Part shown: piece after piece, positions 1 through 64,000 of the stretch
How positions within the stretch are numbered: the stretch's first letter is position 1
Layout of the letters: every line of letters begins with the position of its first letter
Origin: Desmodesmus armatus
Taxonomy: Eukaryota; Chlorophyta; Chlorophyceae; Sphaeropleales; Scenedesmaceae
Direction: 5' to 3'
DNA: 64,000 nucleotides
Assembly (NCBI GenBank): GCA_007449985.2
Contig: VIIQ02000270.1
Coordinates: 55,260-119,259 of the forward strand
Program-made: the position numbers and the translations under genes
The notes under the pieces: generated by a model
Database searches by the model: none
Told to the model about the DNA's origin: nothing
The model's input: only the letters and a program-made list of their open reading frames with translations

Positions 1-1291
1 AGCACAGGCAGATGATGCAAACCAGCTCATGCGCTCACAACAGTGTCAGCACACTGCATCACAGCCGACACAACAGCTGCATGGACTTCATGGCAGGGCT
101 GTGATCCCTCACGTGCTGTATGTTTCCGGTGTGACGCCTGTCTGAAATGAATCTAGCAAAACACAGCAGAAGGCTGCGTGGCTCGGTGCTATCAAGGTTC
201 GACCATCATCGGGCCTGCAGACACACAAAACACACAACCTGCCGCCTGCAGGTCCTATGCAAGCATCGTTTTTTTCAGGCAAGGTGCCCAACATGTACAC
301 AGCATCCCGGATGTTGCTGAACAACCCGGTGTAGAGTCCCTGTCCCATCCTGCCCTGGACACTAGTAATGCCGCTGCTCAGGCTGTACACACAAGGCTGA
401 CTGACAGCAACTACCGCTGCTGCAGCAGTCCCATAGGCAGTGATGATCTGCACATGTGCGATCACCTGCTCACACAACAAGGATGCGAACAAAGATGCAA
501 TAAAACTGTCCGCTGCAACCCCTGCTTATGAAACAACTGGAAGCTTCAACAAAAGCTTGACCAAGCGTGGTCCTGGTACTACCAGTCCTACTACCTAGCA
601 AGTACATCAACAATGTACATGTATGCTGCACAACCTGCGTGCTTTTTGGCTCCTACAAGGTTAAACACCCAAAAGGGTGGAAGAACTCAGGCACCTGATC
701 ATCCTAAAAAGCAGTACTGCCCAGCGGGCACATGGCACACTGCCAGGTCAGGTGCTGATCCACAGGATGCTCATTCAGGGGTTGGCATGGGACCCTTGTT
801 GGATGGGTCGCGCAGACACAGAAATGACAAAGCAACGAAACCAGCAAACCACACCAGCAAGGATGTCCCACACACAACAAACTTATACGACAATGAGATT
901 GACCCCTGCCAACCAAACTGTCGCCTGTTACCAGCATCAGTGTTGCAAGTAAGTGACCTCTCACAATGCACCCGACATACACAAGGGATCAACCCTATGC
1001 TGCTGGGCTCCAGGTGGCGCCAAACAGACTACCAAAACAACACCCATGTTGTTCAACCGCAGACCCCGAACCAATGTCAACCCTGTGCCAAAGACAATGC
1101 GGTTTGGGGAACACCACCGCTAGACCCAGCAACACACCTTGAGCCCACACAGCCTGCAGGAGAGCATGCATGCATGGCTGAGATTAGTGCCGCCCATCAC
1201 AGTGACAAGACAACATGCAACAGACCAACAGAGCTGCGTGCCTGCCTGCTGCCGCAGGCAAAGATTGGCCTTCACGCTCGATGGCGGCCCC
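1..1291. other. Left flank, no gene supported
   Basis: Open frames exist on both strands, but none has recognisable domain content or a convincing splice-site pattern. It lies downstream of the minus-strand ankyrin gene whose TGA is at 1292-1294, so part of it is probably that gene's 3' untranslated region and the rest intergenic. Confidence 0.5.
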
Positions 1292-2537
1292 TCAGTCACG
1301 GCTGCGCTTGCTCTTGTGCTGGGGGCTGGGGCTGCGCTCGCGCCGCTCCTGCTCAAGCTTGGACTCCTCCGCTGCAGCAGGGACTGGCCGCTGGAGTGCT
1401 GCTGCTGCTGCTGCCTGCACATCATCCTGCCCAGCATGACCCGCAGCGAACCATGAGGAGGGCCGCTTGCGGCTCGGACCAGCTTGGTCACGCCCGGAAG
1501 GGCCCGAGGGGGCGGCATCAGATGCTGCAGACCCTGTGAAGGAGCTGTTGGTTGCTGTCGCAAGCACCTCTGCAGCTAAGGAAGGGGTTGCGGCCTTCGG
1601 CTGCACCGCTGAGCCGGGGCTCTGTGAGCCCTTGGGCAGCACAGCCACACCCGCCCTGGCTGCTGCGGCTGTGGCACCACCAGCTGCTGCAGATGAGGAA
1701 GGGCCTGCAGCATGTGGCTGCACTGATAGGCCGGTGCTGTTGAACAGCCCAGCTACTGCACACTCAGCAGGGGCAGCAGCGGCATAGTTGGGGCCCTGCT
1801 GCTGCCAGAAGGGGTTGTGCCACCCGTCCAGAGAGGCGGCGGCAGCAGCAGCGTCCTGACCAGCAGCAGCAGCAGCAGCAGCCAGGGGAGCCGCGAGGGG
1901 CTCCTGGATGCTGCCACTGCCGTGCCCAGTTGTTGGCTGCTGCTGCTGCTGTGCCTGTGCTGCAGCGGCCTCTGCCTGCTGCCGTGCAAACTCCTGCTTC
2001 TCCCGTGCGAAAGCCCGCTGCTCCTCTGCAAATGCCTCCCGCTGCCGTGCAAGCTCCTGCTGCTGCCAGTGAATGCCGTGAAACAGTGACTCCCGTGCAA
2101 ATGCCTCCCGCTGTTGTTGGAGAGATTTCTCCCCAGCAACCAGCTGCAGCTGCCGCCGGTCAACGTCTAGCACCCGATCATGTAACCGCTTCCTCCACCG
2201 AAGCGTTCCCTGTTGTTCAGTATGCAGCTGCTGCCGCAAGGCTTGCACCAGCTGCTGAGCAGCAGCCTGCTCCTGCTGCCTTTGCTGCTCCCACCGGCGC
2301 AGGCCCCGCTCCCAGGCATCCAGCTGCTGCTGCCGGTGGGCTTGCTCCCGAGCAACATCCTGCTGCTGCTGCTGCTGGTCCAGGCCCCGCTCCCAAGCAT
2401 CCAGTTGCTGCTGCCGTTGGTCAAGGGCTTGCTCCCGAGCAGCATTCCGCTGCTGCTGCTGGCCCACACCCCCCTCCCCAGCAGCATCCTGCTGCTGCTG
2501 CTGCTGCTGCTGGCCCACACCCCCCTCCCCAGCAGCA

Positions 2538-2576
<39 letters not shown>

Positions 2577-2795
2577 CCCACACCCCCCTCCCCAGCAGCA
2601 TCCTGCTGCTGCTGCTGCTGCTGCTGCTGGCCCACACCCCCCTCCCCAGCAGCATCCTGCTGCTGCTGCTGCTGCTGGCCCACACCCCCCTCCCCAGCAG
2701 CATCCTGCTGCTGCTGCTGCTGGCCCACACACCCCTCCCCAGCAGCATCCTGCTGCTGCTGCTGCTGCTGGCCCACACCCCCCTCCCCAGCAGCA

Positions 2796-2828
<33 letters not shown>

Positions 2829-2903
2829 CCCACACCCCCCTCCCCAGCAGCATCCTGCTGCTACTGCTGCTGCTGCTGGCCCACACCCCCCTCCCCAGCA
2901 GCA

Positions 2904-2936
<33 letters not shown>

Positions 2937-2960
2937 CCCACACCCCCCTCCCCAGCAGCA

Positions 2961-2999
<39 letters not shown>

Positions 3000-4143
3000 C
3001 CCACACCCCCCTCCCCAGCAGCATCCTGCTGCTGCTGCCGCAAGTCCTGGCCCTGCTGCATATCAGCCTGGTGCTGCTGCCAAAGGCTGCGGGATCGCTC
3101 CCAAGCATCCTTCTGGATGACTGCCGCCAGTGCATGGCTGGCAACAGAAAGGGCGTGCAGGTCACCCTCCTTGAACAGTATGTTGATTTCCGCATCCAGC
3201 GCAAACCCTGCTGCTAATGGGCTAGCAGCCATCGCTGCTTTGAACACCATGTAGAAGATATCTACGTCCGCTGCTGCCGGCTGACCCCCTGCCTCTGCCT
3301 CTCTGCCCAGCATGCGGAGGATCTGCTGCATGCCCTCTGCGGCCGCCTGGCCCCCTGCCGCTAGCCCTGGTCGCCCTCCCCAATGCCCTCTGCTGCTGCC
3401 TGCCCCGCTGCCCCTAGCCCCTGGTTGCCCTCCCCAATGCCCTCTGCCGCCGCCTGCCCCCCTGCCCCTGCCTCAAGCCCCTGGTCGCCCTCCCCAATGC
3501 TGTCGCTGTCGCTGTCACCCTCCCAACTGCTGTCGCTGTCACTCTCCCCATTGCTGTCGCTGTCACCTTCCCAATTGCTGTCGCTGTCACTGTCACTTCC
3601 CCAAGGGCTGTCGCTGCCGCTGTCACTCTCACTCTCCCGACTGCTGTCGCTGTCCCCATCACTGCTGCTGGCAGCATTCCCACCGCGGCACACTGCAAAC
3701 GCGGCTTTTGTCAGCGCTTCTTCTGTGAACTCTGCGATGCGTGGGTGTTTCAAGAAGGCTTTCACAACCTCTATCTGCTGGTACTTGGCTGCCATCATCA
3801 GGGCCGTGTCGCCAGCGCTGTCCTGCTGGGTGTGATCAGCACCCCGGCTGAGCAGCAGGGTTACGACCTGCACATTGCTGTCGGGTGGAGCGTGGTACAC
3901 AGCAACGTGCAGAGGGGTTTGGCCCCGCACGTCGCGAATGTTGGGGTCTGCGCCCCACTCACTGTCAAGGACTACCTTCAGCACATCCTTGCTGCCCCTG
4001 ATTGCTGCGGCGTGCAGCGGGGTGCTGCCGTCGTTGCTGCGGCGAGCATTAATGTTTGCCCCTTCGCACAGGAGGTACTGCACAATGTCCGGAGTGTGGT
4101 GCTGGCAGGCAATGTACAGTGCGCAGTCCAAATCCTGCTGCAT
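1292..4143 (-). pseudogene. Ankyrin-repeat / polyQ coiled-coil protein, copy 1 (two lesions)
   Basis: Reading starts at ATG 4143 (MQQDLD). The first ~150 residues are ankyrin repeats (GANINARRSNDGSTPLHAAA, GQTPLHVAV, GDTALMMAAKY). An acidic Ser/Asp repeat and a repeated IGEGxQG segment follow. A helical segment (FKAAMAASPLAAGFALDAE), about eleven polyQ-DAAGEGGVG units, a Gln/Arg coiled coil and a basic end (SPSPQHKSKRSRD) come next. The order and both ends match the copy at 8203-10101. Two breaks are visible. A missing G near 3361-3366 ends the first frame at a TAG, whereas the preceding parallel repeats read CAGGGGCTAG. A CAG-to-TAG change in polyQ lies at 2861-2863. No intron signal explains either. 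Ankyrin repeats bind protein partners; nothing shows the partner. A sequencing or assembly error in this repetitive DNA is the alternative to a true pseudogene. Confidence 0.75.
2446..3036 (-). repeat. polyQ-DAAGEGGVG coding minisatellite
   Basis: About eleven copies of a 27-bp segment coding DAAGEGGVG (one copy GCVG) are separated by CAG runs of 4-12 codons. On the plus strand it reads as CTG runs alternating with GGCCCACACCCCCCTCCCCA. Run length varies between units, as expected for slippage. Long open frames in all other frames here are by-products of the repeat. Confidence 0.9.
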
Positions 4144-4841
4144 GCTGGGTGGGCAGCTGGACTACAGGAACCTGCACAGCAAATGAGTGGCAGGGGGCAA
4201 CACACAGGGGCTTGATAACACCAAGTGAAACATCCCACCCGCCCCAACCGACACAGTGCCGCAGCAACATGAGCAGGTGCGGTAGGGCTGGGGTGCCTGG
4301 CTGTCAAACTGGGGACTCAGTAGAGGCAGACAAGCTTGGCTGTCCAATGGGGTCGTTCCAGCAGTATGATTGGCACCCAACCAGAAGGGCACGATGCTTG
4401 TCAGGTTGCAGCATACATGCTTCCCAGCGCACATGATCCACCCACCTCGGACTGGGTTATTGCCTGATTGTTGGTCGTTGTGGCAGATGGAGCGCCAGGA
4501 ACGCAACACTGTGATATCACACGCACCAAAGGTCGCTTCGAAGGCCAGTGCCAGCAGCTGTGCGACCCTGTATGCAGCCACAGTGCAGCACAACATCAGT
4601 GGTTTGGTGACCAAGTGGACCAGCTCTGTCTGGGGCCACAGGGGCAAAGCATCCGTGCACTCAAAGATGTGTTATCATATTGCTGACGATCCACTAGTTC
4701 CGGTGCAGCAAGAAGCATCACAGGTTGGGCTCCACGATGCTGACCGTGCTGAGCTGCCCCACGCTCAGCTGAAGGCATCAGGCACTGCCTTGGGCATCAA
4801 ATACGCACCTGAGGGGCTTAAGGGTTTGGAAAGAGAGCACA

Positions 4842-5153
4842 GTGGGTGCAGCGGTGGCCCTGGGTCAGTTGTATCAGGTCGCGATCTGGAGCGACAACTA
4901 TCGATTGAGTGTACAAGGCCGTAGTTTGAGATTTGAATACAGGCAGGAAGATGGTTCTAGTGCTTCCATCGCCTCTGCATCTGAGTACATGTCTTCCTTG
5001 GGTCACAAGAGCCCTGAACCCCAAGGGCACAATTGCCCTCTTGTGTTTTGCCGTGTTGCCTGCTGCTTACCTTCAGGGGTAGCCCTTACTACCCCTGCTT
5101 ACCTTTTCCTGCAGCACTTTTGGAACCCAACCAAGAAGCAAGCAGTAATGTGA
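4842..5153 (+). CDS. Coding-like fragment, unknown
   Basis: A short open frame begins MGAAVALGQLYQVAIW and continues with SDNYRLSVQGRSLRFEYR and SSASIASASEYMSSL. The composition looks like a real globular protein rather than repeat translation. I do not recognise the family. It ends next to an inverted repeat (5075-5096) related to one at 11405-11432, so it may be the tail of a transposable-element gene. Confidence 0.25.
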   Translation: MGAAVALGQLYQVAIWSDNYRLSVQGRSLRFEYRQEDGSSASIASASEYMSSLGHKSPEPQGHNCPLVFCRVACCLPSGVALTTPAYLFLQHFWNPTKKQAVM

Positions 5154-5417
5154 ATCCCTTTCCGAGATGATCAGTCTACATCTTGATCTAGAGAAGGGAC
5201 TTGGGACAAAGCCAGGTCAACCTGGGATGAATAAAGACCAAAACGAGGGAGACATTTGCTTGATAATCTCACGGAATCAAGCAGCAGTTGAAGCTATCAG
5301 CAGCTGCTGCAGTGAGCACTGACTGCAGAACTGCCGAAGGCTGTCTGACAACTTGCCGTGAATGCTTGGAGACAGAGTTGTACCAGGCCATGAAAAGGCT
5401 GGGCCGGCCACTTTCCG

Positions 5418-5790
5418 GTGTGCAAGATCATTAGCAAGGGCAGCGATTGCTTCAATAATGACCAAGGACATCATCACGACACCAAGGCTGGCACCTGCAT
5501 GCAAAGAGTCCCTGCCACCACGCAGGGACCCCAAGCTGGCTGGCGGTGGTCATGGCATATGCTCAAGCCATGGGCAGGGAGAAGCGGCTGCGCTGTGCCA
5601 CAGTGCACACACGTGCACAAACTACGCTGTGCACATGCATGCGCAGAGAACTCTAGCTGATACCAAGCAGCCGTGCCAGTTGGTACACACATCAACATGC
5701 ACTGCACCGCTATCCCCTTCAACACACGATGCAGACTCTCACCGTATGCGCAGCGTGTGTGGGCTACACATGCAATACGCCAAAGGTCCA
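5418..5790. repeat. Dispersed repeat, copy 1 (partner at 41222-41575)
   Basis: About 370 bp is closely similar to 41222-41575 in the same orientation. Shared blocks include GACATCATCA...GACACCAAGG, CCCCAAGCTGGCTGGC and GTGGTCATGGCATATGCT, and the order of blocks is the same. No long intact frame is shared. It is likely a non-autonomous mobile element or a remnant. Confidence 0.75.
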
Positions 5791-6490
5791 ATCGATCGCG
5801 CAGCACCTCACGAAATAAGGCCCCTTGTACATAGCCGATACAACGGCTGCACTCAGTACAGGTTGTACATCATACATGGTACAACACTCCAGCGCGTCCT
5901 ACAGGCAACACCCTGCATCAACACCCTGCATCAACACCCTGCATTCACAGCTGCAGCCGACACACCTGCCACCCAAAAAAAGCACAAAAGCTGCCAAGCT
6001 GACAACACGCTAGCCGTGCTTGCCATGTGGCACTGCTGAAACATGATTCCGCAACAGGCTTGTGCTGCACACTGCTGCCTGAACAGCCTGTACAGTTGCT
6101 GCTGCCTTTTCAAAATTCAGCAGGGCTTGGCTCTCTGCGCTAATGATTATAACAGAGCGCCAAGTGGTGCATGGGCACTCAACATGAACGCCAGCTCACT
6201 ACCTCAAAGCACACACTCGTTGTGTACTACTTCACCACCATGCACTCTCTCCTCAGATGCGACAACTGGCACAACAACTCAATCAGACAATGTAGGCAAG
6301 CTGCCAACCTTGGTTGCGTCACCAAAATCAGCATATTGGGTGCATGGTGCTTCACAGGTGTGCACTATAGGGAGCCAAAGGCTCACCAATGGCCCCATTA
6401 ACGACACCATACCAAGGGCCTATGCAGCAACACCAAAACTGTCTGTCTGGTCCTCTCTAGACTGGGTGCCGCAGCTACGCAAGCAACCAA

Positions 6491-6935
6491 ACAGCCATGT
6501 GCAGTATAGTACACCAGTGCAGTGCAACTGTTCCCCAGCCCTAGTGCAGACTCTCATCTTGCAAGGATCCTTGACGCCTGGGACCTGTCTGAGCAGCAGC
6601 AGTCAAGCCCCTTGGGGTACAAAGACAGGGCTGTTGAGTAGCAGCCACACATGCAGGTGCATGCGCCAAGAAACCAATGGCCACATATTGACAGGCATGT
6701 GCAGCAACCACAAACCTCTACACAACTTGAAGGTGCCGCCGCTATGCTCAACAGCCATGTACTAGAGTAAGTGCAGTGCAACGACTGGTCCATCCATGGT
6801 ACAAAGTCGTCACCTGCCGGGCATGCTTGGGTCCTGTTTGAGCAGCACCCACCAAGCCCCTCAGGTACAAAGCAGGGCTGCTGAGTTGCAGCAGCACATG
6901 CAGGTACATGCCCGCAAAATCAAGAGCACCAGTAC
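6491..6935. repeat. Diverged tandem duplication, ~260-bp unit
   Basis: Unit 1 (6491-6680) and unit 2 (6750-6935) share the blocks ACAGCCATGT, GTGCAGTGCAAC, CTGTTTGAGCAGCA-like, CAAGCCCCT..GGTACAAAG and CACATGCAGGT in the same order. No coding content was recognised. Confidence 0.6.
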
Positions 6936-7382
6936 ATCGCTGCCGTGGCGTATGTATGTCTTGGGCTTGATGCTCCAAAACCCCAACTGGAGCATGACAC
7001 ACACTGAACAGGAACGCGCCTTCTACACAAGGCTATCATCTTCGTGCTGTACATCTTCTGACGGAAAGGCTGGACAGGTTCAAGTTGGAAGAGCATAACG
7101 TGTACCTCAGGTGGTGCATGCATGTGCCACACAGTAGGTGCAGTATTAGTGAGAAGCAGGCTAGGGCAAGAGTGGCAGTACGCAAACAAATCACAACCAT
7201 GCTGTGCAGATGCATACTGCTTCCGGTGGCGGCCCTTCACAGGCAGGGTGGTTGACTGTATATGCACATGCAGAAAATCAAAAGCTCTGGAGGAGCAAGG
7301 TCTGGCCAAGCATACGCTGCATACAAGAGGCCCAAATCTCTTTAACCAACAACAATACAGTCAGCCTGAGGGCCCCAAGCAA

Positions 7383-7603
7383 ACATAGAACAGTTGAACA
7401 CACCGCGCCCAATGCAGCCACACCTCATGCATTACAGGCCTGGCCATGCCGGCCTTGCAGGGGGAAGGTTAGCCCTCCTACGCAACGTCATTGCAACCAA
7501 CAATGTACAACAGTAGAACACCATGCCCAGTGCCAGCCACACCTCATGCAAACCAGGCCTGGCTAGGCATACCTTGCATGCAGGAGGCCAAGCCCTCCTA
7601 CTA
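7383..7603. repeat. Diverged tandem duplication, ~120-bp unit
   Basis: Two units share the blocks GCAGCCACACCTCATGCA / GCCAGCCACACCTCATGCA, CAGGCCTGGC and AGCCCTCCTA. They lie directly next to each other. No function is evident. Confidence 0.6.
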
Positions 7604-8202
7604 GCCTAGTACTACAGTGTAGTACACATCATGAGACACACAAACAATGACACCGGGGAGTACACCACGGCAACTATTGCTGCCGCACCTACTGCAAAAC
7701 AGGGCACCTGGTTATGCCTGTTTTGAGGCCATCCCTCCTGCACATGTCAGTGTGACCATCACACAGGGACAAGTGACACATCACACCCACTGCTTCCACA
7801 CCTCCTGCTAGCAATGACACTCCCACAGTGCAAGTGCACCAGCGACACCCACTGCTTTCAGCCCTGTGCGGCCTACATTCGCAGTACCAGATCATGCAAT
7901 CACCAAGCTCTGTTCTTACTGAGCAGGCAACCCCTGGCACAAAACGAATGCTGTCGCAACCGACAACACTGTCACAGCCCAACAACATGCTGTGATCTAC
8001 ACAACCAGAGTTATGCACAGGCATGCACGTGCCAGATTCCCAGACCATGCGGCCAGCTGCAGCTCATTCATGGCAACCCTCATCTGTGGCCCTCGTTGGA
8101 TTGGTGACTCATGCCACTCCCCATGTCCCCTGTACCAGCACCAGCACCTGCTGCTGCTGCTGCTGCAGCCTTCCTGGCATGTGGCTTGCTGCTGCTCGTG
8201 CC

Positions 8203-10101
8203 TCATGATCGGCTGCGCTTCTGCCTGTGCTGAGGGATGGGGCTGCGCTCACACCCCTCGAGTTCACAATTTGACTCCTCAGCCAGGGAAGCTGCAGCGC
8301 TTGCCTTCTGCCCAGACGCTGCTGCTGCTGCTGCCATACGCACACCAGGGGCCTTCACAGCTAGCCGAGCAGCGGCTGCAACAGCAGCTGTAGTGGGAGC
8401 GCCAGCTGGGCGAGTATCAACTGCTGTGGTAGTTGCTGCTGCGGACGAGGGCGGGAACGGGGCTTGTGGGTGCACTGCTGCTGAGTCAGGGCTTAGTGAG
8501 CCCTTGAGCAGCACAGGTTCTCCTACCCTGGCACCTGCGTGAGTGGCCCCCTTGGCAGCCCCAGCAGGGGTGGTAGGCTGGTGGGGTGGGCAGTGCTGCT
8601 CCTGGCGCTGCTGCTGCGGTGGTGGCAACTGCTGCTCTGGGAACGGCTTCTGCGGCAGCTGCTGCTGCGGCTGGTGCTTCCACGGTGACTGCAGTGGCTG
8701 CTGCTGCGGCCAGGAGTGCCAGAGGCTGCGTTCGCAGTCCCGGGACCACTGTGTGAGACACCGTGGCTTCTGCAATCCATATCTGCTGGATGGCTCGCCG
8801 CTTGCAGCAGCGGCAGCAGCAGGAGGCAGGGCAGTGCTGGGGTTCCCTTGGCTGCTGCTGCTGTCAGGCTGCTGCTGCAGTGCCTGTGCAGCAGCCTCTG
8901 CCTGCTGCTGCTGCGGCAATGCAAGCTCCTGCTGCTGCTGTGGTAGTGGTTGCTGCTGCTGCAGCTGCTGCTCCCGCTGTTCAAGGTCTTGTTGTTGCTC
9001 CTCCAGCCGCGCCTGCAGCTGGTTCAGGCCCGCTGCCCTGACCTCGAGCCCCCGCTCCCGCCCAACAAGATGCAGCTGCTGCTGGTCTTGCTGCCGCTGC
9101 TGCTTCTGCAGGGCCTCCAGCTGCTGCTGTAGGTCCTCCAGCTGCTGCTGTAGATCCTCCCGCTGCTGCTGCAGATCCTCCCGCTGCCGTGCTTCGACCT
9201 GGCCCAGCACCTCCCAAGCAGCGTCCAGCCGCTGCTGCTGCTGCTGCTCACGGACACTCAGCTCCCCATGCTGCGCCGCAGAATGCGAGAGCGCTTGGCT
9301 GGCCACAAGAAACGGAAGCAGGTCCCCCTCCCGTGCCCTGGCCAAGAGGGCAGCCATCAGCACGCCCTCTGCTTCTGCTGGGTTAATACTCAGAGCTGCT
9401 GTGTAAAGCTGCGTAAAGATGTCCAGCACTAGCAGGTGCTCTGCTGGCTCTGGCTGCACCCCTGGCTCTGGCCCCGGAGTACCCTCCCTGCTTGGTGGCG
9501 GTGACTCCCCATCACTGTCGCTGCTACTGTCACTCCCGTTGACAGCAGCAGCGGCGGCCGCCACCGCAGCAGCAGCCGCCCTGGCAGCAGCAGCAGCCGC
9601 AAGAAGAGCAGCATCAGCAGCAACACCAGCAGCGTCGTTGGTGGATGCGAGTGCGGCTAGGGTCAGATCTGTTGCTGTCAGTTCCCCTTTGCGCTGGTGT
9701 GTGAGGAAGCTGCGGATGATGTCATCCAATAGGTACTCTGCTGCAAGCTGCAATGCTGTGTCCCCGGCTTCATTCCTCAGGGTGAAGTCTGCACCACGCG
9801 TAAGGAGCAGATCCACTGATGCTGCATAGTCCCTGTCGCTGTAGCCTGAAGCGCTGTCTACGATCACGTGCAGTGGGGTCATCCCTCGCTCGTTGCGAGC
9901 GTTGAGGTCTGCACCCAGCGCAGGTGCTGTGACTGCTGCCAGCACAGCTGCACTGCCGCTTGCTGCTGCAGCGTGTATTGGGTTGTTGCCGCCACTGCAA
10001 ACGGCATTCACATCTGCATGCTGGAGCAGCAGGGCCTGCACGCGCTGCAGGGCGCCCTCCTCGCAGGCTGTGTACAGTGGGGTGTCCTGGCTTTGCTGCA
10101 T
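8203..10101 (-). CDS. Ankyrin-repeat / polyQ coiled-coil protein, copy 2 (intact)
   Basis: An open frame of about 630 residues runs from ATG 10101 (MQQSQDTPLYTACEEGALQR) to TGA at 8203. An in-frame upstream ATG lies at 10185, but an AG acceptor between them and alignment with copy 1 favour 10101 or an upstream spliced exon. About four ankyrin repeats fill residues 1-150 (NPIHAAAASGS, GMTPLHVIVDSA, GDTALQLAAEY). An Ala-rich and Ser/Asp stretch follows, then a helical region (LYTAALSINPAEAEGVLMAA). Long heptad-like coiled coil (REDLQQQLEDLQQQLEALQK), polyQ/polyA and a basic tail (SPIPQHRQKRSRS) complete it. It is probably a scaffold-like protein; the basic tail could be a nuclear signal (inference). 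It is the undamaged paralogue of 1292-4143. Confidence 0.8.
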   Translation of the reverse strand: MQQSQDTPLYTACEEGALQRVQALLLQHADVNAVCSGGNNPIHAAAASGSAAVLAAVTAPALGADLNARNERGMTPLHVIVDSASGYSDRDYAASVDLLLTRGADFTLRNEAGDTALQLAAEYLLDDIIRSFLTHQRKGELTATDLTLAALASTNDAAGVAADAALLAAAAAARAAAAAVAAAAAAVNGSDSSSDSDGESPPPSREGTPGPEPGVQPEPAEHLLVLDIFTQLYTAALSINPAEAEGVLMAALLARAREGDLLPFLVASQALSHSAAQHGELSVREQQQQQRLDAAWEVLGQVEARQREDLQQQREDLQQQLEDLQQQLEALQKQQRQQDQQQLHLVGRERGLEVRAAGLNQLQARLEEQQQDLEQREQQLQQQQPLPQQQQELALPQQQQAEAAAQALQQQPDSSSSQGNPSTALPPAAAAAASGEPSSRYGLQKPRCLTQWSRDCERSLWHSWPQQQPLQSPWKHQPQQQLPQKPFPEQQLPPPQQQRQEQHCPPHQPTTPAGAAKGATHAGARVGEPVLLKGSLSPDSAAVHPQAPFPPSSAAATTTAVDTRPAGAPTTAAVAAAARLAVKAPGVRMAAAAAASGQKASAAASLAEESNCELEGCERSPIPQHRQKRSRS

Positions 10102-11153
10102 GCTGGGGTGTGCTGGGGTGCAGCTTGACTGATTGGAGGGACCTGCAAAGCAGCGGCGGGATAGTACAGACAGAGGATGCAACATGAAGTGTTCTGGGCA
10201 AACTTACAGACAGTGTTGCCAGGCAGCAGATGGTGCAGTCTGCGATTGCACCGGGCATGCACTAGTGGATGTTGCGCGTTCAGAAACAAGAAATCAATCG
10301 AGGGCCATGCGATTCATCAGGCAACATAAGCCCTGTGTCTTGCCTACCTTGGACTGCGTGCTCTGCTGCTAGTGAATCGGCTGGCTGGGGTGGTCAGTGT
10401 GACCTAGTATGTCAGCTTCCAAAGGCTGATAGGCGATCTTGGCGCATGTGCTGCAGCTGAGGGCCAGTCAGCCAACACCAGCCCAGCTGTGGGCACGGCG
10501 GGCCGCTGTCAGGGGCAGCCCCTTTTCTCCAAGAAGTTCAAGGGAGGGGCATCCTGGGATTGAAAGAACAGCATCACTACGTGTTATGAAGCAAGGATTT
10601 CTCTGAACTTGGCTTTGCGAAGCAGAGTGAGAGCTGCTTGGGATGTTCCTGGGGACTGTCAAAGTGCTGCCTACGTCCTAGTAACGCGTCAAGACCCAAC
10701 ACGCCTGGTACAGCAGTTCTGTTACCTTCATTGGGGCAAATAGTTCCACAGCTTCGTTCCTTGATGGCCGAGTAACTCAGAAGTCCGTCAGATCAAGACA
10801 ACAAGATCAAATGCTCGCTGGTCCATGGTGTACTTGTATGTCCGGCCCTTTGGGTGTGCCTCAGTCAGTGACGTAGCTTGTATGACGGCGACCTCGTACC
10901 CTACCGGCACTCCCACAGTCGGAGTGGCTTGAATGACATGTCAAATGACATGGTGTCAGATACATTGCAAGAGAGGGCGGTTGTCTTACTTGGGCTTTCC
11001 TACCATATCTGAATTGTGAGAAAATGAGCAGGTGACGTTCTACGTGGCTTTCAGCAGGCACCCTCAGGCTGAGGGCCTCAGCACACCACCAGTCGATGGT
11101 AGGTTGATCAACGCCCTTACAGCCAGCTTTCATTCGTTTGGTACAATTTTCAG

Positions 11154-11381
11154 GTTCTTCTGGCTGAAACAGCCCCTATAGACCGCAGTGAGGCTGCGAA
11201 CACCAACCCAGGGTTCAACCATTGGGTGCAAGCCAGGCTGGATGACAGACATATTGTGCTGCAGGCCCCCGAGGGTGTGACCCTGCAACGATTTAAAGCC
11301 TCAGTAGCTCAGATTCTGTGGGCTGAGACAAGCCTTGAAGGGCTTCTGCTTGCTGTCAATGTGATTGTGGCCAGGCCTTGA
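11154..11381 (+). CDS. Coding-like terminal exon or fragment, unknown
   Basis: An acceptor-like TTTTCAG precedes a frame reading VLLAETAPIDRSEAAN, then HWVQARLDDRHIVLQAPEG, TLQRFKASVAQILWAE and LLLAVNVIVARP, ending at TGA 11379-11381. The mix of residues looks like a folded domain. I do not recognise it. A palindrome follows 24 bp downstream, which suggests a mobile-element origin. Confidence 0.3.
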   Translation, partial: VLLAETAPIDRSEAANTNPGFNHWVQARLDDRHIVLQAPEGVTLQRFKASVAQILWAETSLEGLLLAVNVIVARP

Positions 11382-11404
11382 CCTGCTGCAGAACCCGACC
11401 CCTG

Positions 11405-11432
11405 AGGGGTAGTAAGGGCCCTTACTACCCCT
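11405..11432. repeat. 28-bp perfect palindrome
   Basis: AGGGGTAGTAAGGG is followed at once by its reverse complement. The sequence at 5075-5096 carries the same right arm with a shortened left arm (8-bp arms, 6-nt loop). Both follow coding-like fragments. It could be a terminator-like hairpin, or the end of a mobile element. Confidence 0.7.
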
Positions 11433-11568
11433 GCATGATGGCACTGATGTTGTTACCACGGCCTAGCAAGCCGCACATGTGGTTCAGTTGAGCATCAGAT
11501 GAATCACGAAGATCGCGAAAAACCTCCAACAGAACTTCCCTACGAAACCCTCTTTGAAAATCAAAATC

Positions 11569-11606
11569 AGCCCCAGCCCCAGCCCCAGCCCCAGCCCCAG
11601 CCCCAG
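11569..11606. repeat. (CAGCCC)n microsatellite
   Basis: About six copies of CAGCCC. In the plus-strand frame starting at 11499 they code a Pro-Gln run. Coding status is unknown. Confidence 0.85.
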
Positions 11607-12482
11607 CGCCCCGATGGCGCCTCCAGAGTGATCCGATACTTGCAAATAGCCATAGAAGCCATCTGCAGCCCGCCCCAGCCCCTAATCAGCCAGGGAGTAC
11701 TGGTGATGTGCGCGTGTTGAGCAAACAGTAAGCGGTAGATGCTTGTATTGTTCACGCGAGCATCATCTGGCTGATCTGATTTGTAATGCCGGAAGAATTA
11801 GGGCTCATCAGCGCTCAATACGCAAGCGAGCCCAGCGTGGTGCTCTGTTTGTGATCAGTTTCAGGGTATCACTACAGACATCCCCTCTCTCGGCTTCACT
11901 TGCACCTTCACACCTGTCCCGGACATGATCCTGTCCTGTGCAGGGCGAGATGTGGATCAGACTGTTAGTAGCAGCACTTGTTGCCTGCCTGGTAGAACCA
12001 CGAGCAGTGGCCGGGTGAGTGTGGGCAGGGGTACACTGCGGCAGACGTCTGCTGCCAGGCCAGCAGCAGACAACAAATGGTGACTGTCGAACAGTAATAT
12101 GAAGCTGACGGCAGTGCTTCTCTAGGCCTGACAGCTGGGGCAGCACTGAGCATCCACTGGCGACTGGTGATGTTGATGGGACTATGAAATTCTGTGTGCA
12201 CCAGGCAACTTGTGTAGCTGCCATGAAATTTTGTTGGCCTTCTGTTCAGCCCAACCCTGCCGCCACCACACGTGCAATGAACAGCCATGTTGCCACTGGT
12301 GTAGGGCTGAACTTCACAGCTTGTTTCATAGGCCGACACACCGCTGATTCTTGTGCTGTTCCCTACAGTTCATGACATGTTTATCAAGCAGTGCTTGACA
12401 CCGCAGTGTGCTCCGCTGACCCAGCAGTGATCGAATCTGCAGTGATCTGAAGGCATGTCCCTCTCACACTCCGCACGCCCAG

Positions 12483-12956
12483 GTCTCACCCCACGCATCT
12501 GCCCGGTCGCAAGGTTCTCCAAGGCGGCGCCAGCTCTGCATTCTGCCCTAATGGCTGTGCAGAAGGTTTCTGCCAGCAGGCAGACACAGAAGGAGGGCTG
12601 AGGTGCACCCAATGCAGGAACAACCTCCTTGTGGACAAAGCCACTGGCCAGTGTGGTGAGTGGAGGGCAGCACCGGAGTGGGTGATGGGGGGGCGGGGGG
12701 GGGGGGGGGGGGGGGAGAGGGGGAGAGGGAGGGGGAGGGCAAAAAGACGGTGTCCAGCAGCTGCGCAGCTGCATGTAGGCTGGTGCAGCCTGCTGCGCAA
12801 GGATGGGCTCAGGGACAAGTACATGGCTAGTCCTTGCAACTCAGTGCTGTAGGATTGCATGCTGCATTGGTTGAGTCAAGGATACCCTGTGGCTGAATAG
12901 GGGACTGACCAATCGCCTGCTGCCGCCGCTACTGCTACTGCCGCTGCGTCTGCTGC

Positions 12957-12990
<34 letters not shown>

Positions 12991-13515
12991 ACCGCCGCCG
13001 CGTCTGCTGCTGCGTCTGCTGCTGCGCGGTGCAGCGTGTGCTGCTGGGCAGTACTCGGCAACGCAAGATATGTGCAGGGACTGCCCCAAGGGCAGCTATT
13101 GCCCAGGCAGCGTGTACAGCTACGCTGCTCCGCCCCAGCCCCAGCCCTGCCCCAGCAACATGACAACATTGGGACTGCGCAGCACCTCTATCAGGAGCTG
13201 CGGTGAGTGTGACCCTTCCAGTACAGTACAGTACAGTAATTGGTGGACAGGGTCCCAACCTCAGCGCTAGCCAGCAAGCCCAGGGCTCATGAGGGCACCC
13301 ACAGGGCCTTCCAAAAGGAGGGGCACCTAGGGGTACAAGCAGGGGTACTGACAGACAGTGATGCTGGCATGCCTGTGTGGCATCACAGTGGCTCAGGTTT
13401 GCTACTGTTTGATGAGCAAGTGAGCCGCTGATGGTTCCACGGCCCATCTTGACTGAAGAGCCTGGTGATGTGGGTGGTGCTGCTGTTTACACACCTGATG
13501 GATTCACTGTGCTGC

Positions 13516-13567
<52 letters not shown>

Positions 13568-16500
13568 TTGCAGTGAATCTGCCGGGCTTTTCCTACACCG
13601 TTGATGCCGCGGGTATCCCATCAGCCACCCGCTGTCCTGCTGACTCTTACTCCCCCGGGTTCAAGAAGCAGCGAGCGTGTGTGCCATGCCCAACTGGTTT
13701 CTCAACGAGCGGGAGGGTTGGCGCGACATCGCCAGCAGCGTGTGGTGAGTCATGCAGCGGTGGCAAGAGTGCAGTGTGCTCGTGGTGCCGGAATGCAGAG
13801 TGGTGTATGACTGACACCACACCAGTTGGGACATGTGTCCAAGGGTACCTGTCTGCGGCTGCGACTGCCTGTCAGCTTATCAAGGAGACTCTCCTTCAGT
13901 TCGCCCACATCATGATCATCAGTGTGTATCCTTCACGCCGTGCTTGATTGGCTCTTGCACTTGTGTCTGCAGTGGTGCCTGCTGGCTACTACTTGAAAGC
14001 TCCTGGCGTGGTCGCTCCCTGCCCCAAAGGGGAGTGGAAGTCATCCACCAATGCCAGTGCGCACTGCACCAGCTGTGCGCCTGCTGTGACTACCCTGCAA
14101 GAGGCATCCACCTTGGAAGCCGACTGCAAAGGTGGGACACGCCTTTTTTTGCGCGGCTTTTGGTGCAATATGAATCAGTGCTGAACCAGTATGCCAGTGG
14201 TTGCTGTTGGCTCCAACGGTGGCATGCCTTGCTACCTTGTATGCACATCAATGCCACGTTTATGGCCACAACATGGAGGCACCCTCGATGGGGGGCCCCT
14301 GTCAACTTGACATTGACATTGACTGAATGGGGGTTCCTGTCAAGCAATCAGTCAAGGGTTGAGGAGCCACATGGGCAGCTGAATGAAAGACACTGTGTTT
14401 CCTGCGCCTCTTCCTGCCCGTACGTGCTTCGCCCCTGTTTGCCGTGTGGCAGTCCTCCTTCCTGGATTCTACGCGGTCAGTTTTGCCGCCTCTGGTGCAG
14501 TCAACTCCACGGCAGTGTGCCCACAGGCCTACGTGTGTCCAGGCGGTGAGTGACTGGGGTGCTTCAGCATGGTTGCTCCTCACACAGATGGTTGGCAAAC
14601 GCCCTTCCTGTTGTGACATGGGCATCCCTGGTCATCCATACCTATACTACAGCAGGCTGCGTCCCGGTGGTAATGCCTCTGTCAACACAACACTGAGCCT
14701 CAGTGGCACTGACTCCAAGTGCCCATTGCGCTGCAGGTACACCCCGCCAAGCTGGATCTGCTGCCAGCCAGGCCGGTGATTCCTCAGGCACTATCACACC
14801 CTGCCCTGATGGCAGACTGACTCAGGAGCAGGGAGCGACAGACCTGCAGCAGTGCTGTGAGTGTTAGGCGTAGAGGTTGCATGTGTAGCGAGCATACTAT
14901 GAACATGTGAGGCACATGCTGGCAATCCAGGAGGGACACTAACACAGTCCTACAACTACCATCGAATGGTCAAACTAAGTGTGCTTGCCAGCCTATTAGG
15001 GATGTGACGGAGCAGCCTACACTGTGACGGAGCAGCCCTGAGGGCGCTCATCAGTGTTTGGTCACCAGGCAAAGTTTGCTGCATGGCAAGGGCAGCGGTG
15101 TACCGGGCCAAAGTGCAGTGCCTGGGGCTGCATACCACGTTGCTTACCACAACATAACACCCTAAAGCCTATGTCTCACAGCCGTCATCTGCCTGTGTGC
15201 CCTGCAGTGACACCGCCTAGCCACTTCACAGCTGATGGTGTCACCTCAGCTTGTCCAATCGGTTGGTTCAGGGCAGACTGGAAGCCAGCAGCGCAGGCTG
15301 CATCCTGCTCTCCCTGTGGTGAGGGTGTGCAGGGGCTCAAGTCAGACCGGCTGACCCGATACCTGGACAACGGGACAGCTCTGGAGGTGCCCGTCATGAG
15401 CAGCGCTGATGACTGCTGTGAGTGCCACTCCAGGTTGCAGGAAGTCAAGGAGCAAGCCTGCTGTTTAAACAGACAAATGGTTGTGAAGGTGCTGACTGCT
15501 TGGCAACTGCCACAGTGCAGTCTATGGTGTGCGGTAACCTCAAGCACACCATTGAGGCCTCTCTGTGCTTGCATTCACTCTGGCTGGCCTGGTCTCCCAA
15601 GTCTATCTGCTCCCTTCCCACTCCCGTCCCTATGTCCAAGCACTCAGCCTCTGCTCACCGCCTCTTCTCCTCCTTCTGTCCATCCCACACACACATACCT
15701 TCAACAGACATCCAAGCCGGCCAGGGCCTGTACTTCAACACCCTGACACAGACCTGGCGGGCTAAGGACTGCAATGACAACAGCTACGGCGTGCCCAACA
15801 CAACATTTGGGCTCAGCCCAAACCCTTGCAAGCCCTGTCCAGATGGCATGGTTGCGTCAACAAGCACAGCTTACAACACCAGTGCCCAGTACTTTGTGAG
15901 GAACGCAGATGGCAGTGGAGGCTTTGCCAGTGAACTTGCATGCGTCACAAAGCCAGGTGAGGTGGGGTTGGGTTTAGGGTTTATTTAGGGTTTAAGGTTT
16001 TAGGTTTGAGTGAGGATGAAAGTGAGGTGGCTGCTCCAGAGGCCCCGCCGGGGCAGGCAGGGACAGTTGACGAGTCCAAAAAACAAAAGCACCCCACATG
16101 TCCGGCTGGGTCTCAGTTGCCTAGAGTGGCATTTGCCCGAGGGTCACTTGGATCAGACAGGCTGATCCCTAACTTGCGGCTGGTTGTGTGTTGCGCTTTA
16201 CAGGCTACGGGCTCTCTGGCAGGGTTGCACAGCCTTGTGCGGCTGGGGCGTACAACTCTGGCAACAACCGGGAGGTCTGCCGCCCCTGTGGTTTTGGCTA
16301 CACAACATCTGCTCCGGGTGTGGGCATCAGTGCCGCAGACTGCCGGACCAGTCTGGGCTACGGTGTGACGAATGGAGTGATGGGGCCGTGCCCTGTGGGT
16401 GAGTCACTCACCCACTCAGTCACCCACCCAGTCACCCATCCACTTGAAGAAGAAGAAGGGGGTTACAGGGCGACACACGCAGCTACGCTGCAACGACACC

Positions 16501-18903
16501 CAGCATCGGAAGGGAACCAAAGTCCTTTGCAGGACCCACAAGGACGGGAACAGACAGCACGGAAAGGAGAGAACCCGCCACCATAGATGTCTGCAGAGGA
16601 GACTGTCTGAAAGGAGGGGACCACAGGCAAGGCTTCAACCCCACAAAGCCAGCCACACAGACAAGAGGGCTTCCACCAGTACCAAGCCGAACACACACCC
16701 CCATGCCCCCGGGGCAACCACTTCGAACACAATGTGGAAGAAAGGCTCCGGCTGTGCTGCGATACACACCCCCAAGACAGGTGCCCGGGGTGTCAGAGCG
16801 ACACCTTTGTATACCGGGCTGCCCCAAGTCAGCGCGCCCAAGCACCTGCACCGTTCACAGGCCAGCAACACTGCCCCCTACAACCAGGCCCAAGGCCACT
16901 GCACGGCCCTTGCCTGTGTTCTGCTGCCACTGCTGCTGCACACCAGCACCTGCCTGCTGACTCAGCGGACTGCTGCTGATCCAGCCAAAGCTGCTACTGC
17001 TGCTGCTGTAAACGCGACAAAACCACGGCACAGTGAAGATAATCAACACTGTGCGTGATGCTGCACGCCAGCTGCTGCTCAAGCTCCAGCTCCAGCTCTC
17101 CAGCTACTGCTGTCAACTGCCACTGCCCCACCGGTCCGACAGCCCACTGTGCTGGCCAAACGCTGGTCCGAAACAGCCACAACACAAACACAGAAACCAA
17201 CAAAGACAAGGGACGACACAACAACCCCAGCGCGCGGCCTACGTGAAAGACCCACGTCAGCACACCGCGATGGCTGAGCTCAGCCCGTGCTGCACAGGCT
17301 GCCTCCTGATCCGCGGCACAGACACATGAGGAATAACTACTGACTATAATAGGGGCGAAACACACCAGCGAGGCTGGGCTGGGACAGCCCCTGGCGCATG
17401 TTGCAGCGCCGTGCTGATGCGAGGCAGTTTTACGGCATGCCCAGGCCAGGAGGAGGCCCGACCGACACAAGGAAGGCACCGACACAAGGAACACCCATCC
17501 ACTTTTTTTAATGAATGAAGGTGTTACACGGGTTTCTCAAGCAACTACGTTGCAACTGAACCCAGCCACGGATGGACACAACCAGCACGGAAGGGGGCCG
17601 TTCGGACAAACCCCACCATCAAAAGCTTGTCACGCACACTCAGTGTGCTTCCAGATTGCGAACACAGAGATATAATACACTGGAAGGACTGAATGGCGCC
17701 AACGGCACTGCTTCTCGCACCTGCAGGGTTGCGACAAGAAAGGGCGGACGGAACAGAAAACAGCGAACACACAAGAAGAAGAAGAAGAAGAAGGGGTTAC
17801 AGGGCGACACACGCAGCTACGCTGCAACGACACCCAGCATCGGAAGGGAACCAAAGTCCTTTGCAGGACCTACAAGGACGGGAACAGACAGCACGGAAAG
17901 GAGAGAACCCGCCACCATAGATGTCTGCAAAGGAGACTGTCTGAAAGGAGGGGACCACAGGCAAGGCTTCAACCCCACAAAGCCAGCCACACAGACAAGA
18001 GGGCTTCCACCAGTACCAAGCCGAACACACACCCCCATGCCCCCGGGGCGACCACTTCGAACACAATGTGGAAGCGAACACACAGCTGCGAGCCACAAAA
18101 CACTCCCACATGTTGCAGTGGGCGCACGTGGGGGCAACTTCACCCATCCACTTCATGTGTTGATCACAGCTGCAGTGCCTCATCATCAGATGGCTGGGCC
18201 CTCAGCTGTTTGTGGGGTCAGGGCAGCACTGTCTGAGAGACGTCCCCTTCCATGCATGCGCTATGGTATGCATGCTCCTTGCAATCCAGTATGGCCGGGT
18301 TCGCTTCCTGCTTGGGTCGCTGGAGTGGGCTAATTTGATCCCACAGCTTATGTCCCCAATCATGACCTGCAGGCTCCTACAACGACCAGCTGGCGGTGAA
18401 TGCATCAACCGCTTGCAAGCCGTGCCCTCTGCAGTTGACCACACCCAAGTCCGGGTCTGATTCTATCGGCAGCTGCTCACGTGAGTGTGACATGCGGGCG
18501 GGTGGGGGGAGGCATGCCGAAGCAAAGGGCATCAATGGCATGCTCGGCTACTGATGCATGCAGCATCCGCCTCTGTGACATGTACAGCAGGATCTGCTTA
18601 TCCTCATGTCGCCATCACACACTCCCAACAGCATCTGCTGTTGTGCAAGCTTCATGTGGGAGGTTGCCTGTGTGGCCCCAGCACACAATATGCTGCATGG
18701 CCAAATTGTGCTGCTACACATCCCTTCCCCTGTTGCCGCCTGTCCCCGCCAGTTTGCTCACCGGGGTATGGAGGCCCCAGCTGCACGAGCCTGTGTGGCG
18801 GTGCTGGCGAGAACGCAACGTACGGCCCTGCTGGACGCGCTGTCGGTGCCGACTGTGTGGTGTGCTCTGCTGCTGGCAACACTGCTGGGTTCAGCTTCGA
18901 GTG
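12483..18903 (+). CDS. Modular surface protein, N-terminal cysteine-rich part (exons 1-11)
   Basis: Exons: 12483-12655, 13035-13202, 13574-13744, 13973-14131, 14453-14545, 14737-14856, 15208-15417, 15708-15956, 16204-16398, 18373-18480, 18753-18903. Each has AG and GTGAG-type borders. Exons 2-10 are multiples of three with phase-1 introns on both sides, as in shuffled extracellular modules. Translated pieces show repeated CPxGxY...C..C units (CRDCPKGSYCPGS; CPADSYSPGF...CVPCPTGFSTSG; PAGYYLKAPGVVAPCPKG; CPIGWFRADW; CKPCPDGMVAST; CGFGYTTSAPGVG). These resemble GCC2/GCC3 ephrin-receptor-like repeats; exon 11 is EGF-like (CSPGYGGPSC). This indicates a secreted or membrane-exposed protein. The start codon and signal peptide are not found; exon 1 (CPNGCAEGFCQQADTEGG) is the earliest supported. 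It continues at 19104-38043. Confidence 0.75.
12687..12714. repeat. poly-G run in intron 1 of the modular gene
   Basis: A near-homopolymer G tract, followed by GA-rich sequence, lies just after the exon 1 donor. Comparable G tracts on the coding strand mark many introns of the cyclase gene and one of the methyltransferase gene. Confidence 0.9.
12943..13566 (+). promoter_or_regulatory. CTG/TGC tracts next to two 3' splice sites
   Basis: CTG-rich runs occupy about 12943-13026 before the acceptor at 13034, and an almost pure (CTG)n run at 13511-13566 ends seven bases before the acceptor at 13573. They sit where a polypyrimidine tract is expected, so they may act as, or replace, that splicing signal (inference). 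The run length would be expected to vary between strains. Confidence 0.5.
15970..16004 (+). repeat. Interstitial telomere-like repeat
   Basis: Degenerate TTTAGGG units sit in the intron between exons 8 and 9 of the modular gene. The plant/algal telomere type (TTTAGGG) is established; an internal block suggests repair-associated insertion. A second block is at 56129-56158. Confidence 0.65.
16446..17491 (-). mobile_element. Retroposon-like insertion 1 in intron 9
   Basis: A 1,046-bp segment is flanked by an exact 13-bp direct repeat, CACCCATCCACTT (16433-16445 and 17492-17504). On the minus strand its 3' end reads ...CCTGTAACCCC followed by a (CTT)n tract, as in LINE/SINE tails. The 3'-most ~295 bp (16447-16741) are nearly identical to 17777-18073. 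No reverse transcriptase is seen, so it is non-autonomous or heavily 5'-truncated. Confidence 0.65.
17505..18140 (-). mobile_element. Retroposon-like insertion 2 in intron 9
   Basis: A 636-bp segment lies between the second and third copies of CACCCATCCACTT (17492-17504, 18141-18153). The minus-strand 3' end is TGTAACACCTTCATTCATT followed by an A run. It contains the ~297-bp module shared with insertion 1 and, at its end, a diverged version of the same GTTGCA..GTAGTTGC motif. The pair looks like two insertions at one target, or one insertion followed by a tandem duplication. Confidence 0.6.
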
Positions 18904-19103
18904 GTGAGTGCTGAATCTGTCAGTTGCACCGTCGGCTCATGCGCAGCACCTAATGAATGGCTCATGGTTCTGGAAGCCCTGGTGGGATGCTGTCAATGCA
19001 CCCAATGACGCCGGCACACTTTTGCTGCCGAGTCTGTGCCTGATCGAAGCCACACACGACAGTCACCCTTGCTTTTCTCCCTGACACCTTGCCCTCCCTG
19101 CAG

Positions 19104-21530
19104 GAACCAAGCCAATGACTGGTTCACGGCCAGGACTGTGTCCCGGGCTGGGGCAGCGGCAGCTGCAGAATGCCTGTCTGAGTACGCTCAAATGACCGAC
19201 GGCAGCTTCTACCTGCCCCTCTCTAGTGATGTGGGCGTCACTGCCACTCCTGGCGTGGCCAGCGTTGCGGAGTGCGTGCAGCTGTGTGATCAAGCCGAGT
19301 GTCAGTTGCTGACCTATGACTACAAGCTTCAGGAGTGCAGCGTCAGGGTGTCAGTAGCACCCGTGTACGAAGGGTGAGACCTGATCATCTTGCCAGCTAG
19401 TCAGGTCCTTGCGTTGCATTGTTCCACTCAGCTTTCGGGTATCAAGAGTGCTCAGCGGCTGTAGCTGCTGGTGAGGTGCAAACCACATGCTGCAGTACGT
19501 GACCGTGTGAGCAGCGCAGTATATGAAGCTCTGTTGCATTTCAATCAGAGGTGCCGGGCAACAGAGGGGGATGACTGACGATGGTTCACCTGCACTCCTG
19601 CTTGGATTCCCTAGGATGCCCTGGATAGCTTTCAAGGCATTGGCAGCTGGCTACACAGCTGCCAGCTCCCTCAAAAGCAGCATCAGCTCCCCTACGGCTG
19701 CTCAAAGCATTGCAAGTGGCTTTTACACTTTTTACCAGGTGAGCCGCCCAGGCAGTGCAGTGATATACGGGTATACCTACGTAGGCCGCTCACTGGGTGC
19801 AGCTGTATCTGTTACTGTGGGAATAACTGTATCCAGACGGTGTCAGCAGCATTGAATTCGAATCCAATGCTGTCAGGTGTGGATACCCCAACACAACAGT
19901 GCTTGTCTGCCACACTACAGCCTGAAGTACAGAACGGCTGCTCAGGGCGCATTGCTCTCATGCACACTGTTGCTGCATTGTCTGCAGGAGGAGAAAGCAC
20001 TCACTGTCGGCATCCAAGAAGCAGCCCCAGGCCGTGACCAGTTCAACTCGGTGCAGGATTGCATGAAGGCATGCGACGACGCTGGAGGCGGCTGCGTGGG
20101 TGTGTCCTTCCTGACAACTGTGCAGCAGGCACAGATCGGCACGACGTGCTCTTTTGTGAAAGCCAACGTGCAGCCGGGTGTCTTCAAGCGCAGTATGGTC
20201 CGCACTGCCCCACAGAGGCTGGCGTTGCGCCTTGCCTTCTTGTGCCCCAGTGGCTTTGTAGCAACCGATGCAGCATCCCCCTGCAAGCCGGTGGAAACGC
20301 CGCAGGCTTTGGTGCTGGTGCTCACTGCCGACGGGACCTGCAGCGCCCAGGCCACCGAAACAGTGAAGGCTGCTTTCACTGCGTTCTTCTCCAACCCACA
20401 GACTGCATTCGGTGAGCGTTTGGAGCTGCTGTCGGCAGGCGGGGTTTGTCAGCGAGAGACAGCAACGCGCGTTTCCCCACTCGAGAGACAGCAAAGCTGG
20501 GTGTATCCTTGCATGCGACGAACAAAAACATCGGCAGTCAAACATAAGCTCGGTTGGCTTGAAGTTACCACACCACGTCGCACCGAAAACGCCGGGCCGG
20601 CATCATCGAGCTATTGCTAACACCACATTACTGCTAGAGGGGCCAAGCCGCTCATCGCAGGCTTTAATAAGCCGCATGTGTGTCTTGCCTACAGGGATTT
20701 ACGCACCATCCCTGACTGTTACAGTGGACTGCATGAACTTGCCTCAGGGACAGGTGAGCACGTGCCCAAGAGCTTCAGACTTGGGGCCCAAGGGAGGAGA
20801 TCGTCTGCTGGCTGTTGGCGCAACCACACAGCGGCTCTGTGTGCATGTGCTTGTGTTGGCAGCAGCTGTCCACGTGCATCGCAACAAGCAGCACAACGCA
20901 TCTACCAAAATCCCGTAATTGACCTCCATGCTCTCCCAATTGATTGACCTCCATGCTGTGGTTACTGACGCTACAGTCAGGAGGCACGCACAAATGAACA
21001 GCATCAGACATGCATTGTGTTGCGTTTTGTATCGCACGGTGCGGCTTGTTGGGGTTTGTGTTGACGCCAATACAAATGGTGTGTCAATACTGGTCTATAG
21101 TTGAAACCCGTGGGTTGATGCACGCCTTTGTTGTATGCTCTGTTGTGTGCGCAGGTGGCAAGGCGACTGCTGCAAAGCGACAATGGTACCATGCTGTTCA
21201 CAACTGGGGTCACTTTCCGTGGCACTACAGAATCCTTGCCTTCCATAATAGAGACGGTGCAGGATGCTGGCAACGTCCAGGGCCTGGAAACATTGGAAGA
21301 AGTCAAGGTATGCGTGGACACATTGGAAGGCGGCAAGGCATGCCGCGTTGTGGCCGAGGTCAATCCATGCCAAGGACCGCCCTCAACACTCAGCAATGGC
21401 AACATCACATGTGCTGGCGACAGCGTCGGAATCGGCGAGACGTGCGATGTGCAGTGCAACTCGGGCTACACAGCATCCACACCCACCATCACCTGCACTG
21501 CGGGCACCTTCTCCTCTGCCACATGCGACG
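19104..21530 (+). CDS. Modular surface protein, PAN-like and sushi part (exons 12-16)
   Basis: Exons: 19104-19373, 19615-19738, 19988-20411, 20695-20753, 21155-21530; lengths and phases join without frame change. Exon 12 (CLSEYAQMTDGSFY ... VAECVQLCDQAECQLLTYDY ... CSV) and exon 14 (FNSVQDCMKACDDAGGGCVGVSF ... TTCSFVKAN) have the spaced cysteines and central hydrophobic strand of PAN/apple-type modules. These usually mediate carbohydrate or protein adhesion. Exon 14 continues with CPSGFVATDAASPC and a segment ALVLVLTADGTCSAQATETV. Exon 16 ends in a sushi/CCP module (CQGPPSTLSNGNITC ... CDVQCNSGYTASTPTITC ... ATC). The PAN call is by cysteine pattern; sushi is more certain. This is the same gene as 12483-18903. 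Confidence 0.7.
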
Positions 21531-21943
21531 GTGAGCTCATGGCTGGGTTGAGGCTGCCGAAATGTTGCAAAGTGAAGAGCTGTCCCGAAGCATGGTGTGG
21601 GCACATGGTGGTGCATGCACAAACGTGTGGCACATTTGGTTGAGAGATGCATGTTGCCTTGCGTTGCGAGCTGGCGTAACACAGATTGGGGCTGACTCAC
21701 CAATCTATGAATGCGATTCCCGGACCCACAGGTAAGGGGAACAACCCGCAACAACGTCAGGCGTGACCTGTTTTGCCGCAGCAACACACGTGCTTGAACA
21801 AGCTCCACACTGTTTGTGAGCTTGGCAAGCACTACTGGCAGTCCTACCGGCAGCAGCAGATTGAGCCCATGTTGCTGTTGTGCATTGTGAATCGTGCAGC
21901 CTCCCAAAATGCTAGGTGTGACTGACGGATCATAACGATATGA

Positions 21944-23312
<1,369 letters not shown>

Positions 23313-23316
23313 TCAC

Positions 23317-23328
23317 GCCCCCCCTTTT
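23317..23328 (-). other. Polypurine tract
   Basis: Minus strand AAAAGGGGGGGC lies 4-5 bases upstream of the 3' LTR, the expected place and composition for plus-strand DNA priming. Confidence 0.75.
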
Positions 23329-23342
23329 CAACGCCAATGTCC

Positions 23343-26300
23343 TCATTGGCGCCTGCGAGGGCTACGGCGCGTGCTGCGAGTAGCAACAGGCAATGCAGCA
23401 TGGTGGGTGGCTTCATAATCCTCAACAACATCATCATCAATCTGCTTCATATTTATCCACATGTCATCCTCAGGGCCATAGCCACGCCACCGCACAAGGT
23501 ACTCAATGCTCACACCACGACCACGCTTGCACTGCCGCTTATCCAAAAGCTTCTCAACATAGAAGCGGTCCTCTTCAACATCAACAGGAGGAGGACGAGA
23601 CATGACAGCAGGGTGTGGCAACTCTGGTTGTGTGTGCCAGGGTTGCAAAAGACTGACATGGAACACAGGGTGTACCTTGAGAGTAGGAGGCAGCTTCAGC
23701 CTGTATGCGACAGGGCTGATGACCTGTTGTACTGGGAAGGGTCCCAGATACTTAGCAGCAAGCTTCTTGCTCATGGTGCTGGGCAAGGCAAGGTTGGCTG
23801 CCGACAAGCGCACAAGGTCACCTACAGAAAAAGTAACGTCACGACGATGCGCATTTTGCTGTGCCATCATACGCTGCTGGGCGGCATGCAAGTTGGTCTT
23901 GGCATGCTGTAAGACAGAATGCATGTCATCAGCAGTCACTTGGGCTGCTGGCACCAAGACAGGGCCTAATGCAACATCCAACACAGACAAAGGGCTCTGG
24001 CCAAAACACAAGAAAAATGGAGAGTAACCTGTGGCTGGGTTGACAGAGTCATTGATGGCGTACTCAGCCAAGTCCAGCCAATCATCCCAATCATCCTGCC
24101 GGGGAGAAACAAAATGCCGCAAGTACTCCTCCAAAGTGCGATTAGCACGCTCAGACTGGCCGTCAGTCTGGGGATGAAAAGCAGTAGAAAACTTCAAGTC
24201 AGTGCCCAATGCAGAAAACAATGCACGCCAGAACTTGCTCAAGAAGCGCCTGTCGCGATCGGAAACAATGCTTCTTGGCAATCCAAAGGTCCTAAACCAC
24301 TCTTTGCGCACAAGCGATGCAATGGGGTCAGCACCTGCACCCTTGGTTGTGGGAATGAACCGCACAAACTTAGTGAGACGGTCCACAATGGTAAGCACAG
24401 CATCATGACCATGCTTAGTTGGTGGAAGGTCGGTGATAAGGTCCAAGGAAATGCACTCAAACTTATGGGTGGGAATGGGCAAAGGGTGCAACAAGCCAGC
24501 TGGTGCTTGTGTGCTGGGCTTGTTCAGCTGACAGGATGGACAAGACACAACATAATTGCGGACTGTCCTAGCCAGGTGTGGCCACCAGAAGCGCTCAGCA
24601 ACGCGCTGCAGGGTTTTAGCAACACCCAAGTGGCCAGCGCTTGGACAGTCATGACACTCTCGCAACACCTGTAGCTTGAGGGGCTTGCAGGCGGGGATAG
24701 CAATGCGATCATGCATGTACCAAATGCCGTGTTGGCACTTCAGGTACTTAGGAGCATGCAAGTAGTAGGGATCCTGCTCATATGCAACACGCAACTTATC
24801 CACAAAGGAAGCATCATGTACAGTGGACATGGTTGCAAGGTCAGGCCGACGTGACAAGGGGTCAGCAGGGTTGGCCTTGCCTTCCTTCCACTGAATATCA
24901 ACACCACCGTAGTAAGACTCAAGCCACTCAGTCCACTTCGCTTGACGACGTGACATGTTTTGAGCCTTCTTGGCTGCAAACCATGTATGATTCAGGTGAT
25001 CAGAGTTCACAGTGAACTCAGCCCCCTCAAGGTAGCAGCGCCACTGCTGCAATGCATGCACAATACCCAACATTTCACGGTCGCCAGTAGGGTACCGCTT
25101 CTCAGTATCAGACAGCTTCTTGCTGATGTAAGCAACTGGCTGCAGACCGTGACCATGATCCTGCAGTAAAACAGCACCCAAAGCAAAACCTGATGCATCA
25201 GTGAACACCTGATAAGGGCGGCTGGGGTCTGGCATCGCGAGAGCAGGGGCTGTGGAGACGGCTTGCTTCAAGGCCTCAAAAGCCTGCTGCTCCACCGCTG
25301 GGCGCCAACGCCAGGGGGAGTGCTCTCGAGTGAGCTCTGTCAAAGGCAGAGCCATGCTGCTGTAATGCCGAATGAACTTCCGATAGTAGGAGGTGAGCCC
25401 CAAAAACTGCCGCACTTGATGCATATTACTGGGAGCAGGCCAATCCTGAACGGCAGAGATCTTGGCCGGATCAGGACGGATGCCATCTGGGGACACCACA
25501 TGGCCCAAGAACTCCACAGTATTCAGACCAAAAGCACACTTTGTGAGGCCAGCATGTAGCTGATTTTCCTCCAATGCTTGCAACACCAAATCCAGATGCT
25601 GGGCATGCTCAGCCTCAGTAGCAGAGTAAACCAAGATGTCATCTAGATACACAATGACAAAACGGTCCAGATACGCATGCAATACATGATGCATGAGACC
25701 TTGGAAAGTGGCAGGTGCATTGGTGAGACCAAAAGGCAACACCTTCCACTCATAATGACCGTAACGGGTCCTGAATGCAGTTTTGGGAATGTCTTGTTCC
25801 TCAATTCTGACTTGGTGGTACGCACTGTCCAAGTCAAGCTTGGAAAACACAGTGGCATTATGCAACCTGTCAAGCAACTCATCAATACGAGGCAAAGGGT
25901 ACCGATTCTTAACAGTGAGCTTGTTGAGTGCCCTGTAGTCAACACACATGCGCAGCTTCCCATTCTTCTTGCGCACAAAAAGGATGGGTGCACCATAAGG
26001 TGACTTGCTGGGCTGAATGAAATCCTTCTCAATCAGCTCAGTTAGCTGACGCTTGCACTCCTCCAGCTCAAAAGGGCTCAGCTGGTAGATGGGACCAAAC
26101 GGAGGCTTGGCCCCTGGCTGCAGTAAAATGTCATGCTCAACCCCACGCAGGGGTGGCAGACCTGTGACCTTGCTGAACACACCCTTGTGCTTCAACAGCA
26201 CATGGCGCACTTGAGTGGCCGAACTGCCGTGGCAGGCAGGCAGAGGCATGTCAGCAACAGCTGAGGCAAAGGGGTCAGGTTCAGGAGCATCAGGACCTAA

Positions 26301-27242
26301 CTGCACCTCAGTAAGAACCGCCAAAAATGCAGATGCACCACGCTCAACAGACTTGACTGCTGCCATAGCCGAGATCAAGCTAACATCCTCGGGGTCAGCA
26401 ACAACAGTTGGCAGGGTATGCTGAACACCCTTAGATGTGAGAACAACAAGATTACTTTGCCAATCAATGCAAGGATTGTGAAAAGTCAATCAAGGCTTCC
26501 CAAGAACAATGTCATCAACTGCCAGGTCAGTGACAGTAAAGGGCTGGGAATCCTTGAAAGAGCCAATCCTAAAAGGTAATGCAGCAATTTGCTGGGATGC
26601 ATCCTGCAACATGCCATTGGCAAGCTTGACAGACTTGCCTGGAACAGATGTAGCAGGAAGTGACAACTCCGTAGCCCACCTGGTGTCAACGTAGTTGTCA
26701 GTAGCACCAGAATCCAGCAATGCAACCAAATGCTGTCCACGAACAGAAACACGGAGCCGGATAACAGTGCTGGCGATGGGGTCCAACCCAGGCGAGGGCT
26801 GTGCTGGTGAGGGCGCAACCTGAGACGCAGTGGGCCTCCCAATGCGCTCGTAGTAGAGACCCTGGGTGGAGGTGGCTGTGATGGGAACCTGAAGGGGCTG
26901 AAAGGCAGGGCCATAGCCGCGCCCAGCGGAAGCTGACCTGAGGCGGAGAGGGGAATCCCGCAGCACCACCACAGGCCACCTGAGTGGGCCCATGTCCTGC
27001 CAACTGCCGTCAGGCTGGGGCGCCTGAAACAAGCCGGGAGTACCAGCAGGGTACTCATGGATGATCTGAAAGCTGTGGGTGAGGGGCCACCATGGCTTCT
27101 TGGTGAGTTTCGGCACCAGGAAGACGGACTCCATCAGTGGGAAAGTATCGTCGAGTCTGCTGTTGTGCTGCTGGCGCTGTGTGAGGTAATGGGGGAGTAT
27201 GTTACATGGACATTTTCGCCAAACAACAATGGCATTGCCCAC
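23343..27242 (-). CDS. pol: Ty3 pol polyprotein, one internal nonsense codon
   Basis: Minus strand, single frame. The N-terminal part has the retropepsin motif [12 protein letters not shown]. Reverse transcriptase follows with the YLDDILVYS catalytic motif, then RNase H ([14 protein letters not shown]). Integrase has its HHCC finger ([10 protein letters not shown] ... CPSCQ) and DDE region ([12 protein letters not shown] ... [13 protein letters not shown]), then a GPF/Y-type motif (KYLGPFPV). A C-terminal chromodomain ([18 protein letters not shown]) places it among chromoviruses, which can target chromatin marks. A TGA at 26490-26492 interrupts the frame at the end of protease, in the conserved VLGxP-x-L..HNPxIDW motif where related elements have Trp. 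Everything after it to 23343 is open. The region upstream of ~27050 may belong to other inserted DNA rather than pol. Confidence 0.88.
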
Positions 27243-27432
27243 CAGGATCGAGCCAGGTGAACCTCATAAGTTGTCTCCCCTGCGGTGGTTTGCACCACCT
27301 ACACCGGGTTGACCAAAGAAGGCAGAACCACCAGAATTGCAGCAAGTGCCAGCCATGCTAGGAACCTATTGTGTGCAGAGATGAGGGCAGGCAACTATAC
27401 CAGTGTGGACACAAGAAACAGAACAAAGTCAG
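27243..27432 (-). other. Junction between the LINE 3' end and pol
   Basis: The LINE 3' untranslated region should lie here. No A-rich tail is visible. Just beyond, on the plus strand at 27190-27214, the sequence TGGGGGAGTATGTTACATGG resembles a polypurine tract plus LTR start and is almost the same as 39159-39182. A further element fragment may be present. The exact LINE end and its target duplication could not be fixed. Confidence 0.4.
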
Positions 27433-30400
27433 TCAAATACCCATAGTAAGGCCAAGCAAGCGTGCTCTGCGCACTTTCATTTTGTACAAAGTGTGTGCCA
27501 GGGCCGACTGTTCGGCATGTTGAAACACAGTAGCAACACAATCTTGGTCACCCAACTGGACTGAAGCCGGGTCAGCAAAGGCTGGGCAGGCGGTGCGCAG
27601 ATCATCATACACGGGACATTCAAGAATGAAGTGCTTTAGATCTTCAACATTGTTGCTGGTGCCAGTACGGGCCAGCACAGCAGCGCGGTTGGCCAGCGAA
27701 GCGTCCTGACCAGAGCACAAACGACAGATGCGATCCGCCCTTGGGACAGACTCCCTACGCTTGCGACCCTGCTCAATTTCAAGATGTGCAGAGCCAACAC
27801 GCAACTGCGCCAGGTTTTGTGCCACGTTGAAAGACAAGCACAACTTCATATGCGGGGCTGCATGGTCTCTAGAGAAAGGATCAAAGCCAGGGTCAAGAGG
27901 GTATACCCATGCATGGTGTGTAAGCCTGTGAATGCCGGCAGACGGTGCAGTGCGAGGGCTGCCTTCTGTAAGACCCTGCCACCTATCACGGAACAGGCCA
28001 GCCAAGGCAGCCTGCACAGCTGACTCCTGCCACCGCTGCTGCAACACCCACTCCAAAGGCTGCTGCCGCCAGCTACTATCAAGGAGCTGCAAGCCAGACA
28101 TAGTGTGCAACACACCATACGACCAGCAACGCTGACAGCCATCCAAGGCCAACATAACGTCCTCGCGCCACACACAACTGGCCAGTGACCTGGGCTCCTC
28201 ATCACGCGAATCCGACAGCTTGGTCCACCACCGCGCAGCCAGGACTACCCAGTGGTACATGACGGGAATGCGGTGCAGGTCCCGGTATAATACATCCTTG
28301 GCAACCCCTTTGATGGATCCTGTCATGATCCTCAGGAACGAGGTGTGCACACTCTCGGCTTGTGTGTCGTACGGTGCGGAGTGCAGGCGCTTCACAAACA
28401 TTGCCGGGCCCCAGATATGCGACGCATATGACAACACAGGCTCGACCAAAATATCAAACATTCTGCACTTGATGTCAAACTGGGTGAGGCAAGCCCGACG
28501 ACAGCGCGTCAGCATGGCATGCATGGCTTTGCTGCCGGAAACTGCCAGCGCGTCCGACGCCCCCAGAAGCCCCCGAGTGGCATGCACACGCACGCCCAGA
28601 TACACGTACTCTGATTGCAGCGCAATTTCACGGCCCCGAAACACAAGGCGAAACCCTGCAGGCACCCTCAAGTGTTGCGGGCGGAAACACACGACACAAG
28701 TCTTGTGCGGCGCAAGGTTCACCTCCATATCAAACAATGTGCAGAAGACATCAAGCACATCCACGATCTGCTGTATCTCGCAGGCCTCGAAGCTGAGCAA
28801 CCCCACGTCGTCAGCATACATCACGTCAGGCACCTTAAGTCCACTCAGCACTGGCCCTGCCCCCGGCAACTTGAGCCTGATCAGGTAATGCAGCAACTCA
28901 ATAAACAGGCCGAACAAGAGGGGGCTCAGCTCACTCCCCTGCTTTGTGCCAGACACTGTGGGGAAGGCGTCCCCAAGCTCCCCATTGACTGCCACCTGAC
29001 AGCACACCCGATCATACAACGCCACCAACATGTCCAGAAAGGGGCCATGCACACCCAACTGTCGACATCGCTCCAACAACAGGTCCCTCCTAACCTTGTC
29101 AAAAGCCTTCTTAAAGTCCACAAAGACCACATACAAGCGACGGCGGCGATGCTGCGCCACACTGATCAGATGCTGCAGCGTGAAGATGGCATCTAGTGTG
29201 CCATGGCCCGGCCTAAAGCCACACTGGGTGGGAGCCCGAAGTGACAGGAGTGACGCCAACCGCTCAAAGCGCTGATTCAAGAAGCGATCCAACATGCGGG
29301 AAAAGACAGGTGACACAGAGATACCTCTGTACTGGTCCCGTACTGCCAGGGCAGCAGGGCTCAGCGACTTCGGCACGGGGACCAACTTGCTGGTGCGCAT
29401 AACCTCCGGGACACAAGCATTAGAGAACATGGCCTGCAGCAACCACTGTGCACACTCAACAACGACAGGACAGGCCGGCAGAGGGTCACCACTCGAACCT
29501 GTATCACGGACAGGGGCAGCGGCCAGCCTTAAGAGCTCTCCAGTCAGCCCCTGAGCATCAGGGGCTTTGCCGGCCGGGAGCGCCATGCATTGTTCCACCT
29601 CAGCCAGGGTGACATCAGCGTTAAGTGCAGCCATGGCTGCCTCCTGACCCCGAGGGGCTGCTGCGTACAGCTGCTGCTTGAGAGCGACCTCATCGACAGA
29701 CAGGGCCTGTGGATGGGGTGCCGCCCCCAACAGGACCCTAAAATAGTCCGTCCAAGCCGCCACGTCCGACAAAGGTGTTTGCGGGCGCCTATCCCCAAAA
29801 AACACATGCCAGTAGTCCTTCTGGGTGTGCCCAAAGTAGGTGCCCAGCATATCAATCTGCACACGCATTGCATGCTCCCGCTTTTTGCGCTTACAACAGC
29901 TCTTGTACTCACGTCGAGCCGCCTCCAAGGCATTCCGTGCAACAGGGCACCCGGCCTGAGAGCCATACACACCCCCTCTGCTTGCATGCCAGGCAGCCCA
30001 TGCCCCATCCAATTCCCCAGAAAGCCGCCTACAGTCAGCATCATACCACGGCTGGTCCCTGCGCCCGTGGCCGGGTTGGGCAGGGGCAGGCTGCTCTCTG
30101 TCACCTCCCGCACACGAAACCAATTGATCTGAAAACTGCCGCAACGCACACTCAACACTCACACCACCTGCCTGCCAAGACTGTAACATAGCCTGAAAAC
30201 AGTCCGCTTGACGCACAAGGGCGCTAGTGTAGCCAGACCCTGAGGTGGGACGGTGCACCCTGCACCGGCCCCCCCTGCGAGGCACCTCATGACACCGCCT
30301 GGGCAGGTCGGTGAGTGACACATAGAGACCACAGTGGTCCTTGGAGGCTGACGCCTTGTAAGGCAGGACCCGGAAGGACTGCACATGACGATACAAGGAG

Positions 30401-31206
30401 GTGGAGGCACAGGCCAGATCAACCACACTGGCACCCACTGACTGCTCACCCATGGGATTGGCATAACAGGTGAAGGCCCCTTCCACATCCCCATGGGTCC
30501 TACCATTGAGCACAACCGAGGAGACAGCAAACAGACCATTCATAAACTCCAGCGCCCGAGGGCGGCTGGGTACAGACATGTCCATAGAGCGCCTGTAGGA
30601 AGGTACACACCTCAAATGGTGTAAGGTCGGGAGAACTGACGGGTCATTGAGACCTGGGGGAACCGCAAGATTAGAGGGCACGTCACAACTCAATCTGCCA
30701 ATGCGCATGTTCAGGTCCCCAAGAACCAAATGCTTGTGGCCTCTGGCCTCTGCTGCAGACAGCCCAGCAAACAAGGCAGCCATGGGGTCTGCATCCACCA
30801 CCCCAGATGCATACACAGCAGAGCCAGGAGGGCTGAAGTAACACACGGCAACAGTAAGCTGAAAACCTGGCACAACCACCCAGACGATGCCCTCCCTCGG
30901 GTCCGTGGTAACCGTCAGCCCTGAGCCCATGCTCAGTGCAGAGAACCTCTTAACAAACACAGTGATACCCCCATGCGGCCTGCCGCGGCTTGGCCGCGGC
31001 CGGACACAATGAAAAGCATCATAGCCAGGCAACAACCCTTGAACCTCATGCGTTGTGTCCTCCACGAGCATTGTCTCTACAAAGCCGTAAATGTCACACC
31101 CCTGCTCTTGCGCCACAACACTGGGTATCCTAGTAGCCGCCATGCCCCCCACATTCTGCACAAGGAACCTCACATCTATTGCTGCAACACTATGCGGTGG
31201 ATTCAT
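27433..31206 (-). CDS. LINE ORF2: endonuclease and reverse transcriptase
   Basis: An intact frame of 1,257 residues. The N-terminus is an AP-endonuclease-like domain (FVETML, LVLGDLNMRIG, SKDHCGLYVSL near residues 30-330). The centre is a non-LTR reverse transcriptase (YRGISVSPVFSRMLDR, FVDFKKAFDKVRRD, SGTKQGSELSPLLFGLF, VMYADDVGLLSF). The C-terminus has a CX2C...H...C finger (CRLCSGQDASL ... HFILECPVY). ATG 31206 overlaps the ORF1 stop as ATGA, implying termination-reinitiation or a similar coupling. Length and motifs fit the L1-type clade of green algae. No lesion was seen, so it may be recently active. Confidence 0.9.
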   Translation of the reverse strand: MNPPHSVAAIDVRFLVQNVGGMAATRIPSVVAQEQGCDIYGFVETMLVEDTTHEVQGLLPGYDAFHCVRPRPSRGRPHGGITVFVKRFSALSMGSGLTVTTDPREGIVWVVVPGFQLTVAVCYFSPPGSAVYASGVVDADPMAALFAGLSAAEARGHKHLVLGDLNMRIGRLSCDVPSNLAVPPGLNDPSVLPTLHHLRCVPSYRRSMDMSVPSRPRALEFMNGLFAVSSVVLNGRTHGDVEGAFTCYANPMGEQSVGASVVDLACASTSLYRHVQSFRVLPYKASASKDHCGLYVSLTDLPRRCHEVPRRGGRCRVHRPTSGSGYTSALVRQADCFQAMLQSWQAGGVSVECALRQFSDQLVSCAGGDREQPAPAQPGHGRRDQPWYDADCRRLSGELDGAWAAWHASRGGVYGSQAGCPVARNALEAARREYKSCCKRKKREHAMRVQIDMLGTYFGHTQKDYWHVFFGDRRPQTPLSDVAAWTDYFRVLLGAAPHPQALSVDEVALKQQLYAAAPRGQEAAMAALNADVTLAEVEQCMALPAGKAPDAQGLTGELLRLAAAPVRDTGSSGDPLPACPVVVECAQWLLQAMFSNACVPEVMRTSKLVPVPKSLSPAALAVRDQYRGISVSPVFSRMLDRFLNQRFERLASLLSLRAPTQCGFRPGHGTLDAIFTLQHLISVAQHRRRRLYVVFVDFKKAFDKVRRDLLLERCRQLGVHGPFLDMLVALYDRVCCQVAVNGELGDAFPTVSGTKQGSELSPLLFGLFIELLHYLIRLKLPGAGPVLSGLKVPDVMYADDVGLLSFEACEIQQIVDVLDVFCTLFDMEVNLAPHKTCVVCFRPQHLRVPAGFRLVFRGREIALQSEYVYLGVRVHATRGLLGASDALAVSGSKAMHAMLTRCRRACLTQFDIKCRMFDILVEPVLSYASHIWGPAMFVKRLHSAPYDTQAESVHTSFLRIMTGSIKGVAKDVLYRDLHRIPVMYHWVVLAARWWTKLSDSRDEEPRSLASCVWREDVMLALDGCQRCWSYGVLHTMSGLQLLDSSWRQQPLEWVLQQRWQESAVQAALAGLFRDRWQGLTEGSPRTAPSAGIHRLTHHAWVYPLDPGFDPFSRDHAAPHMKLCLSFNVAQNLAQLRVGSAHLEIEQGRKRRESVPRADRICRLCSGQDASLANRAAVLARTGTSNNVEDLKHFILECPVYDDLRTACPAFADPASVQLGDQDCVATVFQHAEQSALAHTLYKMKVRRARLLGLTMGI

Positions 31207-33218
31207 CGCCTGCCAGCCCCAGCCCCTGCCCCTGCCTCTGCACCTCCCTCGGCCCTAGCCCTGTGTGCGCCCCCAGAGCGATCTGTGGGGCCGCGGGGAG
31301 CCAGCTGCACCTGCTCCCACCGGGGGCGGCCACCGCCACGTGACCGCACCTGCTTCTCAAGGACAGCCCCCTTCCAGCGCACCTTCACCCCCTCAGCCCT
31401 CAGCCGGCTGGCTTCCGGCCCCAGCTCCCGGCGCTGCGCCCGCTCAGCCTCTGACAGCAGCTGCTCAACATAGACCTGATGACCCTGGCGAGCCAAGGCC
31501 ATGCGGGTGCGGCCCCCCAGCACCACCTCCTCCAGCTGAGGCGAGCGCAGCAGCACACGGTAGAGGGCCATCGGCTGCCGTGCAGGCCGCCTGCTGGCTG
31601 AGTTGGGCCCACCACCAGCACCCGCCCCTGCATCAGCACCTTGCCGTGCTGTGCCGCTGCTGCCCGAGGACCCCGTCGCTGCTGCTGCCTGGTCACCTGC
31701 CTGCCCCGCACCTGCTGCACGACCGCTGCTGCTGCTAGGGCCTGCTGCATCACCACCGCCGCTGCCGCCTGCCCCACCTGCATCTCGCGGCTCAAACACC
31801 ACTGTCACAGCCAAGATGCTGGTACGGCTGATGGTGCGCGCGCTGAGAATGGCCTCAGCAACTGCGTCCGGGGGCGTGCCGACTGGAGCCCAGGCCCCAA
31901 CTGCCCCATGCTGCGCAGAAGCTGCCGCCTGCTCCCGCAGGCGCTGGTTGGCTTCCTCAACCTGGGTGAGCCTGTCGCGCAGGGCCGCCAGCTGAGTGGA
32001 CTGGTTGGCCTGCTGCATGTGGGCCTCCGCCCCCTTATCAGCTGCTGCCTGGAGCTGTGCAGCAGCCTCGGCGCTGCTGAGGCCAGCCCTTTCCAGGCGG
32101 CTAAGGGCATCCTGCGACTGTGCCTTAGCTGCTGCAGCCTCCTCTGCCAGCAGCGCTGCGGTGGCCTGCAGTCCTTCAACCTGGACAGACAGGGACTCCA
32201 GCACCGCCACCGACACAGTTGGATCGCTGCTGCCCCGCTGAGCTGCAGACTGTTCCAGCTGTGCAAGCTTCTGCTTGAGGGTGTCTGTGTCGTCCTGGAG
32301 GATCAGGGTGTCACCTTGCACCATTGCACAGCGCTGCAGGAGCTGCTCAAGGAGGCTGCTGAGCACCAAGCTGGTGGTAGCTGTCTGTTGGACGAGCCTC
32401 ATGACCAGAGGGTCCTGGCCATTGGGACCCTCCTGCACCTGGCGGCCCAACTGCTGCATAGCACCAACCTCGTCCTGCAGCTGCTTCATAAGATGAGCTG
32501 GAGAGCCCGGGGGCAGAGGCTGGGTAGGGTCAGGCGGAGGAGGCCCGTCCTCCTGCTGCTGCTGCCCTGGCGACCCCTCAGGCTGGTCTGGCGGTCGCTG
32601 CTCCTGCTGCTGCTGGGGGCTTGCTGCCTGCTGCTGTTGCTGCTGCTGCTGCTGTTGTTGCTGCGTCTGTCCCTGCTGCTGGCCCTGCTGCTGTGTCTGC
32701 AGCTGCTTGCGGGGCTTGTGCTGTTGCTGCTGGGGCTGCTTAGACCCGCCCTGACTCTGGCCCTGTTGCCCCTGCTGCTCCTGAGGGTTGAGGAGGGCTG
32801 CAGACCTGGCAGCTGGTGTGAGGAGGGCTGCAGACCTGGCAGCTGGGGCGGTGTGAGCCTTGGCCCGGGGCCCAGCGGTGCTGGCTGAGCCACGGGGGCG
32901 CTGTCCTGGGAGGGACAGCTGCTGGTGCTGCTTGCCTGGACCCGCATCCGCCCTTCCCTGGTCCTGCGAGTGCTGCTGCTGCGCATCAGAGGCCCCTGGA
33001 GCCTCTGCACCAGCTACAGACTGCTTTGCCTTGGCTGCTTGAGCCCGTGTGCTGACACGGTCTGCTGCTGCAGCTGCAGGCTGGGTGCCTGTGGCCCCCT
33101 CCTCTGCGTTACCCTTGCCGCTGCCCCCGTTTTTGAGGCCCTGATGGGCGTCGGAACCCCCTGCACATGCCTCAGGGCCCCCATCGGGCCTCTTCACCGG
33201 GCTACGCTGAACCATCAT
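31203..33218 (-). CDS. LINE ORF1 protein
   Basis: A 671-residue frame. It begins MMVQRSPVKRPDGGPEACAG, then a low-complexity Gln/Pro/Ala region (residues ~60-250), a coiled-coil stretch (~270-430: LEQSAAQRGSS, VQVEGLQATAALLAEE, ALRDRLTQVEEANQRLREQ). A C-terminal RNA-binding-like region follows (LLSEAERAQRRELG, ASRLRAEGVKVRWKGA). The coiled coil plus basic C-terminus fits L1-type ORF1p, which binds element RNA and forms trimers. Stop TGA at 31203-31205 overlaps the ORF2 start. Confidence 0.8.
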   Translation of the reverse strand: MMVQRSPVKRPDGGPEACAGGSDAHQGLKNGGSGKGNAEEGATGTQPAAAAADRVSTRAQAAKAKQSVAGAEAPGASDAQQQHSQDQGRADAGPGKQHQQLSLPGQRPRGSASTAGPRAKAHTAPAARSAALLTPAARSAALLNPQEQQGQQGQSQGGSKQPQQQQHKPRKQLQTQQQGQQQGQTQQQQQQQQQQQQAASPQQQQEQRPPDQPEGSPGQQQQEDGPPPPDPTQPLPPGSPAHLMKQLQDEVGAMQQLGRQVQEGPNGQDPLVMRLVQQTATTSLVLSSLLEQLLQRCAMVQGDTLILQDDTDTLKQKLAQLEQSAAQRGSSDPTVSVAVLESLSVQVEGLQATAALLAEEAAAAKAQSQDALSRLERAGLSSAEAAAQLQAAADKGAEAHMQQANQSTQLAALRDRLTQVEEANQRLREQAAASAQHGAVGAWAPVGTPPDAVAEAILSARTISRTSILAVTVVFEPRDAGGAGGSGGGDAAGPSSSSGRAAGAGQAGDQAAAATGSSGSSGTARQGADAGAGAGGGPNSASRRPARQPMALYRVLLRSPQLEEVVLGGRTRMALARQGHQVYVEQLLSEAERAQRRELGPEASRLRAEGVKVRWKGAVLEKQVRSRGGGRPRWEQVQLAPRGPTDRSGGAHRARAEGGAEAGAGAGAGRR

Positions 33219-33373
33219 CGTAGATGGCCGTTACAGCTATAGATCGCCAGCCAGACCCGCCCGGCTGCCCAGATGCCACGCAAACCCTTCTAAGGACTAT
33301 ACTAAACTATTCTAAGCTGTGTATTAGGCAAGCTGTCGCTGCCACTTTGGTTCCCTGAAGTACTTGCTCAAGA

Positions 33374-33440
33374 CGAAACACGAAACGAAAACGAAAACGA
33401 AAACGAAAACAATGAGGGAAACGAAAACGAAAACGAAAAA
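33374..33440. repeat. (CGAAAA)n microsatellite
   Basis: CGAAAA units interrupted once by CAATGAGGGAAA, ending in an A run. On the plus strand it could be the 3' tail of a small plus-strand retroposon inserted here. Confidence 0.8.
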
Positions 33441-33479
33441 AAAATGCTTGAGGAGGCTGCCTGCTTGAGGAGGCTGCCT

Positions 33480-33930
33480 GCTGAGCGGAAAGGGGCACAG
33501 ATCCAATAGTTGTCTCCCGCGACTTCGGGATGCCGCTGAAAGTCACCAAAGGACATGGCGTCAGGGCTGTAAGCCCATTCGCCAGCGCACGACTGCCGGA
33601 GGCGAGACTGGCTGGCCTGCCAAGTCGGGTCACCTGGGCTTGCCTGGCACAGCAGCCTCTTCACAGTGCTGTCTGAAAGCCCCCAAACTGCGCTGCATAT
33701 TTTGCTGCTTCCTCAGGGCAAAGCTGCCAGTCCTGTCTGTCCCTGTTACGCACACGACCAGCGCTGGGTTTGCCTGGGACAGGGGTGGTAGCTCTTAGGG
33801 CAGTAGCTGGCCTAGCGCACTGCCCCGCACGCCAGCTGAACTGAACACCGGGGAGGGGGGAACCTGAGCTGCTAGAAGACCGAAGACTGGAACCTAGTAG
33901 GCTTCCCATACTGCTACGGCAGGGCAAAGC
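33480..33930 (-). pseudogene. Possible DIRS-type retroelement fragment
   Basis: Minus-strand pieces RQDWQLCPEEAAKYAAQFGG (to 33661) and EWAYSPDAMSFGDFQRHPE...NYWICAPF (33664 downwards) lie in two different frames. The order DWxL-P-E..FG...DA...W/F..PPF-like resembles the region after RNase H in DIRS-like elements. The match is weak and from memory of the motif only. The frame change shows it is not functional. Confidence 0.25.
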
Positions 33931-33976
33931 CGACTTGCCTTGCAGTACAGCCCACTCCTAGCACAGCAGTAGCGAA

Positions 33977-34990
33977 CTACTGCTTGGCCGCCTTGCCGTC
34001 AGGGTGCTGTGTGCGCATTGAGCGAGCACGCTGACGACAGTCGGCGGTCCAGTGCCCTTGGCGGTGATGCCAGCTGCAGTAGGGCACTTTGCCGCTGGTA
34101 GGGGGTTGCTGAGGGTTGCGCTGTGGGGCACGCTGCAGCGACCCAAGCTCCATGGGGGCGGGGTGGCTGCTGCTGCCACTGGGCCTGCTGCCAAATGCTG
34201 GGTTGCGGTAACCGCCACCGCCACCGCTGCTGCTGCCGCCAAAGCTGCCGAAGGGGTTGAGCGCTGCCAGCCCACCGCTAAACAGCATGGTGTCGGCTGC
34301 CATAGCCAGGCTGACGGCTGCGTCCAAGGACTGCGGCTGGTGGAGGGCCACCTGCACTCTCACTGCGGGCTTGAGGCCGCGCACAAAGAAGTGAATGCGG
34401 GTGCCCTCATCCATCGCCGGCAGCTGCAGCATGAGGGCGGTGTACTGCGAAGCATACTCTGCAACACTGCGGGTTTGCAGGAGCCTATCCAACCGGGAGC
34501 GTGCAAGCTCATGGGTGTCGTAGGGTGCAAAGCGCTGCATAAAGGCTTGCTTCATCTGCTGCCAACTGGTGAAGGGTGCTGCTCTACCTGCTGACACCTC
34601 CTGCTGGTGAATGACATACCAATCAAGGGCAGCATCCCTCAAGAAGGTTGCTGCAAGCTGGCAAGCTGCAGGGCTGTTGAGATTCACACCCTTCTGCGCA
34701 ACGTACACCTCGAACGCCTCGGAGAAGTGCTCCGGTGTGGGTTTCTTACCGTCCGTCTCAGGAGGCTTAGGTGTACGCACCGATGCCATCACGTGCTGCT
34801 GTTGCAGTTGCTGTTCCAGCTGCACACGCGACTGCCGCTCCAGCGCAAGCTGTTGCATCAGCTGTTGAAGCTGCTCCGACTGCTGCGACAGCTGCGCCTG
34901 GAACTGTTCGAACTCCATACGATGATTGTAAGGCGAGTGGGAAGCTGATGGGCTAAATTGGGCAACGAAGACCGAGGTCTCCGCTACCAC
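33977..34990 (-). CDS. gag: Ty3 gag with variant zinc knuckle
   Basis: The likely start is ATG 34918 (MEFEQFQAQLSQQSEQLQQL), with an upstream frame to 34990. A glutamine-rich coiled coil is followed by the Ty3-type capsid region (FLRDAALDWYVIHQQEV ... FMQRFAPYDTHELARSRLD ... YTALMLQLPAMDEGTRIHFF). A zinc knuckle near the end reads CSWHHRQGHWTADC, CX2HX4HX4C, with His in place of the usual second Cys. It stops at TAG 33977-33979. Gag packages element RNA into virus-like particles. Confidence 0.85.
   Translation of the reverse strand: MVAETSVFVAQFSPSASHSPYNHRMEFEQFQAQLSQQSEQLQQLMQQLALERQSRVQLEQQLQQQHVMASVRTPKPPETDGKKPTPEHFSEAFEVYVAQKGVNLNSPAACQLAATFLRDAALDWYVIHQQEVSAGRAAPFTSWQQMKQAFMQRFAPYDTHELARSRLDRLLQTRSVAEYASQYTALMLQLPAMDEGTRIHFFVRGLKPAVRVQVALHQPQSLDAAVSLAMAADTMLFSGGLAALNPFGSFGGSSSGGGGGYRNPAFGSRPSGSSSHPAPMELGSLQRAPQRNPQQPPTSGKVPYCSWHHRQGHWTADCRQRARSMRTQHPDGKAAKQ
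34976..34989 (-). other. Primer-binding site
   Basis: Two bases after the 5' LTR the minus strand reads TGGTAGCGGAGACC. TGG is the complement of a tRNA CCA end and the rest would pair with an initiator-Met-type acceptor (AGCGGAG), the usual Ty3/chromovirus primer. The tRNA assignment is an inference. Confidence 0.65.
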
Positions 34991-34991
34991 T

Positions 34992-37008
<2,017 letters not shown>

Positions 37009-37196
37009 TCACCCTGGCATGACTGCATGACTCCGTGATATCAGTGAATGGCTGGCATGAGCTCATGAGCTTCATAGCTACAGGTGTAACTTTGATTTGA
37101 TTTGATTTGACTGCACCATTGCGATCCACCAGCCCAAGCTGAGGCCACCGCCCAACTCCGTTAACGGAAACAACGTTGTGTGTTTGTGTTGTGCAG

Positions 37197-38043
37197 TGCC
37201 TTGCAGGGAGTCGCCCACCATTGGCAACGGCATCTTCTCCTGCAGCGTCACCCCCACTGGGCAGACGTGTGTTGGGGCATGCGATAATCAGTATGCATAT
37301 CATGATGCAGATGGCTATGTTGGCCCACCAGTGGCAACATGCTGGAATGGCAACTTTGTCGTCAGCGCTAGCTGCCTGCTGTCAGGTGGGTTCATGGCAG
37401 CTGGTGTGGCAGACTTGCAGACAGCAGTGCACGGCAATGATTGGCACAAGAGCTTTTGCAGCTGCAGTAATTGGCCTCCTCGACTTCCTCGTGTGGTTGG
37501 GGCTTGCTTTGATGACTACCAAAGGCCCTTGCTTCGCATCGCTTTGGGACACAGTTCGACCTGCAAGGAGCATGCAGCAACAACCTGGCATGTGTTGCCC
37601 CTGCCGCTGCTGCTACAGGGCCCATCATGGTGCCCAGCACTCTGTGTGTCGGTGGCAGCAGCAGCTCCCTGTGCCTGCAGGTGGGTGGCAGCAATGACTT
37701 AAGCATGCCCCTTATCCTGGCAGACTGCACAGGTTCCAGGAGCCAGCCAGGCATACAGGCCTTTGTGTCCGGTGTGGACCCCAACCCCCAGCGCATTCAG
37801 ACAGCTGGCAGCTCTGGCAGGACCCTCTGCTTGGATGTGGCTGGCCAGGACGTAATCCTGTGGATATGCCATGGCGACAACAACCAGAAATGGACCCAGG
37901 ATGCTTTGGGCAGGTGGAGCCCAGTGCATGCTCCTGGCATGTGTCTTGACACTGTCGGCAGCAGCATGAGCACTGGCAGTGTGTTTGTTATCAACACGTG
38001 CTCCGATGCAATGTCCCAGATTCTCATGCCTTTTGCGGTTTGA
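37197..38043 (+). CDS. Modular surface protein, second sushi and ricin-B lectin (exons 18-19)
   Basis: Exon 18 (37197-37385, phase 1 both ends) codes a sushi/CCP module (CRESPTIGNGIFSC ... CVGACDNQYAYHD ... VATCWNGNFVVSASC). Exon 19 (37619-38043) codes the C-terminus: LCVGGSSSSLCLQVGG, IQTAGSSGRTLCLDVAGQD, ILWICHGDNNQKWTQDALG, MCLDTVGSSMSTGSVFVINT, ending FAV and TGA at 38041-38043. The repeated C-L-D and QKW (QxW) motifs indicate a ricin-B-type beta-trefoil lectin, which binds galactose-like sugars. It is the end of the gene beginning at or before 12483. Confidence 0.75.
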
Positions 38044-38605
38044 CCGCAACTAGGTGGCCATTGGGTGTGCTGTGTGGTTTGACGCGTCAGCGCTGGATGG
38101 AGTGTGTGTTGGCACATGAGTTGCAACTAGCGATGTGTGTGTGGACACAAGGAGTGCACCCAGCCTGATAGATGGCTTGCAAGGCATACAGCCATGCAAG
38201 GCATACAGATGTGTGTGTTGTGGGGGGCGGGGGCGGGGGGGGGGGGGCAGGTATTGCATGAGGGTGATTGTGGTTTCGAACAGACGGGCCCTCCGAGGGC
38301 CTAACATCCCCCTTAGCCTGCAGTGCTCTTGCTCTTGGTTTGCTCTTGGTTTTGCTGTTGCTCTTGCTCCTTGCGGCCTCATGTATGCACGAGGACCGAT
38401 GATACTATACTAACCTTCCTTGCAGCGGACACCTGCATCATGTCACACTGTGAACGGTTCCATCTTGAGCCATGGGACCTGTAGCGTTTTCCAGCCCCTA
38501 CCACCTTGTTTCCAGCTTCCTTTCAGTTGTCCTAGTGCAGAGCATGACCTTCCGCGTGCAGTTGTGCAGCATTGAATTATGAAGTGCACACTGCAGCCTG
38601 TGATT

Positions 38606-38745
38606 GAGCATGTGAGCAGCACTGTGCAGTGCAGCACTGTGAGTATAGCACTATGTGAGTATAGCACTGAGCAGTGCAGCAATGTGAGTATTGCACTATG
38701 TGAGTAAAGCACTGTGCAGTGCAGCAATGTGAGCAGCACTCCGCA
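38606..38745. repeat. Tandem repeat of GAGCAGCACTGTGCAGTGCAG type
   Basis: Interleaved copies of CAGTGCAGCA(A/C)TGTGAG and TATAGCACTATGTGAG repeat every 20-50 bases. No coding sense is seen. Confidence 0.7.
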
Positions 38746-39844
38746 TGGAGTGGTGAGGGGTACCCCTGCACGGGCACCGGCACAGGGCACATCATCATGA
38801 TGTGCAGGGGGGGGAACACTGGGACAGCAGCCACACGGCTTCTTCGATGTTGAACTCAACCAAGTTGCACACTGCAGTTTTTTACCAGCACAGCCTTGAG
38901 CAGGCCCTGCTATGAATGCTGCCGGTGCCAGTGCTGTGTTGGGTTGCTGTTGTCAAAGGTCTGTTTGTTTTTTGTTTGAGCCGCCGTTTGAGCCGCCGTT
39001 TGAGCCCTGAGGGCTTTGCACAGATGCTGATTTGCTTGCTGGCATGTGTTACAGCGAGGGTTACATCTGATGGGTTTCATACTATCTGCTGGGTTTCATA
39101 CTATCTGATGGGTTTCATACTATCATCACACGTTGGTTTGATGCCGTTGAGACTGTATGGGGGAGTATGTTCATGGACATTACATGTGTGTCCTCCTGCT
39201 GCCCTGAGCTCCTGGGGCTGTGCATGGCACACCTTGTTGCCTACTACTACATGTGTGCAAGAACTTGCTGACATCAGCCTTTCAGGCACCTTTTATATTA
39301 CATATATTCACTTTTACACTATTCATATATTATATTATTAATAGATAATTACTTTTTTGTGGGCTTGCTTGATCCCTCGACTGGACTTGCCGCCAGGCCG
39401 GGATCACCCTCGGGGGGGGGGGGGGGGGTCTTTACTACTATCACCACTGGGCTGATGACTGGATATGCACACAGCAGCAGCGGCAGCAATGGTGTTGTGG
39501 TCTGTGGTACAGCTTGATGAGATGCAGGCTCTGCTGTCTGCTCCGTGTGTGTTAGCTTGCTGGTGTCTGGTGATGATCGGGCAGTACTGATTTGGCATGC
39601 GCCAAGCAGAGCCGGCACTGGGCGAAAGGAGGGTCAGAGGCTGCTGTTGGCAAAGCAAGCCTTGAGCGGACAGTTGGTCACACTGGTGTGACCAACTGCT
39701 CCTGCTGGTCAGCAAGAAGGTGCCCCTGGGGGATGGTGGATGGTAGCCTGTTGGGGAGAGGCATCTGCAGATTGCCAGAGGGCATGCACTGCTCCGACAC
39801 GAGCAGCAGCTGCACTGACCCATTCCTGCTGAGTGAGCAGTAAT

Positions 39845-40095
39845 CCTCACAGGAAGGTTATGCTGTGTACAAGGCTATACAACGGATCCTTGGCTTGGTA
39901 TTCTGTTACAATACCAACTACCTAATCCGAACAAAGATTACTTATAATATACATACTATGATTTTTTATTATGGAATTTATCCAATAGGTCTTCCAATAT
40001 GAGGGCTATTCGCCCCCTTCAACCTGCTCAGGCTTAGGTCGCTTGTCTTCGGGTTCTTTAAGAACAAGCCTTTGTAGAATTAGTTTGATGGTTTA
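39845..40095. other. AT-rich island, possible organellar or foreign DNA
   Basis: Base composition drops sharply (for example TTACTTATAATATACATACTA), unlike its GC-rich neighbours. An inserted fragment of plastid or mitochondrial DNA is one explanation; no organellar gene was identified. Confidence 0.35.
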
Positions 40096-41221
40096 CTAAT
40101 CATGTTGAGTCAACAGGGACTCTGGGTGATGTGAGATCATGCCAGAACTGCTGCGTGGCAGTGCTATTACTGGTGGTCAAGTGCTTTGGAGTCGTATGCA
40201 ATGAAGTTGGTGCTGCGATGCAGAGGTCAAGGGTCACTGGCAGGGTTTGCCGCGTGCTGTGCTGATTCCTTTGTGCCGCTGTGGTGCTCTGTGTGTCGCA
40301 CTTGGCTTTGACAGTGCTTGGAGTAAACTTCTGGCAGTGTTTCACGAGCACTCGCTCGTTTGAGCCTCAATGGGAGTCTGTAGCGCGAGGATTGTTACCG
40401 AGTTTTGGACGACGCACACCACTCTTGGGCGGCACATCCTTTCCAAGTGCATGACACTGTCAGCACATTGACCTGAACCTGGCCCTTCACAGTGTGTTGT
40501 ACACACATGCGGGCTCAAACCTGACACACCTGCTGCAATTGCCATGGCTTGCTGCCACAACTGCTACCACAGGACTTCTCCAACTGCTCCAACTGCTTCA
40601 ACTGCTCCAACCACTGCAACCCTCACAACCTTACTGTGGGGCTCAGGCTGATCCGACTCTGCTAGGAATGATACAGCATTGCATGCATTTCTACACCAAG
40701 CTGTGTCAGGCCTAGGCCTTTCCCCCCAACCAAACAAGCCTGAGACCCACCAAAAGAGAAACCACACCAACCTCAAAGCTGCACCAGCCAAGCCACACTG
40801 GCAACTGCACAAGACAGCCACACACAAACACACAAATCCGTCACAGCACAACGGGCGCAGGCAGGGACAAAGGGACAGGGCTGCAAACTGTGGCGGTAAC
40901 ACACGCAAAACAAGAGAAAGACAACAAGCACCCGTAGTAGGGTACAGCTAGAACCCTGCTGACACCATACCTACGCTGTGCAGTGACCCTGCACTACAAG
41001 TCCCATTCAGAGCGCATAGGTGCAGCAACCAGCCTCAGCAGCGACCTGTGGTCGAACCGGGTGCCTGAACTTCACCAATACATTCATACAGCGCATCAAC
41101 ACTTAGCAAAGGACTACAAGTGAGTATCTGCTACTCTCAGAGCAGCCAGCTGGCTGCAAAGCATCATTGCTGCAAGCGTTAGGCAGCAAACCACAAGTGT
41201 ACACCCCTAGCAGCAATCTGA

Positions 41222-41575
41222 GCAGGTCAGTGTTCTACTGCGTCAGCACGGCTTCAATGATGATCAAGGACATCATCAAGACACCAAGGCTGGCACATGC
41301 AGGGCAATGCGAAGAGTCCCTGCCACCACACAGGGACCCCAAGCTGGCTGGCAGTGGTCATGGCATATGCTGAAGCCATGGGCAGGCTGAAGCAGCTGCG
41401 CTGTGCCACAGTGCACGTGCGTGCACAAAGTACGCTGTGCACATGCATGCACAGAGAACTGTGGCTGAAACCAAGCAGGGACAACATGCAATGCCATAGC
41501 TATTGCCTTCAACACACATTGTGGACTCACAGCGCATGCACACATCACATCACACCATATGCAATGCGGCCACCA
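41222..41575. repeat. Dispersed repeat, copy 2 (partner at 5418-5790)
   Basis: Same orientation and block order as 5418-5790, with scattered substitutions and small indels. It lies just downstream of the ICT1-like stop codon. Confidence 0.75.
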
Positions 41576-41613
41576 AAAGACAGCATATGTCAACGTGTCA
41601 GGGTAAGTCAACC

Positions 41614-43759
41614 TCAGTCAAAGTCCCTGCGGCGCCGTTCGGTCTTCTTTTTCGCATCCTTCTTCTTGCCGTCCAGCCGCCGCTCGTTGCCAGCCTTGAT
41701 GCTGCACAGGGAGCACAACAGACAACCAGGAAGGTCAGCAAGTTGTTTTTTTGTATCAAGACAGAAAGAAGCACGATACGGATACACCCCCATCGTAACC
41801 TCTATAACGCCATAGGATTTCCCCCATTGGCCTTGCATGCGTTAGCAGGTGACCCAAAGCAGCCTGTCTTGTGCTGGGGGATTTCTGTGGCTGTTGCAGG
41901 CCCACATACAACAATACACTGTGTCCTGCATGACGCGAGATGCAATGTCCCACAAGGCCCACATTGTAAAGTTAGACCACAGCACAGTGCAACAAACCAT
42001 GCTGCAAAACAGCAGCAGCCAGCTTGTGCACATCCATGTGTGCTGATATGAACTTTGCGGGCACTATCCAATACACTGAGTCACTCAGACACCAGCGGTT
42101 CACTCACGCAGCCTTGACGCGCTTGACTGTCTCTGGGTCTATCTCCTTGGGAGTGACTGCCTCCACTGCTACATCAATCATGGACTGGAGTTTCGCCAGG
42201 CAGTCGTCCAGGTTCTGACTGCAGGTATCAACAGCACAGCACAGCACGTCACAGCATGGCATGGCATGGCACAGCCGAACCACTGGTCATGCTCTGGCAG
42301 GCATGACAGACATTCAGCCTGGCAACAGTTTGCTACAAGCTGCACCACATGCAACATGCTGTACAAGCTGGTGTCTCACAGCCCCCGCAGCCGATTTGTG
42401 TGCCCAGTGGTGCAAGGATCGAAAGCTGTAACAAAGTGCTGCATCAGCTGAGAGCTCGATCCAGTCACTGCAAATGTCTGGGTCCCACCTTTGCGTCCTA
42501 TGCCGCGTTGAGGTCATCACCAGCATACCCTCCTTGGTGAAGCGGTTCTTCTCCTGTACAGCACAGCGTGACGCACATCAGCAACAAGACCTCACCACCA
42601 TACTCAACCATGCAGTGCTGTGCAGTGTTGATACCGTCCAACCTCAAGGCATGAGCAGCACAGTGGCATGTGTGCCATGTCATGCCCCGCACATTCAGCA
42701 TTTCCTGTATGTCTTGTGCTGTCCTAGCCCTGGCCCCTGTCTGCTGTTGCTTCACTCACCGGCCCCCGCCGCATGGCCTCCTTGACTTCTTCAGGAACCC
42801 AGCCAGCCTTGTCCAAGTCAAACCGCATGTCAACTTTGGTGTTCACCTGCACAAACATACACTTGCATCCCCCACCCTTGTTGAGGGGTCTCAAGTTGGG
42901 GTCGCACCTACCAGCTGACCTGTCACAGCTGACTGCTGTCCTTGCTCGATGATTTGCTGGTTTGGCAAAAAAATGCAGAACCCCTCGTTTCAGGCACACC
43001 GCAGGACCCCCACCTTGTTGACATTTTGGCCACCAGCACCTCCTGAGCGTGCAAAGGTGTACTCCACATCATCTGCAGGCGGTCAACATAAGCATTGCAC
43101 ATAAGCATCAGCATCTCAGCAGCAGTTGCACGCTGCCGATTGTGCACACACCAGCTGGGCGTACCCCACATGCCGCTGCCGCTGTCTGTGTGTCAGTGTG
43201 GCCCCACCCCTGGTTGGTTTGACAGCTCCGCTGTCAAGACGCTGGCAGGAGGGCATTCCTTACCGGTTGGGCATTGCTAGAGACATGTGGCACATACGAT
43301 GTATAATAAATCATTATGTATTCCGGCGGGAGCCTTGACACCAGGTGAGCACAGCAACGGCCACCTTGTCAACCTCACAGTGAGGCCGTGCATATGCATG
43401 CATGCACATTCCTCACCCTTATTTAGAGGTCTCAAGTTATACTTGAGTTTGCGTGGACCTGAAGTGGTGTCTGACGTGCTGCTGCTGGTGCTTGCCGCTG
43501 AATTGCTGTAACAGCGCAGGCACAGCCCTCGCTGTGTCGCTGCCGCCACTGCCGCTGCAGCTGGCGCCCGCCCAACTGCTGGTTGTGCTGCTGCAGCTGC
43601 TTGCTGTATCTGCGAAGTTGTTTGTGGTACGGGTGCTTGATGGCATCTCCATGTGCTGGGCTGCAGGATTCTATGTGTGTGCAGACCGAGGTTGGGTAAT
43701 AGGCACCCTGCCGCAGGGGTGCGGGGGTGGGCTGCCAGCATAGCACGCCTCAACAACAT
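41614..43759 (-). CDS. ICT1/MRPL58-type peptidyl-tRNA hydrolase (mitochondrial release factor family)
   Basis: Six exons on the minus strand: 43759-43459, 43072-43014, 42846-42760, 42553-42489, 42218-42108, 41701-41614. They join in frame to 236 residues. The N-terminus MLLRRAMLAAHPRTPAAG is Arg-rich and acid-free, as in a mitochondrial presequence. The catalytic GGQ motif sits in SGGAGGQNVNK and is followed by VNTKVDMRFDLDKAGW. Then come EKNRFTKEGMLVMTSTRHRTQ, SQNLDDCLAKLQSMI and a Lys/Arg-rich tail (DGKKKDAKKKTERRRRDFD). This order is that of ICT1 family proteins, which hydrolyse peptidyl-tRNA on stalled ribosomes; the basic tail enters the empty mRNA channel. The exon 1 donor (GTCCAC) is weaker than the others; GTATAA at 43442 is an alternative but would change phase. 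Confidence 0.88.
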
Positions 43760-44120
43760 ACAGGGCCCCCACAAAGGATGAATTAAGTAACTCCCAGTAA
43801 AACAATTAGGAACTTGATTCAATATGACAACAGACTCTTTCAACGGTGACAGCCTGGCAATGATCTGATGTTGGTCTGGGCAATTGCATGTGGGCAGAGG
43901 AGCACTGCCAAATAACGCTGCCCTTTTGTTTGATTCAAACGTCATACACAGCCAAAATTGGGCTTGTGAGGCAAACTTTTCACAACTGTTGTGTGTCTCT
44001 CTGTCTCCCTACCATCCCCTCGCGCGCAGAACAGGCTAAAACTCTCTAGCATACACATCATATTGTCCTTTCAAGCGTACAACCACCTCCTCAGCCCACA
44101 ACACTCTCGAAATCTCCAAA
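43760..44120. promoter_or_regulatory. Shared promoter region of a divergent gene pair
   Basis: 361 bp separate the start codons of the ICT1-like gene (minus, 43759) and the methyltransferase gene (plus, 44121). The two 5' untranslated regions and both promoters must lie here unless a 5' exon is missed. No TATA box is evident. A TC-rich stretch (TGTGTCTCTCTGTCTCCC) precedes the plus-strand gene. Confidence 0.55.
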
Positions 44121-46387
44121 ATGGACGCTGCCCTGCAAGCACGCAGCATCTGCTCTGCTGCTAGCCCACGTGTGGCTCCCAGGCACCAGACTACAAAGGT
44201 TGTGCCTACGCATCTTTGCAGAGGCGTGCAGTTCAACGACCAATTCATGGGTGAGTACTGGAAAAGCAGTAGCATTGGAGCAGCAGCCTAGAGTCCTTAA
44301 TGCGTCCTCTCAACACCCATGCCGCTGTATTTGTTGTATTCTGACACGCAGAGATCCTACAGAAGAGCCTGGAGCGCGAGGAGCAGAGGGTGAGTCAGTT
44401 CACCTTTCTCCCGCCACCTGTCCAGTACCTTGTGGCCTCCGGCACCTTCCCTCATGCCTCTGTTCCTGTTTCACAGAAACGTCTGTTTGCATAACACCAT
44501 GAGCAGCTGACAAACAACAACCATGACCGCTGATGCAGGTGGCTCGCAAGATCGGCATTCCTGGCCTGTACCTCCATGAAGCAGTTGAGGATGAGTCAGT
44601 GGAGGGCACAGGTAACCTCATCTGGACGTCGGGCATCCGCCTCAGCCAGCACTTAGTCAAGAACCGCGGGGACGAGCTCAAGGGTGCTCGCGTGCTGGAC
44701 TTGGGCTCAGGCACAGGTGTGTGTGTTTTGGGGGGGGGGGTGCTCAGTGACTGCCCTTGTGAAAATGCTGCCTTGCGGCTTGGCCACTCGCAACACCTGG
44801 TCCTTAGTGTCAGGAGTGTGTTGTTGCCTGTACAGCACCTGACCTGTGATGATTACACCCAAACAGTCTGTATGTCGGCAACAAGGCAGGGGTGGGGTGG
44901 TTTGCGGCTCCCCATAGCCAGAGTGCAGCAGCGTTCTTGCACCTCCAGACTCTTGCTTGTCTCCACAGCATGTTGCCTTCACGCTGTGCTGTGCTGAGCC
45001 TGTTCGTTGTCGCTGTGCTCTGTCCTGTCCTATCCTGCAGGCATTGTCGGCATCACAGCAGCATGCCTAGGTGCCCACGTGATGCTGACAGACATGCGGG
45101 ACGTGCTGCCTCAGATCTACGAGAACGTTCAGGCCAACTCTGAGCTGATTGAGGCTGCAGGAGGCAGCGCAACAGTGTCAGAGCTGGACTGGACAGAGCC
45201 TGATGACGAGGTGGGTACTGTATGAGGTCTGGATCTTGGCAGCTGGGGGATTGAGGGACACCTACTGCCTGTGGGGGTTGTGGAAGTACCACGTACAGTT
45301 GCAGATACTAGGCCGCAGATTTGGGCTGAGAGACAACTTCTCATGCTGTATGCTGTACCACATAGGAGCAGGCGTGGGGACAGTGGCGGCCTTCGCATAT
45401 CGCCCCTGGTGTCTGTCCTGCCCTCAGATGCTCCCCACCGTCCCCATGTAAAGCCACCTCCTCTGCCTGCCTGCCCTCACCCGCTGCCGCCTGTATCCTC
45501 CTGCCTGCAGGTGCTTGACCAGGACTACGAGTGGGTGTTTGGCAGTGACGTGACATACTGCGAGGAGATGCTGGCGCCCCTGGCCAAGCTGATGCGGCAG
45601 CTGGTGCTGACGGGGGAGAACAGCGTCATAAAGCTGGCGCACATGCACCGCAGCAAGGAGCTCGACAAGGCAATGAGGGAGGCATTCCACGGTGAGAAGA
45701 GGGGGCAGGAGGCAGGGCGGGATGCACCCTTGTCACATACCGCCGGAGGCAGGGGGTAAAAGACAGAAGGGACATGAGGCAGGGTGGGATCCACCCTTGT
45801 CCCATATGGCGCAACGGCCATGCAGGGTCAGGCGGGGACTACGGTAACAGCTGCGAGCTCAGCCATTGCTAGCTGCGAGCCCAGCCAGCATGGCATGGCA
45901 TCCCTGGGAGAATCGGGCAGTGGCAACAGTAGTAGAGCAACTGATACGGGAGAGAGGCAGTGGCAGGGGCGGACGTGTGCGAGCACGGCACAGCAGGGAA
46001 ACAGCAGGGACAGGGAAGGCGCGGGACCTTCCGTGCCGATTTGCGCAGCAAGGGCAGGAGCTTTAGCCGTTGTCAGCAGTCGTTGTCAGCAATTGCACAT
46101 CCACACATCCAGTGCGGTACCGCTTTGTACCAACCTCACTACGCCCTCTTTAACCGCTGACACTGTTTTCGTGTGCCGTTCCCCCACCCCCTCCCGCGTA
46201 CTGTGCGGTGGTGTCCCTCCCCTTTCCTGCAGACGAGGGCCTGCAGCTGCGCCCCGTTGATGTGCGCAGCACGGGCACCACTGTCTACGAGGACCCCCTG
46301 CATGTCGACGAGGCTATTGTGTTCTACAGGGTGGGCCTGGACCCCGCGCTCAGGGAGCTTGTGGCTGAGGGCGAGCCACAGCAGTAA
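44121..46387 (+). CDS. METTL21-type protein lysine methyltransferase
   Basis: Six exons: 44121-44250, 44352-44389, 44539-44716, 45041-45210, 45511-45691, 46233-46387. They join in frame to 283 residues. Start MDAALQARSICSAASP; end VAEGEPQQ and TAA. The Rossmann SAM-binding site is VLDLGSGTGIVGI (split by intron 3), acidic loop LTDMRDVLPQ, then SELDWTEPDDE. The characteristic motif after beta-4 is VFGSDVTYCEE, and IWTSGIRLSQHL lies upstream. These are hallmarks of the METTL21/VCP-KMT class, which methylate lysines of chaperones or translation factors. The substrate cannot be told from sequence. Intron 3 begins with a GT run and a G10 tract. It is divergent from the ICT1-like gene. Confidence 0.9.
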
Positions 46388-49300
46388 GGCAGCAGCAACA
46401 GCAAAGGAAGGGTTGATGGGATACATGAGGGAGTGAGGGAGTGACCAAGGCAAACACAATGGACGCCATGATTTGGGGTTGCTGTGCGGACGCTGCTGCT
46501 GCCGCTGCTGCTGCTGTCGGCTCTCAGCCGCCACTACCTGAGGGCGGGGCGAGGGTACCACCCACCACCCGCAATGGGCTTCGGGCTGCTGTAGGCACAG
46601 AGCCGTCAGCTAGCGTTGATGTGAGTTGTGGAGTTGTCAGGGTGGTGGTGGTGTGCGTGGGTATCCAGCATCTGTATAGAATGATACGGGCATGACTGGG
46701 AGGCAGGGAGTGCGGAGAGGGGTATCAGCATGGCTGTGTGTGTAGGGTTGTGTGTTGCTTTGCTGCGCCGCAATGTGTGCACAAGGGGTCTTGACAGGTT
46801 GTGTTGTGAAGCAGGGGGCGGGATGGGTTGGGTGTTGTTGCTGCTTGTTATCAGCGTGCTGGTGGTATGCACGGAGTTTTTTTGCGGCAGGACAGGTCAG
46901 GGGTGTCACACCTCATTGCAGTTTTCCATGGGCCAGTTCTTGGCATGCCAGTCAACCTACTATCCAGGCCCTTTTCTGGCACTAATGCGTTGCAGTGTCT
47001 GGGTGTGCTGGGGGCTGGGGACAGATGCAGGTAGTATTAGGCAGGCAGGCAGGGTGGACCTGTGTGAGTGGGATTGTGAGGGCTGGGGTCTAGCTTATGC
47101 AGGAGGCGCACCTGCTCTGTCAGGAATGCCTGGTTTTTGAGAGTGCTGCAGAGTGCTGAGTGGCACAGGGTTCGTCACAGAGAGGTGCCGATTTTGTCTG
47201 GTGCAAAATCCTTGGCTGATGGAGACTGATGTGGCAAGAGGTTGATGCCGTGCGACCTCTGCTGAAAGAGGTACAGTCAGGTGGCATGACGAGCACTGCG
47301 TACATTTGTAAGGTAACAAACGGAAGGGGAGATGGAACTGCGGCTGCAATTTACTTCCGCAAGAGGTAATGCCGCTGTGCCAGTCAGTCAGGGCAGGTAA
47401 TACTCCAAAAGCTGTATCAGGTGTGGACACACCCAGGGGTTACTGAACCTTAGTAAGCATGAAGGTGGCAGCTGAGTTTGGTGGGCCTTCCCTGCACTGC
47501 ACACAGCCGAAAAGGTATGTGTCACAGCGCTTCTCCAATCAGGCTGGGTGCCAGTTGCTAGCTTGCTGGTGGCTACTTACATGCTGTGATGCTTGTGGGG
47601 CTGGCCATGTCTGCTGGAGCTGCAAGTAAGAAATAGCTCCAAGAACGTTCCAAACCAGCTCTCAATCGGCGTATGCGAGTTACAGTTTCCGTGTTACCAA
47701 CCAGCAGTGGAGCAGTGCAAATAGTGACACAATGTCGCACCATAGTTGTTTCAGCAGTTACTGCCCATGCTGCCCACGCCCCAGCAAGCCAGGAGTCCAG
47801 GTGCCTATCCCCAGCTTTCAGTGGCTTGGAGTGCTCCAACACACCTGACAGCAGCTGCACACAATACAGCTGCAGAGTGTGCACCTAGTCTCTGCACAAT
47901 ATACCACAGTGATATTGTGCAGAGACAGTGATACAACAGCCAACATGGTACATAATGCTGCCCGACCAATCATACTGCCTCATACAAGGTGGTTCCTCGC
48001 CTGCTGCATGCCAGGCAGCAGCGCCCCGGAAAGAACGACCGGCATAAGTAGCAGTGTGTGCATTACTCACAGTGTCTGTCACAATCAAGGTCTCTCTGCT
48101 GGTGCCGTCATGTCGTCCAGCGTACACCCGCCCCAGACTCTGCCGCCTCCCACATTCCTTCAGGCCGTCCTGATGTCAGGGTGCTTCACAGACAGGCTGC
48201 ATCTCTGTGCAGCACTCAGCCCTGTAGTTGAAACTGCGGCACATGACTTCCACACCATCTCATGCACCACCACTACTACCACCCCGAACGCCCCACGCAT
48301 CACCAGCACTGGCGCCCCCTTTTGTTGCTCTGCAAGGTGTCTGCTAGAACACGCAGTCCTGACGGCCGCTGGCTGCAGCACTTTCTGTCTGGACTCACCC
48401 ACATCCAAGCCTTCCTGAGTGCCTGGCACGTAGCCCCCCCCCCCCCCCCCCCCGGCGCCAAATGCACACACAACTACACCGTGTGGTGGTTGTGACAGCA
48501 CGACCACACGCACACACATGCTCTATGTCACACACCGCAGTCTTCCTGCGTTGCTGGGGGACATGCCCCTCCCTCCACGCCCACTACGGTCACCCCATAC
48601 ACGATCTATGCCACCTGAACTAGGGCGTGATCAGGCCCTAGTGCATGGGAGCAGGCCCGTCCTTCGGCCTTTCACAGGCCCAAGACAACAACTAACAACA
48701 TGACAAGACTCCATCACGCAAGTCTGGCGACACCTGCGTACCTACATGTGTGTTCCTTACTGACACACTTCAGCACCTATGTAAGGCGCTCAGATGTGAC
48801 ACTTGCTGCTGACAAAGCCAACACCGAATGTAAAGGCACACACGTGGCACCATCCACGTATGCTGATCAGCTGGCAACAGACACATCATTCATGGTGATC
48901 CTCTACTAGAGCTAGTAGCTCTACACTGTTGCTGTATGAAGGCAACACAGGGATGTAGATGTCACGTGTGAAACCAGTGTAATCACACATTTCTGTTTTC
49001 TGGTTCATGTGCAGCAGCACAGATCATGCCTGGGTGCAACACAAGCACCATCACGCAGATGAAACATGCAGACAAGTCTACCAGCACACCCACACACATA
49101 CAGTTGCTGGATGCAACCCATGTGTTGCCATTCCCATTGTAACTGTGCTGGGCCAACTGCAGGCAAGTAGCCTTTCACGCGGCACCCCTCACTGTACTGC
49201 CCAAGCCTACTATGCTCAAAGAAGTCTGCGGATAAAGAGTCACACCAAAAAGTCACACAAAAAAGATGCCCTGCAAGACCCAGACCCAGGAATCCAAGGC

Positions 49301-50267
49301 ACCCCGTCTTCATAGCTACGGGTGTGCCATGTAAGTTAGCAGAGGGAGCGCAAGTACTCATGAATGCTCACTGTGTGTACTACACACATATCAGGGATGT
49401 ACATATGTCTGCATGTTTGCCCCTCCTCCTGTCCATACCAAGCACACTGCACATCGCACACACTGCACAACAATGCACACGCCGCACCACAATGCACAAC
49501 ATTTCACCCTTTCCACATGCCATTGTCATTGCCAACAGCTGCAGAATCGCTGCCCAGGGTCTAAACAATCCGCAACCTTGGACCTCAAAAGCTGAAGCCA
49601 CAACCTCTGCGCTCCACCGCAGCCCAAGTTCTGATGACAAGATCCCAAACCCCGTTCTGTGCACACTCATATATGGAAGCCAAACACCTTGTTGCAAAGG
49701 CCGGCCCGGTTCAAAAAATCTCCATGTAATGAGAGGGTGGCAATCAACACATGCATGTACATGTGCATGTGAAGGTGTAAGCCAGAAGCCCGCCTCGACA
49801 CCCACAGATGGAAGCCACAGCCACAGCCACAGCCATAGCGCTGCAAAGAAATGATGTTTGAGGCAGCTTTTGGGACGCCTGTGATGGCCCATCTGGCAGC
49901 GTGTTGCAGCGCAACCTACCCCACATGACGTGCTCACATGTCGACCTTGCACATGCAGCGCACATCCAGCCGTCAGCACAGCAACTGGCTGGCTGACTGG
50001 CTGAGAGTGTTGGGGGTGAGAGGGTTTAGGAACGGCGGATGGGCTGGCGCCTAAACCCCCTCCTGCTCCTCACACACTGACAAATGCACTCACCCATATG
50101 AAACGACCATGCTAAGAAGTTTCTAAAGTTTCAAGTCCATATGCAGCACATACACACCGCCGCAACAACTCACCCCCTTGCCAAAACATCCACACCAAGC
50201 TACAACACCGATGCACCCCCCTCCCCTCCACATTCCCCTAGTATATCATTTCAGCCCCCCTCCCTCC
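46388..50267. other. Intergenic region, no gene supported
   Basis: Short open frames exist, none convincing. It contains a perfect 15-bp stem-loop (47888-47926), a poly-C run (48431-48453) and, at its right end, the 3' flank of the cyclase gene. Long stretches near 48.9-50.1 kb are CA-rich with no recognisable coding content. Confidence 0.5.
47888..47926. repeat. Perfect 15-bp inverted repeat, 9-nt loop
   Basis: GTCTCTGCACAATAT and its reverse complement flank ACCACAGTG. It may be a hairpin of a small non-autonomous element or an RNA stem-loop; no context supports a choice. Confidence 0.75.
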
Positions 50268-50775
50268 CAGGGTACAAAGCCCTCCACCACAGCAGGCATA
50301 CACAGCATGGTCCTGTCCATGACCCCCACCCGCTGCAGCACACTGAGTGGGTGGGTCGGTGCAAACTAACCACCCCTCACAATCACAAGCACTCTCACAT
50401 ACAGCTTACACTCGTCCTGTAAGCCCAACCCCCTGCTGCCTAACTTTGGGCCGCCTCCTTCCCACGGCACAAAGCCCTCCACTGCAGCAGGCAGGTGCAG
50501 CGAGGTGCGGTCCATGACCCCCACCCACTGCAGAACGTCTGGTGGATGGTTGGGTGGGCATTGGTTGGGGTTGCAAACCCCACCCCTCACAACCACACAC
50601 ACGTGCAGACACCCCAAACTTCCATACTGAGGTGTGCTCTCCCCACACCCCCAGATCCTTGCCCACATTCCTTTAGTGTCTCAGTTTGGGCCCCCTCCCT
50701 CCCAAGGCACAAAGCCCTCCACTGCAGCAGGCAGGTGCAGCATGGTGCGGTCCATGACCCCCACCCGCTGCAGCA
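50268..50775 (-). repeat. Exon-edge echoes: cyclase C-terminal segment, three copies
   Basis: The gene copy at about 50690-50775 codes VLQRVGVMDRTMLHLPAA and GFVPWEGG. Partial copies follow downstream at 50446-50530 (VLQWVGVMDRTSLHLPAA) and 50268-50345. Spacing is about 190-250 bp. Confidence 0.85.
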
Positions 50776-53700
50776 CCCTCACCCCCTTGCCACTGGACAG
50801 AGACAGCGGTGCGTACTGCCTGCCTGCCAACACACTGGGGCCAAAGCTGACCATGGACACAGGGCTAGGATTCCCTTTGAACAGGAAGCTACCCAACCAG
50901 CAGCACTCCACTGCCACCTCTGCAGTAGCACCACCACCAGCAGCAGCAGCAGCAGCAGCAGCAGTGGATGGGGCAGAAGCTGTGGGGTCTGCCGAGGGGT
51001 CTCGTTGGTGTTGCTCTGGCTGTATGACAAGCACATGGCTGCTGCTGGGGGATTGCTGCTGCTGCTGGCTAGGGGTGCTGTCAGGCACTCTGAAGGCAGA
51101 GGCACCCCCCTCCTGGGGACCCCCTTGACTCTGTGCGGCATCAGGTGCCGCAACCTGCTGCTGCTGCTGCTCGGTGCTTGTGGGAGATCGAGACCCTCCT
51201 GCAGCAGCAGCAGCAGCTCTGCTGTGCTGCTGCAGCAGCGATGTCCAAGACCGGGGTGCTGCAGAGATGCTGAGGCCTCCATTGCTGCTGCTGCTGCTGC
51301 TCAACGGCCCCCCTGCAGTCACCATAGCGCTGCTGCTGCTGCTGCTGCTGGTGCCGAGAGCACCCCCAGTGACCCCCTCGACCTCGTGACCAGCAGTAGC
51401 AGTGCTGACGCTACTGCTGTTGACACTACTGCTGATGTGGGTGTGGTAGTCGAGGGTGTTAGCCCATGGGGGGGTGGTGTTGGTGATGCTTGCTGCTGCC
51501 TTGAATGTAGTGAGGATCTGTCGGGCTAGGTCTGCGTCTGTCACCAGCTGGCCCCCCTGTGCTGCCACTGCTGCGTAGCGGGCTGCCAGGTTGACAAAGG
51601 AACCGTGGTAGTCAGCCCTGCAAGGAAGGGGGGAGTGTGAGATGGCACAAGCAGTAAGTACGGGATGTGGTGGGGTGGTATGCAGGGCCCCTTGTGCTGC
51701 CACTGCTGCATACTGGGCTGCCAGGTTCATAAAGGAACCGTGGTAGTCAGCCTGTAAGAGGGGGGGGGGGGGCGGCGGGGGCGCGAGGCGGCAAGATGGC
51801 ACAAGCAGTATGTACGAGATGGGGTGGATGGAAGAGCGACAGGCAACGAGGTACGATGCAGGGCCCCCTGTGCTGCCACTGCTGCATAGCGAGCTGCCAA
51901 GTTGACAAAGGAGCCGTGACAGTCAGCCCTGAGGAGGGGGTAGCAGATGGAAATAGAAATGTGAGACGGTGTGTGTGGGTATGTGACAAAGAGCCCTTCC
52001 CCTGCGCCCATTGCTTCCATAGGCGCCCAGTGCTACCCGCAGGCACCCACTGTTTCCTGCCGGTCCCCCCCCCCCCCCCTTCACCCCCTACTCACCTCCC
52101 TAGGTGGTCAGGCACCTGATGAGTCATGAAGTCGGGTGGCCCCTCACTCAGTACCTGATTATAGCCTGAAGCCTCCTTTCCCACACCGATGCTCACCCCA
52201 AAACACAAATGCATGCCAAAGCTTGCCATCAGCCAACATTCCAAAATCTTCCACGCCCAATGACCCCCCCTTGAATCCCCCCCCCTTCACCTCCCCAGGT
52301 GGTCAGGCATGTTGATCTTGGGTGTGCCCTCACTCAGCGCTACCCTTACACAAAGGCGATACATCCCCTTCACCTCCCTTCCCACATTGGAGCCCGCCCC
52401 AAGTTGCACATGTACGCCACGGCTAGCCGCCCTTCAGCACCCCTGAATCTTCCACGCCCAAAGCCCCCCCCCCTGGACCCCCCCCCCCCCCCCCCCCCCC
52501 CCGCATCCCCCTCACCTCCCCAGGTGGTCAGGCATGATGATCTTGGGTGTTCCCTCACTGAGCCCCATCTTGAAGCGTGGCCCCCTGAACACCAGGCGGC
52601 CCCCCTGATCAAGCTGGACACCACAGCTGCACAGACGCAACACCTCCTGGGGATACGGCAGGTACCTGCGCACACAATAAGCATCACACACGCACGGTCA
52701 GAAAATGTGAGAGTGTTGGTGGGTTGCGTTTTGGGTTTAGGGGCCACAGCTGCACAGGCCCAACACCACCTGGAGGTAAGGCAGGTACCTAAGGCAACAG
52801 GTAACTGCTGCTGCGGGGCATTTCAAGCCAGCATGTACCCCCTCCTCCTCCCCCCCCCCCTCCACACACCCTCCTCCCCCCCCGTCCTCGCCCTCTCCCC
52901 CCGCCCCCACAAATACTCACAGTGCTGCCTCCTGTAGGGTGAGCCCCCAGCCAACTGCTGCTGCGGGCATGTGAATGCCAGCACTACTTTTCCCCCTCCC
53001 CATCCTCCACCCCCCCCCCCCCCACACACACACACAAACACACTCACAGTGCTGCCTCCTGCAGGGTGAGCCCCCAGCCGACTGCTGCTGCTGGCATGTG
53101 AATGCCAGCATGTACTTGAGGTCCCCCTGCTGTGCGCGCACCAGGTAGGACCCAGGGAACGACCGCAGCAGCTGCAGCATCAGGTGGTGCAGCATGCCGT
53201 GAACAGACCTGCGGGGCAGAGCCGGGGGTGGGGAGAAAAGGTTGCAGACACAGTGCAGGGTTGAAACATGACTCCGCAATACATACATTGACCAAAGTTT
53301 GGAGAGGGGCAGAGTTGTGTAGGCCCTCAACCCTGTACAAAACTAAGTGTGTGCCCCCTGCTGGCTACGTGGGTGCATGTACATGGCAGGGATGAAGGTA
53401 GCATAGTCCTTGACGCCGCACAGTGCGCCGTGTCTCTTGCCCCACTCCCTCACACCTCCCACACACCTGGCCAGTGCAAATAACCCCCCTCCTCCTTCCC
53501 GCCTTGCCCAAACCACAGCCCCCCCCCCCACCCCACCACCACATCCCCCCACTCCATCAATCCACACCACAAAACTGTCCAGAGCTGGGAAGTCCTTTCT
53601 CCCCTTCCCCCTCCCCGCACACCCCTCGTTTCTTCCCCTTTCACACACCTGGCCAGTGCTGGGAACCTCAGCAAATCCGCACTGCCCTCCACAGCAGCAA

Positions 53701-53919
53701 ACAGAATTGTCACGGGCGGGAACAGCGGCCGTGTTGGCCCCGCCAGCCTCGCCCGCTGACCCCCTGATGCCCTGCGCTCCCCCCCTGCCGCCATAAGCAC
53801 CTTCTGTGCCACATTCAGCTGCAGGGATGCTGCTCGAAGCATCAAAAGACTCTGTTTATTGCTGCTGCTGCTGCTGCTGGTGATGCCAGTAGTTGCTGTG
53901 GGGCTGGTCGGGGCTAGGA

Positions 53920-53950
<31 letters not shown>

Positions 53951-54655
53951 AGAGACATTGCTGCTCTCTCTCAGCAGGTGCTGCTGACCCCCATGTATGC
54001 TGCAGCTTTGGAGCCGCGCAAGGCTTGACCCCATCTGCTGCTGCTGCGGCTGTATGACCGCACTGCTGCCATCTCCCTGGGGTCCAGCCGCCGCCATCGC
54101 TGCCATTGCTGCCATTGCAGGGCCGGCATCTGTCTCGTTGCCGCTGCTGAGCCTGCGCTGTGTGTCAAGCAGCGACAGCAACGACGCTCCCACGCCACAC
54201 CCATCCCCCCCTCCCCCCTCTACCGACAACGCCCCTGCTGGCCCTTGCTGCAATGCACCAGCTGCCGCCGCTGCTGCTGCTGCTGCTGCTGCTGTGGGGG
54301 CTTGCAGGTCCCCTTCGGTGAGAGACGGCAAGCTGCCAAGCCCTGATCCAACCTCCTGAGTGAAGCTAGCCCCCCGCATCTGCCTCAGCTGCTGCAACAG
54401 AGGATACACGTCACTCCTGCTCCTGCCAGGTACCCGCCCAATGCCTGGGTTAGTCATCATCCCTGTGCCATCGTCCCCTGTAGCAGGGGCGGGACCACTG
54501 GTGTGGCCCCCTGCCCCCTGTGCTGCAAGGATACTGCTGGCGCTGTTGAGACCCGGGGCGGCAAAGTAAGGGGCGTCCAGGAGGTGCCAGTTGGGGGGGA
54601 GGTCCAGCCCCTGGCCAAACAGTGCTGCTCGACCCACCAGGGAGGGAGGGACAAC
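50681..54655 (-). CDS. Receptor cyclase, second catalytic domain (C2) and C-terminal tail
   Basis: Exons (minus): 54655-53649, 53208-53048, 52665-52516, 51617-50681. Exon 1 has a long Ser/Gln/Ala-rich linker, then C2 begins (PPVTILFAAVEGSADLLRFP). The usual metal-binding Asp of FxDIEG is Ala here. It continues SVHGMLHHLMLQLLRSFPGS, RAQQGDLKYMLAF, AVGWGLTLQEAAL, YLPYPQEVLRL, VFRGPRFKMGLSEGTPKIIM, PDHLGR, ADYHGSFVNLAARYAAVAAQ. The Asn-x3-Arg pair (NLAAR) and the Asp eight residues before that Asn (position set for ATP in adenylyl cyclases) are kept. A 1-nt frame break lies in exon 53208-53048, between MLAF and AVGWGL. A polyQ/Ser/Ala tail ends at TGA 50681. It belongs to one gene with 55116-63584. 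Confidence 0.8.
51523..51935 (-). repeat. Exon-edge echoes: start of the last cyclase exon, three copies
   Basis: The gene copy (51523-51620) begins after an AG acceptor with ADYHGSFVNLAARYAAVAAQ. Upstream in the intron are ADYHGSFMNLAAQYAAVAAQ (about 51680-51755) and ADCHGSFVNLAARYAAVAAQ (about 51857-51935), each with its own pyrimidine tract and acceptor. A G13 run lies between copies. Confidence 0.92.
52085..52570 (-). repeat. Exon-edge echoes: 3' end of the GTPKIIMPDHLGR exon, three copies
   Basis: The gene copy is at 52505-52570, with partial copies in the downstream intron at 52292-52345 and 52085-52150. Each holds the CACCTGGGGAGGTGAGG-like donor, and they are separated by long G-runs (coding strand). 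Confidence 0.85.
52618..52795 (-). repeat. Exon-edge echoes: start of the YLPYPQEVL exon, two copies
   Basis: 52618-52668 (gene copy) and 52742-52795 share AGGTACCTGCC, CCA/CCCCAGG-GGTGTTG and the GTGCAGCTGTGG block with the acceptor side. Confidence 0.75.
52797..53115 (-). repeat. Exon-edge echoes: end of the AVGWGLTLQEAAL exon, three copies
   Basis: The gene copy (53042-53115) and the echo at 52919-52988 both include the GTGAG donor and differ at three positions. All three changes are third-position and silent in the AAAVGWGLTLQEAAL frame. A shorter copy is at 52797-52845. Confidence 0.85.
53462..53668 (-). repeat. Exon-edge echo: donor of the FPALAR exon
   Basis: The donor region CTGGCCAG-GTGTGTG at 53640-53668 recurs at 53462-53487 in the downstream intron, also followed by G-rich sequence. 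Confidence 0.6.
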
Positions 54656-54888
54656 CTGAGACAGCAACAGGTAGGCATACATACACATGGATACATGAGG
54701 ACAGCGTCGCGTAGTGGTGCAAGTATCCATTTGTAACACCCCCCTCACTCATTTTATTGTGAATACCCCCCAAATACACAGACACACATCAACATATGTG
54801 CACAGTTTGCAGTACATGTAGTGCGCAGTACATATATACAAGCAGTGCTGCTGGGCCCACCAGGGAGGGAGGGACAACCTGGGGATGG
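54619..54888 (-). repeat. Exon-edge echo: start of the VVPPSLVGR exon
   Basis: The AG acceptor plus GTTGTCCCTCCCTCCCTGG at 54619-54660 recurs at 54842-54888 in the upstream intron, with the following AGCAGCACTG block. Confidence 0.8.
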
Positions 54889-55115
54889 CAGCAGGCATGC
54901 GTACGTACATGGATGGAAGTGGAGGGTACCGCTCAGTGGTGGAAGTATCCACTTGCAACACCCCAAAGCAGCCGCATACTGCAGCGTCAACGTGGACGCC
55001 ATGCATGACATGCATGGCGCCTGTTCAGCAGTCAGACTGCTGAAACAGGCGCCCTATCAGTACAAATTATGACTGTTACTGTTAATGACATAATGCAATT
55101 CAAATCCGGGCTCAC

Positions 55116-58100
55116 CTGGTAGAGGCGTAGGCTGGGTCGCACCAGTGCACTGATGCTGCAGTAGCCCAGCAGCTGGCTGCGTCTTTCATGTGACTGGCTG
55201 CTGCTGCTGTACCTGCAACACAGCACAGCATGAAACAGCACAGCACAGCACAGCACAGCAGGCGGCGGCACAACCAGGTAATTGTGTTGATGCAGTGAAG
55301 GCTTCAAGGTTCACTGATCATGCTGTTGGCTGTGCAGGCACCAATCTTCAACCGCACTTACCAGCAAATACTGTGCATGCATATCTGCCCTGTTGCCGTG
55401 TTGTCACAAGGATGGAGCCATGTTGCTATGAATGCTCACGAGCCTGACTTTTGCTGGCTGGCCGCGGGGATGAAACTTTGTCCTCTAGACCTGTACGACA
55501 CTGTACTTTACTGCGCTGTGTTGCCGTACCATACTATTGGCACACGCCCAGAGCAACCCCGCAGCAGCAGCAGCCACTCACCCATCAAAGCCACGGCCAG
55601 ACTTGTCTGCCCCCTTGTCCGCGGCGGGCACCACCCCCACGCCAAACAAGCTCGACGTCATGGCCTGCCAGCTGTGCGGCACAGTCATAGACGCAGAGCG
55701 GCCCACGAGCCCGTGATGCTCCTTGTGATGCCGCCCACCCGCCGATGTCGCCACCGCAAGACCCCCAAACGGACTCTTCCCAAAGCTGCTGCTGTTTGAC
55801 CTGCCTGCCGGCGGCCGCTGCTGTTGCTGCTGCTGCTGAGACACGCCACCCTGCTGCTGCTGTTGCGCGTGGGAGTTTCCTTGCAGCATCTTGTGGGGCT
55901 TGCGGTTCTGGTTTAGCCCCAGGGTATAGGGAGCCTCTTCATCGCAGTCTCCACAGGAGTTGTTGTCCTCTAGGCCGGTTTCGTCCTCGGGGTTTAGCAA
56001 GCTGAGGTCCCGTCCACTGGAGATCTGCTGCTGCAGGTACTGCTGGTACTGCGCAACCAGCTTCTCACCCAGCTCCTTCGTCCACCTGTTGACAGGACAA
56101 CCTGAATTGATCAACACTATATCCATACTAGGGTTTAGGGTTGAGGGTTTAGGGTTTTGAACCATGTGACATCTATAGCTACGACGCTTGAGAGCTCATG
56201 CCAGCTTTTTACTGATAGCAGGGATATGGGAATATGGCGGGAAAAGCATGGCAAATGGTGGGAAAGCAGCCTTGCAAGCAACAGCACAAGGGGAGTGTAG
56301 TGTATTGTAGATTGTTGGACAATGCGTTCAGGGCAGCAAGCATCTTTGGGCGGCGGCAGCAGGGCCCAGCACAGGAGGCACACGTCACATCACCATACCA
56401 TACACACAAGCAGTTGTAGTAAAGCGCGATACATAGCACTGCACTGCACTGTGCTGTTCTGTACCGCACCACAACATAACGTTACTGCCTTAACCGTACC
56501 ATCCAGCACTACAAGCACACTACTCACAGCTGTATGCAGGCTTGTCGTGGCTTTCCAGGGACGCCCTTCAGGCTGAAGGGTTGGTGTTGCTGATGGTCGG
56601 CCGCAGCTGCTTCCTCCTGCGCTGTGAGCACCTCATAGCAGCCCATGTCTAGGGCGATGGCAAGGTCTCCTGGAGATGAGGCCAGCTGGCTGCCGGGTAG
56701 CGGAGACATGGTGCTCACACCACTCCTGCAGACACCGGGCAGCAGCAAGCAAGGGTTCAGGGTTGGGGAATTGACATAAAGACAGCTTGTGGGATCTTGA
56801 GAGGGACAGGTGCTTGCTGTCCGCAATGGTGCTCACACCACTCGTGCAGACACATGACAGCGGCAGGGAAGAGGGGGACTCAGCAGGAGTGGCGCACAAC
56901 ACGGACAGTGTTTGATGGAGGAAGTGGAACGGAGGCAGCTGGCTGCCATCCGACATGGTGCTCACACCACTCCTGTGTATGGAGGGCAGCGGCAAGCAAA
57001 CGTCCATGCACAATAGTCCCCCCCCCCACTCCCTCATAACACATCAGCCTACCCACCTGAAGCCACCCCCCGGCAGACACCCCTCCCCACAGCAGCTGCT
57101 GCCGCCGCCAGCGCCTCCCTTGCCCAGCCCTGCCGTCGACTTGGTTGCCAGCAGTGCATCATAATCCATGCCGGCTGGCCCCACTGCCCCTAGCCGCCAC
57201 ATGGCCTCCTTGACTGCGGTGAAGGTGGCTGCATCCATCAGGACCTGGCCGCCGTGTGCAGCATTGGACACGTCTGCATAGTGACAGGAACACAGTGGAC
57301 ATGTGGAAGACTTGAAAACGGGGGAGATGATAGTGCAGGAGATGTGTGGCAGTGTGCAGCATTGGACACGTCTGCATGACGGCAGTAGAGAGAGATGCAT
57401 TGGGAGTGAGGGTGAGAGGGGCATGAGAGGAAGGAAAGAGAGAGGGTAGTGAGGAGGGGGAAGCAACTTGGTCACCGCGGGCACGTCTGTGTGATGACAG
57501 CAACACAGGACCAGGGCACATGCAGGGTTCCAAGAGTGTGAAGGGAGTGGCCCCCTTGAACTTGTCTTCTTCCGTGCCGGCTGCTGCTGCTGCTGCCGCC
57601 CTTTCACAACACGTGTTGTGAAAGGGCGGCAGCAGCAGCAGCAGCCGGCACGGAAGGACAAGATCAAGGGGGCCATACCACGTGTCCACAAGGGTAGGAG
57701 GTCAACATGGATGGTAAGTGGAGGGGCAGGTGGTGGTGGCTGCATCATGCCCAGCACATGTGAGGCTGAGTAGAATCTCTGCGCAGCAGCTGGATGCCAA
57801 GCTCACAAACCTAAAGGGCACTCCGCACTGCTGCTGCTGCGGCTGCGGTGCATGCTGTCGTCACAGTACAGCAACCCATTACTACCCAAGCACGAACCAT
57901 GCTCACTCCAGCATTGTCAACCCACCAGATTACCCCCCCCCCCCTCTCACAATACACGTTCGTGCATTGGCTGGATGCAATCCCTGTGTCTACACACTAG
58001 CACCTCAGCCATGTTTCCAGTCCTACCTTGTACCCTCCTGTACAGTGCAGAGCTCTTCAGCTCCTGCCCCCGCTCCACCTCCCCCGTGACCACCCCCATG

Positions 58101-59947
58101 CGCACACGCAACCCACTGAACAGCTTCCCCTGCTCCTGCCTAGGACTCAGCAGCTGCTGGAAAAGCCACAGGTTCCTCGGCTTCGACCCCTTCTCCCTTG
58201 ACCCCCTCTCCCTGATGCTGCTGCCTGACTGCATCCCAGGGGTCGAACCTCCCCATTGGCTGAGCACTGACATGCTGCTGGTGCTGGGGCTTAGCGCCCG
58301 GCCCCAGCCCTTGAAAACCCTGCTGCCCCACTCCTCTGATATAGCAGAGTTGTCCCGAAGAAAGGAAGCCGGGCTGCCCTGGTGTGTGTTAACGTCATTA
58401 ACACACAGCATGTCGCCCCCAGGGGTGCTGATGCTGCCATGGCGGCCGAGAATCCCACTCAAACTGCTGCCGTTGCTGTCTGCATGCTGCAGGGTGGTTG
58501 AGGGTATGGGTATCATCGCCGCCTGCTGCTGCTGCTGGTCGGTGCGGGGGCTACCGTTGTCGAGGCTGTGGCTTCGCCTATGCCCAACAGCTGCAATCCC
58601 GCCACCGTTGCCAACCGTAAATGAGCTACTCTTGCCACCCCGCAGCCAAGGAGGCAGCCCCTGCTGCTGCTGCTGCTGGCCGCCGGCGGCTGCAGCCGCC
58701 AGGCCCTGCACGCTGCTGCTGCTGCTGCTGGGCTGGGACCTCTCCGGCCCGGCGGCTGCAGCCGCCGCAGCCGCAGCCACCGCCGGGTATCCGCCGCCTC
58801 TGTCTCCGTGAGCAGCTGCTATCTGCCACGTGAATGACTCCTGACGGCTGCTGTGTGGCGTGTTGGCCTCTGTGCATGTGGCGAGTGCCGCTGCTGCTGC
58901 TGCTGCATCTTCAGGGGTGGCGCCTGCTGCTGCTGCCGGCTGGGTGGGTGGTGCTGTGCAGTCCAGGGTGGTGGTGGCCCCCTCCCAGTCATCGTAGTAG
59001 GTGACAGCGGGGGGCCAGCTCTGCTGCAGTAAGGCTTGCTGGACCTGTGGTGAGTCAGTGTGCACGCACACAGCAAAGGCAATCTTGGGGGGTATTCTGA
59101 CAATTGTTGCAGCACATCGGTACCCAGTGACCGCAGCTGTTGCAGGCAACCACAGTACAGGCAAACACCTGGCAATCCCTGCCTGCCGGATCACACAGTG
59201 CACACCATGCTGCTACATTGTCGCAGACCCCGCCCCACCTCTCCCCCCTCCCACCCACACACCCTGTCTACACAAATACACACCTCCCCCTCCCCCTCCC
59301 CCCCCCCCCCCCCCGGGCACACACATACCTGCAGTGTGAAGGCCACTGCATCCTCTCCCCCCCCCCCACCACCACCATCACCCTCCCTCCACCCCCTCCC
59401 TGCGCTCCCCCCCCCCACCTCTCTGCCCCCCCCCCCCCCCCCCTCGGCACACACATACCTGCAGTGTGAAGGCCACTGCATCCTCTGCCTCATGGAACAC
59501 CACAGAGAATGAGTCACCCTCCTGCTCAACCACCCAGCCCACGTTCTGGTACACAGCGTGCTTGATCACACTGTTGTGCAGCAGCAGAGCCTGCAGGCAG
59601 GCAGGCAGGCAGGCAGGAAGGGACAGCAGGCAACAGCACCAGGTCAGGTCAGCACACCCTGGAAGGCGGCAAGGCTGCTCGCGCCACCAAGCATTGTTCC
59701 TTTACCCTCCTTGACTCTCCGTACATCTCTACACTTTCACTAGCCCATGTAGCAACCATGCATGTCCTGTACAACACCCCCCCCCCCCCCCCCCTGAGTG
59801 GTCTGGTCCCCTCGCTTGAGGTGTGGAGTCTCAATGAAAATTGCCTGAGTATTCTGCATGTGTTCACAACATGTTTCAAAACCTTATTACGGTGCTTGCC
59901 ACGGTGGCAACCAAAGCGTACCTCCCCCCCCCCCCCCACCCCCCCCC

Positions 59948-59998
<51 letters not shown>

Positions 59999-60329
59999 AC
60001 CGTCCCCCTGCATGAGGTGAGTGCAGCCCTTGTGCAAATCTCCCCATGAATCCTGTGCTTTTCTTTACACTCCCCAGCCTCCATCTCCACCACATGTTTC
60101 AACTCCACATCACGGTGCTTGCCACGGTGACAACAAGAGCGCCCCCCCCCCCAAACACACACACCTGTGTGGTCTGATCTGCGTCCCCCTGCATGAGGTG
60201 AGTGAAGCCCTGTATGTCAGTCATCACCAGGCTCATACGACCCGTGCGGGGCTGGCCCAGGGCGCGCTTGCGCTGCTGGCGGATCAGCTCAGGCAGGCGA
60301 GACATCTTGCGCTGGAACACGTGGAACAC
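55116..60329 (-). CDS. Receptor cyclase, first catalytic domain (C1) and linker
   Basis: Exons (minus): 60329-60165, 59590-59459, 59044-58027, 57273-57057, 56725-56528, 56085-55582, 55212-55116. A membrane-proximal helix (VFHVFQRKMSRLPELIRQQ) leads into C1: RMSLVMTDIQGFTHLMQ with the first metal-binding Asp; VEQEGDSFSVVFHEAEDAVA with the second. Then QQALLQQSWPP and, after a low-complexity insert of roughly 300 residues (Ala, Gln, Ser, Gly-rich), LRVRMGVVTGEVE. It resumes as ALYRRVQDVSNAAHGGQVLM. The Asn of the NxxxR pair appears replaced while the Arg is kept. So C1 could supply metals and C2 the Asn-Arg pair in a composite site, as in metazoan transmembrane adenylyl cyclases (inference). 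All exon phases join. A polyQ-rich linker (LVAQYQQYLQQQISS, then a Gln run) connects to C2. Confidence 0.82.
56129..56158 (+). repeat. Interstitial telomere-like repeat
   Basis: TAGGGTTTAGGGTTGAGGGTT-type units lie in the intron just upstream (gene sense) of the exon starting at 56085. Confidence 0.7.
56700..56985 (-). repeat. Exon-edge echoes: start of the SGVSTMS exon, three copies
   Basis: The gene copy at 56700-56732 codes SGVSTMSPLPGSQLAS. Upstream copies at 56815-56850 (SGVSTIADSKHL) and 56951-56985 (SGVSTMSDGSQL) are also preceded by acceptor-like AG and pyrimidines. Confidence 0.85.
57250..57500 (-). repeat. Exon-edge echoes: start of the DVSNAAHGG exon, three copies
   Basis: TGCAGACGTGTCCAATGCTG at the gene acceptor (57250-57285) recurs at 57355-57385. 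A diverged copy (ACAGACGTGCCCGCGGTGAC) is at about 57472-57500. Confidence 0.8.
57548..57675. repeat. Near-perfect 128-bp palindrome, no loop
   Basis: The left arm 57548-57612 and right arm 57613-57675 are reverse complements except for a 2-nt indel and one mismatch. The centre is CACAACAC/GTGTTGTG. It would form a 63-65-bp hairpin or cruciform in a cyclase intron. Such a structure is unstable in cloning, so a template-switch or assembly artefact must be considered. Confidence 0.9.
59320..59484 (-). repeat. Exon-edge echo: 3' end of the DAVAFTLQ exon
   Basis: AGAGGATGCAGTGGCCTTCA...CAGGTATGTGTGTG occurs at the real donor (59447-59484) and again at 59320-59358 downstream. A G15-class run follows each copy. 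Confidence 0.9.
59860..60230 (-). repeat. Exon-edge echo: 3' end of the DIQGFTHLMQ exon plus intron
   Basis: The end of the real exon (CTCACCTCATGCAGGGGGACG at 60180-60204) recurs at 60001-60025. The intronic block GCACCGTGATG..GAAACATGT (60090-60133) recurs at 59867-59912. This is a tandem duplication of roughly 200 bp with a G-run and a GT/CA run. Confidence 0.88.
59924..59998. repeat. Poly-C tract joined to (CA)n
   Basis: C runs from 59924 to about 59965, broken once by A, then (CA)n to 59998. On the coding strand this is (GT)n then poly-G. Confidence 0.92.
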
Positions 60330-60566
60330 CTGCGGGCCCCGGGGGGGGGGGGTGAGTGGGGTGTGTGTGGGGGGGGGGGTGGCTGAGCATGAATGCTGCG
60401 TTCTCAAAGCAGAGTGGAGGATGAGTACGCGTGGATGCCATCATCGCTGGGAGGGTGCTCTCCCCAGTATGTACGGGTGAAGTACAGACATGACAAGTGC
60501 ACTTGATGATGCGACTCATGTGGATGTTACGGTACTGCTTATGTGTACATGCAAGACAAGGCACAC

Positions 60567-63500
60567 CTGGTAAGCGAGCAGGGCCATTGCCAGGACTGGC
60601 AGGATGACTGCCAGTGCTGTCTTCCAGGGCTGTAGGCTGCTGCCGCCGATGTCCCCCTGCGTGTCAGGTGACTCAACCTTTTGTGGGGCCACCTCTCGCC
60701 CACTCATGGGTTCAGTAGGGGCAGCACTGCCTGTGGGTATACAGGGCGGCGCAGTGCAGCAGACCCTCAGTACAATACGGTGCAGTACAGTTACTGTCTC
60801 AGTGCAGCAGAACAATACATTGTGGCATAGTACCGGAGGTAACTGTCAAGGGAGGGCACCCCCCCCCCTAATGAAGCAACAGACATTATAGGCATTTACT
60901 CACTCTGGCAGATGAAGGCGGCAGGCTTCATACAGTCGTAGTACCACACTCCAGGCAGTACAGACGCTGGGTTGACGGGCCCCTTCGAGGGCGGCAGCTG
61001 GACCATCACCCTCCCACACACCTCCCTCGAGCTCTCTGGCACATACTGCTGGCTCCACACCACATCATGCACCGTCCACAGTTGGTCCAAGGTATCCGGC
61101 CGGCGCAGTAAACCCTGAGCAACCGGTAAACCGCCCGTCCACCTCAGTGTGTTCTCTGCCAGCTGGCTTGGGCTGAGCTGCTCCTGAGGCGGAAGTTGAG
61201 CTTTGAGGCTACCGTTGCCCGATTGAGCAGCGAGCGCCAAGTCCGTGACGTTAGGAGCGTCCGGGTTGAACGCGGTGTTGTTGCCGATCGCGCCGACCCA
61301 TGCGGAACGCACGGCGGTTTGGAACGGCAGCGTGGCGAGGAGATCTTGTGAGATCTTGTCGATGAGGTTCTGGGAGTTGAGGATCGCGAGCTGACCGCCC
61401 GGTAGCTTGCGGCAGGTAGCAGCTGCCTCGGACCATGTTACCCGTTCGGGGTAGACAGTGTAGAAGCTGCCGCCGTTGTCGATGGTCTTGATGCTGGGAT
61501 CTGGGATGAAAAGGCAGCGATCATGGCGCAGTGTGGAAAGTGATCTGACCTGCTACATTATGTCAGTCGGCTCGAGTCTGCTCACACTGCCTTGAAGGGA
61601 TGATGTCGGGGATCTATATGTCATGCATGCAGTGAGGTTGCATCAGTAGTGTGTGCATGTTGTGCTGAGCAACTTTCAATCTGGCTTGACAAGGCAGACT
61701 CCCACTGGCTGAACTGGACACAATCGTGCATCAACTACACTTGGTGTGCCTGTGTCATGCAAGAGCCAGCACTCACTCATAACCAAACCCAGATGCCTCC
61801 AGTCCACCTGGCTGCTGAAACACGTGACCTGCAGGACAATTGAAACACAAGCCTATGGCTCAGCACACCTGCTGTGCCCTTTCATCCAGCCCTGCGGCCG
61901 CCAGGTGCTGTGTGTAGCTGCTGTTTCAACAGCCGCATCTCTGCGCACGCTGCACACATGGCAAAGGCAGCAGCTGCGAAGCAACTTCCCGCCTTGCATG
62001 GTATGTACGGCTGCCTGAACAGACTGTCTGTGCACTTTCTGCAGCGCAAGCTGCATGAACTGCATCACACACTGCTTGGCTGCTGATGCTGCACCCAGCC
62101 CATACCTAGCTGAATGCGTTCCATCATGCGTTCCCTACTGCGTTCCATAAAGTGTTTCATGGTGCGTTGCGTACCTGGCTGTCAGCGTTCCATATGTCAG
62201 CCTTGGGTTTCCCTGTCCAGCCGTTCTGGCCCTTGAACACGTCTGCCTTAGCAAAGCAGTTCCTCTCTTGCTGCACCTGAACATCCTCAGGCCGGCTGGC
62301 AACGAATATCCTGCAGCACAACAGGACAGACAAACACACACACATGCCTTTTCATACATGGCATTACACATTGATACGGAACAAATCTATAAATTGCACT
62401 GCAACCCTAAGCCAGCTTATCAATGGCCAGGTGAACTTCACTGTTGCACACCATGTGGCAACACCCGGAAACAATCTGCAGCATCTGCAGTTTGAAGAGG
62501 CGTGGTGTGCTATGTCAGTGTCTTGCTGCTGGCAAAATGCGACATGCTGTCCCAGTCCCATTGCATGTTGCTTCTGCTGTCATCACAGGCACTGCTCTGG
62601 AACAGTGTTGTTGCCAGCACACAAGACTCGACACACACAAGCGCAAAGTGCCACCCAACATGTCAGCACACAGTGTGTCACTCCATGCCTGCTGCTGGTG
62701 TCAGCATGCCGCGGGCTGTCGGCAACGCCACCCACACCACACCTGCTGCAGCGCTGTGTGCTGTCCTACCCACACCACTCACCAAAAGGTGCAGCCTGTT
62801 GCGTTCTGCTTGCAGAAAGCGCCACATTGTTTTGGCTGAGTGATGTTGATGTAATCCCGCCGCAGGTTTGTGCCGGCCACATCCACGCCGAAGGCACACC
62901 AGTCTGTACCATCACCTACACACGCATACATGCACATCCCTTGATACTTGTCCCTTCACAAGCAGTGTACGCAGTCCCATGGATGCAGTACATTCATGAG
63001 GAATGCTCGCCTTTCATGTTGAAGATCATTGCATGTGTGTTCCGGCTTGCTGGCTCTTCCATGAGTGCATGGGCAAGCACAAGGGGACAGCCTTTTGTAT
63101 GACCCCGTTCGTATCAGGGTGACTCAGGACCCAAGCCAGCCAATGCAGTAACAGGTGCAGGCCACATCCTGCAGGCGCCCCTTGCTGTTCCGGCGCCCGC
63201 TGCATAACGGTAATCAGCAGCTGATCTCTGGTCAGCAAAGAAAGTGCCCTGGCCTGCATTTGCAAAACCTGTTTGCAGTGGCTGCAATTTCCTGCTGCCA
63301 GCTGCTCTGTCTACTTGCGAGGGGGCCTGGCCTGCATCTGCGACCTCCTGTTTGCAGCGGCTGCAGTTCTAGTTCCCGCTGTCAAGCTGCACTGTCCATG
63401 CAACTGCACATGCAGCAGCAGCTGCCGGTGTGGAGCCAGCACGCTACCACATACACACCCGATCACTTCCCCTCACCTGCCACATCGCCAGACGAGATCA

Positions 63501-63584
63501 TGTTGTTCGTTGCACGGCCAAAGGCGTCCCAGTCCTGCTGCTGCCTCCAGCACATCCATGACACACTGCGCAGCGCGATGCTGT
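60567..63584 (-). CDS. Receptor cyclase, ectodomain and transmembrane helix
   Basis: Exons (minus): 63584-63477 (less certain), 62916-62783, 62310-62175, 61500-60904, 60730-60567. 62916-62175 codes DGTDWCAFGVDVAGTNLRR ... QCGAFCKQNATGCTFW ... RNCFAKADVFKGQNGW, a PAN/apple-like cysteine pattern. Exon 61500-60904 codes a C-type-lectin-like fold: VYPERVTWSEAAATCRKLPG, GQLAILNSQNL, SAWVGAIGN, then VWYYDCMKPAAFICQS. The long loop lacks an obvious EPN/QPD calcium motif. Exon 60730-60567 has a linker and one hydrophobic helix (TALAVILPVLAMALLAYQ). This gives an outside sensor of carbohydrate or protein ligands joined to the cyclase. The start codon and signal peptide are not found and may lie beyond 64,000. 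Confidence 0.75.
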
Positions 63585-64000
63585 CTGCTGATGTCAAGTT
63601 GTCATGCACCTTGGGCCATGGGGGCTGGGGCTTTGGAAAGCCAGTGCTGCTGGCAAGGACTCCGTTGAGTTTGCCAGCAGCTCGCATGTGCCCCCGCCCG
63701 GAACTTCTGGCCCAACTGCACGGAAGCCTGGCATGCTGCTGCTGCATCGCAGTGCTGCTGCGCACTGCCGAGCGACTGGCCGCTGGTTGTGAGGCTCTGT
63801 GTGCTGTTTTTGGGCGCAGCTGCTTGGTGTTGAGCTGCACTCGTTGCAGCTGTTGGCCTATGGGCCTGTAAGACTCAAGGCAGTAATACACCCCGCAGCA
63901 TCTGCACAGGGCACACAGCGGACAGAGTGTAAGCCCTGACAGTGCAGTTTGTGCAGGGGGGCCAGGTGCCCTACAGAAGCAACAGGTACGCTGCAAAAGG
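63585..64000. other. Right edge, probably upstream exons of the receptor cyclase
   Basis: On the minus strand an open frame reads MRAAGKLNGVLASSTGFPKP just upstream of the first called exon; it could be a 5' coding part or intron. Nothing else is supported. Confidence 0.3.

Follow-up and report, generated by a model that had tools for sequence, protein, structure and literature searches.

Serial copies of exon borders in the introns of a cyclase gene and of other genes in the green alga Desmodesmus armatus

In certain genes of the green alga Desmodesmus armatus, exon borders are accompanied by head-to-tail copies of themselves, which lie on the same strand, adjacent to their source and on the side that matches it. 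The copies recur patchily from gene to gene, go together with loci dense in G and C homopolymer runs, and bear a signature of neutral decay. We consider it probable that they record short head-to-tail duplications, patchily distributed among genes, that lengthen introns and on rare occasions provide a copy that is recruited. Serial local tandem duplication had been proposed in a sequence-only reading of one gene, and the strand, order and side of the copies bear this out; the lengthening of introns proposed with it is supported as anatomy.

Border copies along the cyclase gene

The window analyzed here, a stretch of 64,000 nucleotides, holds a predicted receptor-like class III nucleotide cyclase gene on its minus strand, where all of the features below are also located. 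The sequence-only reading listed 11 loci in this gene, and 10 of them are reproduced here as head-to-tail copies, either of an exon border or of the coding end. In the edge test, which scores a 40-nt edge match against a threshold of 18/40, the loci at 57250–57500 and 59860–60230 reach 23/40 each; the remaining locus, 53462–53668, scores 13 and is left out of the count. The locus at 50268–50775 is where the coding sequence ends, stop codon included, rather than an exon-intron border.

The last coding exon (exon 13, 50681–51617, stop codon included) is delimited by an open frame, an AG acceptor and homologues. Its 3′ coding end at 50663–50779 is repeated at 50423–50539 and, downstream of the stop codon and with 84% identity, at 50228–50344. 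The acceptor border of the same exon (51545–51629) is copied twice in the upstream intron, at 51680–51764 and 51856–51940. For predicted exon 12 (52516–52665), both borders are repeated: the donor units lie at 52485–52534, 52260–52309 and 52065–52114, the copies with GT included spanning 52289–52340 and 52094–52155, and the acceptor unit at 52621–52667 has a 47-nt copy of 87% identity at 52744–52790. The acceptor unit of predicted exon 10 (53649–54655; unit 54616–54742) recurs together with the intron end at 54839–54964 with 78% identity. Predicted exon 7 (56528–56725; acceptor unit 56689–56752) has one acceptor-border copy in which AG has become AC (56807–56870) and a second that retains AG (56936–56999), and exon 6 (57057–57273) has an acceptor-border copy upstream, within 57250–57500. 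On the donor side, the border of predicted exon 4 (59459–59590; unit 59428–59489) is copied with 95% identity at 59298–59359, including the GT and the adjoining G run, and a copy of the donor border and adjoining intron of predicted exon 3 (60165–60329) occupies 59861–60048, with aligned units at 60088–60152 and 59865–59931.

The echoes exceed what chance would give. Seven of 31 cyclase edges have an echo in their own intron, compared with 0/31 in the reversed intron and 1/155 in the introns of other loci. A self-scan of the window gives 49 local direct pairs and no non-overlapping inverted pair, a count that omits overlapping pairs and so misses the perfect palindrome at 57569–57656. The cyclase gene accounts for 22 of the direct pairs (10 being C-run matches), three tandem arrays elsewhere for 21, and other places for six. 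The cyclase copies are ∼70–95% identical rather than identical, which makes duplication in the assembly an unlikely source. Sequencing error at homopolymers belongs to the same concern, as G and C runs are hard to sequence and exon 11 is one base short relative to three homologues; however, the cyclase copies differ by about 5–30%, their spacers have diverged, and copies 1 and 2 of the exon 11 donor border share the short state (23 nt). An artifact of either kind strikes us as scarcely credible.

In a Pfam scan of seven exon translations the matches were one to C-type lectin, below threshold, and a weak one to DUF4805; a PF00211 search of the genome returned one other place, and a tRNA search found none.

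Recurrence in other loci and the link with homopolymer runs

Exon edges were taken from the predictions of a self-trained gene finder, which calls some of the copies exons. In the first sample alone, 20/460 edges have an echo in their own intron, with 0/460 in the reversed intron and 1/2294 in introns of other loci. When the edges of all loci are pooled, including those picked by motif, the values are 37/554, 0/554 and 0/2764, respectively. The echoes also keep to their own side, with 37/554 in the edge's own intron as compared with 4/417 on the wrong side (p = 3e-6) and 4/406 in the next intron. A like pattern appears, by protein match alone, in the gene for the conserved helicase DHX16/PRP2, where 376 of 832 covered residues are matched at least twice on the gene's strand; with match ends trimmed, the count is 214/705 on the gene's strand and 0 on the other. 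A third homologue, P0068, is informative at the higher cut-offs only, its wrong-strand matches numbering 33 at ≥22 bits, 4 at ≥28 and 0 at ≥35. Echoes are not, then, a peculiarity of the cyclase gene, since sampled loci, motif-picked loci and DHX16 show them too.

The local character of the copies bears on whether they are dispersed mobile introns (introners), other repeats, or border fragments inserted through RNA. Border signals are present in the copies, as such a source would have it, but the introns of other loci hold no match among 2764 comparisons, the echoes sit beside their source rather than elsewhere in the gene, and a match in another locus is found for only 5/101 introns of run-dense loci and 7/188 of run-poor ones. 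Dispersed repeats are rejected on this last count, and to this group of explanations we give the least credence of all.

Echoes are concentrated where homopolymer runs are. Edges with an echo make up 17/93 in run-dense blocks versus 3/367 in run-poor blocks (p = 3e-10), the split between dense and sparse having been chosen after the data were seen. In a prospective set of ten loci picked solely for a donor beside ten Gs, 12/60 edges echo, and within this set the presence of a run near an edge did not predict which edge does so. The proposal that G-tract instability primes the duplications accordingly has support at the level of the locus but not at the level of the tract: duplication junctions fall within 10 nt of a G or C run in 5 of 25 cases, with 6.3 expected, and junctions at the runs are rejected on this count. 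We infer that runs and duplications share an underlying instability.

Decay of the copies and their placement at borders

The copies look like neutral fossils, judging from their pattern of change. Mismatches by codon position number 62/602, 48/603 and 106/597, a ratio of ∼1:1:2, and none of the 36 indels is a multiple of three. Three of the 37 echoes score 40/40, which indicates recent duplication alongside the older. It could be argued that selection maintains the copies, either as reserve splice sites or as border exons used in a mutually exclusive way, given that the splice dinucleotide is kept in 25/37 and that one copy yields the best-aligning open cyclase model among those scored. However, divergence by itself would be expected to leave 29.4 intact, more than the 25 kept; the indels ignore the reading frame; and the mismatches are spread over codon positions as they would be if the exon were constrained and its copy free. 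On these numbers we reject selection for splice sites in the copies, a function for the decoy sites envisaged earlier is not supported, and we regard a function of this kind as quite improbable.

Under tandem duplication, certain genes of the alga would undergo repeated short head-to-tail duplications, with copies mostly 100–300 nt apart, at loci that are also rich in G and C runs; break repair or replication slippage may be their origin. Where a unit straddles a border and the extra copy comes to lie on the intron side, the mRNA would be unchanged if the splice site beside the exon body is used. Such duplications would be tolerated, the intron lengthened, and the copy left to decay as neutral sequence. 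Border copies would stay recognizable longer than intron-only duplications because their exon partner is held by selection, and this lag in visible decay can account for much of the preference for borders.

Several observations run against this account. Uniform breakpoints would give longer exon parts than those seen (KS p = 0.0003, n = 11), a shortness that the simple neutral model leaves unexplained, although the parts were measured by an ungapped extension that stops at indels and so shortens them. Homology on the intron side of the copies falls short of what decay by substitution alone would leave. Run-poor loci have 25 interior duplications to 4 at edges, opposite to the expectation from slower decay, and the inverted control of this count is not empty. 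In another explanation, duplication or retention is anchored at exon borders, for example via G runs beside donors, C runs beside acceptors, or co-transcriptional structure, instead of being random with slower visible decay. G runs lie near 30 donors as against 3 acceptors and C runs near 22 acceptors as against 7 donors. In dense loci 40-mers echo at 18.1% at the exon edge, 0.9% at 60 nt into the exon and ∼5% in adjoining intron, and edge and interior events stand at 53:23 in dense and 4:25 in sparse loci (p = 2e-7; inverted controls 7 vs 76 direct and 6 vs 32, respectively). A rough age correction, however, leaves 28 edge versus 23 interior events, a share of 0.55, which exceeds the 0.29 given by uniform starts with exon parts of ≤75 nt and is no different from the 0.49 given by parts of ≤150 nt. 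Deep-intron tiles echo at 17.3%, and the junctions lie away from the runs. Strictly border-anchored copying is weakened by the age correction, and we judge border targeting to be rather unlikely.

A candidate recruited copy and relation to known systems

Full-unit alignment shows three copies of the exon 11 donor border in 52803–53110. Exon 11 itself (53048–53208) departs from the conserved cyclase frame after LAFT. A 40-nt piece of the second copy (52921–52960), here candidate exon 11b, can act as a coding exon, as the coding sequence is open with it; the third copy (52790–52838) is decayed. Between copies 1 and 2 lies a candidate new intron of 87 nt, GTGAGT...CCGCAG (52961–53047), and this single candidate is what remains of the earlier suggestion that the duplications create introns. 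Copy 2 is not the sole way to open the frame, with 82 open single-intron models available. The best of these in alignment to homologue P0002 scores 369 (next 346) and uses the copy 2 donor, and over that stretch the model with two introns and exon 11b reaches 389. Enumeration of two-intron models at a site cut-off of 2 gave no model, the donors concerned scoring 1.6 and hence being excluded. The 52921–52960 copy may have been recruited as a coding exon. A fuller reading, which we rate as less likely than not, is that G/C-run-rich genes are hot spots whose introns lengthen as their own exon borders are copied again and again and that exon 11 is an intron birth in progress, with copy 2 spliced as a 40-nt exon behind the new 87-nt intron, its 40 nt offsetting the 1-nt shortfall and keeping the frame.

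In the model of intron gain by tandem genomic duplication (Rogers 1989; Hellsten 2011; as summarized in PMC3443670 and PMC4974935), local tandem duplication likewise reshapes intron structure with the protein unchanged. The model as summarized there requires an exonic AGGT segment, introns themselves being the duplication products, and a spacing equal to intron length. Head-to-tail duplication in genes and the candidate intron at 52961–53047 are in its favor; in 36/37 alga echoes, however, this footprint is absent, and the one near-agreeing echo (L023:5385–5522, 141 vs 138) has a doubtful upstream exon. We thus find this origin very unlikely.

A close likeness is the intron gain in potato RdRp (Ma et al. 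2016, PMC4974935), a head-to-tail duplication spanning an intron-exon border with splice signals carried along; in the alga too, the duplicated unit crosses the exon-intron border. That report describes one recent event and a transcript-supported new intron, whereas the alga has many copies, most of them decayed, at several loci, and their usual effect is to make an existing intron longer. Small tandem duplications in mammalian cells are attributed to fill-in at breaks with 3′ overhangs by CST and Pol alpha-primase (PMC8355091), where short segments are also duplicated directly and homology is not needed; the insertions described there are short (<100 bp), unlike the spacing of mostly 100–300 nt seen here. 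Introners, described as sequence proliferating as introns in eukaryotes (PMC9860276), insert themselves in many genes, in contrast to copies local to their source. Among the literature matches listed, none describes gene-wide exon-border copies in introns.

How introns lengthen and how they are born has long been asked, and intermediates that can be traced are few. In certain genes of this alga, that of a conserved splicing helicase included, about a fifth of exon borders carry fossil copies. The copies mislead gene prediction, and genes of this kind can readily be located by their run density. The genome would allow the rate, size spectrum, selective filter and recruitment of border duplications to be measured directly.

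Exon-edge copies in the cyclase gene

The cyclase gene lies on the minus strand, in an assembly of 115.8 Mb and 831 contigs. Its 13 exons were placed by hand using GT and AG sites, with the 5′ end of exon 1 left open. The three best protein matches (Tetradesmus obliquus, 46% identity; Scenedesmus sp. PABB004, 48%; a EukProt protein, 57%) each span 13–14% of the query, and the matches put the alga close to Sphaeropleales. The names Apple and cyclase derive from domains listed for homologues and from motifs read by eye, and a C-type lectin match falls under the Pfam cut-off. The gene codes for a receptor-like product that contains segments of a class III cyclase.

Compared with itself, the window yields 49 local direct pairs, whereas non-overlapping inverted pairs are absent. 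Of the direct pairs, 22 fall in the cyclase gene, 10 of them being C-run matches. The sequence-only reading had placed partial copies of exon edges (echoes) at 11 loci of this gene, and we reproduce ten by alignment or edge score; with a score of 13, that at 53462–53668 falls short of the threshold, 18 of 40. The copies are arranged head-to-tail, and most units share homology that continues across the splice site into the intron. Among 37 echoes from the gene finder described below, exon-side identity is 0.78–0.83 in each of the four 10-nt bins nearest the edge and has dropped to 0.47 at 70–80 nt; intron-side identity is 0.49–0.65 vs 0.42–0.56 at random intron positions. Their median spacing is 192 nt, with 33 of 37 at 100–300 nt.

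Other repeats were seen in the window. Tandem arrays at 2129–3059, 22053–22993 and 35309–36928 have smallest offsets of 99, 117 and 90 nt, respectively. Intron 5 of the cyclase gene holds a perfect palindrome (57569–57656; two 44-nt arms, no spacer) that folds as a long hairpin with a z-score of −21. It may have arisen by inverted local duplication, or it may be the precursor of a small RNA.

Echoes in the wider genome

We sampled 18 stretches (∼165 kb in total), one per every 41st contig, starting at base 20001. A splice-aware Markov gene finder, with cyclase exons 1–10 as seed, was then trained on these stretches together with the window. It recovered the hand-placed exons except at exons 11 and 12, where it took a copy instead, and at the upstream edge of exon 1 and of exon 5; it also put doubtful extra 5′ exons on the gene. 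Across the window and the 18 stretches, an edge is echoed in its own intron in 20 of 460 cases, compared with 0/460 in the reversed intron and 1/2294 in other introns; interior 40-mers echo at 6/361 (intron) and 1/182 (exon). By group, the edge echoes are 7/31 in the cyclase gene, 7/27 in sampled locus L009, 0/67 in the rest of the window and 6/335 in other loci. Separately, L017 carries a tandem repeat at 807–3162 (offset 471 nt, 99.7% identity across 1885 nt).

A gene homologous to the splicing helicase DHX16/PRP2 lies in L009 and its flank, L023. Evidence independent of the gene finder comes from a tblastn search using homologue P0060 (954 aa, 75% identical), which finds 46 matches in the orientation of the gene. 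Of 832 residues covered, 376 are matched at least twice, with partial copies close to the exon, some containing stops. The ends of neighbouring-exon matches overlap, and after trimming five residues per end the figure is 214 of 705. The opposite strand yields a single match, and no residue is covered twice there. L009 7525–9307 also shares a 942-nt stretch (89% identity) with L010, likely a dispersed element within a helicase intron.

G/C runs and the exon border

Four blocks (window 50–60 kb, L009, L015, L016) have at least 20 runs of ≥7 G or C per 10 kb. Echoes occur at 17 of 93 edges there vs 3 of 367 in the remaining blocks, a split chosen after the data had been seen; over the 23 blocks with at least five edges, echo rate and run density have a rank correlation of 0.44 (p = 0.036). 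Because the split was post hoc, we ran a forward test with the gene finder unchanged, taking ten of the 67 places at which a genome search found GTGAGTGGGGGGGGGG. These show 12 echoes at 60 edges, with none in the reversed intron and 0/300 in other introns. The echoes come from five loci, and one of the ten yielded no testable edge. Flanks of dense loci echo at 5/34 edges, and in a logistic model both intron length and run density matter.

Within the ten loci, a run within 80 nt does not predict an echoing edge (6/12 echoing vs 22/48 not), and L029 has three echoes despite few runs. The proposed priming by G tracts finds no support at the duplication junctions, 5 of 25 of which lie within 10 nt of a G/C run vs 6.3 expected. 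The link between runs and echoes therefore holds at the level of the locus. Across 240 introns sampled, G runs concentrate within 80 nt of donors (30 vs 3 at acceptors) and C runs near acceptors (22 vs 7 at donors), so that the usual order on either strand is C-run, exon, G-run. This arrangement is compatible with splicing signals.

In a wider dense set (window beyond 50 kb, L009, L015, L016, L023, L024 and nine motif-picked loci regardless of their own run density), tiles echo at 18.1% at the edge, 0.9% at 60 nt into the exon, ∼5% in the adjoining intron and 17.3% deep in the intron. Edge vs interior duplication events number 53 vs 23 in dense loci and 4 vs 25 in sparse loci. Inverted controls give 7 and 6, respectively, so the sparse edge events are close to background. 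As interior pairs decay on both sides, we corrected roughly for age by setting edge events scoring ≥30 (28) against interior events scoring ≥20 (23). The resulting edge share is 0.55 vs 0.29–0.49 under uniform placement, depending on the allowed reach into exons, which leaves preferential duplication at borders a possibility. The exon parts of the duplicated units are short, perhaps since longer copies would act as pseudo-exons.

Fate of the copies

Mismatches between exon and copy number 62/602, 48/603 and 106/597 at codon positions 1, 2 and 3, the ratio expected for an exon free mainly at third positions and a copy free everywhere. None of 36 indels is a multiple of three, under an alignment scoring that favours short gaps. 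Splice dinucleotides are retained, with one-base tolerance, in 25 of 37 copies vs 29.4 expected, so a suggested decoy splice-site function is unsupported. The copies look like decaying fossils.

A candidate exception lies at exon 11 (53048–53208), which is shifted by one base out of the conserved cyclase frame. It has 23 nt where three homologues have eight residues, and copy 2 of its donor border shares these 23 nt. The missing base may instead reflect sequencing error or a genuine frameshift. Joined directly to exon 12, exon 11 gives five stops. Adding 40 nt of copy 2 (52921–52960) after an 87-nt GT-AG intron (52961–53047) gives a 5439-nt coding sequence with no internal stops that retains the conserved WGLTLQEAAL. 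This model scores 389 against the homologue P0002, vs 369 for the top scorer among the 82 single-intron models that stay open. The gene finder picked the same 40-nt exon but set the next acceptor at 52626. Copy 2 is thus a candidate for recruitment as a coding exon.

A report on potato describes a tandem duplication spanning an intron-exon border that gave a new intron (PMC4974935), a review of intron gain covers the exonic AGGT model (PMC3443670), and work in mammalian cells has short tandem duplications arising by fill-in at breaks (PMC8355091). Among the literature matches listed, no description of a gene-wide pattern of exon-border copies was found. We regard gene-wide exon-border copying as a form of local tandem duplication.
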